Positions 1-64,000 of a stretch of 64,000 nt of DNA are shown piece by piece. Position 1 is the stretch's first letter, and each line of letters opens with the position of its first letter. This stretch comes from Cobetia amphilecti (GTDB lineage Bacteria; Pseudomonadota; Gammaproteobacteria; Pseudomonadales; Halomonadaceae): the NCBI RefSeq assembly GCF_020217465.1, contig NZ_CP084115.1:1426001-1490000 (forward strand), given 5' to 3'. Under the pieces are notes generated by a model. That model saw only the letters and a list, made by a program, of their open reading frames with translations. It did not search any database and was not told the DNA's origin. Position numbers and translations under genes: made by a program.

Positions 1-1179
1 GCTGTCATATGCCAGCGCGAGCAGTTCGAGCAGATGCTCATCGCGCACGGTATGGATGCCGCTGAGCAAGGGGGCCATCACGCGCCCGACGAAGGCCGAG
101 GCGCGACCCACCGCCAGGCCATCGGCGCAGGTGCGATTGTCCAGCCCGATATCCTCCACCGCGATGCCGTCATGTTCGCCGGTCAACATGCCCAGCAGCA
201 TGCAGGGGGAGCTGACCGGTTCAGCGAAGAAGCAGTGCACGGCGTCACCGAAGACCTGCTTGAGGCCGTAGGCCACGCCACCCGGTCCGCCGCCGACGCC
301 ACAGGGCAGATAGACGCAGAGCGGGTGGCGGGCATCCACCGGGATGCCCTGCGCCGAGAGCTGCTCCGCGAGGCGGCTGGCCGCCGTGGCGTAGCCCACG
401 AACAGATCCCGCGAGCTTTCATCATCGATGAAGTGGGCGTTGGGCTGCTGCGCTTCCTGGCGCCCCGCGGCGACGGCCTTGCCGTAATCCCCGCTGTGCT
501 CCACGACCTCCGCGCCCCGGGCGCGCAGCAGGTCCTTCTTCCATTGCTTGGCATCCGCCGACATGTGCACGGTGACGCGAAAGCCGAGCCGCGCGCTCAT
601 GATGCCGATGCTGAGCCCCAGATTGCCGGTGGAGCCCACCACGACCTGTTGGCCGGCCAGCAGGTCTCGTATCTCATCACGCTGGAAGGCGCGGTAGTCG
701 TCTTCCTGATGCAGCAGCCCTGCGTCAATGGCGAGACGCTCGGCATGCTTGAGCACTTCATGGATGCCGCCGCGCGCCTTGATCGAACCCGAGATGGGCA
801 GGGCGTTGTCACACTTGATCATCAGGCGGCCGGGCAGCGGGGATTCGGTTGCGCTGAGAGGAGATGCGGTCGAGGCTATGCCGCTCAGCGCCTGCTGCAA
901 GCCGGGCGTTGCCACCAGCGGTGATTCGATGCGCCCTGACGCGGCGGCGGTCTCGGGGAAGGCTTCGGCAATCCAGGGAGCGAAACGCATCAGGCGTGCG
1001 TCGGCGTCCTCGATGTCCTGGGCTCCCACGCCACTCGCCTGCAGCGCCGGTGAGGCGAGCGCCTTGGCGGTCGCGACGCGTTCAGGGTTGAGCCAGCCGA
1101 TTTCGCGGCCGGCCATCAGGCTGGCGATTTCAGGGTGACGCAGCGTCAGGGCGTGGAGGTCATGGGGCGTGGCAGACAT
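1..1179 (-). CDS. dsdA: D-serine ammonia-lyase (D-serine dehydratase), C-terminus cut by window edge
   Basis: PLP enzyme that deaminates D-serine to pyruvate and ammonia in the cytosol. I translated the minus strand: the frame is open for 393 codons from an ATG at 1177-1179 to the edge. Visible are the PLP-lysine motif SGSIKARGG (Lys near residue 134), the phosphate-binding loop GSTGNLG and the glycine-rich stretch [10 protein letters not shown], in the order typical of DsdA. The family is about 440 residues, so only the last part is missing. No dsdX or dsdC is visible on this side. An AGGA sits upstream of the start. Identification is firm; D-serine as substrate follows from family knowledge. 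Confidence 0.93.
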
Positions 1180-1404
1180 GCGGTGTCCTTGTGGGGGCTC
1201 GATCCAGCGATCAGGTCAGATCACAGGTTAGCGCGTCTTCCACTGGCAACGCACGTAGCCCAGCTTTCACATTCCGTAAAGGTCAGTGACAAAAAAGACC
1301 GAATTTTTTGGCAACCGTCGGGATAGAAATGCAAAAGGTGCAGTCATAGTAAGCAAGGACATGATGTTATCGCGATGTTATGTCTGGCTTTAACTGTTCT
1401 TTGG

Positions 1405-1434
1405 TCCGCCACGGTTTTCCTGGCGGATTTTTTT
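1405..1434 (+). terminator. Orphan plus-strand intrinsic terminator (possible sRNA 3' end)
   Basis: A 7-bp stem (TCCGCCA / TGGCGGA) with a 9-nt loop is followed by seven T residues. It is oriented for plus-strand transcription, but no plus-strand gene lies upstream: dsdA runs the other way from 1179. The rest of the 1180-1794 gap holds no convincing ORF, so this may end a small RNA starting between about 1290 and 1360. Confidence 0.6.
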
Positions 1435-1708
1435 ATGCCTGAAATACGCGGGCTTTGGCAGGTTTTCGCCTGGGGCGTTTGGATTCTCCCAAGCTTTCAG
1501 CGACTTTCACTGTGACTATAGGTCTTGGGGGCAGGGCGCGGCACAGCGCTTCCCAACGACTGTCACCGCCTCGGGTTGCGGCGCGAGAATTGATGGGTGT
1601 CAGGCTGGCGGCAGAGATTGATTAGCCATTGGGTAATCTTCGAGGCGTTGGCCTGCTGGTGCAAGCATGCTGAAGGCGCTCTCGATGCACTCGGTTTTCT
1701 CAGCCATC

Positions 1709-1754
1709 ACGTACAGAGCCCCCAGCGGTGATGACCGCTGGGGGCTCTGTACGT
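1709..1754. repeat. Perfect 21-bp inverted repeat with 4-nt loop
   Basis: Left arm 1709-1729 pairs exactly with right arm 1734-1754 around a GATG loop. It lies 41 bp past the stop of the minus-strand CBS gene and probably terminates it, although no T-run follows on either strand. The length and perfection of the arms are unusual even among the strong hairpins of this window. Confidence 0.7.
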
Positions 1755-1794
1755 TTGGTCTGGCTCCAAGCAGTTTCTTGATGGGTGAACTGTC

Positions 1795-2214
1795 TCAACA
1801 GCCGTTCTGCATCACCAGCAGCGCACTCAGAACATCGCGGCGGGTGACCATGCCGATCAGGCGGCCCTGCTCGACCACAGGATAGACCTTGGGACGCTGG
1901 CCATTCATGTGCTGCGCCAGATCCGTGATGCTGTCATTCGGGCCGACGCTGAGGACTTCGTGACGCATCAGGTCGCCGACCTGGGCATGCTGGCCGCAGT
2001 GATAGGCACTGTCGAGCAGCTTGCCGAGGATGTCCTGTTCGGAGATGAAGCCGATCAGGCGGTCCAGGTCATCCACGACCGGCACGCCGGGCAGACGGTG
2101 GTGGGTCAGGCCCTGGGCGAGTTCGAGAATGCTGGTGCGCGCCTTCACGCGATAACAGTCGCGGGACATGATGTCGCGAAGGGTCGAGGGCACCTTGAGC
2201 TGGGTGGCTTTCAT
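1795..2214 (-). CDS. Two-CBS-domain protein
   Basis: A 139-residue cytosolic protein made almost only of two CBS motifs (about residues 15-65 and 77-130). Such stand-alone Bateman modules bind adenosyl nucleotides and act as sensors or partners of other proteins. Seen: STLRDIMSRDCYRV opens the first motif, and GVPVVDDLDRLIGFISEQD and YPVVEQGRLIGMVTRRD are the typical strand-loop-helix ends. The ATG at 2214 is preferred over a longer frame because GGAG lies about 9 nt before it. It is monocistronic, with a hairpin downstream. The ligand and partner cannot be told from sequence. Confidence 0.85.
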   Translation of the reverse strand: MKATQLKVPSTLRDIMSRDCYRVKARTSILELAQGLTHHRLPGVPVVDDLDRLIGFISEQDILGKLLDSAYHCGQHAQVGDLMRHEVLSVGPNDSITDLAQHMNGQRPKVYPVVEQGRLIGMVTRRDVLSALLVMQNGC

Positions 2215-2273
2215 GGGCAGATCTCCTGCGTCACTGCTCTTCGACTCTCCGGTGAGGGAGCCGTGCGATGAAT

Positions 2274-2301
2274 GCCGGCAGCCACTATCGTGACTGCCGG
2301 C
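2274..2301 (-). terminator. Hairpin between reductase gene and CBS gene
   Basis: GCCGGCAG and CTGCCGGC form an 8-bp stem with a 12-nt loop just past the stop of the reductase gene. No U-tract follows, so terminator function is only inferred from position. Confidence 0.35.
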
Positions 2302-2372
2302 GACATTCAACATCTGTTCAGAGCATAGGGCATCACTGCGTGAGCTGCGCGTCCCGTTGCCTTGAGGGGGTA

Positions 2373-3857
2373 TCAGTCACCCGGACCGCATTCCATGCAG
2401 CGCTCGACGATGGCCGGGCCCAGCTGCAGGTTGGCGTTGAGGTCACGCAGCGCGGTGCGCAGGCCTTCCTCGATCACCGGGTGATAGAAGGGCATTTCCA
2501 GCATCTGCTCGATGGTCATGCGTTGCTGATGGGACCAGGCCAGCAGGTGGGCGAGGTGCTCGGCACGCGGACCGAAGATCTCGGCGCCCAGCAGCAGGCC
2601 GGTGCCTTGCTCGCCATAGACGCGCAGCATGCCCTTGTTCATGCGCATCACGCGGGAGCGACCCTGGCCGGTGAAGTCGACTTCGCCCACCGCGTAGCAG
2701 TCGCAGGCACCGTAGCGCTGTTCGATCTCGGCGGTCGAGAGGCCGATGGTGGCCATCTGCGGATCACTGAACACGACGGCGATGGTGCTCTTGCGCTGAC
2801 CGGCACGCACGTCGGGGAAGCGACCGGCGTTGTCACCGGCGATTCGACCCTCATCGGAGGCTTCGTGCAGCAGCGGCAGGTCATTGTTGGCGTCGCCGGC
2901 GATGAAGACATGGCTCGGCGTGTCGTCGCTCAGACGAGTCTGCAGGGTGTGACGATTGAAGATCGGCACGCCGCGCTCGTCCAGCTTCAGGCCCAGCGCC
3001 TCGATATTGAGGCGATCGACATTCGGGCGACGGCCGGTGGCCGCGAGCAGGTAGTCGAAACGCTCGGTGAGGCGAGCTTCGCTGCCACGCTCGATGAAGG
3101 TGATCTCGACCCCGGCACCGTTATCGTCCTCGACACGTTCGATCTTCTCGACCTTTGCGTCCGGGTCGAGGTAGAACTCCTCGTTGAAGACGCGATCGGC
3201 ATTGGCACGCAGCTTCTCGTCACGCAGCGGGCCGATGGCGCCGCCGACACCGAACATGCGGATGCGCACGCCGAGACGCGTGAGCGCCTGGCCCAGCTCC
3301 AGCCCGATGACGCCCGGGCCGAAGACGGCGACGGATTCCGGCAGGTCGTCCCAGTCGAAGACGCTGTCGTTGATGATCAGGCGGTCACCGGCATTCTCGA
3401 AGAAGCCCGGGTAGCTGGGGCGTGAGCCGGTGGCGATCACGACACGCTCGAAGGTGACGCGGGTCTCGTTGTCGCCGATGATCAGGCTGTTGGCGGTCTC
3501 GAAACGCGCATTGCCGCGCAGCTTGTCGTGGGAGGGAATGCCTTCCACGGACTCGACCACGAAGCCGACGAAGCGGTCGCGCTCACGCTTGACGCGGTCC
3601 ATCACGGCGCGGCCATCCACCTTGACCTCGCCTTCGATATTGATGCCGAACGGTGCGGTGTCACGGGCGTGATGCGCGGCTTCGGCCGCACTGATCAGCA
3701 GCTTGGACGGCATGCAGCCGACACGGGCACAGGTGGTGCCGTAGGGGCCGCCTTCGATCATGACCACGGAATCGGTGTGTGCCTTGGCGGCGCGATAGGC
3801 ACCCAGACCGGCACTGCCGGCACCGATGATGGCGACTTCAACCTGGCGTTCGTTCAC
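2373..3857 (-). CDS. NAD(P)H-dependent flavoprotein disulfide reductase (dihydrolipoamide dehydrogenase-like)
   Basis: A 494-residue class I pyridine nucleotide-disulfide oxidoreductase. The N-terminal FAD fold GAGSAGLGAYRAA, the redox-active CARVGC pair, the FAD/NAD motif ATGRRPN, the GDAN FAD site and the C-terminal base HPVIEEGL are all visible. I start it at GTG 3857 because TTGAGGAG lies 6 nt upstream; the open frame reads further but has no site. It lies 113 bp after the peroxiredoxin-glutaredoxin gene on the same strand, the same pairing as glutathione-amide reductase and peroxidase in Chromatium. I infer that it recycles the thiol (glutathione or an amide) used by that peroxidase. Dihydrolipoamide as substrate is less likely, since no 2-oxoacid dehydrogenase genes are near. 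Confidence 0.85.
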   Translation of the reverse strand: MNERQVEVAIIGAGSAGLGAYRAAKAHTDSVVMIEGGPYGTTCARVGCMPSKLLISAAEAAHHARDTAPFGINIEGEVKVDGRAVMDRVKRERDRFVGFVVESVEGIPSHDKLRGNARFETANSLIIGDNETRVTFERVVIATGSRPSYPGFFENAGDRLIINDSVFDWDDLPESVAVFGPGVIGLELGQALTRLGVRIRMFGVGGAIGPLRDEKLRANADRVFNEEFYLDPDAKVEKIERVEDDNGAGVEITFIERGSEARLTERFDYLLAATGRRPNVDRLNIEALGLKLDERGVPIFNRHTLQTRLSDDTPSHVFIAGDANNDLPLLHEASDEGRIAGDNAGRFPDVRAGQRKSTIAVVFSDPQMATIGLSTAEIEQRYGACDCYAVGEVDFTGQGRSRVMRMNKGMLRVYGEQGTGLLLGAEIFGPRAEHLAHLLAWSHQQRMTIEQMLEMPFYHPVIEEGLRTALRDLNANLQLGPAIVERCMECGPGD

Positions 3858-3970
3858 GTCGTACTCCTCAAGGCGCGCCAGCGGCGCACCTGACAATGGG
3901 GTCTCAGGCGCGAGCGTGGCCCGCGCGTGATGAAAAGAGAAAGTTATCGGGGCCTGTCAGCGTGATGCGT

Positions 3971-4720
3971 TCAAGCGCTGGTCAGGCTGCCGAAGTAGCG
4001 GGCGACTTCATCGCTGCCGCCGACATGCTCGCCGTCGATCCAGACCTGCGGCACGGTGGCCTGACCGGTCATGGCGCGCAGGGTGCGTGAGGTTACGCCG
4101 CGGGTGCCGACTTCGATGACTTCGTAGCTGATGCGTGCTTCGTCGAGCATCTGCTTCGCACGTGCGCAGTACGGGCAGCCCGGCTTGCTGAACAGGGTAG
4201 CGAAGCTGGGACGGCCGGCGTCCGGGTCCAGATAGTCGAGCATGGTATCGGCGTCGGAGACTTCAAAGGGGTCGCCCGGCTTCTGCGGCTCGATGAACTG
4301 CTTCTCGACCACGCCGTTGCGTACCAGCATGGAATAGCGCCAGCTGCGCTTGCCGAAACCGATGTCGCTCTTGTCGACCAGCATGCCCATGCCGGCGGCG
4401 AAGTCGCCGTTGCCATCGGCGATCAGGCTCAGGTTCTCGGCTTCCTGATGCTCGCCCCAGGACTCCATGACGAAGGCGTCATTGACGGACAGGCAGACGA
4501 TCTCGTCGACGCCGACAGCATAGAAGCGATCGGCCAGCTCGTTGTAGCGCGGCAGGTGAGTGGAGGAGCAGGTCGGGGTGAAGGCGCCCGGCAGGGCGAA
4601 GACCACCACGTTGCGGCCCGAGAAGATCTCCTCGCTGGTGCGCTCGACCAGACGGCCGTCGCGACGGATCTTGAAGCTGACGTTCGGGACCTGCTGGCCT
4701 TCGTGTGATTCGAGTTGCAT
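3971..4720 (-). CDS. Hybrid peroxiredoxin-glutaredoxin peroxidase
   Basis: A 249-residue fusion. Residues 1-165 form a Prx5-type peroxiredoxin with the peroxidatic motif PGAFTPTCSSTHLPRY; residues 170-249 form a glutaredoxin with the active site CPYC and the TVPQVWIDGEHVGG segment. Known members (Haemophilus PrxGrx, Chromatium GarA) reduce hydrogen peroxide and alkyl peroxides with glutathione or glutathione amide, the glutaredoxin half reducing the peroxidase half. GGAG stands 10 nt before the ATG. The adjacent downstream disulfide reductase probably closes the electron path from NAD(P)H. I found no convincing OxyR site upstream. Confidence 0.93.
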   Translation of the reverse strand: MQLESHEGQQVPNVSFKIRRDGRLVERTSEEIFSGRNVVVFALPGAFTPTCSSTHLPRYNELADRFYAVGVDEIVCLSVNDAFVMESWGEHQEAENLSLIADGNGDFAAGMGMLVDKSDIGFGKRSWRYSMLVRNGVVEKQFIEPQKPGDPFEVSDADTMLDYLDPDAGRPSFATLFSKPGCPYCARAKQMLDEARISYEVIEVGTRGVTSRTLRAMTGQATVPQVWIDGEHVGGSDEVARYFGSLTSA

Positions 4721-5077
4721 GAAATTGGCTCCGGTCTCGATGAGACGTATCTAAAGGGGATGGCAGGCGACTGAGGCTCGATGACAATGTCGAGTGCATG
4801 AGAAATCAGTGCCTTGCGAAACTGGAGCCAGTCTAGGGGCAAGCCTCTTGCGGGTGAATTTGATTGCATCAAGCGAGGCGATAGCTTTTCTTGATGATAC
4901 TGCTGACAGTCAGTCGTGTGCTGGCTCATGGCCTTGTTCTCGGCAGGAACGTGCTGGTCGGCAAGCGGCTTTTTTGCCGGAAATAGTTATACAGACTTGA
5001 TATTTGCCCCTGTCAGCCATAGGTAGTGGGTACGTCACGGCATCGTCAGGCGTCGAGTCTGGCAAGCGAGGCAATAG
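4721..5077. other. Intergenic region, divergent promoters
   Basis: 357 bp between the peroxidase gene (minus) and a small plus-strand gene. It is comparatively AT-rich around 4850-4990 and should hold both promoters. A partial ATAG-like spacing near 4880 was considered as an OxyR site but does not match well. No ORF or hairpin convinces me. Confidence 0.5.
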
Positions 5078-5374
5078 ATGAACGCACGAGAGTACATGGC
5101 GAAGCACGGCCTGGACGGCGACAAGGACAAGGAGGAGGACAAGCCTCAGAGTCTGGAAGAACATGCCTGGGCACGTGCACGTGAGTCCGGCAGCCATCGG
5201 CCACGCACCGGGACGCCGCATGACTGGGAAGACTGGGAGCGCTACCACGAGCAGCTGGCCGCGGACTCCGAGAAGCTGTCCCAGAAGATCGATCGTCAGG
5301 CCCGCGCCGGCGGATCCGCCTCTGCGCACGACGATGACGTCGACAAGGCTGACGCTGATCGAGACGGGCAGTGA
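5078..5374 (+). CDS. Small highly charged hypothetical protein
   Basis: 98 residues, very hydrophilic, with blocks of Asp/Glu/Lys (DGDKDKEEDK near the start, DDDVDKADADRD at the end) and a Trp-rich middle (HDWEDWERYHEQL). There is no signal peptide or membrane segment. GAGG precedes the ATG at a usable distance. Acidic composition is common in halophile proteins, so it may be a soluble cytosolic protein, but I do not recognise a family. It is followed 100 bp later by a Pmp3-type membrane peptide gene on the same strand. An antisense ORF over it (4910-5413) looks like a shadow. Confidence 0.55.
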   Translation: MNAREYMAKHGLDGDKDKEEDKPQSLEEHAWARARESGSHRPRTGTPHDWEDWERYHEQLAADSEKLSQKIDRQARAGGSASAHDDDVDKADADRDGQ

Positions 5375-5474
5375 TCGAGAAGGACTGTGATCAAGAAGGA
5401 CACTGATCAACACGAGTACCGAACATTCATGACCTCCGTGGAGTCACGGTTGTCACAATCGCAAGGAGCAACTC

Positions 5475-5636
5475 ATGGATATCATTCGCATCATTCTGGC
5501 CATCATCCTGCCGCCGCTGGGCGTTCTCATGCAGGTGGGTGTCGCCAACAAGCATTTCTGGATCAACATCATCCTGACCTGCTTCGGTTTCCTGCCGGGG
5601 ATCATCCACGCGGTGTGGGTCATTACCAAGTTCTGA
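5475..5636 (+). CDS. Pmp3/YqaE family small membrane protein
   Basis: 53 residues, shorter than usual ORF cut-offs, reading MDIIRIILAIILPPLGVLMQ at the start. It has two hydrophobic segments (about residues 3-20 and 29-51) around a short polar turn, with the family's LPPLGV and the FGFLPGIIHAVWVI type of ending. Pmp3/YqaE proteolipids sit in the plasma membrane and are linked to salt and cold stress and membrane potential in yeast and plants; their bacterial role is poorly defined. AAGGAG lies 6 nt before the ATG, and a strong terminator follows. The family assignment is firm. Confidence 0.9.
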   Translation: MDIIRIILAIILPPLGVLMQVGVANKHFWINIILTCFGFLPGIIHAVWVITKF

Positions 5637-5702
5637 CCGCCGCTGAACCCCAGAGGCTCTGATATGGCTGCCCACCTCGGGCAACCCAGAGTTGAAAGGC
5701 CC

Positions 5703-5738
5703 AAAGCCCCCGCTGCCTTGTGTGCAGCGGGGGCTTTT
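5703..5738 (+). terminator. Intrinsic terminator after Pmp3 gene
   Basis: A 14-nt arm AAAGCCCCCGCTGC (5703-5716) pairs with GCAGCGGGGGCTTT around a 7-nt loop, ending in TTTT. It closes the two-gene unit of small proteins. Confidence 0.85.
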
Positions 5739-5978
5739 CAGTGGGCGCTCACCGGGGAAGCGCCATGTGGCGTCGGTGATTCAGCGGCGGTGCATGCCGA
5801 GGGCCCTTGGCGAATGGCAGGCGACGGTAGTTCAACATTTAGACTTTCGCATAGCCTGATTTCAACGCTTTTCAGCGAGCGCGGCGCTTGTCGCCTCTCG
5901 CTTGCCCCCGTAGGGTCAAATGGGACTGAGGGCAGCGATCAGGGCCGGTGAAGCCTGTTCGATCACATGCTCCACGAT

Positions 5979-5988
5979 AACAACAACA
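5979..5988 (+). promoter_or_regulatory. A-rich AACAACAACA element (Hfq/Crc CA-motif type)
   Basis: AACAACAACA lies 17-26 nt before the ATG of the ATPase gene and fits the AANAANAA target of Hfq/Crc catabolite repression known in Pseudomonas. The same kind of element stands at the same distance before three other uptake genes in the window (7287, 20340, 26756). The rest of the 5739-6004 region holds a more AT-rich stretch at 5826-5870 that may be the promoter. Confidence 0.45.
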
Positions 5989-6004
5989 CGTATGGATACC
6001 ACGC

Positions 6005-7153
6005 ATGGTCACGACTGCTGAGCCCGACGCGCCGCAGGAGACCAGCTCCTGCTTCGCGATCTTCAATGATGTGCAAAAGAGCTATGACGGCGAAACGCTG
6101 GTGGTCAAGGGCTTCAATCTTGAAGTCCAGCGCGGCGAGTTCGTCACCCTGCTGGGACCGTCCGGTTCCGGCAAGACCACCTGCCTGATGATGATGGCAG
6201 GCTTCGAAACGCCGACCCACGGCGACATCCTCCTCGACGGTACCCCCATCAATGACTTGCCACCGCACAAGCGCGGCATCGGCATGGTCTTCCAGAACTA
6301 TGCACTGTTTCCGCACATGAGCGTGGCCGAGAACCTGGCCTTCCCATTGGAAGTGCGCGGCATGAGCAAGGAGGAGATCTCGACCAAGGTGGCCAACGCG
6401 CTGGACATGGTGCGACTCGGCGAATTCGGCGATCGCCGTCCGGGGCAGCTCTCCGGCGGGCAGCAACAGCGGGTCGCCCTGGCACGTGCGCTGGTCTTCG
6501 AGCCGGAGCTGGTGCTGATGGATGAACCGCTGGGGGCGCTGGACAAGAACCTGCGCGAGGAGATGCAGTTCGAGATCAAGCGCATCCACCAGCGCCTCGG
6601 CGTCACCATGCTCTATGTGACCCATGATCAGACGGAAGCGCTGACCATGTCGGACCGCATCGCGGTCTTCAATGACGGCATCGTCCAGCAGCTGGCAACC
6701 CCCGAGGCGCTGTATGAAGCGCCGGAGAATGCCTTCGTCGCCTATTTCATCGGCGAGAACAATCGCCTCAACGGCCAGGTATCGCAGCTTGACGCTCAGG
6801 GGGAGCATTGCACGGTGACCCTCGACAGCGGCGAGCAGGTACGGGCACTCAAGGTGGCCGTCAATGAGGTCGGCGAGCGCACCCAGCTGTCACTGCGCCC
6901 GGAGCGGGTACGCCTGCTGTCGGCGGAAGAGCCAGGCGCCGCGGGCACGCAAAGCCCTCCCGACAATGTCTTCTCCGCCGAGGTGCTCGAGGTGATCTAT
7001 CTTGGAGATCATCTGCGCACGCGCGTGGCGGTGTGTGGCAGTGACGAATTCATCATCAAGACACCCAACGCCGAGGGTTATCCGCCCTTGCGGCCCGGGC
7101 AGACATTGCAGGTCGGATGGGACGCCTGCGACTGCCGGGCGCTGGATGCCTGA
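6005..7153 (+). CDS. PotA-like ABC importer ATPase (polyamine type)
   Basis: A 382-residue cytosolic ATPase of the spermidine/putrescine (PotA) group. Walker A GPSGSGKTT near residue 56, Q-loop VFQNYALFPHMSV, signature LSGGQQQR, Walker B VLMDEPLGALD and H-loop YVTHDQTEA are all intact. A TOBE-type regulatory region fills residues 275-382. It is the first gene of a four-gene set with a binding protein and two permeases, so it energises that importer as a homodimer. No strong SD is seen before the ATG (only GGAT at about 11 nt), which could fit translational control at the A-rich element. The exact substrate is unproven. Confidence 0.88.
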   Translation: MVTTAEPDAPQETSSCFAIFNDVQKSYDGETLVVKGFNLEVQRGEFVTLLGPSGSGKTTCLMMMAGFETPTHGDILLDGTPINDLPPHKRGIGMVFQNYALFPHMSVAENLAFPLEVRGMSKEEISTKVANALDMVRLGEFGDRRPGQLSGGQQQRVALARALVFEPELVLMDEPLGALDKNLREEMQFEIKRIHQRLGVTMLYVTHDQTEALTMSDRIAVFNDGIVQQLATPEALYEAPENAFVAYFIGENNRLNGQVSQLDAQGEHCTVTLDSGEQVRALKVAVNEVGERTQLSLRPERVRLLSAEEPGAAGTQSPPDNVFSAEVLEVIYLGDHLRTRVAVCGSDEFIIKTPNAEGYPPLRPGQTLQVGWDACDCRALDA

Positions 7154-7286
7154 GGCCAGCAAAGGTCAGAACAGGCCAGCAAAGAACAGGCGAGAAAGGA
7201 CAGGCGAGTAAAGACAAGGCAGCACGGGAGGTGAAGCACGCTTCCTCAGCAGAGCAAGAGCAGATTTCGCGACAAGAGTGCAGCAC

Positions 7287-7298
7287 AACAACAAGAAA
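7287..7298 (+). promoter_or_regulatory. A-rich AACAACAAGAAA element before binding-protein gene
   Basis: It lies 17-28 nt upstream of the ATG at 7315 and just before GGGAG. It matches AANAANAA and could let an Hfq/Crc-like complex block ribosome access. Confidence 0.45.
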
Positions 7299-7314
7299 TC
7301 AGGGAGATTCATCC

Positions 7315-8451
7315 ATGTCAGTCATCAATCAGTTCACCGCGTCATTCACTACCTCGCGCCCGGGCATGCCGCTGCGCAGCCTGCTGGCGGTTGCCGTGGC
7401 AGCGGCCGGCATGAGCGCCGGAGCGGCCCAGGCCGAGACGCTCAATATCGTCTCGTGGGGCGGCGCCTATACCGACAGCCAGAACAAGGCCTATCACGAG
7501 CCCTGGGAAGAGAAGAGCGGCGACACCGTCGTCAATATCGACAAGTCATCCAATGCGCTGTCCGGTCTGCGCGCACAGGTCCAGGCCGGCAACGTCACCT
7601 GGGACCTGGTCGACATGCTGCCCAGTGATGCCTTGATCGCCTGTTCGGAAGGCCTGATCGAGCCGCTGGACCCGGACACCCTGTTCGCGGCAGCGCCGGA
7701 TGGCACGCCGGCCAGCGAGGACTTCATCGAGAATTCGCTCAGCGAGTGCTTCGTGCCGCAGATCGTCTACTCCAACATCGTGGCCTTCAATACCGAGATG
7801 TTCCCCGAGGACAAGCAGCCGGATTCCATCGATGACGTCTTCAATCTCGAGGAATTCCCCGGCAAGCGTGCGCTGCAGAAGAAGCCGATCAACAACATGG
7901 AGTGGGCGCTGGTAGCCGATGGCGTGGCCCCGGAAGATGTCTACGAGATGCTGGATTCCGAGGAAGGCATCGAACGTGCCTTCGCCAAGCTCGATACCAT
8001 CAAGGACAGCGTGATCTGGTGGGAAGAGGGCGCACAGCCGCCGCAGCTGCTGGCGGACAAGGAAGTGGCCTTCGCCTCGGCCTACAACGGACGCATCTTC
8101 GATGCCGAGGTCAACGAGAAGCAGCCATTCTCCATCGTCTGGGATGCCCAGGTCTTCGAGCTGGATGGCTGGGTCGTCCCGACCGGCAAGCTCGACAAGG
8201 TCAAGGATTACCTGATGTTCGCCACCGATACCCAGCGACTGGCGGATCAGGCCAAGTACATCTCCTACGGGCCGGCGCGTACCTCCTCCGCGGCACTGGT
8301 CTCGACCCATGCGGACACCGGCATCGACATGAAGCCGCACATGCCCACCTATGGCCCCAACTTCGAGACCGCCATCCCCAAGGATGACGAATTCTGGGCC
8401 GACAACCTCGATGAGCTGAGCCAGCGCTTCAACGCCTGGCTGGCACGCTGA
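7315..8451 (+). CDS. Periplasmic polyamine-type solute-binding protein (PotD-like)
   Basis: 378 residues with a long signal peptide: a charged start, a hydrophobic stretch around residues 22-38, and probable cleavage after AAQA before ETLNIVSWGG, the typical opening of PotD-like proteins. It captures the ligand in the periplasm and delivers it to the permeases encoded downstream. The ATG at 7315 has GGGAG 8 nt upstream; a longer frame from 7117 overlaps the ATPase gene end and lacks a site. A hairpin with five T residues follows, which may lower permease expression relative to this protein. Family knowledge gives putrescine/spermidine-like cations; other amines are possible. Confidence 0.88.
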   Translation: MSVINQFTASFTTSRPGMPLRSLLAVAVAAAGMSAGAAQAETLNIVSWGGAYTDSQNKAYHEPWEEKSGDTVVNIDKSSNALSGLRAQVQAGNVTWDLVDMLPSDALIACSEGLIEPLDPDTLFAAAPDGTPASEDFIENSLSECFVPQIVYSNIVAFNTEMFPEDKQPDSIDDVFNLEEFPGKRALQKKPINNMEWALVADGVAPEDVYEMLDSEEGIERAFAKLDTIKDSVIWWEEGAQPPQLLADKEVAFASAYNGRIFDAEVNEKQPFSIVWDAQVFELDGWVVPTGKLDKVKDYLMFATDTQRLADQAKYISYGPARTSSAALVSTHADTGIDMKPHMPTYGPNFETAIPKDDEFWADNLDELSQRFNAWLAR

Positions 8452-8469
8452 CCCCTGCACTGACCCGCT

Positions 8470-8507
8470 GGCCCCGGTGGCGCACACCCGCGCGCCGGGG
8501 CCTTTTT
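8470..8507 (+). terminator. Internal terminator/attenuator after binding-protein gene
   Basis: GGCCCCGG (8470-8477) and CCGGGGCC (8495-8502) form a stem followed by TTTTT. Placed inside the operon, it probably gives more binding protein than permease. Confidence 0.75.
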
Positions 8508-8625
8508 GATCATGCCTGATGGCCCGTCGGCCATGCTCGATTCCGCCAGGTTGGCTTCCGTCACTGTCACGCGGAAGCCGGCTGGCGGCCCAGGCATCCT
8601 CGGATAGCCGATCAAGGAGTGCAGG

Positions 8626-9927
8626 ATGAGCGATTCCTCCGCCCCGGCCACGTCCGGAAGCGCAGCACATGACCCCACTGGCGCCCCCGGCGCGGCGCTG
8701 ACCACCGCCGATGGCGTACCGCTGAAACAGAGCCTCAATCGCGCCATCCGTCGCAGTCGCATCAAGGCGTTGCTGCTGGTGGCGCCGTTGCTGGTCTTCA
8801 TCGGGCTGGCATTCGTCATGCCCATCTTCGACATGCTGTCACGCAGTGTCGACAACCCGGAAGTCTCCACCTATCTACCGCGCACCAGCGAGGTGCTGGT
8901 CGACTGGGACGGCGAAGGGTTGCCGGAAGAGGCCGCCTACGCCGCCCTGGCGCAGGATCTGGCCGCGGGACTCAAGGCGCGCAATCTCGGGCGCGTCGCC
9001 TCGCGTCTCAACTACGAAAAGTCCGGCATGCGGTCGCTGTTCATGAAGAGCGCCCGCCGTGCCGGTCGCATGGAGGCCCCTTACAAGGCCGCGCTGATCA
9101 AGGCCGATGAGGATTGGGAGGACCCGGATATCTGGCGTCTGATCAAACGCGAATCGTCGCCTCTCACCGCTTCCTACTATCTGGCGGCGGTGGATCGCCA
9201 GTTCTCACCGACAGGCGAGATCGTCGAGAAACCGGAGTATCTGCAGATCCACGTCTCGCTGTTCATCCGCACCTTCTGGATGAGCGCGGCGATCACCGGG
9301 CTGTGTCTGTTGCTGGCCTATCCGGTGGCCTGGCTGCTGGCGACCCTGCCAGCCAGTCGCGGCAATCTGCTGATGATTCTGGTGCTGCTGCCGTTCTGGA
9401 CCTCGCTGCTGGTGCGAACCACCACCTGGATCGCGATCCTGCAGCAGCAGGGGGTGCTCAATGACATGCTGGTGGGCGTCGGGATACTCGCCGAGGAGGC
9501 GCGTATCCAGATGATCTACAACAAGACCGGCACCATCATCGCGATGACCCACATCCTGCTGCCGTTCATGATCCTGCCGCTGTACTCGGTGATGAAGACC
9601 ATCCCGCCCAGCTACATGCATGCGGCGCGCTCGCTGGGTGCCGGGCCGATAACCGCCTTCCGGCGTGTCTACTTCCCGCAGACCTTGCCGGGCATCGGGG
9701 CGGGCTCGATTCTGGTCTTCATCCTCTCCATCGGCTACTACATCACGCCGGCACTGGTGGGCGGGCAGTCGGGCCGCTTCATCACCAACTTCATCGCCTA
9801 TCACATGCAGACCTCGCTCAACTGGGGCCTGGCAGCGGCCATTGGCTCGATACTGCTGGTCGTGGTGATCCTCTTCTATCTCGTCTACAACCGCCTGATC
9901 GGTGTGGACAAGGTCAAACTGGGGTGA
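8626..9927 (+). CDS. PotB-like ABC permease with large periplasmic insert
   Basis: 433 residues. After an Ala/Ser/Pro-rich N-terminal tail of about 45 residues comes one membrane segment (about 48-68), then a hydrophilic stretch of some 135 residues before the remaining five membrane helices. E. coli PotB is only about 275 residues and lacks this insert. The cytosolic EAA loop is seen as HAARSLGAGPITAFRRVYFP, which couples to the ATPase. GGAG stands before the ATG (AAGGAGTGCAGG region). It forms the transmembrane pore with the next gene product, which starts 4 bp after its stop. Confidence 0.85.
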   Translation: MSDSSAPATSGSAAHDPTGAPGAALTTADGVPLKQSLNRAIRRSRIKALLLVAPLLVFIGLAFVMPIFDMLSRSVDNPEVSTYLPRTSEVLVDWDGEGLPEEAAYAALAQDLAAGLKARNLGRVASRLNYEKSGMRSLFMKSARRAGRMEAPYKAALIKADEDWEDPDIWRLIKRESSPLTASYYLAAVDRQFSPTGEIVEKPEYLQIHVSLFIRTFWMSAAITGLCLLLAYPVAWLLATLPASRGNLLMILVLLPFWTSLLVRTTTWIAILQQQGVLNDMLVGVGILAEEARIQMIYNKTGTIIAMTHILLPFMILPLYSVMKTIPPSYMHAARSLGAGPITAFRRVYFPQTLPGIGAGSILVFILSIGYYITPALVGGQSGRFITNFIAYHMQTSLNWGLAAAIGSILLVVVILFYLVYNRLIGVDKVKLG

Positions 9928-9930
9928 CAG

Positions 9931-10782
9931 ATGGCCATACCTTCCTATGCAACTCGTGGTGAGCGGATCTGGCATTGGGTGTTCTGCGTGCTGTGCACGC
10001 TGATCTTCCTGTTCCTGATCGGGCCGATCCTGGTGATCATTCCGCTCTCGTTCAATGCCGAACCCTACTTCACCTTCTCGGAGAAGATGCTGTCGCTGGA
10101 CCCGGAGGGCTACTCGCTGCGCTGGTATCAGGAGTTCTTCACCTCGGATGAGTGGATGCGCTCGATCAAGAACAGCATCATCGTGGCGGTGTGCGCGACG
10201 GTGCTGGCCACGGTACTGGGCACGCTTGCCGCACTGGGGCTTTCCAGCCGTTTCATGCCGTTTCGCAATACCATCATGGCGATCCTGATCTCGCCGATGA
10301 TCGTGCCGCTGATCATCAGCGCCGCGGCGATGTTCTTCTTCTTCTCGAAACTGGGGCTGACCCAGACCTATCTGGGCGTGATTCTGGCGCACACGGCGCT
10401 GGGCATTCCCTTCGTGGTGATCACGGTGACGGCGACGCTGTCCGGCTTCGATCACTCGCTGACACGTGCGGCGCACTCGCTGGGGGCCAGTCCGAGTCGC
10501 ACCTTCTTCCGCATCATCCTGCCGCTGGTGACGCCGGGGGTGGTGTCCGGTGCGCTGTTCGCCTTCATCACCTCGTTCGATGAAGTCGTGGTGGTGCTGT
10601 TCATCGCCGGGCCGGCGCAGACCACCATCCCGATCCAGATGTGGTCCGGTATCCGCGAGGAGATCAGCCCGACGATTCTGGCGGTGGCCACGCTGCTGGT
10701 GATGGTCTCGATCCTGCTGCTGACGACACTGGAGCTGATTCGCCGCCGCAATGAACGTCTGCGCGGCCTGACGCCGAGCTGA
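9931..10782 (+). CDS. PotC-like ABC permease
   Basis: 283 residues, six predicted membrane helices and a clear EAA loop (TRAAHSLGASPSRTFFRIIL). It pairs with the preceding PotB-like subunit. The 3-bp gap between the two genes implies translational coupling. A perfect 21-bp hairpin after the stop ends the operon and also faces the convergent regulator gene. The length fits PotC. It belongs to the inner-membrane part of the polyamine-type importer. Confidence 0.9.
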   Translation: MAIPSYATRGERIWHWVFCVLCTLIFLFLIGPILVIIPLSFNAEPYFTFSEKMLSLDPEGYSLRWYQEFFTSDEWMRSIKNSIIVAVCATVLATVLGTLAALGLSSRFMPFRNTIMAILISPMIVPLIISAAAMFFFFSKLGLTQTYLGVILAHTALGIPFVVITVTATLSGFDHSLTRAAHSLGASPSRTFFRIILPLVTPGVVSGALFAFITSFDEVVVVLFIAGPAQTTIPIQMWSGIREEISPTILAVATLLVMVSILLLTTLELIRRRNERLRGLTPS

Positions 10783-10856
10783 CCACTGTCCTCGACCCTC
10801 TGCCCTTTGCTCTTGAGTGCTGAGCGCTTGATGGCTGTGAGAAACAGGAGTCGCAA

Positions 10857-10905
10857 GAAACGCCCTTGCCCCCGCAGAGTCTGTCTGCGGGGGCAAGGGC
10901 GTTTC
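10857..10905. terminator. Bidirectional terminator hairpin, 21-bp perfect stem
   Basis: Arms 10857-10877 and 10885-10905 are exact complements around a 7-nt loop, between the convergent PotC-like gene and the sigma-54 activator gene. GTTTC/GAAAC ends give a short T-tract in both directions. Confidence 0.75.
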
Positions 10906-10962
10906 AGGGCCAGGGCTTGAAGACAGGGCTTGGAGACAGGGCTTGAGGAAAAGCCTGCTGCG

Positions 10963-13071
10963 TCAGGCCGCGCCGAGTCGCTTGTAGAGCGTGGTGCGGC
11001 TGATGCCCAGCTCCCGCGCGAGACGCGAGACGTTGCCGCCCAGCGCGTCCAGCGCACTCTGCAGCTCCTCGGCACTGGAGAGATCATGCAGCGAGGGCAG
11101 GCCGCTCGGTTGCGAGGGCTGGTGGGCAATCTCGCCCTCTGCCGCGTGGCAGTCGCCCGCCAGCATCACATGGCACGGCTCCAGGGTCGGCCCATCGCAC
11201 AGTGCCAGCGCCAGACGCAGCACGTTGTCCAGCTCGCGCACGTTGCCGGGCCAGTCATGCTGGGTGAGGCGATCGAGGAAGGCGGGCGTGATGCGCGGCA
11301 GCTCACGTTGCTGCTCCCCGCACAGCCGTGTCAGCAGGGCACGACTCAGTCCGGCGATGTCGTGACGCTCCCTCAGCGGCGGCAGGGCGATGGTGGCCCC
11401 ACACAGGCGATAGTAGAGATCCGCCCGGAAGCGCCCGGCCTTGACCAGCTCGCTGAGGGGCTGATGGGTGGCGGCGACCAGTTCGAAATCGACCCGCTGC
11501 GGCTTGCCGCCGCCCAGCGGGGTGACTTCACGCTCCTGCAGCACGCGTAGCAGACGCGCCTGCACATGCAGTGGCATGTCGCCGATCTCATCCAGAAACA
11601 GGCGCCCGCCATTGGCCTCGAGCAGGCGGCCTTCGCGTCCGGCGGGGTCGGCACCGGTAAAGGCGCCGCGCCGATAGCCGAACAGCTCGGCCTCGACCAG
11701 CTCATCAGGCAAGGCGGCGCAGTTGATGGCGACCAGCGGCTGATGGGCGCGATGACTGGCCTGATGCAGCGCCTTGACCACTTCCTCCTTGCCGACGCCG
11801 GTCTCGCCCTGCAGCAGTAGTGGCAGGCGGGCGTTCACCAGCCGCGCCAGCAGTTCGCAGACTCTGGCCCAGCCGGCATCGCCATGATGCAGGCGCGCGA
11901 GGCTCGGGTGGCACGCAGTCTCTCGAGTGGCGACTTCGGCCGGTGGCTGGCTTGCGGAGCGCTCGGCCGGCGCACGGGCCACGACCCGTGGCCTGGGCGG
12001 GGCTGCACACAGGGTGTAGCCCGTGAAGCGCGGGTGTTGTGTGAGCATCAGGCACTGCGCATTGGCGAGCTGGGCCAGCGGCGCCCAGTCCAGCTGCCAG
12101 CGTGCCAGCGGCTGGCCCAGCAGCAGGTGGATGTCATCGCGGGTGGCGCAGCTGTCGCTGTCCGCTGCATTGGCTGCGCTGTCCGTTGCGTTGGCTGCGT
12201 TTTCGGAAGCGGGCGTGAGTTCAAGATGAGCCGCCAGCAGCTGCAGTCCCCGGCGACTGGCGGCAGCGACCTGACCTTGCGGCGTGACGGCCAGCAGGGC
12301 CGCACTGGGCGAGTCCAGCTGCGAGCGGTTGAGATGCAGGCGCAACAGGTGATGGTCGTGCCCATGCGCCTCGCCCAGACGGCGTTGCTCGATGTCATCC
12401 GCCAGTACGCCGAGCATGCCGAGGCTGTACTGGCGCACACGGTAGGGATCGCAGATCAGTCCCAGGCACCCCTCGCAGGCGCCGGGCGTCAGGCCTCGAT
12501 TGGCACTCCAGCTGGCGGGTGCCAGCAGCGCGGCACTGGCACTGGCCAGCCCCTTGAGGCATTCGGCGTCATGCGCTTCGAGCGCGATGCGCGCCAGGCG
12601 ATTGGCACGCGGTGCATTCAGGGTCTCGGCGATGGCGTTGTGACCCAGCGACTCCTCACGCCAGCGCGCGCCGGGGTGCAACAGGGGGGCGTCATTGCCC
12701 AGCAGCTGTTGATGGCCGTAGCTTGCCAGCACCACGCCGTCGCGGTCGGTCAGCACCAGACACGCCTGCCAGTGATCGAGCAGGTTGAGGGTATGGCCGG
12801 CCACCGCTGACGCCACCGTCGCCATCAGGTTGGCGGCCTGACGCTGACGCCAGACGAGCTCCTCCGGCGGACACCTGAGGGTTGAGGGCGGCAGCGACGA
12901 GGGGAAAGAAGAGGGAAGAGAAGAGGAGGGAGCAGGTGGAAGCGCCGCCGCAGACGTTGCGCAGGCGGCGCTTGGATCGAGCGCCTGATCCTCTGCGTGG
13001 TGAGCTGGATGCTTGGCCGAATGATGAGCAGCGTGGCGCGCTGAGTGTTTGGCGGCGTGGGGTAGTGGCAT
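10963..13071 (-). CDS. AcoR-type sigma-54-dependent transcriptional activator with His-rich N-terminus
   Basis: 702 residues. The order is a His/Ala-rich tail (about residues 5-27, eight His), a Ser/Pro linker, a GAF-like sensor with REESLGHNAIAET (about 70-230), a linker, then the AAA+ domain: Walker A GETGVGKEE near 420, the sigma-54 contact loop GAFTGA near 468, and Walker B LFLDEIGD near 490. A Fis-type HTH (NVSRLARELGISRTTLYKRL) is at the end. AAGGGA precedes the ATG, so the His-rich start looks real. It is divergent from the glp-like operon, whose leader has a sigma-54 promoter match and TGTTCA repeats, so it very likely activates that operon in response to a small ligand. The ligand is unknown. 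Confidence 0.9.
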   Translation of the reverse strand: MPLPHAAKHSARHAAHHSAKHPAHHAEDQALDPSAACATSAAALPPAPSSSLPSSFPSSLPPSTLRCPPEELVWRQRQAANLMATVASAVAGHTLNLLDHWQACLVLTDRDGVVLASYGHQQLLGNDAPLLHPGARWREESLGHNAIAETLNAPRANRLARIALEAHDAECLKGLASASAALLAPASWSANRGLTPGACEGCLGLICDPYRVRQYSLGMLGVLADDIEQRRLGEAHGHDHHLLRLHLNRSQLDSPSAALLAVTPQGQVAAASRRGLQLLAAHLELTPASENAANATDSAANAADSDSCATRDDIHLLLGQPLARWQLDWAPLAQLANAQCLMLTQHPRFTGYTLCAAPPRPRVVARAPAERSASQPPAEVATRETACHPSLARLHHGDAGWARVCELLARLVNARLPLLLQGETGVGKEEVVKALHQASHRAHQPLVAINCAALPDELVEAELFGYRRGAFTGADPAGREGRLLEANGGRLFLDEIGDMPLHVQARLLRVLQEREVTPLGGGKPQRVDFELVAATHQPLSELVKAGRFRADLYYRLCGATIALPPLRERHDIAGLSRALLTRLCGEQQRELPRITPAFLDRLTQHDWPGNVRELDNVLRLALALCDGPTLEPCHVMLAGDCHAAEGEIAHQPSQPSGLPSLHDLSSAEELQSALDALGGNVSRLARELGISRTTLYKRLGAA

Positions 13072-13152
13072 GCGATGTCCCTTGTGCGGCGGGCCTTTCA
13101 GGCCTCTGTTGTTATTGGTGCTGTTATCGATGCTGTGATCGGTCTGGGGGAG

Positions 13153-13224
13153 TGTTCACGGCAATGTTCACTTGTGCGTGGTGAGTGTTCAGTTCCGAGG
13201 ACTCCAGTGTGCAGACACTGTTCA
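13153..13224. promoter_or_regulatory. Cluster of TGTTCA half-sites, candidate activator binding region
   Basis: TGTTCA occurs at 13153, 13165, 13186 and 13219, and AGTGT-GCAG-ACACT forms an inverted repeat at 13206-13219. A related TGTGAACACT lies near 13420. The cluster sits about 160-230 bp upstream of the sigma-54 promoter, the usual distance for enhancer sites of such activators. Confidence 0.5.
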
Positions 13225-13382
13225 TCAGAGTAGCGGCAGACGCGGCGGATGACGGGCTAGACCATGGTCTGCCCCTGCCTTGGTCGCATCTGGCAAGTGG
13301 CTGAATGATCGACAGAAGAGCGGAATCCGGCGCCCTCCGAGGGGCGATGGAGGCTGTCTGTGGGCAGGGGGTTGCGCGCGGC

Positions 13383-13397
13383 TGGCACAGGGTTCGC
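13383..13397 (+). promoter_or_regulatory. Sigma-54 (-24/-12) promoter
   Basis: TGGCACAGGGTTCGC keeps the invariant GG-N10-GC spacing (GG 13384-13385, GC 13396-13397) and the full TGGCAC box; the -12 box is TCGC instead of TTGC. It would start transcription near 13408, some 78 nt before the first gene of the glp-like operon. A sigma-54 activator gene is divergent. Confidence 0.65.
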
Positions 13398-13485
13398 TTG
13401 AGGATAGTCACCAGGTGGGTGTGAACACTCGGCAGTGGTTGGCCGTGTCCTTGCCCCGATGACTTTCACCAGACGAGACAGCGCC

Positions 13486-14640
13486 ATGTCCTTGAGCCTT
13501 GAGGCGGTCACCCGCCGGGTTGGCCGCGAGACCCATATCGACAGGGTGGACCTGACCTTCGAGCCCGGCTCCTTCAATGTGCTGCTGGGACGCACCCTGT
13601 CCGGCAAGACGTCGCTGATGCGCCTGATGGCGGGTCTCGATGTGCCCAGTGACGGGCGCATCGTGATGAACGGCGAGGACGTGACCGGCCGTCCAGTGCG
13701 CGAGCGCAACATCTCGATGGTCTATCAGCAGTTCATCAACTACCCGAGCCTGAGCGTCTACGACAACATCGCCTCGCCGCTGAAGCTGGCGCGCATGGCG
13801 CCGGAGGAAATCCGCCGCCGCGTGCACGAGATCGCCGAGATGCTGCATATCGAGCAGTTTCTTGCGCGTCAGCCGGCGGAGTTGTCCGGTGGCCAGCAGC
13901 AGCGCACGGCCATGGCGCGGGCGCTGGTCAAGGACGCCGACCTGGTGCTGTTCGATGAACCGCTGGTCAATCTCGACTACAAGCTGCGCGAAGAACTGCG
14001 CCACGAGATGCGCAGCCTGTTCGCGACCCGCAACACCATTGCCGTCTACGCCACCACCGAGCCCGGCGAGGCGCTGGCACTCGGCGGCACCACCACCCTG
14101 ATGCATGAAGGGCGGGTGCTGCAGTCCGGGCCTACCGAGGCCGTCTACCATCATCCACTGAGTGTCGAGGCGGCGAAGCTCTACTCCGAGCCGCAGATCA
14201 ATCTGTTCGAGGCCGAGGTGCGCGGACGTGAGCTGGCGTTCTCCGGCGCGGCCAGTGCCGGCGAGCAGGGCAGCCGTTTCGTGCTGCCCACGCCACTGGC
14301 GGGGATCGAGAGCGGGGCCTACCGCTTCGGCATCCGCCCCAGCCATCTGGGGCTGGCACCTCTGGCCGATGATGATCTGGAGTTCGCCGTCACGGTGGAT
14401 ATCGCCGAGATCTCCGGCTCCGAGACCTTCCTGCATGTCAGCAATGACGATCACTCGCTGGTCCTGCATCTGGCCGGCATCCACGACTTCGCCGTGGATG
14501 ATGCCATCCGCGTCTATGCCCCCGCCCACAAGCTGTTCGTCTATGCCGCCGATGGTGGTGACGGGGCGGAACAGCATGGCGATGGGGCACTGATCCGCTC
14601 GCCCGAGCGACCCACCACGACTGGCGGAGGGCTGGCCTGA
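13486..14640 (+). CDS. glpS: GlpS-like ABC importer ATPase (lacks H-loop histidine)
   Basis: 384 residues, first gene of the operon. Walker A is GRTLSGKT (35-42), Q-loop near 81, signature LSGGQ (133-137) and Walker B LVLFDEP (153-159), all usable. The switch histidine of the H-loop is replaced: where family members read YVTHDQ it has YATTEP (Thr191). A TOBE-like end follows. The partner ATPase has the reverse defect (poor signature, good H-loop). In Rhizobium leguminosarum GlpS/GlpT power a glycerol importer. ATG 13486 begins the conserved region; longer GTG starts lack an SD. Its stop overlaps the next start by one base. Confidence 0.85.
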   Translation: MSLSLEAVTRRVGRETHIDRVDLTFEPGSFNVLLGRTLSGKTSLMRLMAGLDVPSDGRIVMNGEDVTGRPVRERNISMVYQQFINYPSLSVYDNIASPLKLARMAPEEIRRRVHEIAEMLHIEQFLARQPAELSGGQQQRTAMARALVKDADLVLFDEPLVNLDYKLREELRHEMRSLFATRNTIAVYATTEPGEALALGGTTTLMHEGRVLQSGPTEAVYHHPLSVEAAKLYSEPQINLFEAEVRGRELAFSGAASAGEQGSRFVLPTPLAGIESGAYRFGIRPSHLGLAPLADDDLEFAVTVDIAEISGSETFLHVSNDDHSLVLHLAGIHDFAVDDAIRVYAPAHKLFVYAADGGDGAEQHGDGALIRSPERPTTTGGGLA

Positions 14641-15877
14641 TGGCGGAAATACACCTCAATGATCTGGCGCACAGCTACCTGGCGGCGCCCACCGCGGACA
14701 GTGATTACGCCATCCGGCGCATGAATCATGTCTGGCAGCAGGGCGGCGCCTATGCACTGCTCGGCCCGTCGGGGTGTGGCAAGAGCACGCTGCTCAACAT
14801 CATCTCCGGGCTGCTGGCCCCCTCCGAGGGCGAGGTGCGCTTCGATGATCGCGTGGTCAATCGGCTGCCGCCGGAAGAGCGCAACATTGCCCAGGTTTTC
14901 CAGTTCCCGGTGGTCTACGACACCATGACGGTCTTCGACAATCTGGCCTTTCCGCTGCGCAATCAGCGCCAGCCGGAGCACAAGGTGCAGTCCCGGGTGC
15001 GTGAGATCGCCCAGGTGCTGGAGCTGGAAGACCTGCTGACTCGGCGTGCCAGCAACCTGACGGCCGACGAGAAGCAGAAGGTCTCGATGGGCCGTGGCCT
15101 GGTGCGCGATGACGTGGCCGCCATCCTGTTCGATGAACCGCTGACGGTCATCGACCCCCACCTCAAGTGGAAGCTGCGCCGCAAGCTCAAGCAGATCCAC
15201 GAGCAGTTCAACATCACCATGGTCTACGTCACCCATGATCAGCTGGAGGCCTCGACCTTCGCCGACAAGATCGCGGTGATGTACGAGGGCCGCATCGTGC
15301 AGTTCGGCACCCCGCGCGAGCTGTTCGAGGACCCCGCTCACACCTTCGTGGGCTACTTCATCGGCTCACCGGGCATGAACCTGGCCAGCATCACGCTGGA
15401 ATCGCAGGGCGTGCGGCTCGGCACGGGGGAGGATGCACCCTTGCTGCATCTTCCACGAGCGCTGCTAGCGACACTGGCGGAGCGCAAGGGCGAGTTGAAA
15501 CTGGGCATTCGCCCCGAATTCGTCGAGCTCGAGGCCAGCGACAGCTCATCAGCGGCGGCGGTTCCCGACACCCGCGAGCATTGGCTGAGTGGTCAGGTCA
15601 CGCTGGTGCAGGACCTGGGGACCTACAAGGTGGTGGATCTCGACATCGGTGGCGGCTGCCTGTTCAAGGCGCGCATCGAGGAAGATGCGCTGCTGCCGAC
15701 AGGCCGCGTGCGTCTGCGCCTGCCGGCCCGCTGGCAGCGCTTCTATCTCGATGAGCACCTGCTGGACCTGTCACAGGCCGGCGCGCCCGACAGTGGCGAG
15801 GCGGACAGCTTTGCCAGAGGGGAGAGTGGCGGCCCTGTCAGAGGGGAAGATGACCAGCGGCCGGGAGGAAACGCCTG

Positions 15878-15878
<1 letters not shown>
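14640..15878 (+). CDS. glpT: GlpT-like ABC importer ATPase (degenerate signature motif)
   Basis: 412 residues. Walker A GPSGCGKST (42-50), Walker B ILFDEP (162-167) and H-loop YVTHDQ (His199) are intact, but the ABC signature reads LTADEKQK (140-147) in place of LSGGQ. Paired with GlpS this leaves one canonical ATP site (GlpT Walker motifs and His with GlpS LSGGQ) and one degenerate site. The symbol follows the rhizobial glycerol importer and is unrelated to the E. coli glycerol-3-phosphate antiporter GlpT. The C-terminal 130 residues are TOBE-like, with an acidic tail. TGATG overlaps join it to both neighbours. Confidence 0.85.
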
Positions 15879-16747
<869 letters not shown>

Positions 16748-16758
16748 GGAGACGAGTG

Positions 16759-17559
16759 ATGACCACACGCAAGCGTCTGGTAATGACGATCTATCTGCTG
16801 TTCCTGCTGGTGCCGATCTACTGGCTGCTGATCATGTCCTTCAAGTCGAATCAGGAGATTCTCGGCGGCCTGACCCTGTGGCCCGAGAACTTCACCTTCG
16901 ACAACTATCGGGTGATCTTCACCGACCCCAGCTGGTACATGGGCTACCTCAACTCGATGAGCTACGTGGTGCTCAACATGCTCATCTCGCTGGCGGTGGC
17001 GCTGCCGGCGGCCTATGCCTTCTCGCGCTATCGCTTCCTGGGCGACAAGCATCTGTTCTTCTGGCTGCTGACCAATCGCATGGCGCCGCCGGCGGTCTTC
17101 CTGCTGCCGTTCTTCCAGCTCTATTCCTCGGTGGGGCTGTTCGATACCCCGCTGGCGGTGGCACTCGCGCACTGTCTGTTCAACGTGCCGCTGGCGGTCT
17201 GGATTCTGGAAGGCTTCATGTCCGGCGTACCCAAGGAGATCGATGAGACGGCCTATATCGACGGCTACAGCTTCCCGCGCTTCTTCCTGACGCTGTTCAT
17301 TCCGATGATTCGCCCGGGAATCGGGGTGACCGCCTTCTTCTGCTTCATGTTCTCGTGGGTGGAGCTGTTGCTGGCGCGAACCCTGACCTCGACGGAGGCG
17401 AAACCGATAGCGGCGGTGATGACGCGAACGGTCTCGGCCTCGGGCATCGACTGGGGCGTGCTGGCCGCCGCCGGTGCCCTGACGCTGATTCCCGGCATTC
17501 TGGTGATCTACTTCGTGCGCAACCATGTCGCCAAGGGCTTCGCCCTGGGCCGGGTGTGA
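16759..17559 (+). CDS. glpQ: GlpQ-like ABC permease
   Basis: 266 residues, six predicted helices, of the MalG/UgpE side of the carbohydrate permease family. The EAA loop DETAYIDGYSFPRFFLTLFI is clear. TGAGGAG stands 7 nt before ATG 16759; a GTG three bases earlier is possible but less well spaced. The symbol follows the rhizobial operon, not the E. coli phosphodiesterase GlpQ. It works as heterodimer with GlpP in the inner membrane. Confidence 0.87.
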   Translation: MTTRKRLVMTIYLLFLLVPIYWLLIMSFKSNQEILGGLTLWPENFTFDNYRVIFTDPSWYMGYLNSMSYVVLNMLISLAVALPAAYAFSRYRFLGDKHLFFWLLTNRMAPPAVFLLPFFQLYSSVGLFDTPLAVALAHCLFNVPLAVWILEGFMSGVPKEIDETAYIDGYSFPRFFLTLFIPMIRPGIGVTAFFCFMFSWVELLLARTLTSTEAKPIAAVMTRTVSASGIDWGVLAAAGALTLIPGILVIYFVRNHVAKGFALGRV

Positions 17560-17632
17560 TCGTCACCAGGCCGAGCGCCGCTGTCATTGCCGTCAGCAAG
17601 TCTCTGCTGGCGGCCCACAAGAGGACATGATG

Positions 17633-17905
17633 ATGGAATGGATGGCCTGGACACTGCCCACGTCACTCTTCTTTGCCGGTATCGGCACCCTGCTGCTGGG
17701 CATGACCGCCTGGCAGTTCGTGACCCCGACGCTGAGTCGGCAGGGATTTCTGCCCATCGCGACCACGCGGGGCGACAGACTGTTCATCGGCCTGCTCTCC
17801 AGCGGCTGGCTGCATCTGCTGTGGTTGGGCTTTACCGATCAGGTGCTGTGGATGATCAGCATCGTGTGTGTCGTCTGGATGCTGGTGTTGATGAAGTGGG
17901 GATGA
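17633..17905 (+). CDS. glpU: DUF2160 small membrane protein (GlpU-like)
   Basis: About 90 residues with three hydrophobic segments (roughly 9-28, 47-62 and 66-85) separated by short polar turns. DUF2160 proteins accompany the GlpSTPQ-V importers, where this gene is called glpU; the molecular role is unknown. Three in-frame ATGs follow each other at 17627, 17630 and 17633; AGAGGA ends at 17625, so the third gives the best spacing. The last codons contain a short direct repeat GATGAAGTGGG that continues just past the stop. Confidence 0.82.
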   Translation: MEWMAWTLPTSLFFAGIGTLLLGMTAWQFVTPTLSRQGFLPIATTRGDRLFIGLLSSGWLHLLWLGFTDQVLWMISIVCVVWMLVLMKWG

Positions 17906-18061
17906 AGTGGGGATGACATGCGGGGAGATGTGAAGAGGAGAGAGCGCTGACGACAGGCAGCGTCGCCCGGTGGCAACACGGAACCGGACAGCCTGAGGGG
18001 AGTCCCAAGCGGTTCTGACTGGCATCCGCCAGTGTCATTCGCCGCTCTGGAATCTCGTTGC

Positions 18062-20128
18062 ATGTCGTCATCTCGTTCACCGCATCGCTCGTCTACAGGT
18101 AGTGCTTCAAAGGGTGCTTCACATGGCGCTTCACGTGGCGACTCTCCCTCGCCGGGCCGCAAGAACCGCCGTCGTCTCTGGGCGGGCGTGACAGGGCTGA
18201 GCATTGCCTGCGTTGTCGCCCTCGGCTGGTGGGCCGGTACACCGCTCGACAACCCGGACGCCGCGACGCCTGATCAGCAGGTCGGGGATGGCGAAACGGA
18301 AGATGCAGGGCAATCAACATTGTGGCAGCAGTATCAGCGCGTGTGGCAGGCCAATCAGACCCGCTCACCCAAGGCGCGCAAGCCACTGCCACTGCCAGAC
18401 GTTTCCCGCGCCGGCTACCACCAGGGCGAGGCACTGCCGGCGCTTGAGCTCGAGTCCCGTGACGAGGGTGAAGCGGCAGGAAAGGGCGAGGCAGAAAAGG
18501 GCACGGCAGGTGAGAGCGCAAAGGGCGTGCTGCGCCGGTTCGATGTCACGGCCTACGGCGCGGATGGTAGTGACACCCTGAGTGATCGCCGCGCCATTCT
18601 CGAGGCGCATGCCGCCATGCGTGACTGGCAGCGCCAGGGCAGTGATGACGCTGACCGCCCGGCGCGCCGCGGCGTGCTCTATTTCCCGGCGGGGGATTAC
18701 GTGGTGTATGGTGCGGCCGAGCGCGACTGGTTTCACTCCCGCCTGGTGGCACTGAAAGCCGCGGTGGCGGACGCAGAACACCAGCAGGCGCTGCGCGAGG
18801 CATTGCTCAAGATGCAGGGTTTGAGTCTGGCAGGCAGTCATTGGACCTTGATGGGCGCGGGCAGTGATGTCACGCACCTCAAGCAGACCCGGCCGATGCT
18901 GCCGTTGCACGCCAGCTGGTACTGGAGCACTCCCTGGCTGCTGCATCTGGGCAATCTGGCCGAGGGGGGCAAGCAGGAAGAATGGCAAGCCGTCACACCG
19001 ACGAGACACCGGCAGCCGGCGGATACGCAGGACACGATCACGCTGGCGGATGAGGCGGGTCAGTCGGATGAGACAGATGGCGCAGCGCTCTCGCCAGGCG
19101 ATGAGGTGCTGCTGGAGAGCATCGACAAGCGGCCTGAGTCAGTGGCGCGTGCCCTGGCCCCCTATCAGATGGAAAAGGACGCCAGCACCGGCGAGTCACG
19201 CTGGTTGATCGAGCGTGACGGAGTGATCAAGCGGGCGCGCTATCGCGTGGTGGCACGTGACGGCAAGCGCCTCACGCTCTCGCTGCCGGTGGTGCATGAG
19301 CGCTTTCCCGGCGAGCAGTGGCGCATCGCACGCCTGCACCCGGCGCGGGAAGTCGGGGTGCAGGGCATCACGCTCAAGGGCAACTGGCGGGGGCACTTCA
19401 AGCATCACCGCAGTGCCGAGGATGACAGCGGCTTCGGCCTTCTGGACCTGGATGGCATCACGGATGGCTGGGTACGTGACGTGCGGCTCGACAGTTTCAA
19501 TCAGGGGGTGAAGGTGCGCCACAGCTCACAGCTGACACTCGAAGACGTGACGATGACCGGCAAGCCCGGGCATATCGCGATGACGATCAGTGACAGCAAT
19601 CAGGTACTGGCCCGCCAGGTAGTCGACCAAAGTCATGCCTGGCATGCGCCCGGGGTGGCCCGCTACGCGACCCATAACGTCTACCTTGAACTGGAGCACG
19701 CCGGTGACAGTGGTATCGAGCTGCATGGTCAGCAATCGCGCGACAACGTGTTCGATCGCAAGCGTGGCGGTCATGTGCGTGACCGCTGGGGCGCCAGTGT
19801 CGGCCATCAGCCCAATCATCTGCGCGGGCTGGTGCTGTGGAATCCGGTCAATACCGGCAAGCCGCATGCTGCCTGGCCCTTCATGCGCGCCGACTCCCAC
19901 TTCGGCAAGGTGATCATGCCGACGGTCGTCGGGGCGACCGGGCATGCGCTGGGCATCGCCAACCGCCATGACTATGCCCGAGTGATGAATGCCAAGGGCG
20001 TGACCGAGTATGACCCCTTGCCGCCGATGGATGCCTTGCAGGCACGCGTCGAGTCGCCGGGCGAGGCCGTGGAGCCCGCCTCGCTCTACCGCGCCCAGCG
20101 CGAGCTGCTGCAGGAGACGCGAGAGTGA
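18062..20128 (+). CDS. Membrane-anchored right-handed beta-helix protein in the glp-like operon
   Basis: 688 residues. A basic, Ser-rich N-terminus leads into one hydrophobic segment (about residues 39-56) without a clear cleavage site, so the large domain is probably periplasmic and anchored. Residues 150-260 resemble the start of pectate-lyase-like helices (FDVTAYGADGSDTLSDRRAI, YFPAGDYVVYG). The C-terminal half has repeated short strands (DGITDGWVRDV, SQLTLEDVTMTG, HNVYLELEHAGDSGIELHG) and PNHLRGLVLWNP, reminiscent of DUF4955 proteins. Such folds bind or cleave acidic polysaccharides, but I see no family-specific catalytic set. No strong SD precedes ATG 18062 (GTG 18032 is the alternative). 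It is not part of known glp operons. Confidence 0.75.
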   Translation: MSSSRSPHRSSTGSASKGASHGASRGDSPSPGRKNRRRLWAGVTGLSIACVVALGWWAGTPLDNPDAATPDQQVGDGETEDAGQSTLWQQYQRVWQANQTRSPKARKPLPLPDVSRAGYHQGEALPALELESRDEGEAAGKGEAEKGTAGESAKGVLRRFDVTAYGADGSDTLSDRRAILEAHAAMRDWQRQGSDDADRPARRGVLYFPAGDYVVYGAAERDWFHSRLVALKAAVADAEHQQALREALLKMQGLSLAGSHWTLMGAGSDVTHLKQTRPMLPLHASWYWSTPWLLHLGNLAEGGKQEEWQAVTPTRHRQPADTQDTITLADEAGQSDETDGAALSPGDEVLLESIDKRPESVARALAPYQMEKDASTGESRWLIERDGVIKRARYRVVARDGKRLTLSLPVVHERFPGEQWRIARLHPAREVGVQGITLKGNWRGHFKHHRSAEDDSGFGLLDLDGITDGWVRDVRLDSFNQGVKVRHSSQLTLEDVTMTGKPGHIAMTISDSNQVLARQVVDQSHAWHAPGVARYATHNVYLELEHAGDSGIELHGQQSRDNVFDRKRGGHVRDRWGASVGHQPNHLRGLVLWNPVNTGKPHAAWPFMRADSHFGKVIMPTVVGATGHALGIANRHDYARVMNAKGVTEYDPLPPMDALQARVESPGEAVEPASLYRAQRELLQETRE

Positions 20129-20367
20129 CAGCAAGCCGCTGAGTATCAGTGCATCAGGGCATCAGCGCAGCAGAGCAATCAGGTCAGCAAGGACAACAGA
20201 GCAGCAAGAACAACAGAGCAGCAGCCAACGACAGCCGATCGCAACGGCAGGAGGACGAGCAGCACCGAGAGCAAGCAAGGCGGCGAATCGCGCCGCGCGA
20301 CACGTGATTGACGGAAGTGGTTGTTGGAAGACGCGACACAACAATAACGCCAATGAAGGGACATCCC
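20129..20367 (+). promoter_or_regulatory. Leader before glpV with A-rich repeats and an AACAATAA element
   Basis: 239 bp rich in CAGCAG/AACAACAGAGCAGCA repeats (20155-20235). AACAATAA at 20340-20347, 21-28 nt before the ATG, fits the AANAANAA motif; a second match (AAGAACAA) is near 20207. Extra regulation or a secondary promoter for the binding protein is plausible. Confidence 0.4.
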
Positions 20368-22110
20368 ATGAGTCAGCACATCATTCGACCCGCACGCCTG
20401 CGTTACGCCATCGCCTTCGCCACGGCGGCGGGGCTTGCCGGCCTTTCCAGTCAGGCCATGGCCGATCAGTATCAGGATGCGGCAAGGAAGTGGATCGATC
20501 AGGAGTTCTCACCCTCCACGCTGAGCAAGGACGAGCAGATGTCCGAGCTCGAATGGTTCATCAAGGCCGCTGAACCGCTGCGCGGCATGGAAATCAAGGT
20601 GGCCTCGGAAACCCTGACCACCCATGAATACGAGTCCAAGGTGCTGGCCAAGGCCTTCAGCGAGATCACCGGCATCAAGCTGACCCACGACTTGATCCAG
20701 GAAGGCGACGTCATCGAGAAACTGCAGACCCAGATGCAGTCCGGGCGCAATATCTACGATGGCTACGTCAACGACTCCGACCTGATCGGCACGCACTTCC
20801 GCTATGGCAAGGTCGTGCCGATCAGCGACATGATGGAAGGCGACGGCAAGGCCTTCACCTCGCCGACGCTGGATCTGGACGACTTCATCGGGCTGGATTT
20901 CACCACCGGCCCGGATGACAAGCTCTATCAGCTGCCGGACCAGCAGTTCGCCAACCTCTACTGGTTCCGTGCCGACTGGTTCGAGCGCGAAGATTTGAAG
21001 AAGCAGTTCAAGGACAAGTACGGCTACGAGCTGGGGGTGCCGGTCAACTGGTCGGCCTATGAGGACATCGCCGACTTCTTCACCAATGACGTCAAGGAAA
21101 TCGACGGTGAGCGGGTCTACGGCCACATGGATTACGGCAAGAAGGACCCGTCACTTGGCTGGCGCTTCACCGATGCCTGGTTCTCGATGGCGGGTGCCGG
21201 CGACAAGGGCCTGCCCAACGGCCTGCCGGTGGACGAGTGGGGCATTCGTGTCGAGGAATGTCAGCCGGTGGGCTCCTCGGTGACACGTGGCGGCGCGGCC
21301 AACGGCCCGGCGGCCGTCTATGCCACCACCAAGTATGTCGACTGGCTGGGCAAGTACGCACCGCCGGAAGCCCAGGGCATGACCTTCTCCGAGTCCGGTC
21401 CGGTGCCGTCCCAGGGCAACATCGCCCAGCAGATCTTCTGGTACACCGCCTTCACCGCCGACATGACGCGGGATGGCCTGCCGGTGGTCAACGACGATGG
21501 CACCCCGAAGTGGCGCATGGCGCCGTCGCCGCATGGCCCGTACTGGGAAGAGGGCATGAAGCTTGGCTATCAGGACGTGGGCGCCTGGACCTTCTTCGAT
21601 TCCACGCCGGAGAAGAATCGTCACGCGGCCTGGCTGTACGCGCAGTTCGTCACCGCCAAGACCGTCTCGCTCAAGAAGACCCTGGAAGGGCTGACGCCGA
21701 TCCGCGAGTCGGATATCCAGTCCCAGGCGATGACCGATGCCGCGCCGAAGCTGGGCGGTCTGGTCGAGTTCTATCGCAGCCCGGCGCGGGTGCAGTGGTC
21801 GCCGACCGGGACCAACGTGCCGGATTACCCGAAGCTCGCCCAGCTGTGGTGGCAGTACATCTCCCAGGCCGCCAGCGGCGAAGCCACGCCGCAGGAAGCC
21901 CTCGATGGTCTGGCCAAGGCGCAGGACCGCATTCTCGAGCGTCTCGAGCGCGCCAAGGTGATGGACAACTGTGGGCCGAAGCTCAACGAGGAGCGTGATG
22001 CGGAGTACTGGTTCGCCCAGCCGGGTGCGCCGAAGGCCAAGCTGGACAACGAGAAGCCCAAGGGCGAGACCATCGCCTACGACGAGCTGCTCAAGAGCTG
22101 GAAGGAGTAA
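20368..22110 (+). CDS. glpV: GlpV-like periplasmic solute-binding protein
   Basis: 580 residues, long for a binding protein but usual for this family. A signal peptide with basic start (RPARLR), hydrophobic core and cleavage after SQAMA before DQYQDAARKW is clear. The conserved start of the mature part (AARKWIDQEFSPSTLSKDEQM) and a late segment with WSPTGTNVPDYPKLAQLWWQ match the rhizobial glycerol-binding protein group as I know it. AAGGGA precedes ATG 20368. It is the last gene of the operon, followed by a strong terminator. A glycerol or similar polyol ligand is inferred; the extra beta-helix gene upstream leaves room for a larger saccharide. Confidence 0.85.
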   Translation: MSQHIIRPARLRYAIAFATAAGLAGLSSQAMADQYQDAARKWIDQEFSPSTLSKDEQMSELEWFIKAAEPLRGMEIKVASETLTTHEYESKVLAKAFSEITGIKLTHDLIQEGDVIEKLQTQMQSGRNIYDGYVNDSDLIGTHFRYGKVVPISDMMEGDGKAFTSPTLDLDDFIGLDFTTGPDDKLYQLPDQQFANLYWFRADWFEREDLKKQFKDKYGYELGVPVNWSAYEDIADFFTNDVKEIDGERVYGHMDYGKKDPSLGWRFTDAWFSMAGAGDKGLPNGLPVDEWGIRVEECQPVGSSVTRGGAANGPAAVYATTKYVDWLGKYAPPEAQGMTFSESGPVPSQGNIAQQIFWYTAFTADMTRDGLPVVNDDGTPKWRMAPSPHGPYWEEGMKLGYQDVGAWTFFDSTPEKNRHAAWLYAQFVTAKTVSLKKTLEGLTPIRESDIQSQAMTDAAPKLGGLVEFYRSPARVQWSPTGTNVPDYPKLAQLWWQYISQAASGEATPQEALDGLAKAQDRILERLERAKVMDNCGPKLNEERDAEYWFAQPGAPKAKLDNEKPKGETIAYDELLKSWKE

Positions 22111-22168
22111 GTTTGGCCGGCGCGACAGTGCGCCTTCGAGCAGTTTCCTGAAAGACAGCAGCAACGAC

Positions 22169-22203
22169 AACGCCCCTGCCGGTTTCCCGGCAGGGGCGTT
22201 TTT
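22169..22203 (+). terminator. Terminator of the glp-like operon
   Basis: AACGCCCCTGCCGG and CCGGCAGGGGCGTT form a 14-bp perfect stem with a TTTC loop, followed by TTT. The A-run on the other side lets it also serve the convergent gcvP. Confidence 0.9.
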
Positions 22204-22292
22204 GTGCCACAGCGATCAGCGACAGCGTTTCATCACTTTCTCATTGCTGGCTTACCGTTACGGCTTTTAATTACCGCGTTCAGTCACGGCTC

Positions 22293-25187
<2,895 letters not shown>

Positions 25188-25498
25188 GCAAGAAATCCTG
25201 TGCTGCAACGGGGACTGCAGAGGGCAGTCCGCGGGAGGAACATCACCGTGCCAGCGAGGAAGCGGCGGGCAGGGCGTCGGGAATCATGGGGGCATCGACA
25301 TCACTGCCGAGCATGCTGCAGTTGCTTCACTCCCCGCGCGACCTGCAAGGGCGGTCGTGTCAGGGGCGTCGTGCCATCGAAACGGGGTGGCGCAGTCACG
25401 AGGGTGGCTGTGCGCGAGTGCGGCTATATGCGAGCGCGGAAAGGCGCTGAAACCTCCTGCCCTGAGCGTCTGCGGCATGGACAGGAGGTTGACGGCGA

Positions 25499-25891
25499 TC
25501 AGGCTTCGCTTTCGACCAGCTGAGAATAGGCATCAGCGTCGAGCAGCTTGTCGAGTTCGGCGCTGTCAGCGACCTTCATCTTCAGAATCCAGGCATCGTC
25601 ATAGGGGCTTTCGTTGACGGATTCCGGCGCGTCTTCGAGGCTCTCGTTGACGGCGATGACTTCACCGGCCAGCGGCGCGTACAGATCAGAGGCCGCCTTG
25701 ACGGACTCGATGACCCCGAACTCTTCTTCCAGCGCCAGCTCACGGCCGACTTCCGGCAGTTCGACGAAGACGACGTCGCCCAGCGCTTCCTGGGCGTGGT
25801 CGGTGATCCCGATGGTCACGGTGCCATCACCGTTGTCCTGAACCCACTCGTGACTCTCGGTGTACTTCAGCGTGGCGGGAATATTGCTCAT
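25499..25891 (-). CDS. gcvH: Glycine cleavage system H protein
   Basis: 130 residues. The lipoylated lysine lies in [15 protein letters not shown] (Lys65), and the start [13 protein letters not shown] is typical. H protein carries the aminomethyl group from GcvP to GcvT and then hydrogen to lipoamide dehydrogenase. It is the first gene of a probable gcvH-gcvP unit. The long upstream region was checked for a glycine riboswitch on this strand and none was recognised. Confidence 0.97.
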
Positions 25892-26582
25892 GAGTGTTTT
25901 CCTATGTGAAAAGATTTTCTGATTCAGGGAATCGGTACGTCATTATGCCCCAAGGTCCCGGCGTGTGGCAGTGGCAGACTGCCGCGTGATGCTACGACTT
26001 TGGGCGTGTATTGCTGACGGCCGTACCTCTATCGTGGTCTGTCACTCTTCGGGCGTCCAGTGTCTTGCGTGGTTCACTCATGAAGCCCGCCATCACGGGC
26101 CTGCCTGGCCCATGGATGTGCATCGCTGGCCAGGCCGCCCAGCGCCTTTCCAGCGCGCCGTGACACCTCGTGAGAGGTTGAGTGCATTGCAGCAGCGCGG
26201 GAGATCGGTCGCGCCAGTGGGCGAGGATGTCCGGGTCACTGTTGCGAGGCGCTCAAACTCGCGTTATGGTGCCGACAGTTTCTTATCGGAAACTTGTTTC
26301 CATGTTGTGTCGTGAAGACCCGGCTGTCAATGCCTGATGCGTTCGAGCAGAGCGAACCTGATGAGAGCGCGTGAGAGTGCTAGTGGCGCTGAGGGAGTCT
26401 TTACCTGAGGGTTACCGCGCCGGGCATGCGGCTCGGCTTTCGGTTCGTCATTTGTCTCGACATCCGGCTCGGTTTGTTGTGAGACTTTTTTCGTCAGTCT
26501 CGAGATCACCCGGCGCAGGATCTGCTGCCAGAAGACACGATGAGGCGATGAAACATGCGAGTTGGCGCAGTCTCATCGTACT
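25892..26582. other. Long intergenic region upstream of gcvH, with GGAAAC-TT-GTTTCC palindrome
   Basis: About 690 bp without a convincing gene. At 26288-26301 a 14-bp palindrome GGAAACTTGTTTCC contains GAAAC-N2-GTTTC, the pattern bound by PsrA-type TetR regulators in Pseudomonas. It lies about 400 bp before gcvH. A small hairpin CCTC-GTGA-GAGG is near 26166. A 60-codon minus-strand ORF at 26327-26509 shows no gene-like features. Confidence 0.4.
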
Positions 26583-26583
26583 T

Positions 26584-26763
26584 TTTACGCAATGATTGCC
26601 TCACCTGCCAGCGTAAAGCCCTGTTGGGCTAGTGAAGTGAGATAGCTTCCGCTAATGTGAGCTGTCCCAACGGTGAAAATGCCGTGGGAGGCTCGTCGCG
26701 GGTCGATCACCCGCCTGGGGATGGTACCGCCACGAGTCACTGCGCATCGTGTGATAACAACAA
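26584..26763 (+). promoter_or_regulatory. Structured 5' leader of the alanine/glycine symporter gene, with AACAACAA element
   Basis: Successive stems are visible: TTTACGC/GCGTAAA (26584-26617), AGCCC/GGGCT (26617-26630), TAGC/GCTA (26643-26654), CCCAACGG/CCGTGGG (26666-26688), and CTCGT/ACGAG (26692-26736) enclosing GCGGGT/ACCCGC. AACAACAA at 26756-26763 follows, 20-27 nt before the start. It does not read as a glycine riboswitch or another class I know; function is inferred. Confidence 0.4.
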
Positions 26764-26782
26764 TTCAGCGGAGGAAATCTGC

Positions 26783-28150
26783 GTGGAAATGATCAGTTCC
26801 GTCTTTAGTGCCATCAATGGCGTCGTCTGGGGCCCATTGATGCTGATCCTGTTGCTCGGGGTCGGCTTCTATCTTCAGGCAGGCCTCAAGGGCATGCCGC
26901 TTCGCAAGTTGGGTACCGGCTTCAAGCTGTTGTGGAATGGTCGTGCGCCGGGCAAGGATGGCGACGGCGAGATTTCTCCTTTCAATGCCCTGATGACGTC
27001 GCTGTCGGCGACCATCGGTACCGGCAACATCGCGGGCGTGGCAACCGCCATCGCGCTGGGTGGCCCGGGGGCGATCTTCTGGATGTGGATCACCGCGCTG
27101 GTCGGCATGGCGACCAAGTACGCCGAGGCCGTGTGTGCCGTGCGTTATCGTGAAGTCGATGACACCGGCAACCATGTCGGTGGCCCGATGTACTACATCC
27201 GCAACGGTCTGGGCGCCAAGTGGGGCTGGCTGGGCGGTGCCTTCGCCTTCTTCGGTTGCTTCGCGGCCTTCGGCATCGGCAACACCGTGCAGTCCAACTC
27301 GGTCGCGGATGCGCTGGAAACGTCCTTCGCCATCCCGCACTGGGTCTCCGGTGTGGTGATGATGGTGCTGGCCGGCGCCGTGATTCTCGGTGGCATCAAG
27401 CGTATCTCCAGCGTGGCGGGCAAGCTGGTGCCGTTCATGGCCATCGCCTACTTCCTGGCCGGCATCATCATCCTGGTGATCAACGCCGACCAGATCGGCC
27501 ATGCCTTCGGCCTCATCTTCACCTATGCCTTCAATCCGGTCGCGGCTACCGGCGGCTTTGCCGGGGCAGCGGTGATGGCCGCCATCCGCTTCGGTGTGGC
27601 GCGCGGTATCTTCTCCAATGAAGCGGGCCTGGGCAGTGCGCCCATCGCCCACGCGGCGGCGCAGACCAAGAACCCGGTTCGTCAGGGGCTGGTCGCGATG
27701 CTGGGGACCTTCATCGACACCATCATCATCTGCACCATCACGGCGCTGGCGATCATCACTTCCGGCCTGTGGTCTTCCGGGGAAACCGGCGCGGCCCTGA
27801 CCTCGATGTCCTTCGATCAGGCGCTGCCGGGCGTGGGCAACCACCTGGTGGCCATCGCGCTGGCGGTCTTCGCCTTCACCACCATTCTTGGCTGGTCCTT
27901 CTATGGTGAGAAGTGCTTCCAGTACCTGTTCGGTACGCGTGCCATCATGCTGTATCGCATCGTGTTCGTGATCGCGATTCCGCTGGGCGCGATGGCCAAG
28001 CTCGACCTGATCTGGCTGATGGCGGACACCTTCAATGCGCTGATGGCGATTCCGAACCTGATCGGTCTGGCGCTGCTGTCGCCGGTGGTCTTCAAGCTGA
28101 CGCGTGATTATTTTGATGGCAAGGAAGTGCTGGCTGGCGAAGATCGCTGA
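26783..28150 (+). CDS. Sodium:alanine/glycine symporter (AgcS family)
   Basis: 455 residues, about 11 predicted membrane helices. The family motif region GTGNIAGVATAIALGGPGAIFWMW and GSAPIAHAAAQT are visible. AgcS proteins import alanine or glycine with sodium. The start is GTG 26783, because GGAGGA lies 7 nt upstream and the longer frame to 26657 covers the structured leader; ATG 26789 is the other option. It sits between gcvPH and gcvT and is co-oriented with gcvT, so glycine supply for the cleavage system is a likely job. The leader stems and the A-rich element suggest post-transcriptional control. Confidence 0.92.
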   Translation: MEMISSVFSAINGVVWGPLMLILLLGVGFYLQAGLKGMPLRKLGTGFKLLWNGRAPGKDGDGEISPFNALMTSLSATIGTGNIAGVATAIALGGPGAIFWMWITALVGMATKYAEAVCAVRYREVDDTGNHVGGPMYYIRNGLGAKWGWLGGAFAFFGCFAAFGIGNTVQSNSVADALETSFAIPHWVSGVVMMVLAGAVILGGIKRISSVAGKLVPFMAIAYFLAGIIILVINADQIGHAFGLIFTYAFNPVAATGGFAGAAVMAAIRFGVARGIFSNEAGLGSAPIAHAAAQTKNPVRQGLVAMLGTFIDTIIICTITALAIITSGLWSSGETGAALTSMSFDQALPGVGNHLVAIALAVFAFTTILGWSFYGEKCFQYLFGTRAIMLYRIVFVIAIPLGAMAKLDLIWLMADTFNALMAIPNLIGLALLSPVVFKLTRDYFDGKEVLAGEDR

Positions 28151-28231
28151 ACGACGCTGATGACTCGCCTGGCCCTACCGTGCCACTGACTGCCTTCTGC
28201 ATCGCTCGGGTCACCTGATCTGGGCGGTGCA

Positions 28232-28327
28232 GGCGCAGGGTGCCCTGTTCAAGTCGGCAGTGCTCTTGAGAGCAGTGCCCATGCCGGCAGGGCTCCTGAC
28301 AGCGGTGCCCTGACAGCAGTGCCCATG
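28232..28327. repeat. Imperfect short repeats between symporter gene and gcvT
   Basis: GCAGTGCCCATG occurs exactly at 28272 and 28316, and CTGACAGC(G/A)GTGCCC appears twice in tandem around 28295-28324, with related GCAGGGTGCCCTG before them. No gene is in this 254-bp gap. The role is unknown; local duplication is the simplest reading. Confidence 0.5.
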
Positions 28328-28404
28328 ACAACAAGCCTCTAGAGAGCGTGTGCCGTTCGGGTGCCATCTCTGAGAGTCATCGCAAGCCAACCTGGAGAAT
28401 GACG

Positions 28405-29538
28405 ATGTCCGATTCCGCCGCAGTGACGGGTCTCAAGCAGACCGCCCTTCATGACCTGCATGTCGAGCAGGGGGCCAGGATGGTCGAGTTCGCCGGCTAT
28501 TCCATGCCCGTGCAGTACCCGCTTGGCGTCAAGAAGGAGCATGAACACACGCGCGCCAAGGCAGGGCTGTTCGATGTCTCGCACATGGGGCAGTTGATCC
28601 TGCGTGGCGAGAATGTGCAGGCGGCGCTGGAGGCCCTGGTGCCGACGGATATCATCGACCTGCCGGTGGGCATGCAGCGCTATGGCCTGCTGACCTCCGA
28701 CACTGGCGGTATCCTGGATGACTTGATGATCGTCAATGGCGGTGATCACCTCTACGTGGTGGTGAACGCTGCCTGCAAGGATCAGGACATCGCGCACCTG
28801 CGGGTCGGCCTGCCGATGGATATCGAGCTTGAGGTGCTGGATGATCGGGCACTGCTCGCACTGCAGGGGCCGATGGCTCACGCGGTGATGCAGCGTCTGT
28901 CGCCCGAGGCCTGCGAGCTGACCTTCATGCACCATGCCCACGTCACCATCGAGGGCATCGAGTGTTGGGTCAGCCGCAGTGGCTATACCGGCGAGGATGG
29001 CTTCGAGATCTCCGTGCCCGATGCCGACGCAGAGCGTTTCGCGCGTCTGTTGCTGGCGATTGAGGAGGTGGAGTTCATCGGTCTTGGCGCGCGGGACTCG
29101 CTGCGTCTCGAGGCGGGGCTGTGCCTGTACGGTCACGATCTCGATACCACCACCTCGCCGGTGGAAGGCAGCCTGATCTGGGCGTTGGGCAAGGTGCGTC
29201 GTCAGGGCGGCGAGCGTGAAGGCGGCTTCCCGGGGGCCGATGTCATCCTGACCCAGATCGCCAACAAGGATCACACCCGCAAGCGGGTGGGGCTGGTTGC
29301 CCAGGGGCGTGCGCCTATCCGCGAAGGGGCTGAGCTCTATGATGCCCAGGACAATCGTATCGGTGTGGTGACCTCCGGCAGCTTCGGGCCGACCTATGGC
29401 AAGCCGGTGGCGATGGGCTACGTGAGCATCGCTCACAGCGCACTCGAGACCGAAGTGTTTGCCGATGTGCGTGGCAAGCGTCTGCCGATGACGGTGACGA
29501 AGATGCCGTTCGTCGAGCAGCGCTACTATCGGGGGTAA
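28405..29538 (+). CDS. gcvT: Glycine cleavage system aminomethyltransferase, T protein
   Basis: 377 residues. It moves the methylene group from the H-protein arm to tetrahydrofolate, releasing ammonia. Seen: MVEFAGYSMPVQYPLG, the FDVSHMGQ motif, the folate-site region GYTGEDGFEI and the end GKRLPMTVTKMPFVEQRYYR. TGGAGA stands 6 nt before ATG 28405; another in-frame ATG two codons earlier is too close to it. It is separated from gcvPH by the symporter gene and faces away from them. Two terminators follow. Confidence 0.97.
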   Translation: MSDSAAVTGLKQTALHDLHVEQGARMVEFAGYSMPVQYPLGVKKEHEHTRAKAGLFDVSHMGQLILRGENVQAALEALVPTDIIDLPVGMQRYGLLTSDTGGILDDLMIVNGGDHLYVVVNAACKDQDIAHLRVGLPMDIELEVLDDRALLALQGPMAHAVMQRLSPEACELTFMHHAHVTIEGIECWVSRSGYTGEDGFEISVPDADAERFARLLLAIEEVEFIGLGARDSLRLEAGLCLYGHDLDTTTSPVEGSLIWALGKVRRQGGEREGGFPGADVILTQIANKDHTRKRVGLVAQGRAPIREGAELYDAQDNRIGVVTSGSFGPTYGKPVAMGYVSIAHSALETEVFADVRGKRLPMTVTKMPFVEQRYYRG

Positions 29539-29640
29539 GCGCACCGTGGTCAGGTGAGCCACAGTCAGGCTCGCTGCGAGGCGTGACGACCCGTCGCGGG
29601 TAGCAGCGCCTTGAAGAGATACGAAAAGGAAGGGAAACGA

Positions 29641-29670
29641 AAAAGGGACTGCCCAGGCAGTCCCTTTTTT
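29641..29670 (+). terminator. Terminator of gcvT
   Basis: GGGACTGCC and GGCAGTCCC form the stem, followed by six T residues. Confidence 0.9.
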
Positions 29671-29733
29671 CATGTCTGGCACTCGGGCATGCGGAGGGAT
29701 GCGATACCCCGCGGCGTGCGCGAACGCCAGACG

Positions 29734-29763
29734 CAGAAAAGCCCGCCGAAGCGGGCTTTTCTG
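29734..29763. terminator. Bidirectional terminator between gcvT and cold-shock gene
   Basis: CAGAAAAGCCCGC and GCGGGCTTTTCTG are perfect complements around a CGAA tetraloop. It serves the minus-strand cold-shock gene and backs up gcvT termination. Confidence 0.85.
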
Positions 29764-29802
29764 TCGGAGGAGGGGGTAGCCTCTTCCAGCTAAAATCAAA
29801 GC

Positions 29803-30009
29803 TTAGTCGATCAGCTTGATGTTAGCGGCCTGGAGGCCTTTCTTGCCCTGGGTGACGTCGAAGGAGACCTTCTGACCGTCTTGCAGAGACTTGAAGCCTT
29901 CAGCCTGGATTTCGGAGAAGTGTGCGAACAGGTCGTCACCGTTGTCGTCCGGAGAAATGAAGCCGAAACCTTTGGTGTCGTTGAACCACTTGACTGTGCC
30001 AGTTGCCAT
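29803..30009 (-). CDS. CspA-family cold-shock protein
   Basis: 68 residues, a single cold-shock domain with both RNA-binding motifs (KGFGFI and DLFAHF). It binds single-stranded nucleic acid and melts RNA structure. The long AT-rich region upstream on this strand (to about 30200) is compatible with the structured leader typical of cspA-type mRNAs. Which paralogue it is cannot be decided from sequence alone. Confidence 0.95.
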
Positions 30010-30402
30010 GATCGTAATTCCTTACTGATGATATTGCCGGGAGTTACCCGATAAACGTGGGTAAAACAAGGAGGATATACACCAGGTACCGAAGTGCTTC
30101 GATCACGACTGACGATATTCGACTTGCTAACCAACGAGAGCAATACTGCGCTGCTCGGGCGGTAAGGTCAAATGAAATATCAAAAACTTATCCTTTTGCC
30201 TAATAATCGTGCGCAGAATTCGCCCGCAAAGCCGTGCCAATAGTGCTGAGAATTTCGCCACACCGAGGGCAAGGAGTCCGCTTGTTTTTTATCCCGTTAT
30301 CTTGGTGTGAGCGATGACACCTGTAGGTAAAAGACCATAGTGCGGCTTTTCTTGTATAGGGGGTTGAATGGCGCAAAGCCCCGTATGGCGGGCGATGGAC
30401 AC
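30010..30402 (-). promoter_or_regulatory. Leader and promoter region of the cold-shock gene
   Basis: 393 bp without a gene. The segment 30144-30200 is AT-rich on the minus strand (GATATTTCATTTG region) and probably holds the promoter, leaving a 5' UTR of more than 100 nt. No exact boxes are claimed. Confidence 0.4.
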
Positions 30403-30435
30403 AAAAAAGCCGGCAGCGATGGCAGCGCTGCCGGC
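30403..30435 (-). terminator. Terminator of the scoAB operon
   Basis: On the minus strand GCCGGCAGCG and CGCTGCCGGC form a 10-bp stem followed by six U. It lies about 210 bp after the scoB stop; the gap between holds no gene that I can support. Confidence 0.85.
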
Positions 30436-30645
30436 GGATGGCGTCGAAGCCATCAAGGCTCTCGGAGAGAGGATGTGATGCGCCCATCACATCATGAGAG
30501 ATTTTCCTCAAAAGAGTCGGCAAAAATCCGTGGGATGCCGGGGCCGTGTTTTGCCACCCTCGAGCGAAATTGTTTCATGAGTCAAAAGTGGCTCGAAGGT
30601 CAAAAGCGGCGCGAGGGTGGCCAGTGCCCGGGGGCAGAAGGTGCC

Positions 30646-31308
30646 TCAGGCGTCCAGCTGCATTTCCGGCACGTGTTCGGGGACGACCAGTTTGCCTGCG
30701 GTCAGGCGCTCGATTTCCTCGACGCTCACGCCTGGCGCGCGCTCCAGCAGGTGGAAGGCACCATCCTTGATCTCGAGGAAGGCGAGGTCCGTCAGCACGC
30801 GACGGATGCAGCCGGCACCGGTCAGCGGCAGTTCGCACTGGCTGAGCAGCTTGGATTCGCCGTGCTTGGAGGCGTGGGTCATGGTGCAGATGATGTTCTC
30901 GGCACCGGCGACCAGGTCCATGGCGCCGCCCATGCCCTTGACCAGCTTGTTGGGGATCATCCAGCTGGCGATGTTGCCGTTCACGTCGACCTCGAAGGCG
31001 CCGAGCACCGTGAGGTCGACGTGGCCGCCACGGATCATGGCGAAGGATTCGGCCGAATCGAAGATGGCGGCGCCATCGATGGCGGTCACGGTTTCCTTGC
31101 CGGCGTTGATCATGTCGGCGTCGACTTCGTCTTCATAGGGGTAGCGACCCATGCCGAGCAGGCCATTTTCGGACTGCAGCATCACCTCGATACCGTCGGG
31201 GATATAGTTGGCCACCAGTGTCGGGATGCCGATTCCCAGATTGACGTAGGAGCCGTCCTGGATTTCCTGAGCCACTCGCTGGGCCATCTGTTCGCGTGTC
31301 AAAGCCAT
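30646..31308 (-). CDS. scoB: 3-oxoacid CoA-transferase subunit B
   Basis: 220 residues. The catalytic glutamate motif SENGLLGMG is present, as are GSYVNLGIGIPTLV at the start and GGAMDLVAGA in the middle. With subunit A it moves CoA from succinyl-CoA (or acetyl-CoA) to acetoacetate-type acids, allowing ketone-body or short-chain acid use. ATG 31308 has AAGGAAA upstream; an 11-residue longer frame has none. It lies 127 bp after scoA on the same strand. Donor specificity (ScoB versus AtoA) is not decided by what I can see. Confidence 0.92.
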   Translation of the reverse strand: MALTREQMAQRVAQEIQDGSYVNLGIGIPTLVANYIPDGIEVMLQSENGLLGMGRYPYEDEVDADMINAGKETVTAIDGAAIFDSAESFAMIRGGHVDLTVLGAFEVDVNGNIASWMIPNKLVKGMGGAMDLVAGAENIICTMTHASKHGESKLLSQCELPLTGAGCIRRVLTDLAFLEIKDGAFHLLERAPGVSVEEIERLTAGKLVVPEHVPEMQLDA

Positions 31309-31435
31309 GATTGTTTCCTTGTCTTGGGTGCCATCAACCATGAGGCACTGTGCCGTGTCGTGAAGGCGGTCGAGAAAGTTCGCCGTGGGGCCTGTCGCCC
31401 TGATGGCGGCGATTCATGCCGGCGGAGCCCTGGGC

Positions 31436-32137
31436 TCAACGCGAGCGGACGGTGCGTTTCTCGATGCGCTTCTCGAAGTTGCCCTTGATGACGCGATCCA
31501 CATAGATGCCGGGCGTGTGGATGTCGGCGGGGTCCAGTTCCCCCGGCTCGACCAGCTCTTCGACTTCGACCACGGTGATCTTGCCGGCGGTGGCGGCCAG
31601 CGGGTTGAAGTTGCGCGCGGTATGGCGGTAGACGACGTTGCCGTAGCGGTCCGCCTTCCAGGCCTTGACGATGGCGAAGTCGCCCTTGATGGACTCTTCC
31701 AGGATGTAGGGGCGGCCATCGAACTCGCGCACTTCCTTGCCTTCGCCGATCGGTGTGCCGTAACCGGTGGCGGTGAAGAAGGCGGGGATACCGGCGCCGG
31801 CAGCACGCATCTTCTCGGCCAGCGTGCCCTGGGGAGTGAGGATCACTTCCAGATCGCCGTCGAGCAGCTGCTTCTCGAACAGCGCATTCTCGCCGACGTA
31901 GGAGGCAATCATGGTCTTGATCTGACGGTCTTCCAGCAGGATACCGAGCCCGAAGCCATCGACGCCGCAGTTGTTGGATACCACGGTGAGGTCCTTGGCG
32001 CCGAGGCGCTTGATCTCTGCAATCAGGTTCTCCGGGATACCACACAGGCCGAAGCCACCGGCGATTACCGTCATGCCATCTTCGAGGCCTGCCATGGCCT
32101 CCGCGTAGCTGGTTACCACCTTGTTGAATCCTGCCAT
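31436..32137 (-). CDS. scoA: 3-oxoacid CoA-transferase subunit A
   Basis: 233 residues. The CoA-binding motif [13 protein letters not shown] is clear, with [11 protein letters not shown] following. It forms the heteromer with the downstream scoB product. CAAGGAG stands 6 nt before the ATG. A LysR-type gene is divergent, and an AT-rich promoter region with TTGAT repeats lies between. Likely induced by the acid substrate through that regulator. Confidence 0.93.
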
Positions 32138-32522
32138 GCGAATCTCCTTGAGTATCCAAGCTGTTGTTGTCGGGATGTCTTCATCATTGCCGACAATCCT
32201 GAGTCTGTATATATTTAATAAGTTTGTTTTTTCTATCCATTGATCAGTTTTTGATAAGAATAGATCTGCTGTTTATCGAACCTGCTCGCGAGGAAAAAGC
32301 CTGCCAAACCCCATACTGGCGCGGCTGACGCGGTAGCGGGGCGGAATGGCCTGAGCTGAGCGGTCAGTCATGTGAGAGCTTCGTGGCTGTCATCTATGAC
32401 CAATGGCCTAGATGCCCTGCAAGCCTGACCTGCGAGCGCCTGCTCTGCGAGCAACAGACGACGAACTGCGCTACATCACCTCTTGTGACATCTCTTGAAA
32501 CAACCCCGGGACAGGACACGAC
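32138..32522. promoter_or_regulatory. scoAB-lysR intergenic region with TTGAT direct repeat
   Basis: 385 bp. An AT-rich block at 32200-32290 stands out against the GC-rich background. TTGATCA (32240) and TTGATAA (32251) repeat with an 11-bp period, one helical turn, a plausible LysR operator. The stretch TTAAATATATACAG on the minus strand near 32210 may be the scoA -10 region. Confidence 0.45.
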
Positions 32523-33419
32523 ATGACTCTCAAACAGCTGAAGGCCTTCGTGGCCGTGGCGCGCACGCTGTCCTTCGCCGAGGCGGGCACGCTGGTACAT
32601 CTCTCGCAGCCGGCCCTGTCGTTGGCGGTCAAGAATCTGGAGGAGTCGCTGGGCGGGCGCCTGTTTCAGCGCTCGACCCGACAGGTCAGCCTGACGCCGG
32701 AGGGGCGCGCCTTCTTCCCGCTGGCCAGGCGTCTGCTGTCGGACTGGGAGCATGCCGAGGATGAGATGCGCCAGCGCTTCAGTCTCGGGCGCGGCCGCGT
32801 GGCTCTGGCCGCGATGCCGACCTTCGCCGGCAATCTGCTGCCCGGGGTGCTGGCCGATTTTCGCCGCCAATATCCGGAGATCACCATCGAAGTGAACGAT
32901 GTCATCGCCGAAGAGGTGGTCGAGCGGGTCACCGATGGCCGCGTCGAGCTGGGGATCTGCTTCGACCCCGGCGTGCGGCAGGACCTGGTGTTCGAGCTGC
33001 TGTTCGAGGACCGCTATGTGGCGATCATTCCCCCCGGCCATGCCTTGCTGGCAGAGGCGCCGACCTCCATCGAGTGGTCACGACTGCTCAAGGAAGACTT
33101 CATCACGCTGCAGCGGCCCTCGGGGGTGCGTCGCATGCTCGAGAAGCGCCTCGAGGATGCGGGCATGGCGCTGCATGTCGCCTTCGAGACTCACCAGCTG
33201 GTCACCTGCGGTCGCATGGTGGCGGAAGGTCTGGGCGTCAGCGCGGTGCCGGCGATGAGCGCGGCGCAGATGAGTGCGCTGGGTTGTCAGTGTCTGCCGC
33301 TGACAGGCCCCGAGATTCAGCAGCGGGTCGGGGTGATCCGTCGCGGCCGCCATGAGCTGTCGGTGGCGGTACAGGCGATGCTGGAGACCCTGCGCGCGCG
33401 TTACCCGTCGGCGGATTGA
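32523..33419 (+). CDS. LysR-type regulator divergent from scoAB
   Basis: 298 residues. N-terminal winged HTH (QLKAFVAVARTLSFAEAGTLVHLSQPALS, residues 4-33) and a C-terminal effector domain (about 90-295). Divergent placement from scoAB and the repeats between them argue that it controls that operon, as is usual for LysR proteins. The ligand may be a ketone body or its CoA ester; this is inference. A purine-rich 130-bp stretch follows before the convergent AlkB-like gene, without a clear terminator. Confidence 0.9.
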   Translation: MTLKQLKAFVAVARTLSFAEAGTLVHLSQPALSLAVKNLEESLGGRLFQRSTRQVSLTPEGRAFFPLARRLLSDWEHAEDEMRQRFSLGRGRVALAAMPTFAGNLLPGVLADFRRQYPEITIEVNDVIAEEVVERVTDGRVELGICFDPGVRQDLVFELLFEDRYVAIIPPGHALLAEAPTSIEWSRLLKEDFITLQRPSGVRRMLEKRLEDAGMALHVAFETHQLVTCGRMVAEGLGVSAVPAMSAAQMSALGCQCLPLTGPEIQQRVGVIRRGRHELSVAVQAMLETLRARYPSAD

Positions 33420-33551
33420 GTCCGGGGCGCAGTGACGCTGGAAGGGGCAACAAAAAGGGACAATAAAGCAGGCGTTAGAGCTGGAAGAGAGCAGGAAGAG
33501 GGCAAGAGGAGAGCGAGAAGAGAGAAAGCAGAGTGCACAAGAAAGATGACC

Positions 33552-34361
33552 TCAGCGCGAGGGCGTCAGCAACTGGCGGTAGGTCAGGCTGATGCGTAGC
33601 CCCTCCAGCTTGCGCGGCGGCAGCGCATGATGGAGGCGGTCCTGACAACCACGGCCCATCACCAGCAGCGAGCCGTGCGGCAGCCACAGATTGAACGCCG
33701 GCGTGTCGGCATAGGGGCTGCGCGGATGGCCCTTGAAGCGCAGGGGGCGCTCTCGTCCCAGCGAGATGGCGAGCACGATCGGGCGAGTGCCCAGTTCCGG
33801 CTCGTTGTCGCTGTGCCAGCCCATGCGGTCGGCGCCATCGGCGTAGCGATTGGCCAGCAGGCTGTTGAAATGCTCCGGGATCACGGGCTCGTTGCGCCCC
33901 AGGTCATCGCGTTGCGGGCTGAGCTCGTGATTGATGGCATGACGCGACAGCTCGCCCAGCTGCCAGGCGGTCATGTGCCAGGGGTTGGGTTCGAACAGAC
34001 TGCCGGAGTAGCGATAGCGGGCGCCGACATCGCCCATCCACACCTGACGGCGTGGAATCGGGTGCGTCTTGCCATGCACGCTCAGGCTGGGGCGCTGCCA
34101 GTCGAGATCGCCCTCCAGCGTGACGAGGGCCTGATCGGCCTGCAGCGGCGTCAGGGCGCGCGGCTTGAGATACAGCGGATGCAGGGGGTGGCGGTACCAG
34201 CCGTGCGCGAGGTCGAGCCAGTCCTCGGGCAGTTCGCGCGGGCGAGCTGCCAGGGCCGAGCCATCCGCCGCCGCCTGGCGCGCAGCCCCATCAGCCGCGG
34301 ACGTCGAATCAGAGGTCGTGAGGGCGGCGAAGAGGTCGTCGCCAGCAGAAGGAGTCGTCAT
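33552..34361 (-). CDS. AlkB-like Fe(II)/2-oxoglutarate dioxygenase
   Basis: 269 residues. The iron site is seen as WHSDNE (His and Asp) with the distal His in RLHHALPP, and the 2-oxoglutarate arginines in RISLTYR. The order and the GSLLVMGRGCQ segment match the ALKBH2/3-like branch that demethylates alkylated DNA bases. The first 55 residues are a low-complexity Ala/Ser tail. ATG 34361 is chosen; a TTG 12 codons earlier is the alternative, and neither has a good SD. It follows the glycosyltransferase-PAP2 pair on the same strand. Confidence 0.85.
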   Translation of the reverse strand: MTTPSAGDDLFAALTTSDSTSAADGAARQAAADGSALAARPRELPEDWLDLAHGWYRHPLHPLYLKPRALTPLQADQALVTLEGDLDWQRPSLSVHGKTHPIPRRQVWMGDVGARYRYSGSLFEPNPWHMTAWQLGELSRHAINHELSPQRDDLGRNEPVIPEHFNSLLANRYADGADRMGWHSDNEPELGTRPIVLAISLGRERPLRFKGHPRSPYADTPAFNLWLPHGSLLVMGRGCQDRLHHALPPRKLEGLRISLTYRQLLTPSR

Positions 34362-34446
34362 GCGGCGAGAGTGCCAGAGCCGCGTCAGGTTGGGCAAGTG
34401 GCTCTCGATTCGCGCCGACCCCGGGCTGACGCATGACTCGCGAGCA

Positions 34447-34998
34447 TCAGGTCGTCAGCAGCGCCTCGAAGGTCAGGATGGCCACCTCGGCAAGGCCCAG
34501 CCCCAGCAGCGCGCCGGCCAGCACATCACTGACGTAATGCAGGCCAAGGATCACCCGGGAAAGCGCGATCAGCAGTGCCAGCGGTGTGACGAGGATGGCA
34601 AGCTCCGGCAGCTGCTGAGCGGTCAGGCTGGCGAAGAGGGCAGCATGCAGGGTGTGACCGCTGGGAAAGCTGTAGCGGTCCAGCGGCGGCATGGTGCAGT
34701 TGATGGTATTGAAAGTGATGAACGGGCGTTCCCGACACAGCCGTGTCTTGAGCGCGCGGTAGAGCAGTGCCCCGGCACCAGCCGCCAGGCCGAATTCCAG
34801 AAACAGCCAGCCGCCCATGGCATGGTGCAGCGGCAGGCTCAGCGTCAGCAGCGCCCACACCGGCCAGTCACCCAGGCGCGAGACGATACGAAACAGGGTG
34901 AGTATCGGCCGGAACAGCGCCAGGCGCGCGACCTGGCGGCACAGGCGCCACTCCAGAAGGTCCAGTCGCTCAAAGACGGGAAGGCTGCGATCGTGCAT
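34447..34998 (-). CDS. PAP2-family membrane phosphatase
   Basis: 183 residues with about five hydrophobic segments. The three phosphatase motifs are present: KTRLCRERP, the PSGHT loop, and SRVILGLHYVSD with the catalytic His. Such enzymes remove phosphate from phosphatidic acid, PGP or undecaprenyl diphosphate in the inner membrane. Its start lies 29 bp inside the end of the glycosyltransferase gene, so the two are translated together. I infer that it provides diacylglycerol as acceptor for the glycosyltransferase. Confidence 0.9.
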   Translation of the reverse strand: MHDRSLPVFERLDLLEWRLCRQVARLALFRPILTLFRIVSRLGDWPVWALLTLSLPLHHAMGGWLFLEFGLAAGAGALLYRALKTRLCRERPFITFNTINCTMPPLDRYSFPSGHTLHAALFASLTAQQLPELAILVTPLALLIALSRVILGLHYVSDVLAGALLGLGLAEVAILTFEALLTT

Positions 34999-36127
34999 CG
35001 GGCTTCTCCTCGGCGTGACGCAGGCAGGTCAGAAAGCCCTCGGCGATGCGGCTCCAGCCCAATGGTTCGACGCGCACGCGGGCGGCACGTCCCAGTCTGG
35101 CGATGCGGGCCGGCCGCTGGCAGGCCTCCACCGCCTGTTCGATGAAGCGCTCCGGCTGGCTGCAGGGCGCCAGCAGGCCCTGGTGATCATCGCGGATCAC
35201 CTCGGCGGCCGCCGCGTAATCGAAGGCGATCACGGCCAGTCCGCTGGCCATGGCTTCCAGCACCACATTGCCGAAGGTCTCCGACAGTGACGGGAAGACG
35301 AACAGGTCGGCACTGGCGTAATGGGCGGCCAGCGCCTCACCGGTCTGGAAGCCGGCGAAGATCGCCTCGGGCAGGCGCTGCTCCAGACGCTCGCGCAGCG
35401 GGCCGTCTCCGACCAGCACCAGGGCGAGGTCCGGTTGCACGGCCAGCATGGCCTCATAGGTGCGGATCAGCAGCTCGATGTTCTTCTCGGCGGCCAGGCG
35501 CCCGACGTGCAGCGCGACGGGTTGCTGTGAGCTGACGCCCCATGACTTGCGCAATGCTTCGCTGCGATGACTGGGCGAGAAGCGCTCGCAATCCAGGCCG
35601 CGTCCCACCACCTGCACATGCTCGAAGCCTTGCTGCATCAGGCTGTCTGCCTGGGTGCGGGTCGGTACCAGCGTCATGTTGGCGGCGTTGTGGAAGCGGC
35701 GCAGGCCGCGCCGTACCAGCGGGCGTAGCGCCTTGAGCCGGTAGTGGGTGCTGTATTGATCGAAATTGGTATGGAAGCCCGCGACCACCGGCAGGCCCAG
35801 ACGGCGGGCGACCATCAGCGCGCTGATGCCCAGCGGGCCTTCGGTGGCGATATAGACGACGGAGGGGCGATGCTCGCGCCACATGCGCATCAGGCGCTGC
35901 GGCGCCGGCACGCCGACCTGCACGGTGTCATATCCGGGCAGGCGGAAGCCGCGTACCTGAAGCTCCTGCTGGACACGCGGCTCCAGGCTGCCATCTCGGG
36001 TGGCGGGGCGAATGAGTTGGAGCTCACAGCCGCGTGCGATGAGTTGATCGCACAGATGACTCAAGGTATGAGCCACGCCATTGATCTCCGGATGCCAGGT
36101 TTCACTGACGAAGGCAATGCGCTCCAT
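34970..36127 (-). CDS. GT4-family glycosyltransferase (glycolipid type)
   Basis: 385 residues, GT-B fold. Seen: the N-terminal SETWHPEINGVAHTL, the acceptor-side GFHTNFDQYSTHY, the donor site VGRLAAEKNIELLI, and the E-x7-E motif in SETFGNVVLEAMASG. This pattern is found in enzymes that glycosylate diacylglycerol or phosphatidylinositol-type lipids. A Pho-box-like repeat upstream and the overlapping PAP2 gene suggest a role in replacing phospholipids with glycolipids when phosphate is scarce. The nucleotide sugar is not known. Confidence 0.88.
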   Translation of the reverse strand: MERIAFVSETWHPEINGVAHTLSHLCDQLIARGCELQLIRPATRDGSLEPRVQQELQVRGFRLPGYDTVQVGVPAPQRLMRMWREHRPSVVYIATEGPLGISALMVARRLGLPVVAGFHTNFDQYSTHYRLKALRPLVRRGLRRFHNAANMTLVPTRTQADSLMQQGFEHVQVVGRGLDCERFSPSHRSEALRKSWGVSSQQPVALHVGRLAAEKNIELLIRTYEAMLAVQPDLALVLVGDGPLRERLEQRLPEAIFAGFQTGEALAAHYASADLFVFPSLSETFGNVVLEAMASGLAVIAFDYAAAAEVIRDDHQGLLAPCSQPERFIEQAVEACQRPARIARLGRAARVRVEPLGWSRIAEGFLTCLRHAEEKPDARSQPSRL

Positions 36128-36193
36128 GACGTCTCCCTAGATGACTATTGTGGTCATTATCGAGAGAGGGAGTGACGGCGGCATAACAAGCAG

Positions 36194-36211
36194 GTGACGA
36201 AGCGATGACAC
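36194..36211 (-). promoter_or_regulatory. Pho-box-like direct repeat upstream of the glycosyltransferase gene
   Basis: Read on the minus strand: GTGTCAT-CGCT-TCGTCAC. Two 7-mers with 4-nt spacing match CTGTCAT at 6/7 and 5/7, with TTATGC about 7 nt downstream as a possible -10. It sits about 67-84 nt before the start. A separate palindrome ATGAC-N7-GTCAT lies at 36141-36157. Confidence 0.35.
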
Positions 36212-36363
36212 ACCCTCAACCCCTCACAACTCAGAGGTATGAGGGTTGTCTCATGAATCGTCAAGCAAGGACGACAGTCACCGGCGTGGCACCGGCGCTG
36301 TCGTCATCTGGCGGGGATTGGAGGTGGCGCCATGTCGGGCTGGCGCCGTGAAGCAACGCTGGT

Positions 36364-37317
36364 TCAGCGCTTCTCGAGAATCTCGCGCGGGTCGATCGGC
36401 TTGCCGCCGTGGCGCACATCGAACAGCAATTCATGCTGACCGTTGTTGCCGCGTGCGACGCGACAAAGCGGCGTGCCCGGAGTGACCTGCTGACCCACCT
36501 TGACCAGAATCTCGCCGCATTGGGCCAGCACGCTCTGCAGGTTGCCGGAGTGGTGCAGGATGACCACGTTGCCCAGTTGGCGCATGGAGTCGGCGAAGCG
36601 CACTTCGCCCCGCGCCGGTGCACTGGCGATGCCGCTGGCGGCGGTACGAATCTGCATGGGCGCCAGCTGGCCATTGCCGTTGGTGCCGAATTCACGCGTC
36701 ACGCTGCCGGCGGCAGGCCAGCGCCATGACTGGCCCGGCTTCTGCAGCGGGCCGGGGTCCGGGCGGGCGACCAGGCTGCCACCGCTGGCGCGCGCGGCCG
36801 GGGCGCTGCGGCTCGGGCCACCGTTAAGCGGCACCGAGATCAGCATGCCGACATCGAGATCATTGGGGTCCTTGCCGGGGTTGGCGGCCTGAATGCGCTG
36901 CGGGCTGGCACCGAAATAGCGACCGACCTTGGAGTAGGTATCGCCGGGGCGCAGCTGATAGCGATACGGGCCGCCGGAGGGCGCCCGCTCACGCGCGGTG
37001 GGCACCAGGATGCGCTGACCGACCTTGAGGTCACGAATCTTGACGCCCGGATTGAAGCGCGTGAGGCGCAGCAGGGGAATGTCGGCATCGCGTGCGATCT
37101 GCCCCAGGGTATCGCCCTTCTGGATGGTGACCCACTGGCCGGCCGGCGAGCCGGAATAGCTGCCGGTCGCGCAGCCGCTCAGCCACAGGCCGAGACAGAT
37201 CAGCGCCAGCCAGCGCAGCGCGACGCCAACACGCTGCAGAAGTGGACGGTTCACGTCAGGTTCGGCCTGCGCTCGTGCCGAGAAGTCCGCGGCATTCAGG
37301 CCGTATTCAGTGTTCAT
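36364..37317 (-). CDS. Lipoprotein with two LysM domains and a degenerate LytM (M23) domain, NlpD-like
   Basis: 317 residues. A lipobox LSGC follows a hydrophobic stretch near residue 47. Two LysM repeats (about 60-105 and 115-165) bind peptidoglycan. The C-terminal LytM domain (about 210-317) lacks the zinc-site HxH (it has SVLAQCG where enzymes read YAHL-type sequence), as in EnvC/NlpD activators of amidases. I therefore expect an outer-membrane lipoprotein that stimulates septal wall splitting, not a peptidase. ATG 37317 has AGGGA upstream and overlaps the end of the acyltransferase gene by 11 bp. Confidence 0.85.
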   Translation of the reverse strand: MNTEYGLNAADFSARAQAEPDVNRPLLQRVGVALRWLALICLGLWLSGCATGSYSGSPAGQWVTIQKGDTLGQIARDADIPLLRLTRFNPGVKIRDLKVGQRILVPTARERAPSGGPYRYQLRPGDTYSKVGRYFGASPQRIQAANPGKDPNDLDVGMLISVPLNGGPSRSAPAARASGGSLVARPDPGPLQKPGQSWRWPAAGSVTREFGTNGNGQLAPMQIRTAASGIASAPARGEVRFADSMRQLGNVVILHHSGNLQSVLAQCGEILVKVGQQVTPGTPLCRVARGNNGQHELLFDVRHGGKPIDPREILEKR

Positions 37318-38209
37318 CAATGTCATTCCCTGCACGTGACAGTCGGGCATCCTTGTCCTTCCAGACCTGATTGAGCCATTGCTGGAAGCGCTCGCGATAG
37401 GCGGCGTCCGCATGATAGTTGCCGTCCAGCATCCAGGGCTCCAAGGGCCGCTGAGTGATGACGAGCGTGATGTCGCCCCCGTGACCGCACAGGAACTGCC
37501 AGAAACTGGCATCGGCATGTCGGTAATCGAGGGTGGCATCCAGAATACCGGAAAGTCGATCGCCAAGCGTGTTGATCACCTGGGCACTGCCGCCGGCACG
37601 CGGCTTGAGCAGGTGCTGGAAAGGGCTTTGCTGCTGGTTGTGCTTGGCGGGCGTGAAGCGAGTGCCTTCCACGAAGTTGAAGATCGCCATCGGCGCCTGG
37701 CGTGAGCGCTCGCACATGCGTCGCGTCGCTTCGCGATCACGCTCGGCGAGCCGCGGATTGCTGGCCAGTTTCTGCTGGCTGTAACGGCGCATGAACGGGA
37801 ATTCCAACGCCCACCAGGCAAGGCCGATCACCGGTACCCAGATGAGCTCCTGCTTGAGGAAGAACTTGGGCATCGGCGTACGACGGTGCAGGGCGTACTG
37901 GAGAACGAAGATGTCAGTCCAGCTGCGATGATTGGCGATCACCAGCCACCAGCGACGTCGGGCAGACCCATCGCGTAGCGATGGCGGCACGTGGATGTCC
38001 CAGCGCGGACGCAGCACATGGCGAATCCACAGGTTGTTGGTGCCGATCCAGCCCATGGCGAGGCGGTTGAGCCCCTCCAACATGTGCAACTGCAGGCGGC
38101 GCGATGGCGTGATCAGCTTGAGTGCGGCCAGCAGGTAAAGCGGCAGCGCCCAGCACAGGGTATTGATGATCAGAAAGACAAGGCTGATGACACCTCTGAT
38201 ACTCGACAT
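37307..38209 (-). CDS. Membrane acyltransferase (YihG/PlsC-like)
   Basis: 300 residues. One strong N-terminal membrane segment (about 5-30), then the acyltransferase motifs NHRSWTD (catalytic His/Asp) and FVEGTRF. It resembles E. coli YihG/YihF-type 1-acylglycerol-3-phosphate acyltransferases. AAGGAG stands 6 nt before ATG 38209; the longer frame to 38338 has no site. The overlapping downstream LysM lipoprotein gene suggests a cell-envelope operon. Confidence 0.88.
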   Translation of the reverse strand: MSSIRGVISLVFLIINTLCWALPLYLLAALKLITPSRRLQLHMLEGLNRLAMGWIGTNNLWIRHVLRPRWDIHVPPSLRDGSARRRWWLVIANHRSWTDIFVLQYALHRRTPMPKFFLKQELIWVPVIGLAWWALEFPFMRRYSQQKLASNPRLAERDREATRRMCERSRQAPMAIFNFVEGTRFTPAKHNQQQSPFQHLLKPRAGGSAQVINTLGDRLSGILDATLDYRHADASFWQFLCGHGGDITLVITQRPLEPWMLDGNYHADAAYRERFQQWLNQVWKDKDARLSRAGNDIDEH

Positions 38210-38480
38210 GCATGACTCCTTCATCAGGTGGCGCCATCGTAATTCACCCAAGAGTGGATGCCCACCCCGCTTGCGTGGGGGATGGCAACCCTGCGTTGCA
38301 CGAAGCGAACGCCCCTCAGGTCGAATGGCGGGGCGCACGCAGCTGTGATGAGATGCATTGCCGGTCGTGTGACGGGTCGGTGCAAGGGAAAGGTCGTGGC
38401 AGGGTTCACGTTGAAGTCACGCCGGGCACCGTCAATCATCGCCGCCGCTGCGCGACGATATCTCAGGGAGTGAGAGTGGC

Positions 38481-39770
38481 ATGTGGTTGCAGGGACTGTT
38501 GATCGGGCTGGCGCTGGCCGCCTTCGTGTTGATTGCCATAGAGGATGTGATCCATCTCAACAAGGCCAAGACGACCTTGTTGCTGGGCACCTTCAGCTGG
38601 TTGCTGCTGTTCATCTTCGGCCCCGCGGCCCTGGCGGTGGATGATGTCCCCGAGGCCTTGAACGAGAACCTGCTCGAGATCGCCACCTTGTGGCTGTTTC
38701 TGATGGCGGCGATGACCTTCGTGGCCTTTCTCAATGCCAAGGGGCTGATCGCCAATCTGATCTACCGCCTGCTGCCGAAACGCATCGGGGAGCGCGGCCT
38801 GCTGTATCTGACGGGACTCTTTGCCTTCGCCTTTTCATCGCTGGCCGACAACATCACCGCGACGCTGGTATCGCTGACCCTGGTGCTGTCGCTGGGCCTG
38901 GCGCCGAAGAAGACGCTGCGCTTTGCGGTGCTGGCGGTATTTGCCGTCAACTCCGGCGGCGTGGCGCTGATCACCGGGGACGTGACCACGCTGATGATCT
39001 TCCTGGCGGGCAAGGTGCGCATCAGCGAGCTGATGCTGCTGGCGCTGCCGTCCTTCCTCAGCGTGATGCTGCTGGCGACGCTACTGCTGCCCGGGCTGGG
39101 AGGCGAGGTGAACCTGGTGCGCGAGCCACGCGAGACCCGGCGTCTTGATCGTCTGGTCGCCTGGCTGTTTCTGGCCACCATCCTGTCGACCCTCGGGCTC
39201 AACGTGCTGTTTGGCGTGCCGCCGCTGCTGACCTTCCTGTTCGGGATGTCGTTGATGTTCCTGCTTGGACATGTCGCCGAACGGCGCAGCGACAGCGAAG
39301 AGCGCCGCATACTTGATTACATTCGTATTATCGAATTCGATACATTGCTATTCTTCCTCGGCATCCTGCTGATGGTCGGGGCGCTCAAGGAAGCTCGTCT
39401 GCTGGAAGGCCTGGCACAGCTCTATGCCCTGATGCCGGCGATGCAGGCCAATTATCTGGTCGGGCTGCTCTCGGCGTTGGTGGACAACGTGCCGCTGACC
39501 GCTGCAGTGCTCAAGGCGGATGTCAGCATGAACGATGCCGAGTGGCTGGCGCTGACCTATGCCGCAGGTGTGGGTGGCTCACTGCTGGTGATTGGCTCCG
39601 CCGCCGGGGTGATCGCGCTTTCCAAGGTGCGTGAGGTGAGCTTCATGAGTTATCTGCGCTTCTTCCCGGCGTTGTTACTGGCCTACAGCGTGGGCTATCT
39701 GGGGGCATACTGGCTGGGCGGGCAGATCACGAATACGCCAGTGACATTGGCGCTCTCGTCTCTAGGCTGA
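38481..39770 (+). CDS. nhaD: NhaD-type Na+/H+ antiporter
   Basis: 429 residues, about 12 membrane helices. The family's paired motifs are seen: SSLADNITATLVSLTL and SALVDNVPLTAAV. NhaD proteins, first known in Vibrio and Halomonas, expel Na+/Li+ at alkaline pH. GGGAGTGAG precedes the ATG. It is a single gene. The 271 bp upstream, shared with the divergent acyltransferase gene, hold no obvious operator. Fits a marine or halophilic host. Confidence 0.93.
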   Translation: MWLQGLLIGLALAAFVLIAIEDVIHLNKAKTTLLLGTFSWLLLFIFGPAALAVDDVPEALNENLLEIATLWLFLMAAMTFVAFLNAKGLIANLIYRLLPKRIGERGLLYLTGLFAFAFSSLADNITATLVSLTLVLSLGLAPKKTLRFAVLAVFAVNSGGVALITGDVTTLMIFLAGKVRISELMLLALPSFLSVMLLATLLLPGLGGEVNLVREPRETRRLDRLVAWLFLATILSTLGLNVLFGVPPLLTFLFGMSLMFLLGHVAERRSDSEERRILDYIRIIEFDTLLFFLGILLMVGALKEARLLEGLAQLYALMPAMQANYLVGLLSALVDNVPLTAAVLKADVSMNDAEWLALTYAAGVGGSLLVIGSAAGVIALSKVREVSFMSYLRFFPALLLAYSVGYLGAYWLGGQITNTPVTLALSSLG

Positions 39771-40165
39771 TTTGAGGGGTGCTGGGGGGGTGTTCACTAC
39801 GGCCACAGCCGCTGCCACAGTGGCCGTCTGATGCACTGCCAGATGCGTGGTCGGAAGGGGAATTGGCGCTGTTTGCGGTCGGCTGATCATTTTTTGATCA
39901 ATCTGTCTGCGCTCGCCTGATCTCGATGGCGATACCTAGATGTACAGAGATTCTTCACAGCTTTTTCCACAGCTTCTGTTGATAACCTGTCTGCGACGTT
40001 AGGTTTAGAGGATCAGGCACAAGGCGCAGGCATGGCGGGGGAAAGCGGCGGGGGAAGCGGCGAGTCGTGCAGTGATGACATCATGAGGTGATGCCATGAA
40101 GAGTGATGGCAAGAGAGGGTGTGAAGGGTATGGCATGACAGGTCATGTCACTCTCTGAACACAAG
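39771..40165. other. Intergenic region with three DnaA-box-like sites
   Basis: About 395 bp without a gene. TTCTTCACA (39951), TTTTCCACA (39963) and TGTTGATAA (39977, i.e. TTATCAACA on the minus strand) each differ from TTATNCACA by one base and lie within 35 bp of AT-rich DNA. From 40020 on it is G- and ATG/CATGA-rich without clear meaning. Confidence 0.4.
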
Positions 40166-40191
40166 AGCCCCCTACGCATGCGCAGGGGGCT
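40166..40191 (-). terminator. Hairpin after the hypothetical gene
   Basis: AGCCCCCTACGC pairs with GCGCAGGGGGCT with one mismatch. Position 42 bp past the minus-strand stop suggests a terminator; no U-tract is seen. Confidence 0.5.
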
Positions 40192-40232
40192 GAATGCGAC
40201 TCATCTCATTGCGCAGTGCTGCCAAGAGGCCA

Positions 40233-41015
40233 TTACGCGCTGAGCTGGCACAGCGTATGTTCCGGCAGCAGTTGTTCTGCGGGACGCTGTTTTCCTTCTT
40301 GCTGAGTCGTCACCGGTGCCGTCGCCAGCAGGGCGATGCCGCCCAGCACCACCATATGCTCGTCACCGTCCGCGAACACCATGCGCTGGGCGTGGGCCGG
40401 GTAGTAGTGATACTGCAGCTTGGGATTGATGGGCAGTACCGCATGATGGCGCCCGGTCTGCGGTGCCATGCCGTAGGCCAGCATGCCCTCGCAGACCGCT
40501 TCCAGCGTTTCGCCAAGCTCTTCGGCATTGAAGCCGACATGGTGCAGGCGCGGCCCCATCACGGAGAGCCAGGCAGCCAGCGGGTTGGCCTCGAGCAGGC
40601 GCTCGAAGGTCGGCCAGTCCGGCATGTCCCACGGACGGCAGGGCGCGAGCAGGTTCTGACCCTTGCAGTCATCACGATGACTCTGACTGATCAGGCGCTT
40701 GAGCAGGTCACGGTGCATCGGCGGCAGGCTGTTGGCCTGCAGTTCCGCCAGCATGACGGCAGCGCCACCATCCGGGGGAAGCAGCAGATCGACCAGCAGG
40801 CCGCGGTCGGCCATGGCGTACTGTTTCACGCGGCGATAGCCCTGGTGGTACAGGCTGGGTAACAGTTTCTCGCTTCTGAAAGGCCCCTGATTCAGCGTCA
40901 GGAACATCAGATATTCAGGGTTGATGCTGTCTGGCCAGATATCCAGCGCCCCGATGTCGGGGTGGCGATGGACGAAGTCCAGCCATAGCTGCTGTTGGAA
41001 TTCCTTGCGTTGCAT
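40233..41015 (-). CDS. Conserved-looking protein of unknown function
   Basis: 260 residues, soluble, no signal peptide or membrane segment. Rich in aromatic residues and His; notable stretches are LDIWPDSINPEYLMFLTLNQ, GPRLHHVGFNAEELGET and YHYYPAHAQRM. I do not recognise a family. The frame is long, has a GGAGG before the ATG, and ends at a hairpin, so it is a real gene. It is divergent from the EamA transporter gene, with only 116 bp between, so the two may share control. Confidence 0.75.
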   Translation of the reverse strand: MQRKEFQQQLWLDFVHRHPDIGALDIWPDSINPEYLMFLTLNQGPFRSEKLLPSLYHQGYRRVKQYAMADRGLLVDLLLPPDGGAAVMLAELQANSLPPMHRDLLKRLISQSHRDDCKGQNLLAPCRPWDMPDWPTFERLLEANPLAAWLSVMGPRLHHVGFNAEELGETLEAVCEGMLAYGMAPQTGRHHAVLPINPKLQYHYYPAHAQRMVFADGDEHMVVLGGIALLATAPVTTQQEGKQRPAEQLLPEHTLCQLSA

Positions 41016-41131
41016 GATGCCTCCTTGGACGGCCCCTATGACCTCAGTGCTGGAGCGATTATAGGTAGTCGTGCAAAGGGGTATTCAACGCCATTATCCG
41101 TTTTTTCGCGTTTCTTGATCGGAGAGTAAAA

Positions 41132-42031
41132 ATGCCAGTGCTGGTGGCGTATTGCGTGGTTCTCATGGTGTGGTCGACGACACCGCTGGCCATCTCGTGG
41201 AGCGCTTCGGGCTGGCTGCCTGCCTGGTCGGCGATGGGCAGAATGTTAATTGCCGCATGCCTTGGTTACCCATTGTTACGCATGATGGGGCTGAAAATGG
41301 ACCTTTCGCGTGGGGCACTGCGCAGCTACTCGGCAGCCGCTCTGGGTATCTGGGGTGGCATGTACTTCGCCTACCTGTCTGCGGCCTGGTTACCAAGCGG
41401 TATCATGTCGTTACTGTTTGGACTGGCACCATTGCTATCAGGGCTTTATGCACGCTGGTGGTTGAAAAGTGCTCCACTTGACAAGTTGCAGTGGATGGGG
41501 TTTGCGTTGGCATTGAGTGGACTGGCCGTCGCGGTCTCGGATTCCCTGGCGTTGCCGCCGGGCAGCTGGAAGGGAGTCTTGACCATGCTGCTGGCCGTCA
41601 ATTGCTTCGCCGCCTCGGGGGTACTGGTGCAGCGCGAACGGGCAGGGCTGCATCCGCTGGTGCAGACGGAGGGTGCGCTGCTGGTCTCGCTGCCGCTCTA
41701 TCTGGTGTGTGCGCTGATCGTCGATGGCGTGCCGCAGGCCCTGCCGGAGGGGCGGCCGATGGCGGCCATCCTCTACCTTGGCATCTTCGGCTCGCTGATC
41801 GGCTACCTGTGCTACTACTTCGTGCTGTCACGCCTGTCGGCCAGTACGGTGGCGCTGGCGACCTTGATCACCCCCATCTTCGCCATGAGCCTGGGCGCGG
41901 TGCTCAATGATGAGCTGATCTCCAGCCGCGTGCTCGCTGGGGCCTTGCTGATCGTGATCGGGCTGTGCGCCTATCTGTTCGGCCCGCAGTGGCGGGCGCG
42001 CCTGACGTCCCGCCGCCTGTCGCAGGGCTGA
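41132..42031 (+). CDS. EamA/DMT-family transporter
   Basis: 299 residues, ten predicted membrane helices in two EamA halves. Typical segments are PLAISW in helix 1, SGIMSLLFGLAPLLSGL in the first half, and STVALATLITPIFAMSLGAV in the second. Members export amino acids, metabolites or drugs. GGAGAG lies 6 nt before the ATG. A strong terminator follows. The first 350 bp are less GC-rich than the rest of the gene. Substrate unknown. Confidence 0.9.
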   Translation: MPVLVAYCVVLMVWSTTPLAISWSASGWLPAWSAMGRMLIAACLGYPLLRMMGLKMDLSRGALRSYSAAALGIWGGMYFAYLSAAWLPSGIMSLLFGLAPLLSGLYARWWLKSAPLDKLQWMGFALALSGLAVAVSDSLALPPGSWKGVLTMLLAVNCFAASGVLVQRERAGLHPLVQTEGALLVSLPLYLVCALIVDGVPQALPEGRPMAAILYLGIFGSLIGYLCYYFVLSRLSASTVALATLITPIFAMSLGAVLNDELISSRVLAGALLIVIGLCAYLFGPQWRARLTSRRLSQG

Positions 42032-42100
42032 GCAGGACTCGGGCCGCTCGCCTTTCGAGGAATCGGGTCTGCACGCAAGGTGTTGCCGAGTGCCCCAACG

Positions 42101-42139
42101 ACAAGGGCCGCCCCTGCCGGGGCGGCCCTTGTGTCTTTT
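42101..42139. terminator. Bidirectional terminator
   Basis: ACAAGGGCCGCCCC and GGGGCGGCCCTTGT form a 14-bp perfect stem around TGCC, followed by GTCTTTT, between the convergent EamA and Kef-type genes. Confidence 0.85.
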
Positions 42140-42175
42140 CAGGCGCGACTGAGCGCTCTGACGAGTGGTGCGACG

Positions 42176-43933
42176 TCAGTCCTGATTGTTCTGGAACAGG
42201 CGCTTGAGCTCGACCATGGCGGCTTGCTCGCTGTTGACGAGCGCTTTCTGGTCGTGACGGTGCTCGTAGTTCTGCTTGAGCATGTTGTCATCCATTTCCC
42301 GGAACGCACGCGCCACTTCCGCCGCGCGAGCACTGGGATAGCCCATCGCCACCAGCAGTTCTCCGCCCATCTCCAGGCTGCTGGCGTAGGTGTCACGAAT
42401 CACGTGCTCCACGCCCAGTTCCATCAGCTCCCAGGCGTGGTGGCGGTTACGGGCACGCACGAACAGCTTCAGGTGCGGGAATTGATGGCGCACCATGCGC
42501 ACTATGCCTGTCGAGGTCTCGGCATCATCGACCGCCACCAGCATGATCCTGGCCTGCTCGGCACCCGCCGCCCGCAGCAATTCGGCGCGGCTGGCATCGG
42601 CGTAGAAGATGCGCGACCCGAACTGACGCACGAACTCGACCTGGGTGATATTGGGGTCAAGCGCGGTGAAGTTGATGCCCTGGCTCTTGAGCATGCGCGC
42701 GCTGATCTGGCCGAAGCGGCCGAAGCCGGCGATCACCACCTGCGGCGTTTCCTCACCGAAGTCCTCGTCATAGGGGCGCTTGGCTTCGCTGGTGGCGCCG
42801 AGGTGGCGGGCATAGCGATAGAGGAAGGGCGTGGCAGCCATCGACAGGGTCACCGCACTGATCACCAGGCTGGTGAGGGTCTGATCGAAGATGCCGGCGG
42901 CCATGCCGGCGGTCAACAGCACGAAGTCGAACTCACCCCCCTGTGACAGGACCGCGGCCAGCGGCAGGGCCTCGGCCATCTTGAGGCGTGCGACGCGTCC
43001 GACCAGCGTGATGACGATGACCTTGCCGAACATCAGCGCCAGCGTCAGCGCCAGCACGGTCAGCGGACGCTCCATCACCAGCGACACGTCGACCGACATG
43101 CCCACGGCCATGAAGAACAGCCCCAGCAGCAGCCCCTTGAAGGGCTCGATGTTGGCTTCCAGCTCGTGACGGTAGACGGTATCGGCCAGCAGTACCCCGG
43201 CCAGGAAGGCGCCCAGGGCCATGGACAGCCCCACCCATTCCATCAGCAGCGCCGTGCTGATCACCACGAACAAGGCCGCGGCGGTGAAGATCTCGTGGAT
43301 CTCGCTGCGCGCGACCATCTTGAGCAGGCGCGGCACGACAAGGCGCCCGACGATGATGACCGCCGCGATCATGCCGATGCCCTTGGCGATGCCGATCCAG
43401 TTGGTGCCGGTGGAGGCATCGAAGTTGTCAGCGAACAGCGGCATCAGGGCCAGCAGCGGGATCACCGCCAGGTCCTGGAACAGCAGGATGGCGAAGGTCG
43501 ACTGGCCGTGCGGCGTCGCCAGCTGCTGATTCTCGCTCAATACCTGCAGCGCGAAGGCGGTCGAGGACAGCGCCAGAATCAGGCCCAGCAACACGGCGGC
43601 GGGCAATTCCAGCCCCAGCCACAGGCCGACAGGGGTGAGCAGGGCGCCGCACAGCAGCATCTGGGCGCTGCCCAGGCCCGCAAGCTTGAGGCGCATGTCC
43701 CACAGGCGCTTGGGCTCCAGTTCCAGTCCGATCATGAACAGCAGCATGACGACCCCGAATTCGGCGAAGTGCAGCACTTCGCCAGGCTCCGAGATGAAAC
43801 CGATCAACGACGGACCCAGCAGTACCCCGATGGCCAGATAGCCCAGGATGGAGCCGAGGCCCAGACGCTGGAAAAGTGGCACGGCAACCACCGCGCACCC
43901 CAGCAGCACGGCGCCTTCCATCAACATGTTCAT
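42176..43933 (-). CDS. Kef-type (CPA2) cation/proton antiporter with KTN domain
   Basis: 585 residues. Residues 1-375 form the membrane part (GYLAIGVLLGP, FQDLAVIPLL, LGAFLAGVLLADT), followed by a RCK/KTN domain with the nucleotide-binding GFGRFGQ near 395. KefB/KefC are glutathione-gated K+ efflux systems that protect from electrophiles by acidifying the cytosol. AAGGA lies 7 nt before ATG 43933. No kefF/kefG partner is next to it, but a glutaredoxin gene is immediately upstream on the same strand. KefB versus KefC cannot be decided here. Confidence 0.9.
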   Translation of the reverse strand: MNMLMEGAVLLGCAVVAVPLFQRLGLGSILGYLAIGVLLGPSLIGFISEPGEVLHFAEFGVVMLLFMIGLELEPKRLWDMRLKLAGLGSAQMLLCGALLTPVGLWLGLELPAAVLLGLILALSSTAFALQVLSENQQLATPHGQSTFAILLFQDLAVIPLLALMPLFADNFDASTGTNWIGIAKGIGMIAAVIIVGRLVVPRLLKMVARSEIHEIFTAAALFVVISTALLMEWVGLSMALGAFLAGVLLADTVYRHELEANIEPFKGLLLGLFFMAVGMSVDVSLVMERPLTVLALTLALMFGKVIVITLVGRVARLKMAEALPLAAVLSQGGEFDFVLLTAGMAAGIFDQTLTSLVISAVTLSMAATPFLYRYARHLGATSEAKRPYDEDFGEETPQVVIAGFGRFGQISARMLKSQGINFTALDPNITQVEFVRQFGSRIFYADASRAELLRAAGAEQARIMLVAVDDAETSTGIVRMVRHQFPHLKLFVRARNRHHAWELMELGVEHVIRDTYASSLEMGGELLVAMGYPSARAAEVARAFREMDDNMLKQNYEHRHDQKALVNSEQAAMVELKRLFQNNQD

Positions 43934-44091
43934 GTGCGTGTCCTTGTGCATACACGGGCGGAGAAGGCAGCGATTGTCGCTGCCCCCTCCTTTTGTCGCA
44001 AGCGGCAAGGTGCGCAAGACGCGACCTTGTGTGCTGCGTTGTGGTGCGAGTAAGCGTCGTGACCAGGGGCGGGAGGCGGTGACGCAGGCAC

Positions 44092-44119
44092 AAAAAAGCC
44101 CCCGCCAATGGCGAGGGCT
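44092..44119 (-). terminator. Terminator of the glutaredoxin gene
   Basis: On the minus strand AGCCCTCGCC and GGCGGGGGCT form a stem (one G:U pair) followed by a six-residue U-tract. Confidence 0.9.
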
Positions 44120-44147
44120 TCAGCAGTGAAGCGGCTGATGGCGGCGA

Positions 44148-44414
44148 TCAGGCCTGCGGCATCAGAGCTTCGTCCTGCACGTACTGGTTGAACTCGGTGA
44201 AGCCACCGATGTGGGTCTGATCGACGAAGATCTGCGGCACGGTCTCGACCGGCTTGCCGATGGTCTTTTCCATGTCGGCCTTGCTGATGCCTTCGGCATG
44301 GATGTCGATGTAGCGGAAGTCGAAATCATCGCGCTTGGCGGTGAGCTCTTCCGCGAGGTCCTTGGCGCGGACACAGAAAGGGCAACCCGGACGACCGAAA
44401 ATGACTGCAAGCAT
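44148..44414 (-). CDS. grxA: Glutaredoxin 1-like protein
   Basis: 88 residues, monodomain glutaredoxin. Active site GCPFC near residues 10-14, the cis-Pro segment TVPQIFVD and the GSH-site GGFTEF are seen. It reduces disulfides with glutathione, for example in ribonucleotide reductase. AGGAGAG precedes the ATG. A terminator separates it from the Kef-type gene. Confidence 0.92.
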   Translation of the reverse strand: MLAVIFGRPGCPFCVRAKDLAEELTAKRDDFDFRYIDIHAEGISKADMEKTIGKPVETVPQIFVDQTHIGGFTEFNQYVQDEALMPQA

Positions 44415-44591
44415 GAGACTCTCCTAAGGTTCGTGACTCTCGTTCAGCCCGTACTGGGTGGGCCGAGAAAATGGCGCCGGCACTGCCGGTGAGTAATCGA
44501 TGACCGCCATTGTGCTTGAGCCTGCCCGGGTTTGCCAATTGAGCCGTACTACCAAAGTCATTGGGGCAATCAATCACTGCCGTGCTGAGGA

Positions 44592-45644
44592 TTAGCCCAT
44601 CAGCAGCAGATTGGCGCCAAAGCCACCGACGATCAGCAGCGTGAACAGGATCAGCGCGAGCAGGAAAGGCTTCATGCCCAGTGAGCGCAGACGATCGAGG
44701 CGAGTCTCGACGCCCAGGCCCGCCATGGCCATGGTCAGTGCCACGCTGCCGAGGGTAGAGAGGCTTGAGTGCACTGCCGCCGGGATCTCGCCGGTGCTGT
44801 TGATGCCGGCCATGGCGATGAAGCCCAACGCGAACCACGGAATCGTCATGCTGCCGCCGGTCTCGCGGTCATCGCCTTCGGTACGGGCCCGCATCGCCCA
44901 CAGCTTCGGCAACAGCAGCAGGAAGGGTACCAGCATCATCACGCGCATCAACTTGACGATCAGCGCATTGGCCAGGGCGTCCGGGCCGACCGCTTCACCG
45001 GCGGCCACGACCTGAGCGACCTCGTGGATGGTGGAGCCGATATAGATGCCGAACAGGCCTTCATGCATGCCACTCAGCGGGTAGAGCAGCGGGTAGACCA
45101 GCATCGCCAGCGAGCCGAACAGCACCACCGTGGCGACGGCCATGGCGGTGGCCGCCGGGCGTGCCTTGATCATTGATTCGGTCGCCAGTACCGCCGCGGC
45201 GCCACAGATGGCGGAACCGGCACTGGTCAGCAGTGCGGTGTCGCGGTCCAGCCCCAGCCAGCGCGTGCCGATGAAGTAGCCGCTGCTCAGCACCGCGGTG
45301 ATCACCAGCACATCGAGGAAGACGACGCTCCAGCCCAGGCCGAGAATCTGCTGCAGGGTGATGGAGAGGCCGAACAGGATGATGCCGAGACGCAGCAGCT
45401 TCTTGGTCGCGATATGCAGCCCCGGGGAGAGCGCCGCGGCGTGCCGGCTGGTGATCGGCAGGTTGCCGACCACGATACCGCACAGCAGGGCGAAGACCAG
45501 CGGGCTGATGCCGGTGGAGGCCAGCGCCGGAATGGAATGCAGTGCCAGTCCCACCAGGGTCAGGCCGCCACACAGGGCGAGGCCCGGCAACATGCGGCGC
45601 AAGCGCTCGGCAGTGGCGGGGGGAGTCAGGGTCTGTGCGTCCAT
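44592..45644 (-). CDS. yeiH: YeiH-family putative sulfate exporter
   Basis: 350 residues, about ten membrane helices. Family stretches are visible: FALLCGIVVGN, RLGIILFGLSITLQQI, GSAICGAAAVLATE and GSTIHEVAQVVAAGEAVG. The family is annotated as putative sulfate exporters, with weak biochemical support. AAGGAGA stands before ATG 45644. The divergent LysR gene is the YeiE-type partner seen in many proteobacteria. Confidence 0.92.
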   Translation of the reverse strand: MDAQTLTPPATAERLRRMLPGLALCGGLTLVGLALHSIPALASTGISPLVFALLCGIVVGNLPITSRHAAALSPGLHIATKKLLRLGIILFGLSITLQQILGLGWSVVFLDVLVITAVLSSGYFIGTRWLGLDRDTALLTSAGSAICGAAAVLATESMIKARPAATAMAVATVVLFGSLAMLVYPLLYPLSGMHEGLFGIYIGSTIHEVAQVVAAGEAVGPDALANALIVKLMRVMMLVPFLLLLPKLWAMRARTEGDDRETGGSMTIPWFALGFIAMAGINSTGEIPAAVHSSLSTLGSVALTMAMAGLGVETRLDRLRSLGMKPFLLALILFTLLIVGGFGANLLLMG

Positions 45645-45858
45645 GAGCATTCTCCTTGAGGAAAGTGGCCTATCCCGTGCGGAACATGGCCTGTCTTGTT
45701 ATGGGTCGTGCGCTGGCGTGTGGTGCACGGCTGTCATCGGCAAGGGCGCTTGAGTCTGCGTCGCTTGCTTAGTGCCTCTGGTTTGATGATTAGTCTATTC
45801 GGGAATATTATTCGGCAGTTAGTCGATTATTCTTTTATTACATACCGGAAAAACCGAT
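45645..45858. promoter_or_regulatory. yeiH-lysR intergenic region with AT-rich operator candidates
   Basis: GAATA-T-TATTC is a perfect palindrome at 45803-45813, and TTAGTC repeats at about 45790 and 45819. The AT-rich block 45780-45845 contrasts with its surroundings and should hold both promoters and the LysR sites. Confidence 0.45.
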
Positions 45859-46767
45859 ATGCAGATCCACATCACGCTGCGCCAGTTGCAAGTGTTCGTG
45901 GCGGTGACCCGCCACGGCTCCGTCAGCGCCGCGGCGCGCGAGATCGGCCTGTCGCAATCGGCGGCGAGTCAGGGGCTATCCGAGCTTGAGCGTCATCTCG
46001 AGGTGCAGCTGTTCGAGCGCCTCGGTCGCCGCCTGGCCCTGAACGCCAATGGTCGTCGCCTGTTGGCGCGCGCCGAGCAACTGCTGGAACAGACCCACGC
46101 GCTGGAGCTGGAGGCGCGTGAGCCCGGCGTGGTGGATGGCAACCTGCGTGGCGAGCTGGAAATCGCTGCCAGCGCCACCATCGGCACCTGGTTGTTGCCG
46201 GGGCTGGCGGGGGCCTTCATGCGCGAACATCCGGGCACCGAGCTCAACCTGCGTCTGCGCAATACCCATCAGGTGGTGGAGGCGGTGCTCAACTATGACG
46301 CCGAACTCGGCCTGATCGAGGGTGACTGCCATGCGCCGCGCCTGATGAGCCAGACCTGGCGCGAGGATGAGCTGGTGGTGGTGGCGCCCCCGAGCCATCC
46401 GCTGGCCGTGCGTGGCGTGGCGCTCAGCGATGAGGACCTCGCCACCGCCGACTGGATTCTGCGCGAGGGGGGCTCGGGCACGCGGGCGGTCTTCGAGCGT
46501 GCACTGCACGGGCGGATCGAGCGCCTCAAGGTACGCATGGAGCTGGGCCAGCACGAGGCCATCAAGCAAGCCGTATTCGCCGGGCTGGGGCTGGGATGTC
46601 TGTCGCGGCTGTCAGTGGCGGCCGAGATCGCGCGTGGCGAGCTGGTGGTGCTGGCCACGCCCCAGCTCAACCTGAAGCGGCGCTTCTCGATGCTGTGGCA
46701 CCCGGAGCGTTACCGCAGCCCGCTGTGGCAGGCGGTCAAGGTCTATCTGGAAGCCAGCCCGCGCTGA
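45859..46767 (+). CDS. LysR-type regulator (YeiE/CysB-like) of yeiH
   Basis: 302 residues. HTH at residues 5-35 (RQLQVFVAVTRHGSVSAAAR and SQSAASQGLSELE follow each other); effector domain 95-295 opening with LEIAASATIGTWLLP, typical of the YeiE group. It is divergent from yeiH and very likely controls it. No strong SD is seen before the ATG (A-rich GGAAAAACC). Confidence 0.9.
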   Translation: MQIHITLRQLQVFVAVTRHGSVSAAAREIGLSQSAASQGLSELERHLEVQLFERLGRRLALNANGRRLLARAEQLLEQTHALELEAREPGVVDGNLRGELEIAASATIGTWLLPGLAGAFMREHPGTELNLRLRNTHQVVEAVLNYDAELGLIEGDCHAPRLMSQTWREDELVVVAPPSHPLAVRGVALSDEDLATADWILREGGSGTRAVFERALHGRIERLKVRMELGQHEAIKQAVFAGLGLGCLSRLSVAAEIARGELVVLATPQLNLKRRFSMLWHPERYRSPLWQAVKVYLEASPR

Positions 46768-46815
46768 GCCGTCGAGGACGGAGCCGCCGCGCGCTTGATA
46801 GTTTGCTAACATAGG

Positions 46816-46915
46816 CGCTCCCCGCGAGCCGGCTGCCGCCGAGCCACGCCGCTGAGCCACGCCGCTGAGCCTGAGCTACCGCGCCTGAGCTACTGCGCCT
46901 GAGCCACGGGGAGCG
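46816..46915. repeat. 13-14-bp tandem repeats bracketed by a 9-bp inverted repeat
   Basis: GAGCCACGCCGCT occurs at 46841 and 46854, then GAGCTAC(C/T)GCGCCT at 46873 and 46887, and a partial unit at 46901. CGCTCCCCG (46816-46824) and CGGGGAGCG (46907-46915) pair across the whole block. It ends 32 bp before the hydrolase start. Confidence 0.7.
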
Positions 46916-46947
46916 TAACGGTCTGTCTAGCGTCCATGGAGATGATG

Positions 46948-47772
46948 ATGAGCACAACGGTCGAGCTTTATTACCACGAGAGCGATGCTCGTGATGGCGC
47001 CGAGGAACAGACAACGAGCCAGCAGGACGCGACGCCGCTGGTCATTCTTCACGGCCTGTTCGGCAGTGCCGACAACTGGCGTTCGCATATCAAGTCGTGG
47101 TCGCGGACGCGCCGCGTGATCGCGGTGGATCTGCGCAACCACGGCCGCAGTCCGCACGTGGCCGGCATGAGCTACCCCGAGCAGGCCGCGGATGTCCTCG
47201 CGCTGCTCGACCGCCTTGCCATCGAGCGCTGTGACCTGCTGGGCCACTCGATGGGCGGCAAGGTCGCCATGCAGGTCGCACTCGAGGCGCCCGAGCGTCT
47301 GCGCAGCCTGCTGATCGCCGATATCGCGCCGGTCGCCTATGGCCACGGGCATGACGATATCTTTGCCGCCTTCGAGGCGGTACGTGACGCGCGCCCGGCC
47401 TCACGCAAGGAGGCCGACACGGTGATGGCGCAGCATGTCGATACCCCGGCCATTCGCCAGTTCCTCGCCACCAATCTGGTGCGTCTCGACGATGGCGCCA
47501 TGGGCTGGCGCGTCGGGCTGGACCATATCGCGGCGGGCTACCCGCAGATCGTCGAGGCGCCGCACGGTCAGGGGCCAATCGAGCTGCCGGCGCTGCTGCT
47601 GTGGGGCTCGCGCTCCAACTATGTGCAGGCCGAGGGCCTGGCGACGATGCGCGAGCACTTCCCTGCGCTGGAAGATGACTCGCTGGAGGCCGGCCATTGG
47701 CTGCACGCCGAGCGTGCCAGCGAGTTCCAGCAGGCGGTGGTGGCGTTCCTTGATCGCGTCGCACGCGCTTGA
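46948..47772 (+). CDS. Alpha/beta hydrolase, YbfF-like esterase
   Basis: 274 residues. Nucleophile elbow GHSMGG, the HGLFGSADNW oxyanion region, and the C-terminal GHWLHAE with the catalytic His are seen; the YbfF-type block VDLRNHGRSPH supports an acyl-CoA thioesterase/esterase of that group. Three ATG triplets follow GGAG (46938-46941); ATG 46948 has the best spacing. The stop overlaps the possible TTG start of the MFS gene. Confidence 0.9.
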   Translation: MSTTVELYYHESDARDGAEEQTTSQQDATPLVILHGLFGSADNWRSHIKSWSRTRRVIAVDLRNHGRSPHVAGMSYPEQAADVLALLDRLAIERCDLLGHSMGGKVAMQVALEAPERLRSLLIADIAPVAYGHGHDDIFAAFEAVRDARPASRKEADTVMAQHVDTPAIRQFLATNLVRLDDGAMGWRVGLDHIAAGYPQIVEAPHGQGPIELPALLLWGSRSNYVQAEGLATMREHFPALEDDSLEAGHWLHAERASEFQQAVVAFLDRVARA

Positions 47773-49037
47773 GTACGCCGAGCAGCCACTCCGAAAATCG
47801 TCAGCCGGCCGCGAGCGAGCGGGTCATCCCGCCGGTGACCACCCACGAGCGCCTGGTGGTGGCGCTGGTCACCCTGCTGCAGTTCGCCGTCATCATGGGC
47901 TTCACCATGGTGATGGCGCTGGGCCCCGACTTTGCCACCTCGCTGGGCATTCCGCTGGATCACCTTGGCTATATCGTCGGCAGTTATCCGCTGGCCGCCG
48001 CGGTGGGCACTCTGCTGTGGACGCGACACGCCGATCGCTTCGATCGGCGCTGGGCGGTGTTGGGCTTCCTGTTCGGCGCGGCGCTCTGTCACCTGATCGC
48101 CAGCTTTGCCACCGACTTCGAGACCTTGCTGGCGGCGCGCATGCTGGGCGGCCTGTTCGGCGGGCCGGCGGCGGCGACGGCGCTGGCCATCGTGATCGAC
48201 GTGGTGCCGGGAGTACGTCGGGGGCGTGCCATGGGCCTGGTGATGGGTGCCTTCTCGGTGGCCTCGGTGCTGGGGCTGCCGTTTGCGCTGTGGCTGTCGC
48301 AGGGCTTCGGCTGGCAGGCGCCATTTCGCGCCGTGGCACTGTTGGCGCTGCTGGTATGCGGGCTGCTGGCCTGGATACTGCCGCCTATCCGCGGCCATCT
48401 CGATAACCCCGAGACACGTCAGCGCAGCCGCAAGGGCACCACGATCCTGAAGATCCTGGCCCAGCCCGACCATCGGCTGGGGTTGGCGCTGATCGCCACG
48501 GCGATGTTCAGCAACTTCCTGGTGATTCCCAACCTGGCAAGCTATCTGCTGTTCAATCTGGGCCTGCCGCGTGAGGATCTCGGTGGGCTCTACATGATCG
48601 GTGGCGGCCTGTCGCTGGTCGGCATGCAACTCACGGGGCGGCTGTGTGATCGCTATGGCTGTGTCTGGCCGGGCACCATCACCTGCCTGATGACGGCGCT
48701 GGTCGGCTGGGCCTTCCTGCTGCATTCGCCGGGACCGTCGCTGATCTGGATCGGCTTCGGCGCCTACATGCTGTTCTCGTCGGCGCGGCGTGTGACCCAG
48801 AATACGCTCAACAGCTTCATTCCCGCCGACCACGAGCGAGCGGCCTTCACCAGCACCCAGAGTGCCGTGCAGCATCTGAGTTCCGCCGCCGGCAGCTATG
48901 TGGGCGCCGGACTGCTGGTCAGCACCCCGAGCGGCGCGTTAGAGGGCATGCCGCTGCTGGTCGCGGTGCTGATGATCGCGCTGGTGATTCAGCCGCTGCA
49001 GATCCTGTGGCTGTCGCGTCGCCTGGCACGCCGCTAG
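47769..49037 (+). CDS. MFS transporter
   Basis: About 422 residues, 12 predicted helices after a polar N-terminal tail of 25 residues. The conserved loop between helices 2 and 3 is seen as RHADRFDRRWAVL, and the proline-rich loop of the drug:H+ group near RAMGLVMGAFSVASVLGLP. The frame has no early ATG: the proposed start is TTG 47769, overlapping the hydrolase stop (TTGA), which would need coupling; GTG near 47834 is an alternative. Substrate unknown. Confidence 0.85.
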   Translation: MSTPSSHSENRQPAASERVIPPVTTHERLVVALVTLLQFAVIMGFTMVMALGPDFATSLGIPLDHLGYIVGSYPLAAAVGTLLWTRHADRFDRRWAVLGFLFGAALCHLIASFATDFETLLAARMLGGLFGGPAAATALAIVIDVVPGVRRGRAMGLVMGAFSVASVLGLPFALWLSQGFGWQAPFRAVALLALLVCGLLAWILPPIRGHLDNPETRQRSRKGTTILKILAQPDHRLGLALIATAMFSNFLVIPNLASYLLFNLGLPREDLGGLYMIGGGLSLVGMQLTGRLCDRYGCVWPGTITCLMTALVGWAFLLHSPGPSLIWIGFGAYMLFSSARRVTQNTLNSFIPADHERAAFTSTQSAVQHLSSAAGSYVGAGLLVSTPSGALEGMPLLVAVLMIALVIQPLQILWLSRRLARR

Positions 49038-49086
49038 CGCTTGTCGAATAGGCACAAGACGGCGAGAGCGAGCCGGTCCTGAACCC

Positions 49087-49121
49087 AAAACGCCCTGTCG
49101 GAATCTCCGACAGGGCGTTTT
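49087..49121. terminator. Bidirectional terminator
   Basis: A 16-bp perfect stem (AAAACGCCCTGTCGGA and complement) with a 3-nt loop lies between the convergent MFS and thiY-like genes. A and T ends suit both directions. Confidence 0.9.
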
Positions 49122-49150
49122 GCATGGGGCGCGCTCAAGCGCTCAACGCC

Positions 49151-50437
49151 TCAGGGCGTGTTGACGTCGACGGCCAGGTGGCTCAGCGACTGGCGCTTCT
49201 TGATCATGCCGCGCTCGAACAGGAAGTCCTCGAAGTCACGGTAGCGGCCGGCATCCAGCGCGGCAGGACGCAGCGCGAAGCGCGGTAGGGTGGCGTACCA
49301 GGCTTCCTTGTTGAGCTCGGTATCCAGTGCCGGGTCGGAGTCGCGGAACATCTCCCAGCCCTGGTCCGGATGGTTGATGATCCAGGCGGTGGCTTCGCCG
49401 ACGGCGGCGAGGAAGCCGGCGTACTGGGCCTGCTTGCGCTCGTAGCTGTCGCTGTTGGCGACGAAGATCAGCTCGTCATAGGTCGGCACGCCTTCTTCCT
49501 CGATGTAGAAGGCGCGGCCCTTGACGCCTTCCTGGGCCATCTGGGCCAGCTCGAAGTTGCGGAAGGCGCCGGTGACGGCATCGACCTTGCGCGTCAGCAG
49601 TGACGGCGTCAGCGAGAAGTTGACGTTGGTCAGCGTGATGTCATCCAGCGTCAGGCCGCTGTGCTGCAGCATGGTGGAGAGCAGCACTTCCTCGACGCCG
49701 CCTACCGAGTAGCCGACCCGCTTGCCCTTGAGGTCGGCGATCGACTGGATGTCGCTGTCGGCGCGCACCACCACCACATTCAGCGGCGTGGCGACCAGGG
49801 TGCCGATACGCACCAGCGGCAGGCCCTGATCGATCTGCAGGTGCAGCTGCGGCTGATAGCTGATGGCGATGTCGACGCGCTCGGCGGCGGCCAGCTTGGG
49901 CGGCACGCTCGGGTCGGCGGGGGCGATCAGCTCGACATCAAGACCGTGCTTCTTGAACAGGCCCAGCTCCTGCGCCAGCACCAGCGGGGCGTGGCCGGGG
50001 TTGGTGTACCAGTCGAGCATGACCTTGAACTGCGTCAATGGCTGCTCGGCGGTGGCAGCGTCCTTGGTAGCGTCATTGGCAACGCCCTTCGAGTCAGCAT
50101 CAGCGCTCTGTTCGTCGCTGGCGGCTGGTTCAGCGCCGTTCTTGGCCTGCTCGGCGGCGCCGGCGGTCGCTTCCACGGCTTCCTGGCTTGCCACCGGCGC
50201 CGAGGCGGTCGAGTCACCGTTCACTCCGACCTCGGCCTGCTGAGCGACGATTTCCGGCGCTGACTGGGTGCTGGTGGCGGGTTCTGCCTCGGCGGCGTGG
50301 GCCGACATGGCGGTGGCTGGCAGGCTGCTCAGGCACAGCGTGGTCAGCAGGGTGGCGAAGGCGGTGGACAGCAGCGAGGCACGCGGTGAACGTGTCGGCT
50401 GCGCTTTGCGCCGTGGCGCCGATGACGAAAGAGACAT
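49151..50437 (-). CDS. thiY: ThiY-like thiamine-precursor binding protein with long Ala/Glu linker
   Basis: 428 residues. Signal peptide with hydrophobic core about 24-42 and probable cleavage near SAHAAEA. Residues about 50-135 are a low-complexity Ala/Glu/Ser stretch absent from usual ThiY. The NMT1-like domain starts at LTQFKVMLDWYTNPGHAPLV, the hallmark of HMP-type pyrimidine binding proteins. The protein should feed the importer with a thiamine pyrimidine such as formylaminopyrimidine. ATG 50437 has AAGGAA upstream. Last gene of the riboswitch-controlled operon. Confidence 0.87.
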   Translation of the reverse strand: MSLSSSAPRRKAQPTRSPRASLLSTAFATLLTTLCLSSLPATAMSAHAAEAEPATSTQSAPEIVAQQAEVGVNGDSTASAPVASQEAVEATAGAAEQAKNGAEPAASDEQSADADSKGVANDATKDAATAEQPLTQFKVMLDWYTNPGHAPLVLAQELGLFKKHGLDVELIAPADPSVPPKLAAAERVDIAISYQPQLHLQIDQGLPLVRIGTLVATPLNVVVVRADSDIQSIADLKGKRVGYSVGGVEEVLLSTMLQHSGLTLDDITLTNVNFSLTPSLLTRKVDAVTGAFRNFELAQMAQEGVKGRAFYIEEEGVPTYDELIFVANSDSYERKQAQYAGFLAAVGEATAWIINHPDQGWEMFRDSDPALDTELNKEAWYATLPRFALRPAALDAGRYRDFEDFLFERGMIKKRQSLSHLAVDVNTP

Positions 50438-50583
50438 GGCGGAGTTCCTTGTGATCACAGGGTAGTGGTGCTGCCGTTCGTGGGCGGCAGTCGTCAGGCT
50501 CATGCAATTTGTGTCGAGCGTCGTTGCGTCTTTCGGTTACGCGATCTTGCGGTCTTGCGGTAGTTGCTCGAAGCCCAGGCGTG

Positions 50584-51351
50584 TCAGCTCAGACGTGTCA
50601 GCCGGTCGCGGTGCCAGGGCATCAGGGCGCGCAGCAGCGCATCCAGCGAGAAATAGAGCAGCAGGGAGAAGGCGACCAGCACCAGCAGGGCGGCGAACAT
50701 CAGGTCGATCTCCATGCGCGCGTTGGCGTTGAGCATCAGATAGCCCAGCCCCTGACTGGCACCGGCCCATTCCCCGATGACGGCGCCGATGGGGGCGGCG
50801 GTCGCGGCCATTCGAATGCCGGAGGCCAGTGCCGGCAGCGCGGCGGGCAGCTGGATGTGGATCAGTCGGCGCCATGGGCTGGCACCCAGGGTATGGGCAA
50901 GATCCAGCCAGCCCTGCTGGGTCTGGCGCAGGCCGTCGTAGCCGGTGGAGGCGACCGGGAAGTAGATGATCAGTGTCGCCATCACCACCTTGGACAGCAT
51001 GTCATAGCCGAGCCACAGCACCAGCAGCGGCGCGATCGCGAACAGCGGTATCACCTGGCTGATCAGCAGCATCGGCAGCAGCGTGCGGCGCAGGCGGGGA
51101 ATGAAGGCCAGCGCCAGCGCGGTGGCAAGGCCGAGCAGAATGCCCAGCACCAGCCCGGCCAGTATCTCGCTGATGGTGACGCCAGCGTGATGGGCCAGCA
51201 GCGGCGCCTTCTCGATCAAGACCTCGAGCACGGCCTGCGGCGTGGGCAGAATGTAGGGCGGTACGGCGGTGACGGCAATGATCAGCTGCCACAGCCCCAG
51301 CAGGAGCAGCGCGCTTATGACGAGGTGACGCATGGCGTGCAGACGTTTCAT
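50584..51351 (-). CDS. thiX: ThiX-like ABC permease
   Basis: 255 residues, six predicted helices, of the SsuC/TauC/ThiX group. The coupling loop is seen as DLAHTLGASPWRRLIHIQLP. ATGA overlap with the ATPase gene gives translational coupling. With ThiZ and ThiY it forms the importer for thiamine precursors; the TPP riboswitch at the head of the operon is the main reason for the substrate call. Confidence 0.9.
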   Translation of the reverse strand: MKRLHAMRHLVISALLLLGLWQLIIAVTAVPPYILPTPQAVLEVLIEKAPLLAHHAGVTISEILAGLVLGILLGLATALALAFIPRLRRTLLPMLLISQVIPLFAIAPLLVLWLGYDMLSKVVMATLIIYFPVASTGYDGLRQTQQGWLDLAHTLGASPWRRLIHIQLPAALPALASGIRMAATAAPIGAVIGEWAGASQGLGYLMLNANARMEIDLMFAALLVLVAFSLLLYFSLDALLRALMPWHRDRLTRLS

Positions 51352-52100
51352 GCGGCCTCCTCGCTATCACGCAGGCGGGCGATCAGTTGTGCCTGCGCCG
51401 GTGGCAGGGCCGGGTCATCCAGTGGCACCGGGCGTGCGGCGCCAAGCCCCGGCAGGCGTTCCAGCTCGGCGCCGTGGCCCGGGAGGCTCGACGGGCGCAG
51501 CACCAGCAGCTGATCGGCGAGGCGCAATGCCTCCAGCGGGTCATGGGTCACCATCAGGACGGTGCGGCCCTTGAGCAGGCGGCTGGCCAGATCATGCAGC
51601 TCCAGACGGGTGATGGCATCCACCGCCGAGAACGGCTCGTCCATCATCACGACCGGCGCCTGCTGGTAGAGTGTGCGGGCGAGGGCGACGCGCTGGCGCT
51701 GACCGCCCGAGAGGGCGTCCGGCCAGGCCTGCTCACGGCCCTCAAGCCCGACCGCGGCCAGCAGTTCATGAGCAAGCTTGCGATTGCGCGGCCGCCGGCG
51801 CAGGTCATCGCCCAGCCACAGGTTGTCGATGACGCGCCGCCACGGCAGCAGCAGGTCCTGCTGCGCCATCCAGGCCACGCGGTCGGTCAGCGGCTGACCG
51901 TCATCGGTGGCGAGGTCGAGCTGGTGGAGGTCTGACATCTCAAGGCCGGCCAGCAGGCGCAGCAGCGAACTCTTGCCGCAGCCGGAGCGCCCCAGCAGTG
52001 CCGTCCAGCTACCGGCTTCCAGACGCGCGGAAATATCGCGGAACAGCGTGTGGCCGGCGTAATCGATTCGTGCGTTGTTGAGGGTGAGTCCCAGCGACAC
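51348..52100 (-). CDS. thiZ: ThiZ-like ABC ATPase
   Basis: 250 residues with intact Walker A (GRSGCGKSS), signature LSGGQRQR, Walker B VVMMDEPFSAVD and H-loop MVTHDPLEA. The start is set at GTG 52100: the open frame to 52193 would run up to the end of the riboswitch, and GGA lies about 10 nt before the GTG. First gene of the thiZXY operon. Confidence 0.9.
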   Translation of the reverse strand: MSLGLTLNNARIDYAGHTLFRDISARLEAGSWTALLGRSGCGKSSLLRLLAGLEMSDLHQLDLATDDGQPLTDRVAWMAQQDLLLPWRRVIDNLWLGDDLRRRPRNRKLAHELLAAVGLEGREQAWPDALSGGQRQRVALARTLYQQAPVVMMDEPFSAVDAITRLELHDLASRLLKGRTVLMVTHDPLEALRLADQLLVLRPSSLPGHGAELERLPGLGAARPVPLDDPALPPAQAQLIARLRDSEEAA

Positions 52101-52170
52101 AGGCAATTCCGTGGTCAGGCGGCGTGCCGGCAGGAGGAAGCAGGTGACGCGCCGTGCAGGGCACGCGTCG

Positions 52171-52262
52171 GGGATTCCCTCCGCCGGTATCAACCGGATC
52201 AGGTTCCAGGGGTTGTCGCGCGACGTATCGCTGCGGCTCTCAGCCCATCCTCGGGCACCCCC
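52171..52262 (-). promoter_or_regulatory. TPP riboswitch (THI element)
   Basis: Read on the minus strand it shows the conserved order GGGGTGCCC, GGCTGAGA, a variable arm, CCCTGGAACCTGATCCGG, and TACCGGCGGAGGGA. It binds thiamine pyrophosphate and shuts off the gene when TPP is abundant. It ends about 70 nt before the ATPase start; the GC-rich stretch between (52141-52170) may form the switching stem. Confidence 0.97.
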
Positions 52263-52436
52263 ATCCAGGTCGACAGTGTAACGTCACTCTCTTGCCGGTG
52301 TCTTGTCCGACGCGGGTCAGGGGGCGGGTCCGGTGGGCAGGGCAGAGGTGGCGTGCGAAACGGACTATGCCGATGTGCCACGCCTTGGGTATGCTGAGCA
52401 TTACTGTAACAAGACGTGTAGCCCAAGGAGATCATC

Positions 52437-53402
52437 ATGCCCGACACACCGGATCTCTCGACCTGTTCCAGTTATCCCGTTCCCCCACGGCGGCCGAGCA
52501 CGGCTGAGGCCGTGGGCGAGCCGCGTCCCGTGCCCAGGGGCTGGCCCGAGGAGTCACTGACCCGCCGGCTCTCGACCTATCTGGGTCAACCGCTCGAGCC
52601 GCTGGCGCTCGCCTGGCCGGATAGCGCCAACTGGCTATGGCGCCAGCGTGGCGGCACGCCCGGCCTCATCAAGCTGGCGCGCACCGGCCCAGACCATGAC
52701 CCCTTCTGGCGCGCCATGCGCGGGGTCTTCGGCGCCGATCGCTGGGCGACGCCGGAGGGCCTGACGCGACTAGCGGGCGCCTTGCCCGCGCGTCTGCCGA
52801 TTCCGCCACTGCCCCTGACCTTTCTGGGGCGTCTCGATGGCGCGCCCATCTGGCACCTGCCGTGGTCCAGCGGGCAGCCGAGCGATCTCAGCATCACCTT
52901 CTGTGAGCTGCTGGGCGACCAGCTTGGTCGCCTGCATCAGGACACGGTGTCCGGCTTCGGCCAGCCGCTGGCGCAGCCGATGCCGCTATTGCACTGGAAT
53001 ACCCGCGTCACGCGCTTTCTTGCCCATCACCCGCGTCGCGCGGAGCTTGGCACGCTGCTCAAGCGCACCTTCCCGGCACCGACTCGCGCGGTGTGGTGTC
53101 TGCCGGACATGCGCGCCGATCAATACCTGTGCGCCGCCACAGGCTGGGTATGGAGCGATTGGGAAGCGCTGGTGTGGGCGCCGATCGAGTTCGACTGGGC
53201 GCTGGTGGAGTTGCTGCTGGAAACGCCGGAGCAGCGTCAGGCCTTCATGAAGGGCTATTCGCGCCATGGGCGCATGATCGATCTCGACGGCCAGCGCGAG
53301 CTGTGCCGTGCGCTGTTGTGGGCGATGGAGGCCTTCGGTCCGCGGCCCTATGCTGAGCTTGCGGCAGCCCCAGCCTGGGTCTCGCCGCGTAGCCTGGCGT
53401 GA
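52437..53402 (+). CDS. Phosphotransferase-like protein (degenerate APH fold), divergent from thi operon
   Basis: 321 residues, soluble. The layout recalls the APH/choline kinase fold: ELLGDQLGRLHQD in the middle, and a catalytic-loop-like PDMRADQYL in place of HGDLxxxN, followed by WSDWEAL in the metal-loop position. The classical catalytic His is missing, so activity is doubtful or altered. It is divergent from the TPP-controlled operon, which raises thiamine kinase-like function as one idea, without proof. AAGGAG stands 6 nt before the ATG. Confidence 0.7.
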   Translation: MPDTPDLSTCSSYPVPPRRPSTAEAVGEPRPVPRGWPEESLTRRLSTYLGQPLEPLALAWPDSANWLWRQRGGTPGLIKLARTGPDHDPFWRAMRGVFGADRWATPEGLTRLAGALPARLPIPPLPLTFLGRLDGAPIWHLPWSSGQPSDLSITFCELLGDQLGRLHQDTVSGFGQPLAQPMPLLHWNTRVTRFLAHHPRRAELGTLLKRTFPAPTRAVWCLPDMRADQYLCAATGWVWSDWEALVWAPIEFDWALVELLLETPEQRQAFMKGYSRHGRMIDLDGQRELCRALLWAMEAFGPRPYAELAAAPAWVSPRSLA

Positions 53403-53539
53403 AATCCGCGTGCTGCACGCTGCAAGTACATGAAAGGTGTGAAATTTCTCTGCAGCCCCATCGCTGACATGGAATACTGTGGGTGAGTCGTCATGGACGT
53501 CACTCGAGATCTGATGTAGGGCTTGGCGGGGGAGCACTC

Positions 53540-55249
53540 GTGGTAGAGAACCTGAATTATTATTTCTTGCTGGCAGGCACGCTGATCGCCTTGAGCGTGT
53601 TGGCCAGCCGCGTCTCGGCGCGTCTTGGCATGCCGCTGCTACTGCTGTTCCTCGGCCTTGGCATGCTGGCGGGTGAAGATGGCGTACTGGGCATCCAGTT
53701 CGACGACGCCTCATCCGCTTACATGATCGGTAACCTGGCGCTGGCGCTCATCCTGCTCGATGGCGGCCTGCGCACGCGGCTGTCCACGTTTCGTGCCGGC
53801 CTGAAACCGGCACTGGTGCTGGCCACCGTCGGGGTCTTCATGACCAGCGGTCTGGTGGGCCTTCTGGCCATGTGGCTGTTTGATCTCACCCTGATCGAAG
53901 GCCTGCTGGTCGGAGCCATCGTCGGCTCCACCGATGCCGCGGCGGTCTTCTCGCTGCTGGGCGGCCAGGGCGTTCACCTCAATGAGCGTGTCGGTGCGAC
54001 GCTGGAAATCGAGTCCGGCACCAACGACCCGATGGCGATCTTCCTGACCATCACGCTGGCCGAGATCCTGACCGGTCAGCTCTCCGGCGTCGCGTCGGGC
54101 ATCATGAGCTTCCTGCTGCAGTTCGGTGTCGGCGCCGCCATGGGCATCGCCGGCGGCTGGCTGATCGCCCGTCTGATGCGCTATCTGGACCTCGCGCCCG
54201 GCCTCTACTCGCTGCTGGCGCTGGCGCTGGGCCTGAGTCTGTTCGCCACCACCAACGAGATGGGCGGCAGTGGTTTCCTTGCCATCTATCTGTGCGGCCT
54301 GATGATCGGCAATCACCCCGGCCGGCATCTGGAGCACATCCTACCGGTGCATGATGGCCTGGCGCATCTCTCGCAGATCGTGCTGTTCCTGATGCTGGGC
54401 CTTCTGGTCTCGCCCTCGACCATGCTGCAGTTCGCGCTGCCGGCCGCCATCCTCAGCGTGGCGCTGATTCTGGTGGTGCGCCCGCTGGCGGTCATCCTGT
54501 GTCTCAAGCCGTTCTTCCGCTTCCGCTGGCGCGAGCTGTGGTTCATCAGCTGGGTCGGGTTGCGAGGGGCGGTGCCGATCGTGCTGGCGATCTTCCCGGT
54601 GATCACCGGGGTCGAGAATGCCGGTCTCTACTTCAATGTCGCCTTCTTCGTGGTCATCATCTCGCTGCTGGTGCAGGGCTCGTCGCTGGCGCCGATGGCG
54701 CGCAAGCTGCGGGTGGTGGTGCCGCCGGGCGCACAGCCCAGTCGCCGCAACCTACTCGGCATCATGCCGGTCAATGACTACGAGATGCTGGTCTATCGCG
54801 TCGACAACACGGCGCTGGAAGGCGTGGCGCTGCGCATGCTGCGCTTCCCGTCGGGGGCCAAGGTCGGGGCGCTGTTCCGCAACAAGGTGCTGATCCACCC
54901 CAAGGGCAGCACCTGCCTGCATCAGCAGGATGTGCTGTGCGTGGTGGGGCGCTCCTGTGATGTGCCGAGCCTCAACCGCATGTTCAATGGCGAGAGTCTG
55001 CAGCACGAGCAACGCGCCTTCTTCGGGACCTTCACGCTGGAAGGCGATGCCAACATGCAGGATATCGCCGATGTCTACGGCTTGACGCTCTCCCAGGGCG
55101 AGCACCACCTGACCATCGCCGAATTCATCACCCGGCGAGTCGGCGGGGTGCCGGTGGTCGGCGACGATGTCGACTGGCATGGTATCCACTGGGTGGTGAA
55201 CGAGGTGGAAGGCAATCGCATCACCAAGGTCGGCCTGCGACTGCACTGA
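53540..55249 (+). CDS. cvrA: CPA1 K+/H+ antiporter, CvrA/NhaP2 type
   Basis: 569 residues. About 13 membrane helices with the CPA1 motif ESGTNDPMAIFLT, then a TrkA_C-like and a CorC-type C-terminal region (about 400-569), the CvrA arrangement. NhaP2 proteins expel K+ (and Na+) at low external pH or on osmotic change. GGGGGA lies 7 nt before GTG 53540, chosen over an upstream frame from 53483 without a site. A strong hairpin follows. Confidence 0.92.
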   Translation: MVENLNYYFLLAGTLIALSVLASRVSARLGMPLLLLFLGLGMLAGEDGVLGIQFDDASSAYMIGNLALALILLDGGLRTRLSTFRAGLKPALVLATVGVFMTSGLVGLLAMWLFDLTLIEGLLVGAIVGSTDAAAVFSLLGGQGVHLNERVGATLEIESGTNDPMAIFLTITLAEILTGQLSGVASGIMSFLLQFGVGAAMGIAGGWLIARLMRYLDLAPGLYSLLALALGLSLFATTNEMGGSGFLAIYLCGLMIGNHPGRHLEHILPVHDGLAHLSQIVLFLMLGLLVSPSTMLQFALPAAILSVALILVVRPLAVILCLKPFFRFRWRELWFISWVGLRGAVPIVLAIFPVITGVENAGLYFNVAFFVVIISLLVQGSSLAPMARKLRVVVPPGAQPSRRNLLGIMPVNDYEMLVYRVDNTALEGVALRMLRFPSGAKVGALFRNKVLIHPKGSTCLHQQDVLCVVGRSCDVPSLNRMFNGESLQHEQRAFFGTFTLEGDANMQDIADVYGLTLSQGEHHLTIAEFITRRVGGVPVVGDDVDWHGIHWVVNEVEGNRITKVGLRLH

Positions 55250-55315
55250 GTCTGAGTCCGTTTCTGGGCCTGAATCTGTGTCAGGGCCTGAGCCTGCGCC
55301 TGCGCTTCACACGAT

Positions 55316-55357
55316 ACGACGCCCCCATTGCACTGCGTGTAATGGGGGCGTCGTGTT
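55316..55357 (+). terminator. Terminator of cvrA
   Basis: ACGACGCCCCCATT and AATGGGGGCGTCGT pair perfectly around an 11-nt loop, followed by GTTT. Confidence 0.85.
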
Positions 55358-55452
55358 TGGACTCATCAATATCGTATTCTGTTGATGTCAGGCCAATTTG
55401 TCCGTGACAGCGCCTGGCCACCGATTGTGGCCAGCGACAAGGAGGTGACTAC

Positions 55453-56577
55453 ATGGCCAGCCCACATCCTCATCTCGCGGGCTTTCTGCGACGATTCGAG
55501 CAATTTCCGCCCGGACTCACGGCGGATGAGAAGACCTTTCATGCCACCTTCAACGTGGTCTACGTGCTGGCGGTCAGCTGCCATCTGCTCTACGCCATCC
55601 TGCTGTTGTGGCTGGGCGAGATGGGCATTCTGGCGCTGAATCTGGCGATGCTGATCGTCGATCTGGTCTGTCTGCAGCTGCACCGTGCTCGCCGTGAAGC
55701 CCTGGCGGCCACGCTGATGGCGCTGGGCACCTGCGCGCAGATCAGTTTCTCGTTGCGCTATTTCGGCTCGGAGGCCGGGTTCGACTACTTCTACTTCGGC
55801 GCCTTGCTGTGCATCTACTCGATCCGCATGTCGTTCATGCGGCGCGTTCTTCTGTGCGCAGCCTGCCTGAGCATGCCGCTACTGGCCTACATCATCCTGA
55901 TGTTGGAAGGGCCGACCAATCCGCTGCCCGCCGGCTGGATGCTGGCATTTCGCATCATCAATCTGGGCGTCTTGACCATCTTCTTCACGCTGGTGCTGGT
56001 GCAGATGGGCTGGTCGGTGGAGCGCCTGCAGCAGCGTTTCGAGACGGGAGGGCGCTTCGATGCACTGACCGGCGCCCTGAGTCGCGCCGAGCTGGTCGAC
56101 AGCGGGCGTGGCATGTTGATCAACAACGGGGCGCTGAGCGTGATGATGGTGGATGTCGACCATCTGGCGCTGATCAACGAGACCTGGGGTCGCCAGGCCG
56201 GTGATCAGGTGCTCAAGGAGCTGGTGCGGCGCATGCGCAGCATCCTGCGCGGGGAGGACCTGGTCGGGCGCTATGGCGGCGAGGAGTTCGTGCTGTTATG
56301 CCCGGGGCTGCATGGCGAGCGCGTCGATCAGGTGGCAGAGCGCCTGTGCAAGGGCGCCTCGGCGTTGCCGTTCGTCATCAATGACGGCCTCAACAGTCTG
56401 GATGTCAATCTGTCGATCGGTGTTGCCCAGCGTCAGTCCGGCGACAAGGACCTGGAAGGCCTGATCGCCAAGGCCGACGTCAATCTGTTCCGCGCCAAGC
56501 AGGACGGCGGCAATGGCTTCGTCAGTGACACCCAGCTGGGCCCCGTGGGTGGGCCGGGCATCGCCGCCATCAATTGA
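55453..56577 (+). CDS. Membrane-bound diguanylate cyclase
   Basis: 374 residues. Six hydrophobic segments in residues 30-200 form an MASE-like membrane sensor; the GGDEF domain (about 205-355) has the active site YGGEEF and an inhibitory I-site RGED exactly five residues before it. It should make cyclic di-GMP from GTP under product feedback. AAGGAGGT is 6 nt before the ATG. Single gene; the stimulus is unknown. Confidence 0.92.
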   Translation: MASPHPHLAGFLRRFEQFPPGLTADEKTFHATFNVVYVLAVSCHLLYAILLLWLGEMGILALNLAMLIVDLVCLQLHRARREALAATLMALGTCAQISFSLRYFGSEAGFDYFYFGALLCIYSIRMSFMRRVLLCAACLSMPLLAYIILMLEGPTNPLPAGWMLAFRIINLGVLTIFFTLVLVQMGWSVERLQQRFETGGRFDALTGALSRAELVDSGRGMLINNGALSVMMVDVDHLALINETWGRQAGDQVLKELVRRMRSILRGEDLVGRYGGEEFVLLCPGLHGERVDQVAERLCKGASALPFVINDGLNSLDVNLSIGVAQRQSGDKDLEGLIAKADVNLFRAKQDGGNGFVSDTQLGPVGGPGIAAIN

Positions 56578-56660
56578 GCGCAATTCACTGCGCGCAGAGT
56601 CTTGTGCACAGAGGTTTGCGTATAGAGATTTGCGAACAAAGCTTGGTATACAACCCAGCA

Positions 56661-56696
56661 CGCCCCCGGAGAATGACGTTCATGTCTCCGGGGGCG
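56661..56696. terminator. Hairpin between convergent GGDEF and helicase genes
   Basis: CGCCCCCGGAGA and TCTCCGGGGGCG form a 12-bp perfect stem with a 12-nt loop. Confidence 0.75.
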
Positions 56697-56736
56697 TGCG
56701 TGTGTCAGGGCATCATCAGGCTTGCCCTGAGAAGAG

Positions 56737-57948
56737 TCAGCGGCGGTTGGACTGGCGACGACGGCTCTTGCTTGCGGACTTGGGGGCGTAGTCGCTGTTC
56801 GAGGCCGGTACCGCGAGCTTGGGCGCAAAGCCTTCCACGACTTCGCGTGTCACGAAATAGCCCAGGTGCTGCTCGATGGCGCACAGGTTGCGGAAGTCAT
56901 CACGCGAGACCAGCGAGATGGCTTCACCGCTCGCCCCGGCACGGCCGGTACGCCCGATGCGGTGGACATAATCCTCGGCGGCGTCCGGCAGGTCGTAGTT
57001 GACCACGCGCTGCAGGTCATCGATGTCGATGCCCCGCGCGGCAACGCCGGTGGCCACGAGATACTTGATGGTGCCGGCCTTGAAGTCGGCCAGCAGCTGC
57101 TCGCGCATTGCCTGGCTGCGACCGCTGTGGAAGGACTCGGCGGCGATGTCACGCTTCTCCAGCTGACTCACCAGCTTGGCGGCGCCGCGCTTGGTCTCGA
57201 TGAAGATCAGCGCCTGCTGCCACTGCTTCTCGTGAATCAGATGGCTCAGGAGGGCGGACTTGAACTCCTTGTCGACCGTGATCAGATACTGGCTGATATC
57301 CGGCGCGGTGACGTTCTCCGGTGCGACCATGATCTCGACGGCGTCCGTCACTGCGGTCTTGGCGAGTACGCGCACCTGGGCCGAGAGCGTGGCCGAGAAC
57401 AGCAGGTTCTGGCGCTCCCTGGGCAGCTTCTCGACGATCTTGTTGATGTCGGCGATGAAGCCCATGTCGAGCATGCGGTCCGCTTCGTCGATGACGAGGG
57501 TGCGTGTCTCGTCGAGATGGATCGCGCGGCGGGTCAGCATGTCCAGCAGGCGGCCGGGCGTCGCCACCAGAATGTCCACGCCCTCGATCAGGCGTTGTTG
57601 CTGGGGTTCGATCTCCACGCCGCCATACATCGCCATGGAGCTGACTTCCAGATACCGGGCGTAGTGCTGGATGTTGTCTTCGACCTGGATCGCCAGCTCC
57701 CGCGTCGGCGTCAGGATGACGGCATGTACGCGCTTGGCACGCACCTTGGGCGCTTGCTGCAGGGTCTGCAGTATGGGCAGCACGAAGCTTGCCGTCTTGC
57801 CGGTACCCGTCTGGGCGGCGGCGATCAGGTTGTCACCGGCCAGTACGACGGGGATCGCCTTCTCCTGGATGGGAGTCGGGGTCTGGTAGCCTTGCTCGGT
57901 GACGGCCTTGACGATGGAATCGCTCAAACCAAGGGCAGAAAATGGCAT
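56737..57948 (-). CDS. rhlE: DEAD-box RNA helicase, RhlE type
   Basis: 403 residues with all core motifs: Q motif (GYQTPTPIQ), AQTGTGKT, PTRELA, TPGRLLD, DEAD in VIDEADRMLDMGF, SAT, and HRIGRTGR. The tail after residue 380 is basic (KSRRRQSNRR), as in RhlE proteins. It unwinds short RNA duplexes in ribosome assembly or mRNA decay. RhlE is the best fit, but SrmB-like members are close. Confidence 0.9.
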   Translation of the reverse strand: MPFSALGLSDSIVKAVTEQGYQTPTPIQEKAIPVVLAGDNLIAAAQTGTGKTASFVLPILQTLQQAPKVRAKRVHAVILTPTRELAIQVEDNIQHYARYLEVSSMAMYGGVEIEPQQQRLIEGVDILVATPGRLLDMLTRRAIHLDETRTLVIDEADRMLDMGFIADINKIVEKLPRERQNLLFSATLSAQVRVLAKTAVTDAVEIMVAPENVTAPDISQYLITVDKEFKSALLSHLIHEKQWQQALIFIETKRGAAKLVSQLEKRDIAAESFHSGRSQAMREQLLADFKAGTIKYLVATGVAARGIDIDDLQRVVNYDLPDAAEDYVHRIGRTGRAGASGEAISLVSRDDFRNLCAIEQHLGYFVTREVVEGFAPKLAVPASNSDYAPKSASKSRRRQSNRR

Positions 57949-58123
57949 GGTGTCTCGACTTGTCTAGAGGGGGAGGGGCAAGCGCACATTCTGCGGCAAG
58001 GAATGTCTGGCGCAGTGATGCTCACTGTAGCCGAAAGTCCGCTGACGGCCCGGCGCATCATTGGCCATCGCTGCTCAGGCAGGGTAGCGAAGTGGCGGCG
58101 ATGGGCGCTGCGCGGCAACAATG

Positions 58124-58159
58124 AAAAAGCCCCGCCTACCTGAAGTAGACGGGGCTTTC
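58124..58159 (-). terminator. Terminator of the first-listed tRNA-Ser copy
   Basis: On the minus strand AGCCCCGTCTAC and GTAGGCGGGGCT form a stem (one mismatch) with U5 after it. The same element recurs at 58436-58470. Confidence 0.85.
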
Positions 58160-58170
58160 GGAATTCAAGG

Positions 58171-58261
58171 TGGTGGAGGGACAGGGATTCGAACCCTGGG
58201 TAGGCTATTAACCTACGCCGGTTTTCAAGACCGGTGCATTCAACCGCTCTGCCATCCCTCC
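58171..58261 (-). tRNA. tRNA-Ser (anticodon UGA), copy A
   Basis: 91 nt with encoded CCA. Acceptor stem GGAGGGA/TCCCTCC, anticodon loop CTTGAAA (UGA), long class II variable arm GTAGGTTAATAGCCTAC and T-loop GTTCGAATC are seen. Discriminator base is A. The sequence is identical to copy B about 310 bp away. Confidence 0.97.
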
Positions 58262-58435
58262 GACTCACGGAGCGAAATACTACCGAACCTGATGAGAATA
58301 GCAAGAGGTAAGCGAAGAAAAATCTTCGGAAAAGCCATCGCGGACAATCACTTGCAGCAGGATGGCGCCGGGGTGAGGCCGCCGGAGCCGCCTGCTGGCA
58401 CCAGACCATGAATCATGATCATGTGTCAGGCCACG

Positions 58436-58470
58436 AAAAAGCCCCGCCTACCTGAAGTAGACGGGGCTTT
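58436..58470 (-). terminator. Terminator of the second tRNA-Ser copy
   Basis: Same stem as 58124-58159, followed by U5 on the minus strand. Confidence 0.85.
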
Positions 58471-58481
58471 CGGAATCAAGG

Positions 58482-58572
58482 TGGTGGAGGGACAGGGATT
58501 CGAACCCTGGGTAGGCTATTAACCTACGCCGGTTTTCAAGACCGGTGCATTCAACCGCTCTGCCATCCCTCC
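58482..58572 (-). tRNA. tRNA-Ser (anticodon UGA), copy B
   Basis: Identical 91-nt gene. Its 3' flank with terminator and some 20 bp of 5' flank (ACTCACGG, GAAATACTAC) are also repeated, so the unit was duplicated in tandem. Confidence 0.97.
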
Positions 58573-58826
58573 GACTCACGGGATGAAATACTACGGATTT
58601 TTCAGTCAGGGTCAAGGGCTTAGCGTAAATTTCCTTGTCGTTCAGATGCTTGAAAGGTCGCACATGCCACAATGGCTGCGGAGACTGACGATGTCGTTGC
58701 CTTGCACGCGCCGGATGGTTGCCTCAATAGGGCTTTTCATCGTTCTGTCTCTTGATTAGGCAAACCCCTGAGGGCATGCTGGGGTCAAATCGATGAATCC
58801 ATCGTAGCAACCTGAGGATAGACACC

Positions 58827-59495
58827 ATGGCTAACAGCTCCTGGCAGGTCTCGCAGGATACCGCGAGCCGCTCGCTCAGTACTCACAAGGTACTGCGCAA
58901 CACTTACATGATGCTGGCAATGACGCTGCTGTTCTCCGCGCTGACAGCTGGCGTGGCGATGAGCATGGGCGTCGGCCGCATGAACATCTTCGTGCTGCTG
59001 ATCGGTGCCTACGGCCTGATGTTCCTGGTCCACAAGACCGCGAACTCCACCGCCGGCATCTTCGCGACCTTCGCCTTCACCGGCTTCATGGGCTTCACGC
59101 TCGGCCCGGTACTGAACGCCTACCTGAGCCTGCCCAACGGCGGCCAGCTGGTGATGACCGCGCTCGGCATGACCGGCATCACCTTCGCCGGCCTGTCCGC
59201 GGTGGCACTGGTGACGCGCAAGGACTTCTCGTTCCTGGGCAACTTCCTGTTCGCCGGCGCCATCGTGCTGATCCTGGCGATGCTGGCAGCGATGATCTTC
59301 AACATCAGCGGCCTGGCACTGGCCGTCTCCGCCGGCTTCGTGCTGTTCGCCTCCGCGGCGATCCTGTTCGAGACCAGCCAGATCATCCACGGCGGGCAGA
59401 CCAACTACCTGCTGGCGACGGTGAGCCTGTACGTCTCCATCTACAACATGTTCGTCAGCCTGCTGGCCCTGCTGGGCTTCGCTTCCGACGATTGA
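58827..59495 (+). CDS. yccA: Bax inhibitor-1/YccA family membrane protein
   Basis: 222 residues, seven hydrophobic segments. The end FETSQIIHGGQTNYLLATVS with SIYNMFVSLL is typical of YccA. In E. coli YccA is a substrate and modulator of FtsH in membrane-protein quality control. The position next to tRNA-Ser and tusDCBE is commonly seen in related gammaproteobacteria. A bidirectional-type hairpin follows. Confidence 0.93.
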   Translation: MANSSWQVSQDTASRSLSTHKVLRNTYMMLAMTLLFSALTAGVAMSMGVGRMNIFVLLIGAYGLMFLVHKTANSTAGIFATFAFTGFMGFTLGPVLNAYLSLPNGGQLVMTALGMTGITFAGLSAVALVTRKDFSFLGNFLFAGAIVLILAMLAAMIFNISGLALAVSAGFVLFASAAILFETSQIIHGGQTNYLLATVSLYVSIYNMFVSLLALLGFASDD

Positions 59496-59521
59496 TCGTC
59501 AAGCGAAGGAACATGAGACCT

Positions 59522-59553
59522 GCAAACGACCCCGCCTCGGCGGGGTCGTTTGC
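59522..59553 (+). terminator. Terminator of yccA
   Basis: GCAAACGACCCCGCC and GGCGGGGTCGTTTGC form a 15-bp perfect stem with a 2-nt turn. Confidence 0.85.
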
Positions 59554-59622
59554 GTTCGGGTGTCAGGTGGCGTGACTCGCGCTAGAATGGCGCCCATTCA
59601 TAAGCAGTCACACGAGGTTCGC

Positions 59623-60012
59623 ATGCGTTATGCTCTGGCCGTCTACGGCGGCCCCTACAGCCAGCAGGCCAGCCATTCGGCGCTGCGCTTTGCCGACGCC
59701 CTGCTGGCGCGCGGCCATCAGCTGACCACGGTGTTCTTCTATCACGATGGCGTCTATAACGCCGCCAACATGATGGCACCGCCCCAGGACGAGCCGCATC
59801 TGCGCGATCGCTGGCTGTCGCTTGCCGAGAACCACGCCACCCGCCTGCAGGTGTGTGTCGCGGCGGGGCTGAGACGCGGCATGCTCGATGAGCGCGAAGC
59901 GGCGCGGCATGGCAAGCAGGGGCATACCCTCGAGGCGCCGTTCGAGCTGACGGGGCTGGGCCAGCTGGTCGAGGCGACGCTGGACAATGACCACCTGATC
60001 ACCTTTGCATGA
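59623..60012 (+). CDS. tusD: Sulfurtransferase TusD (DsrE family)
   Basis: 129 residues. It opens with the DsrE-like MRYALAVYGGPYSQQASHSAL; the sulfur-carrying Cys lies in RLQVCVAAG near residue 78. TusBCD accepts persulfide from TusA and passes it to TusE for 2-thiolation of tRNA wobble uridine (mnm5s2U). First of four co-oriented tus genes. Confidence 0.93.
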   Translation: MRYALAVYGGPYSQQASHSALRFADALLARGHQLTTVFFYHDGVYNAANMMAPPQDEPHLRDRWLSLAENHATRLQVCVAAGLRRGMLDEREAARHGKQGHTLEAPFELTGLGQLVEATLDNDHLITFA

Positions 60013-60064
60013 CGTCATTTCTTGTCGTCACTGATGATGTCACTTATCGAGTGAGGAGCAGACC

Positions 60065-60475
60065 ATGAGCGATGTGATGACGGCGCCCCTGGCAGGCGAT
60101 GACGCCGGGATGGCCGCCGGTGATCTGCTGGTCATGCTGCGCCATGGCCCGCATGGCAGCAGCTGGCTGCGCGAGGGACTGGAGGCGGCGATGGTCGCGG
60201 CCGCCTTCGGGCGCGAGGTCGGGCTGCTGTTCACCGGCGATGGCGTGATGGCGCTGCTGGAAGGGCAGCAGGTCGGGCCGCTGGGGCAGAAGGGCAGTGA
60301 CAACCTGCTGGCGGCGCTTGAGATGTATGACGTCGAGCGCTGCTACGTCGATGCGGCGGCGCTGCGCGCACGGGGCCTGACAGCGCAGGATGTCACGCTG
60401 TTGCCGGTCACGCTGCTCGAGCACGACGAGGTGGTCGCGCTGACCACCGCGTTCTCGCGCGTGCTGAGCTTCTGA
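60065..60475 (+). CDS. tusC: TusC (DsrF family)
   Basis: 136 residues. The core LLVMLRHGPHGSSWLREGLEAA and EVGLLFTGDGVMALL shows the DsrF fold. It is a structural part of the TusBCD hexamer. GTGAGGAG stands before the ATG; 52 bp separate it from tusD. Confidence 0.9.
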   Translation: MSDVMTAPLAGDDAGMAAGDLLVMLRHGPHGSSWLREGLEAAMVAAAFGREVGLLFTGDGVMALLEGQQVGPLGQKGSDNLLAALEMYDVERCYVDAAALRARGLTAQDVTLLPVTLLEHDEVVALTTAFSRVLSF

Positions 60476-60596
60476 CACGTCACTGCCGCCAACGCTGGCG
60501 ACTGATATGCTCGCATCAGTTTCCTGATGCCATGTCATTGATATCTCTTGATTGATGGCCAGTGGCAGTCCCAGCTTCCCTTGCCTGGATAATTGC

Positions 60597-60887
60597 ATGA
60601 ATCTACATCTACTCAATCGTTCGCCATTCTCCAGCCGCATCCATGATGATGTGCTCAATGCCATGGGCCCGGAAGATCAGCTGCTGTTGATCGAGGATGG
60701 CGTCAATGGCGCCCTCGACAACGCCGAGCAGCACCTTGCCGGGCTTGAGGGGCGGCTGTTCGCGTTGCGCGAAGACCTCGAGTCCCGCGGCCTGCTGGGG
60801 CGCTGCGCGGAGAACGTCATCGTGGTCGACGTCGACGGTTTCGTCGCCTTGACCGAGGCCGCCGACAAGACCGTCAGCTGGTTCTGA
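60597..60887 (+). CDS. tusB: TusB (DsrH family)
   Basis: 96 residues, start MNLHLLNRSPFSSR and end in a Ser-Trp-Phe like many DsrH proteins. ATG 60597 is preferred to an upstream frame start at 60552, since it begins the conserved part. Forms the third subunit of TusBCD. Confidence 0.88.
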   Translation: MNLHLLNRSPFSSRIHDDVLNAMGPEDQLLLIEDGVNGALDNAEQHLAGLEGRLFALREDLESRGLLGRCAENVIVVDVDGFVALTEAADKTVSWF

Positions 60888-60942
60888 GGCGCCAGGCGCT
60901 TCTCCCTTTCAATTTTCATGCAAGACGTGAATCAGGATCTGT

Positions 60943-61296
60943 ATGGCCAGTAGTGAAACGGTGCGCACACTGACGCTTGATGGGCGTGATATCGGACTGG
61001 ATGCGGAAGGTTATCTGGTCGATCTGGATGACTGGAGCCCGGCGCTGGCGGAAATGCTGGCCGCCGAGGAGGGGCGTGAACTGACGCCGGAGCACTGGGA
61101 GGTGATCGAGGTGTTGCGCGACTTCTATCAGCGCTTCTCGCTCTCGCCGGCCATGCGCCCGCTGAGCAAGGCGATGACCCAGCGGTTTGGTCCCGACAAG
61201 GGCCGCTCGCTGCATCTGATGCGGCTGTTCCCGGACAGCCCGCCCAAGGTGGGCGCGCGCATCGCCGGGCTGCCCAAACCGACCAACTGTCTGTGA
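60943..61296 (+). CDS. tusE: TusE (DsrC family) sulfur carrier
   Basis: 117 residues. The swinging C-terminal arm ends in KPTNCL with the conserved penultimate Cys116; the core DWSPALAEMLAAEE and LTPEHWEVIEVLRDFY is typical. It hands sulfur to MnmA. Only the penultimate Cys is present, as in TusE, not the second Cys of DsrC in sulfite reduction. Confidence 0.95.
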   Translation: MASSETVRTLTLDGRDIGLDAEGYLVDLDDWSPALAEMLAAEEGRELTPEHWEVIEVLRDFYQRFSLSPAMRPLSKAMTQRFGPDKGRSLHLMRLFPDSPPKVGARIAGLPKPTNCL

Positions 61297-61501
61297 CGGT
61301 CAGCCGCATGCATGAGTCACCTTGCCCGTCGTGGTGCGCTGCGCTCAACGCGCAAGACCCGGCAGGGATGGCGACGTACGGCGTTGTCTGCGTTACTATT
61401 CGTCACAGCGTTGCGGTGTCGGCCAGGAGGCCGATGCTGCTTCAGGTCCCGCGACATGGTCGCAAGGGCATTTGAATTCAGGCGGACAAGAGTCGACTTG
61501 C

Positions 61502-62230
61502 ATGGGAAGAGCATTCCAGAACCGTAAAGAATCAATGGCGCGTACCTCTCTCAACAAGGCACGCGTGTATTCACGTTACGGGCGCGAGATTTACGTCTCG
61601 GCCAAGAGCGGTGGCCTCGACCCCAACGGCAACCTGAGCCTGCGTCGTCTCATCGAGAAGGCCAAGAAGGACCAGGTGCCGACTCACGTCATCGACAAGG
61701 CGATCGACAAGGCCAAGGGCACCGGCGGCGAAGACTTCGCTCTGGCGCGCTATGAAGGCTTTGGTCCGGGCAACGTCATGGTCATCGTTGATTGTCTGAC
61801 CGACAACAACAACCGCACCTTCGGCGAAGTCCGCACCTGCTTCAACAAGGGCAAGGGCAAGCTGGGCGCGCAGGGGTCGGTGTCGCACATGTTCGACCAC
61901 CGCGCCATCCTGGCTTTCAAGGGCGCGGAAGAGGACGAGGAAAAGGTCCTGGAAGCGCTGATGGAAGCCGACGTCGATGTCAGTGATATCGAGCTCGACG
62001 AAGGCATCATCACGGTTCTCGCGCCGACGACCGAGTACTTCAAGGCCAAGGGTGCGCTGACCGACATCTACGGTGAAGACCTCGACTTCGAAGTCGATGA
62101 GATCAGCTTCATTCCGCAGATCCATACCGAAGTCGGCGGCGATGATGCCGAGCTGCTCAACAAGATGCTCGAGCTGCTGGATGATTGTGAAGACGTGCAG
62201 CAGGTCTATCACAACGGCGAGTTCGTCTAG
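61502..62230 (+). CDS. YebC/PmpR-family regulator (YeeN branch)
   Basis: 242 residues. Start [16 protein letters not shown] is the YeeN-type form (the YebC branch reads MAGHSKW). Known members bind DNA or assist translation of polyproline stretches. The acidic third domain ([18 protein letters not shown]) is complete. ATG 61502 has only a weak AAGAG upstream. A perfect terminator follows. Confidence 0.92.
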
Positions 62231-62310
62231 GCCAGCGTCTTGAACGTGATGCGACTGACGGTTTCACGCTGACTGGGATGCGAATGTCAGTGTGAGAGGT
62301 CAGTCAGAGA

Positions 62311-62342
62311 AAAGCCCCGTCGGCATGCCGACGGGGCTTTTT
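62311..62342 (+). terminator. Terminator of the yebC-type gene
   Basis: AAAGCCCCGTCGGC and GCCGACGGGGCTTT form a perfect 14-bp stem, followed by more T residues. Confidence 0.92.
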
Positions 62343-62349
62343 CATGTCT

Positions 62350-62398
62350 CGACACTCTGCACGTATCGACACTCTGCACGTATCGACAGTACGCGCGT
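62350..62398. repeat. 17-bp tandem repeat
   Basis: CGACACTCTGCACGTAT at 62350-62366 and 62367-62383 are identical; a diverged third unit starts at 62384. It lies just past the terminator and before the end of the convergent gene. Confidence 0.8.
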
Positions 62399-62416
62399 CT
62401 CAGCAGTGCGCGCGCT

Positions 62417-63103
62417 TCAGCAATGTGCATGGTGCTGCGCTTGCGGGTCCGTCTCGCGTGGGTCCGCCATGCCACCCTTGACGCCATGCTTTACCAGCCA
62501 GACGTTGACGGGCCAGGCGGCGAGCAGCCCCAGGCTCAGGGAAATGATCAGCGAGTTCCAGAACAGCGGCTGGTGCATGCCGGCACCGCCCGCAAGCCAG
62601 AGGTCCACGGAAATCGCCACCACTTCCATCACCACGATGGAGGCCGTCTCGCTCTTGAAGGCATCACGAATCACCTGCGGCTTGTCATCACTGCCGCCCT
62701 GCAGCATCGGGCCGACCGTCAGCAGGAAGCCGAACAGGTAAGCGAAGATGAAGGTGATGATCGCGGTGGAGATATTGCCCATGGCCAACAGGCCCACCGC
62801 CAGGCTGACGCCGACGAATTCCCCCAGTCCGCAGCCCGAATAGCAGTGCGCGACGCTCCTCAGCCCCTTGCGGGCATCACCGTTGGCGGCGATCTGGCGC
62901 CGCCCGGCGAAACGATAGACCAGCAGTCCCACGACACCGGAGTAGAGCGTGGTCAGCCCCCACACCCACTTCATCATCGGGGCCAGGTGAGCATTCTTCG
63001 TGGTCAGGTCACGCACGACCCAGATCAGCGCCGGTACCATCAGCAACAGCCAGCACAGCAGCAGGCTCCAGTGGGAAAGTGACTCACGTAATAGATCTTG
63101 CAT
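62417..63103 (-). CDS. DUF4396 membrane protein
   Basis: 228 residues, about six hydrophobic segments. The family-type motif HCYSGCGLGEFVG is near residue 86, and the C-terminus is His/Cys-containing (QAQHHAHC), which together hint at metal binding. The function of the family is unknown. GGGGGT precedes the ATG. It is divergent from the secreted protease-like gene. Confidence 0.82.
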   Translation of the reverse strand: MQDLLRESLSHWSLLLCWLLLMVPALIWVVRDLTTKNAHLAPMMKWVWGLTTLYSGVVGLLVYRFAGRRQIAANGDARKGLRSVAHCYSGCGLGEFVGVSLAVGLLAMGNISTAIITFIFAYLFGFLLTVGPMLQGGSDDKPQVIRDAFKSETASIVVMEVVAISVDLWLAGGAGMHQPLFWNSLIISLSLGLLAAWPVNVWLVKHGVKGGMADPRETDPQAQHHAHC

Positions 63104-63383
63104 GGTGACCCCCGTAGAGTGGATGTCGCAGATGGCCGTGCGCCGATAGCAATACGCTGATAGCAGTACGCTGGTGGCGCGGCCCTCCTTGATAGCTGGT
63201 GGGGGCAGCGCGCCATATCAAGGGTGGCTGGTCATCGCCTGCTCGCAACCGCCCGTTGCTTCCGCCTGACAGGGTGACAGACGAGGGTGTGTTCTCACGC
63301 CTTGTTAACCTTGCCGCAAGCCTCCATGGTGAAGGATGTCGGGCATTGCCCTTGCAATGTCGCCACTTTTCCCAGGAGTCACC

Positions 63384-63980
63384 ATGTCGAGATACGCTGC
63401 TACATCCCTTGCGCGCGCCGCCCGTCAATTCGCCGGCGTCGGCTTGATTGCCTCGCTCGCCGCGCCAGCCGTGGCCCAGGCGGCAGACGACAAGGTCTTC
63501 GGCTGGGTGGAGAAGGCGACCATCGAGCCGTGGGGCGTGATGGTGAAGGCCAAGCTGGATAGCGGCGCACTGACCTCCTCGATGCATGCCGAGAATATCG
63601 AGACCTTCGAGCGTGATGACGAGGAGTGGGTGCGTTTCGATGTGGAAGTCGAGGACGAAGCCAAGGGTGACAAGGTCGAGAACACCTTCGAGCGCCCCCT
63701 GTATCGCGACCTGACGGTATCCGGCGCAGGCGGACGCGATACGCGCCCGGTGGTGCTGATGACGCTGTGCATGGGCGGCGAGCGCTACGAGGAGCAGTTC
63801 AGTCTGCGCGATCGTGACGGCATGAATTACCCGGTGCTGCTGGGGCGCCGCACCATCCAGAGCCTGGGTGTGCTCGATGTGCGCAAGACCTTCCAGACCA
63901 GCCCGGACTGTGCCGAGGACGCGCCGCTGCATCGCTATGAAGACAAGGAGTATTCCGATCGCATCGGCGCGGCGTCCTGA
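63384..63980 (+). CDS. Periplasmic retropepsin-like aspartic protease (ATP-dependent zinc protease family)
   Basis: 198 residues. Signal peptide with cleavage after AVAQA before ADDKVFGWVEKATI. The catalytic-type motif KLDSGALTSSMHA and GRRTIQSLG are seen, as in the RloA/RimK-associated retropepsin family. The old name zinc protease is doubtful; the fold is of aspartic type. CCAGGAG lies 5 nt before ATG 63384. The stop is within the window. The substrate is unknown. Confidence 0.88.
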   Translation: MSRYAATSLARAARQFAGVGLIASLAAPAVAQAADDKVFGWVEKATIEPWGVMVKAKLDSGALTSSMHAENIETFERDDEEWVRFDVEVEDEAKGDKVENTFERPLYRDLTVSGAGGRDTRPVVLMTLCMGGERYEEQFSLRDRDGMNYPVLLGRRTIQSLGVLDVRKTFQTSPDCAEDAPLHRYEDKEYSDRIGAAS

Positions 63981-64000
63981 TCATATGTCGCTCTGAACGC

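Follow-up and report, generated by a model that had tools for sequence, protein, structure and literature searches.

The two ATPases encoded side by side by glpS and glpT of Cobetia amphilecti carry complementary losses of ATP-site motifs. GlpS retains the signature LSGGQ and lacks the H-loop histidine while GlpT retains the histidine and lacks the SGG of the signature, and an identical lost and kept pattern was found in 85 of 85 homologous pairs. Judging from the sequences, GlpS and GlpT probably form an obligatory heterodimer, which would drive a MalK-type (CUT1) glycerol importer with unequal ATP sites at the cost of one ATP per cycle. The genes lie in a stretch of 64,000 nucleotides, the window hereafter, whose features are collected in Table 1. 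The residues and coordinates named in a preliminary description of this DNA (LSGGQ and Thr191 of GlpS, His199 and LTADE of GlpT) are exact on the translation.

Table 1. Genes and motifs of the glp cluster and its neighbourhood; conservation refers to the 85 homologous pairs.
Feature	Position	Strand	Basis or conservation
Second ABC import cassette	6107-10782	+	ABC domain PF00005 match at 6107-6532
Divergent sigma-54 activator gene, upstream of glpS	10963-13071	-	
Sigma-54-like site, candidate	13383-13397	+	TGGCACAGGGTTCGC
glpS, MalK-type ATPase, 384 aa, LSGGQ kept, H-loop His lost	13486-14640	+	translation; Pfam ABC_tran, TOBE_2
GlpS A-loop position, Val12 for Tyr	13519-13521	+	Val 79/85, Tyr 0/85
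GlpS Walker A GRTLSGKT	13588-13611	+	fourth-residue Gly absent 80/85; GKT invariant
GlpS Q-loop Gln81	13726-13728	+	invariant
GlpS signature LSGGQ, residues 133-137, part of complete site	13882-13896	+	invariant
GlpS Walker B Asp157-Glu158	13954-13959	+	both invariant
GlpS H-loop Thr191 for His	14056-14058	+	Thr 80, Ser 5 of 85
glpT, MalK-type ATPase, 412 aa, H-loop His kept, signature degenerate	14640-15878	+	translation; Pfam ABC_tran, OB_MalK, TOBE_2
GlpT A-loop Tyr13	14676-14678	+	invariant
GlpT Walker A GPSGCGKS, canonical	14763-14786	+	
GlpT degenerate signature LTADE, residues 140-144	15057-15071	+	SGG 0/85; Asp at fourth position 84/85
GlpT Walker B Asp165-Glu166	15132-15137	+	both invariant
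GlpT D-loop TVID(P)	15144-15155	+	TVIDP 85/85; SNLD in 36 single-ATPase relatives
GlpT H-loop His199	15234-15236	+	invariant
glpP, permease	15878-16747	+	BPD_transp_1
glpQ, permease	16756-17559	+	BPD_transp_1
DUF2160 small membrane protein, cluster marker gene, start codon inferred	17627-17905	+	PF09928
698-aa beta-helix type ORF, between DUF2160 gene and glpV	18032-20128	+	
glpV, solute-binding protein, start inferred (ORF opens at 20308)	20368-22110	+	SBP_bac_8

The GlpSTPQV-type gene set is complete in the window, with two ATPases, two permeases, the DUF2160 protein and the solute-binding protein, and the start codon of glpT overlaps the stop codon of glpS by one base (TGATG). By relation, the cluster is of the known glycerol ABC importer type, and we infer glycerol as the probable substrate from the Rhizobium system. 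Glycerol uptake by a GlpSTPQ(U)V-type ABC system has been described in R. leguminosarum VF39, while deletion of a Cupriavidus relative does not stop growth on glycerol (both from PMC7912956); glpSTPQV is also listed in a Halomonas genome (PMC4597393). The pRL9 pair of R. johnstonii 3841 is 47% (GlpS) and 55% (GlpT) identical to that of the window over the BLAST alignment, and the gene order is the same, the cluster lying there between glpD and glpK. Its GlpS has YATTEP as in the window and its GlpT signature reads LTADQ. The window differs from the Rhizobium cluster by the upstream divergent sigma-54-type activator, the internal 698-aa ORF and a glycerol kinase gene located elsewhere.

A search for DUF2160 (PF09928) was positive in 85 of 398 Pseudomonadota genomes, that of the window included, and the 85 pairs comprise the window and 84 loci around a full DUF2160 match. 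GlpS and GlpT were recognised from their proximity to the DUF2160 gene and their BLAST score over the whole protein, independently of any motif. Each of the 84 loci contains one GlpS and one GlpT, and the six glp genes are co-directional in all of them. The homologues are 42% to 68% (GlpS) and 49% to 70% (GlpT) identical to those of the window. The count leaves out six loci whose DUF2160 match is weaker, since in place of GlpS and GlpT they encode only one ATPase, which is fully canonical. A search independent of DUF2160, with GlpT of Nonomuraea as query, likewise returned 85 of the 398 genomes, and the two lists of genomes agree when compared by eye.

Besides the signature and the H-loop, the 85 pairs agree in what the degenerate site has kept, namely the Walker A Lys, Walker B Asp, Q-loop Gln and catalytic Glu of GlpS (85/85); the catalytic Glu is present in GlpT of every pair as well. 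Thr191 of GlpS lies within YATTEP, the corresponding stretch of canonical relatives being YVTHDQ or the like, and the A-loop Tyr is present in the eight single-ATPase sequences aligned with GlpS and GlpT. A scan of named genomes covered the best 80 of at least 586 relatives, which are close ones with 64-69% identity. All 79 complete pairs have Thr and LSGGQ in GlpS together with His and either LTADE (73) or LSADE (6) in GlpT, the 80th relative (L149) being outside the pair count as its stretch begins too near glpT to contain glpS. The pair of Nonomuraea (Actinomycetota), the sole pair read from outside Pseudomonadota, keeps LSGGQ and His but carries Ala at the H-loop position (YSTADP) and a signature that reads LDAGR, i.e., the same asymmetry with different substitute residues. 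Intermediates with one loss alone were absent from the 85 pairs, the 79 named pairs and the Nonomuraea and Pleomorphomonas pairs. The earlier proposition of complementary losses is borne out at the sequence level, as the pattern is fixed among the homologues and random loss was seen in 0/85 and 0/79 pairs. Chance or a sequencing slip as the source of the losses is ruled out by the conservation in 85/85. Plasmid searches covered 40 of 262, 25 of 1808 and 60 of 275 records, of which six were examined, so that sampling beyond Pseudomonadota is sparse; the weak GlpS-like plasmid matches with annotation turned out to be single-ATPase systems.

A composite ATP site consists of the A-loop, Walker A and B, Q-loop and H-loop of one subunit and the signature of the other (PMC7756269 and PMC7544095). 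In all 85 pairs one such site is complete and the other carries losses from both subunits, and since the losses of GlpS and GlpT are complementary and fixed, only the GlpS–GlpT heterodimer can build a complete site. At the sequence level, the proposed division into one full and one broken site thus stands; the account was incomplete in leaving unnamed the losses in the A-loop, Walker A and D-loop, all of which map to the composite site formed by the Walker motifs of GlpS and the signature of GlpT. Compared over the same 21 positions, the variation amounts to 2.75 bits in the complete site and 8.31 bits in the degenerate one. Overall, GlpS varies more than GlpT (median column entropy 0.92 versus 0.58). 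This could account for some of the Walker A difference, but not for that in the signature, which runs the opposite way with 0 bits for LSGGQ of GlpS and 3.92 bits for GlpT.

Five loci (L059, L062, L063, L067 and L080) differ together in four degenerate-site elements located on both subunits. In this lineage GlpS has the Walker A motif GxTGxGKT, with the Gly present, the Q-loop LVHQFF and Ser in the H-loop, and the signature of GlpT reads LSPDN; Walker A of GlpT stays GPSGCGK[ST], and LSGGQ of GlpS and His of GlpT are invariant. The co-change was probably one event, as the three loci present in the tree (see below) group together in both halves, and the lineage represents a possible alternative design of the degenerate site.

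The predicted model of GlpS (mean pLDDT 81.7) has its best structural match in MalK (2r6g, TMq 0.83 over 383 columns); that of GlpT, with a shallow alignment, has a mean pLDDT of 54. The MalK-type architecture of an ABC domain followed by a C-terminal TOBE/OB domain was found in both proteins, with TOBE_2 in both and OB_MalK in GlpT, and UgpC is the best NCBIfam match of either one, below the cut-off. The 60 best solved chains listed per protein include none under the name of a glycerol-importer ATPase, and those at the top are of MalK type. MalK is a homodimer with two identical sites. GlpST resembles MalFGK2 and the UgpC-type CUT1 systems in fold and family, but those have one ATPase gene whereas two were found in 84 of 84 glp loci, neither of them with all motifs, which does not agree with a single homodimeric ATPase.

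The heterodimer is favoured because either homodimer would be without a complete site while the heterodimer has one. In the proposed mechanism, the A-loop, Walker A and B, Q-loop and His199 of GlpT would face LSGGQ of GlpS at site 1, which is predicted to be complete and to hydrolyse ATP. At site 2, Walker A and B and the Q-loop of GlpS, without the A-loop Tyr and the H-loop His, would face LTADE and the altered D-loop of GlpT. Binding of ATP at site 2 is probably preserved, given that the Lys of Walker A, the Asp of Walker B, the Gln of the Q-loop and the catalytic Glu are all intact there. Site 2 would hold Mg-ATP via Lys, Asp and Gln with little or no hydrolysis and may serve as an ATP-bound hinge or clamp; the catalytic Glu kept in both subunits makes slow hydrolysis at site 2 possible. 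Such a clamp, hydrolysing little or nothing, would lead to one ATP per cycle. The combination of one hydrolysing and one ATP-holding site is suggested by the geometry of composite sites and by work on exporters indicating that a single hydrolysis may be enough to reset the cycle (PMC7756565). We infer the heterodimer, the binding of ATP with lost hydrolysis at site 2 and the cost of one ATP per glycerol each from the sequences. One mutated MalK reportedly cripples transport by MalFGK2, and hence one-site operation is not automatic in the MalK fold.

Alternatively, both sites might hydrolyse, with LTADx and Thr191 as lineage-specific substitutes and two ATP spent as in maltose transport. The invariance of Glu158, Lys, Asp and Gln at site 2 (85/85) agrees with such an arrangement, and so does the Asp at the fourth signature position, which in 84/85 looks like a specific replacement rather than drift. 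Nevertheless, SGG and His are both gone, always on one composite site, the A-loop Tyr of that site is missing in 85/85 and the Walker A Gly in 80/85, and we regard hydrolysis at both sites as unlikely. In addition, the acidic residue that replaces the second signature Gly corresponds to CFTR G551D, reportedly a gating defect, though this argument is not general because the Nonomuraea signature LDAGR keeps that Gly. The degenerate site could also be an unused relic, lost by neutral drift and kept because the machine tolerates it. This reading overlaps with the preferred one in having one catalytic site and differs only on whether site 2 has a job. The higher variability of the degenerate-site positions, part of which may reflect the overall variability of GlpS, is what a relic would display; its nucleotide-binding residues are invariant, however, and TVIDP of the GlpT D-loop (85/85) and the Asp of LTADx (84/85) point to a constrained rather than a decaying site, so that a site without any function seems improbable.

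That GlpS and GlpT are no partners at all, each instead forming its own homodimer or joining some other cellular ATPase in the manner of MsmX, appears very improbable. ATPases of MsmX type are shared between transporters, and the nearest relatives linked to DUF2160 (L115 to L120) do use one canonical ATPase; but each homodimer would carry two defective sites, and glpS and glpT are present in one cluster in 84 of 84 loci.

The history of the pair was approached by a tree of 75 rows, in which 24 GlpS and 24 GlpT represent every fourth locus plus the window, L301 and L307. A branch of full SH-aLRT support sets off GlpS from all other rows, and another does so for GlpT; their stems are about 2.2 and 2.5 changes per column long, respectively. 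As each forms one clade with a long stem, the asymmetry probably predates their spread. The deep forks are weak and the branches long, leaving the relations of GlpS, GlpT and UgpC to one another without resolution, and an origin of GlpS and GlpT by duplication and subsequent split is unsupported. All 36 single ATPases compared (30 UgpC-like ones and those of the six weak-DUF2160 loci) keep both motifs. In the six loci (L115 to L120), related permeases, a binding protein, one canonical ATPase and a weakly scoring DUF2160 match make up a second transporter, a single-ATPase relative of the Glp system. These loci were considered as early Glp forms and rejected, being single canonical UgpC-like ATPase systems.

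The preliminary description implied that such asymmetry is rare among importers. This did not hold, as three further importers of the same genome share the topology, which is conserved in two of those families as sampled. The survey comprised 70 ABC domains (PF00005) of this genome with both motifs readable, GlpS and GlpT included; domains in which a motif could not be aligned, weak matches that were not retrieved and duplicates of identical sequence lay outside the set. Of the 70, 59 keep both SGG and His. Eight of the 11 exceptions form four pairs, namely GlpS/GlpT, the halves of an RbsA-type protein, LivF/LivG and a LivFG/Urt-like pair (one member of which matches UrtD below the cut-off, the other having no match at the limit used), and in all four one partner keeps SGG without His and the other the reverse. 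Three exceptions stand outside these pairs, namely a type I secretion ATPase, an SmdB-like exporter, whose SmdA-like partner has Asp at the position of the catalytic Glu, and an unnamed ATPase. Two different ATPases alone do not imply asymmetry, since both halves are canonical in five other two-ATPase sets recognised by eye (L217, L230, L262, L270 and L291, with L287 duplicating L217).

LivFG and RbsA were followed in further genomes. From 60 genomes, 30 LivFG loci were returned, the own genome included and one locus being without LivF; LivG keeps His and lacks SGG in 30/30, and LivF keeps SGG and lacks His in 29/29. The topology is that of GlpST, and both partners retain Glu in the pair of the own genome. 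The family is a different one; the second Gly is present in the signatures of LivG (mostly LxYGx), and Walker A of own-genome LivF is intact. RbsA-type (CUT2) proteins also share the topology with GlpST, but with the two halves in one chain. A sample of 60 genomes returned 23 loci, own included, three of which were dropped for having no full-length match, and in 20/20 full-length chains the N-half has His without SGG while the C-half has LSGGN without His. The C-half keeps the Walker A Lys in 2/20 and has lost Glu in 4/20, the latter speaking against a strict rule of Glu retention in importers. If two losses are placed at random among four elements, one site escapes in two of the six possible combinations (1 in 3); one family alone proves little for that reason, whereas three separate families would coincide in about 1 in 27. 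The GlpS/GlpT asymmetry appears real, yet less exceptional than it first looked.

ABC transporters with one degenerate site are known, and what may be called new is the MalK-type version with Glu kept. The exporters ABCB11, Pdr5, TM287/288 and TmrAB likewise combine one complete and one degenerate site, with losses from both NBDs. The usual hallmark of degenerate exporter sites is the loss of the Walker B Glu (PMC7544095), whereas GlpST belongs to another transporter class and the Glu of GlpS is present in 85/85. GlpST would accordingly be expected to work like a degenerate-site transporter, yet not one of the exporter type. E. coli DppBCDF is, like GlpST, an importer with two different ATPases, and both DppD and DppF hydrolyse ATP in its authors' model (PMC12136057). 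None of the literature matches listed deals, by title or the start of the abstract, with the ATP sites of GlpST or LivFG.

We tentatively suggest, as an idea about as open to doubt as to belief and leaning to the former, that MalK-type GlpST, RbsA-type proteins and LivFG have converged on one ATPase without the H-loop His and a partner without SGG, with Glu usually kept, one hydrolysing and one ATP-holding site, and one ATP per substrate. Because the same losses recur in three importer families, a testable rule can be stated, by which asymmetric importers lose the H-loop His and SGG and mostly keep Glu while exporters lose Glu. Whether import costs one or two ATP per substrate has been debated mostly for MalK-type homodimers, in which the sites are equal. 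GlpST, if the above is true, would be a half-engine importer of MalK fold, directly comparable with the two-site maltose transporter; as it combines the MalK fold with a natural asymmetry, site-specific mutants would be readable without mixed dimers.

The surroundings of the cluster offer some further observations. The 698-aa ORF matches the BT_3328 hyaluronan-lyase family below the cut-off, as well as DUF4955. No homologue of it was found by BLAST (E 1e-5) in 164 other glp loci or the six weak loci, and across 145 genomes of the order it was seen in its own genome and as one partial 29% match (E 1e-20) only. The sigma-54-like site lies ~90 bases upstream of glpS, beside the divergent activator gene; its pattern has one match in the window against a chance mean of 0.71, i.e., no excess over chance, and the position alone makes the candidate suggestive. 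Directly upstream of the regulator, the second ABC import cassette appears to contain a binding protein and two permeases, assigned by appearance only. Glycerol kinase has one match over the cut-off in the own genome, outside the glp cluster. It is found together with two MIP-family (aquaglyceroporin-type) genes at 2860620-2863745 (L339, L341 and L342), far from the window, which suggests a second route for glycerol in this organism.
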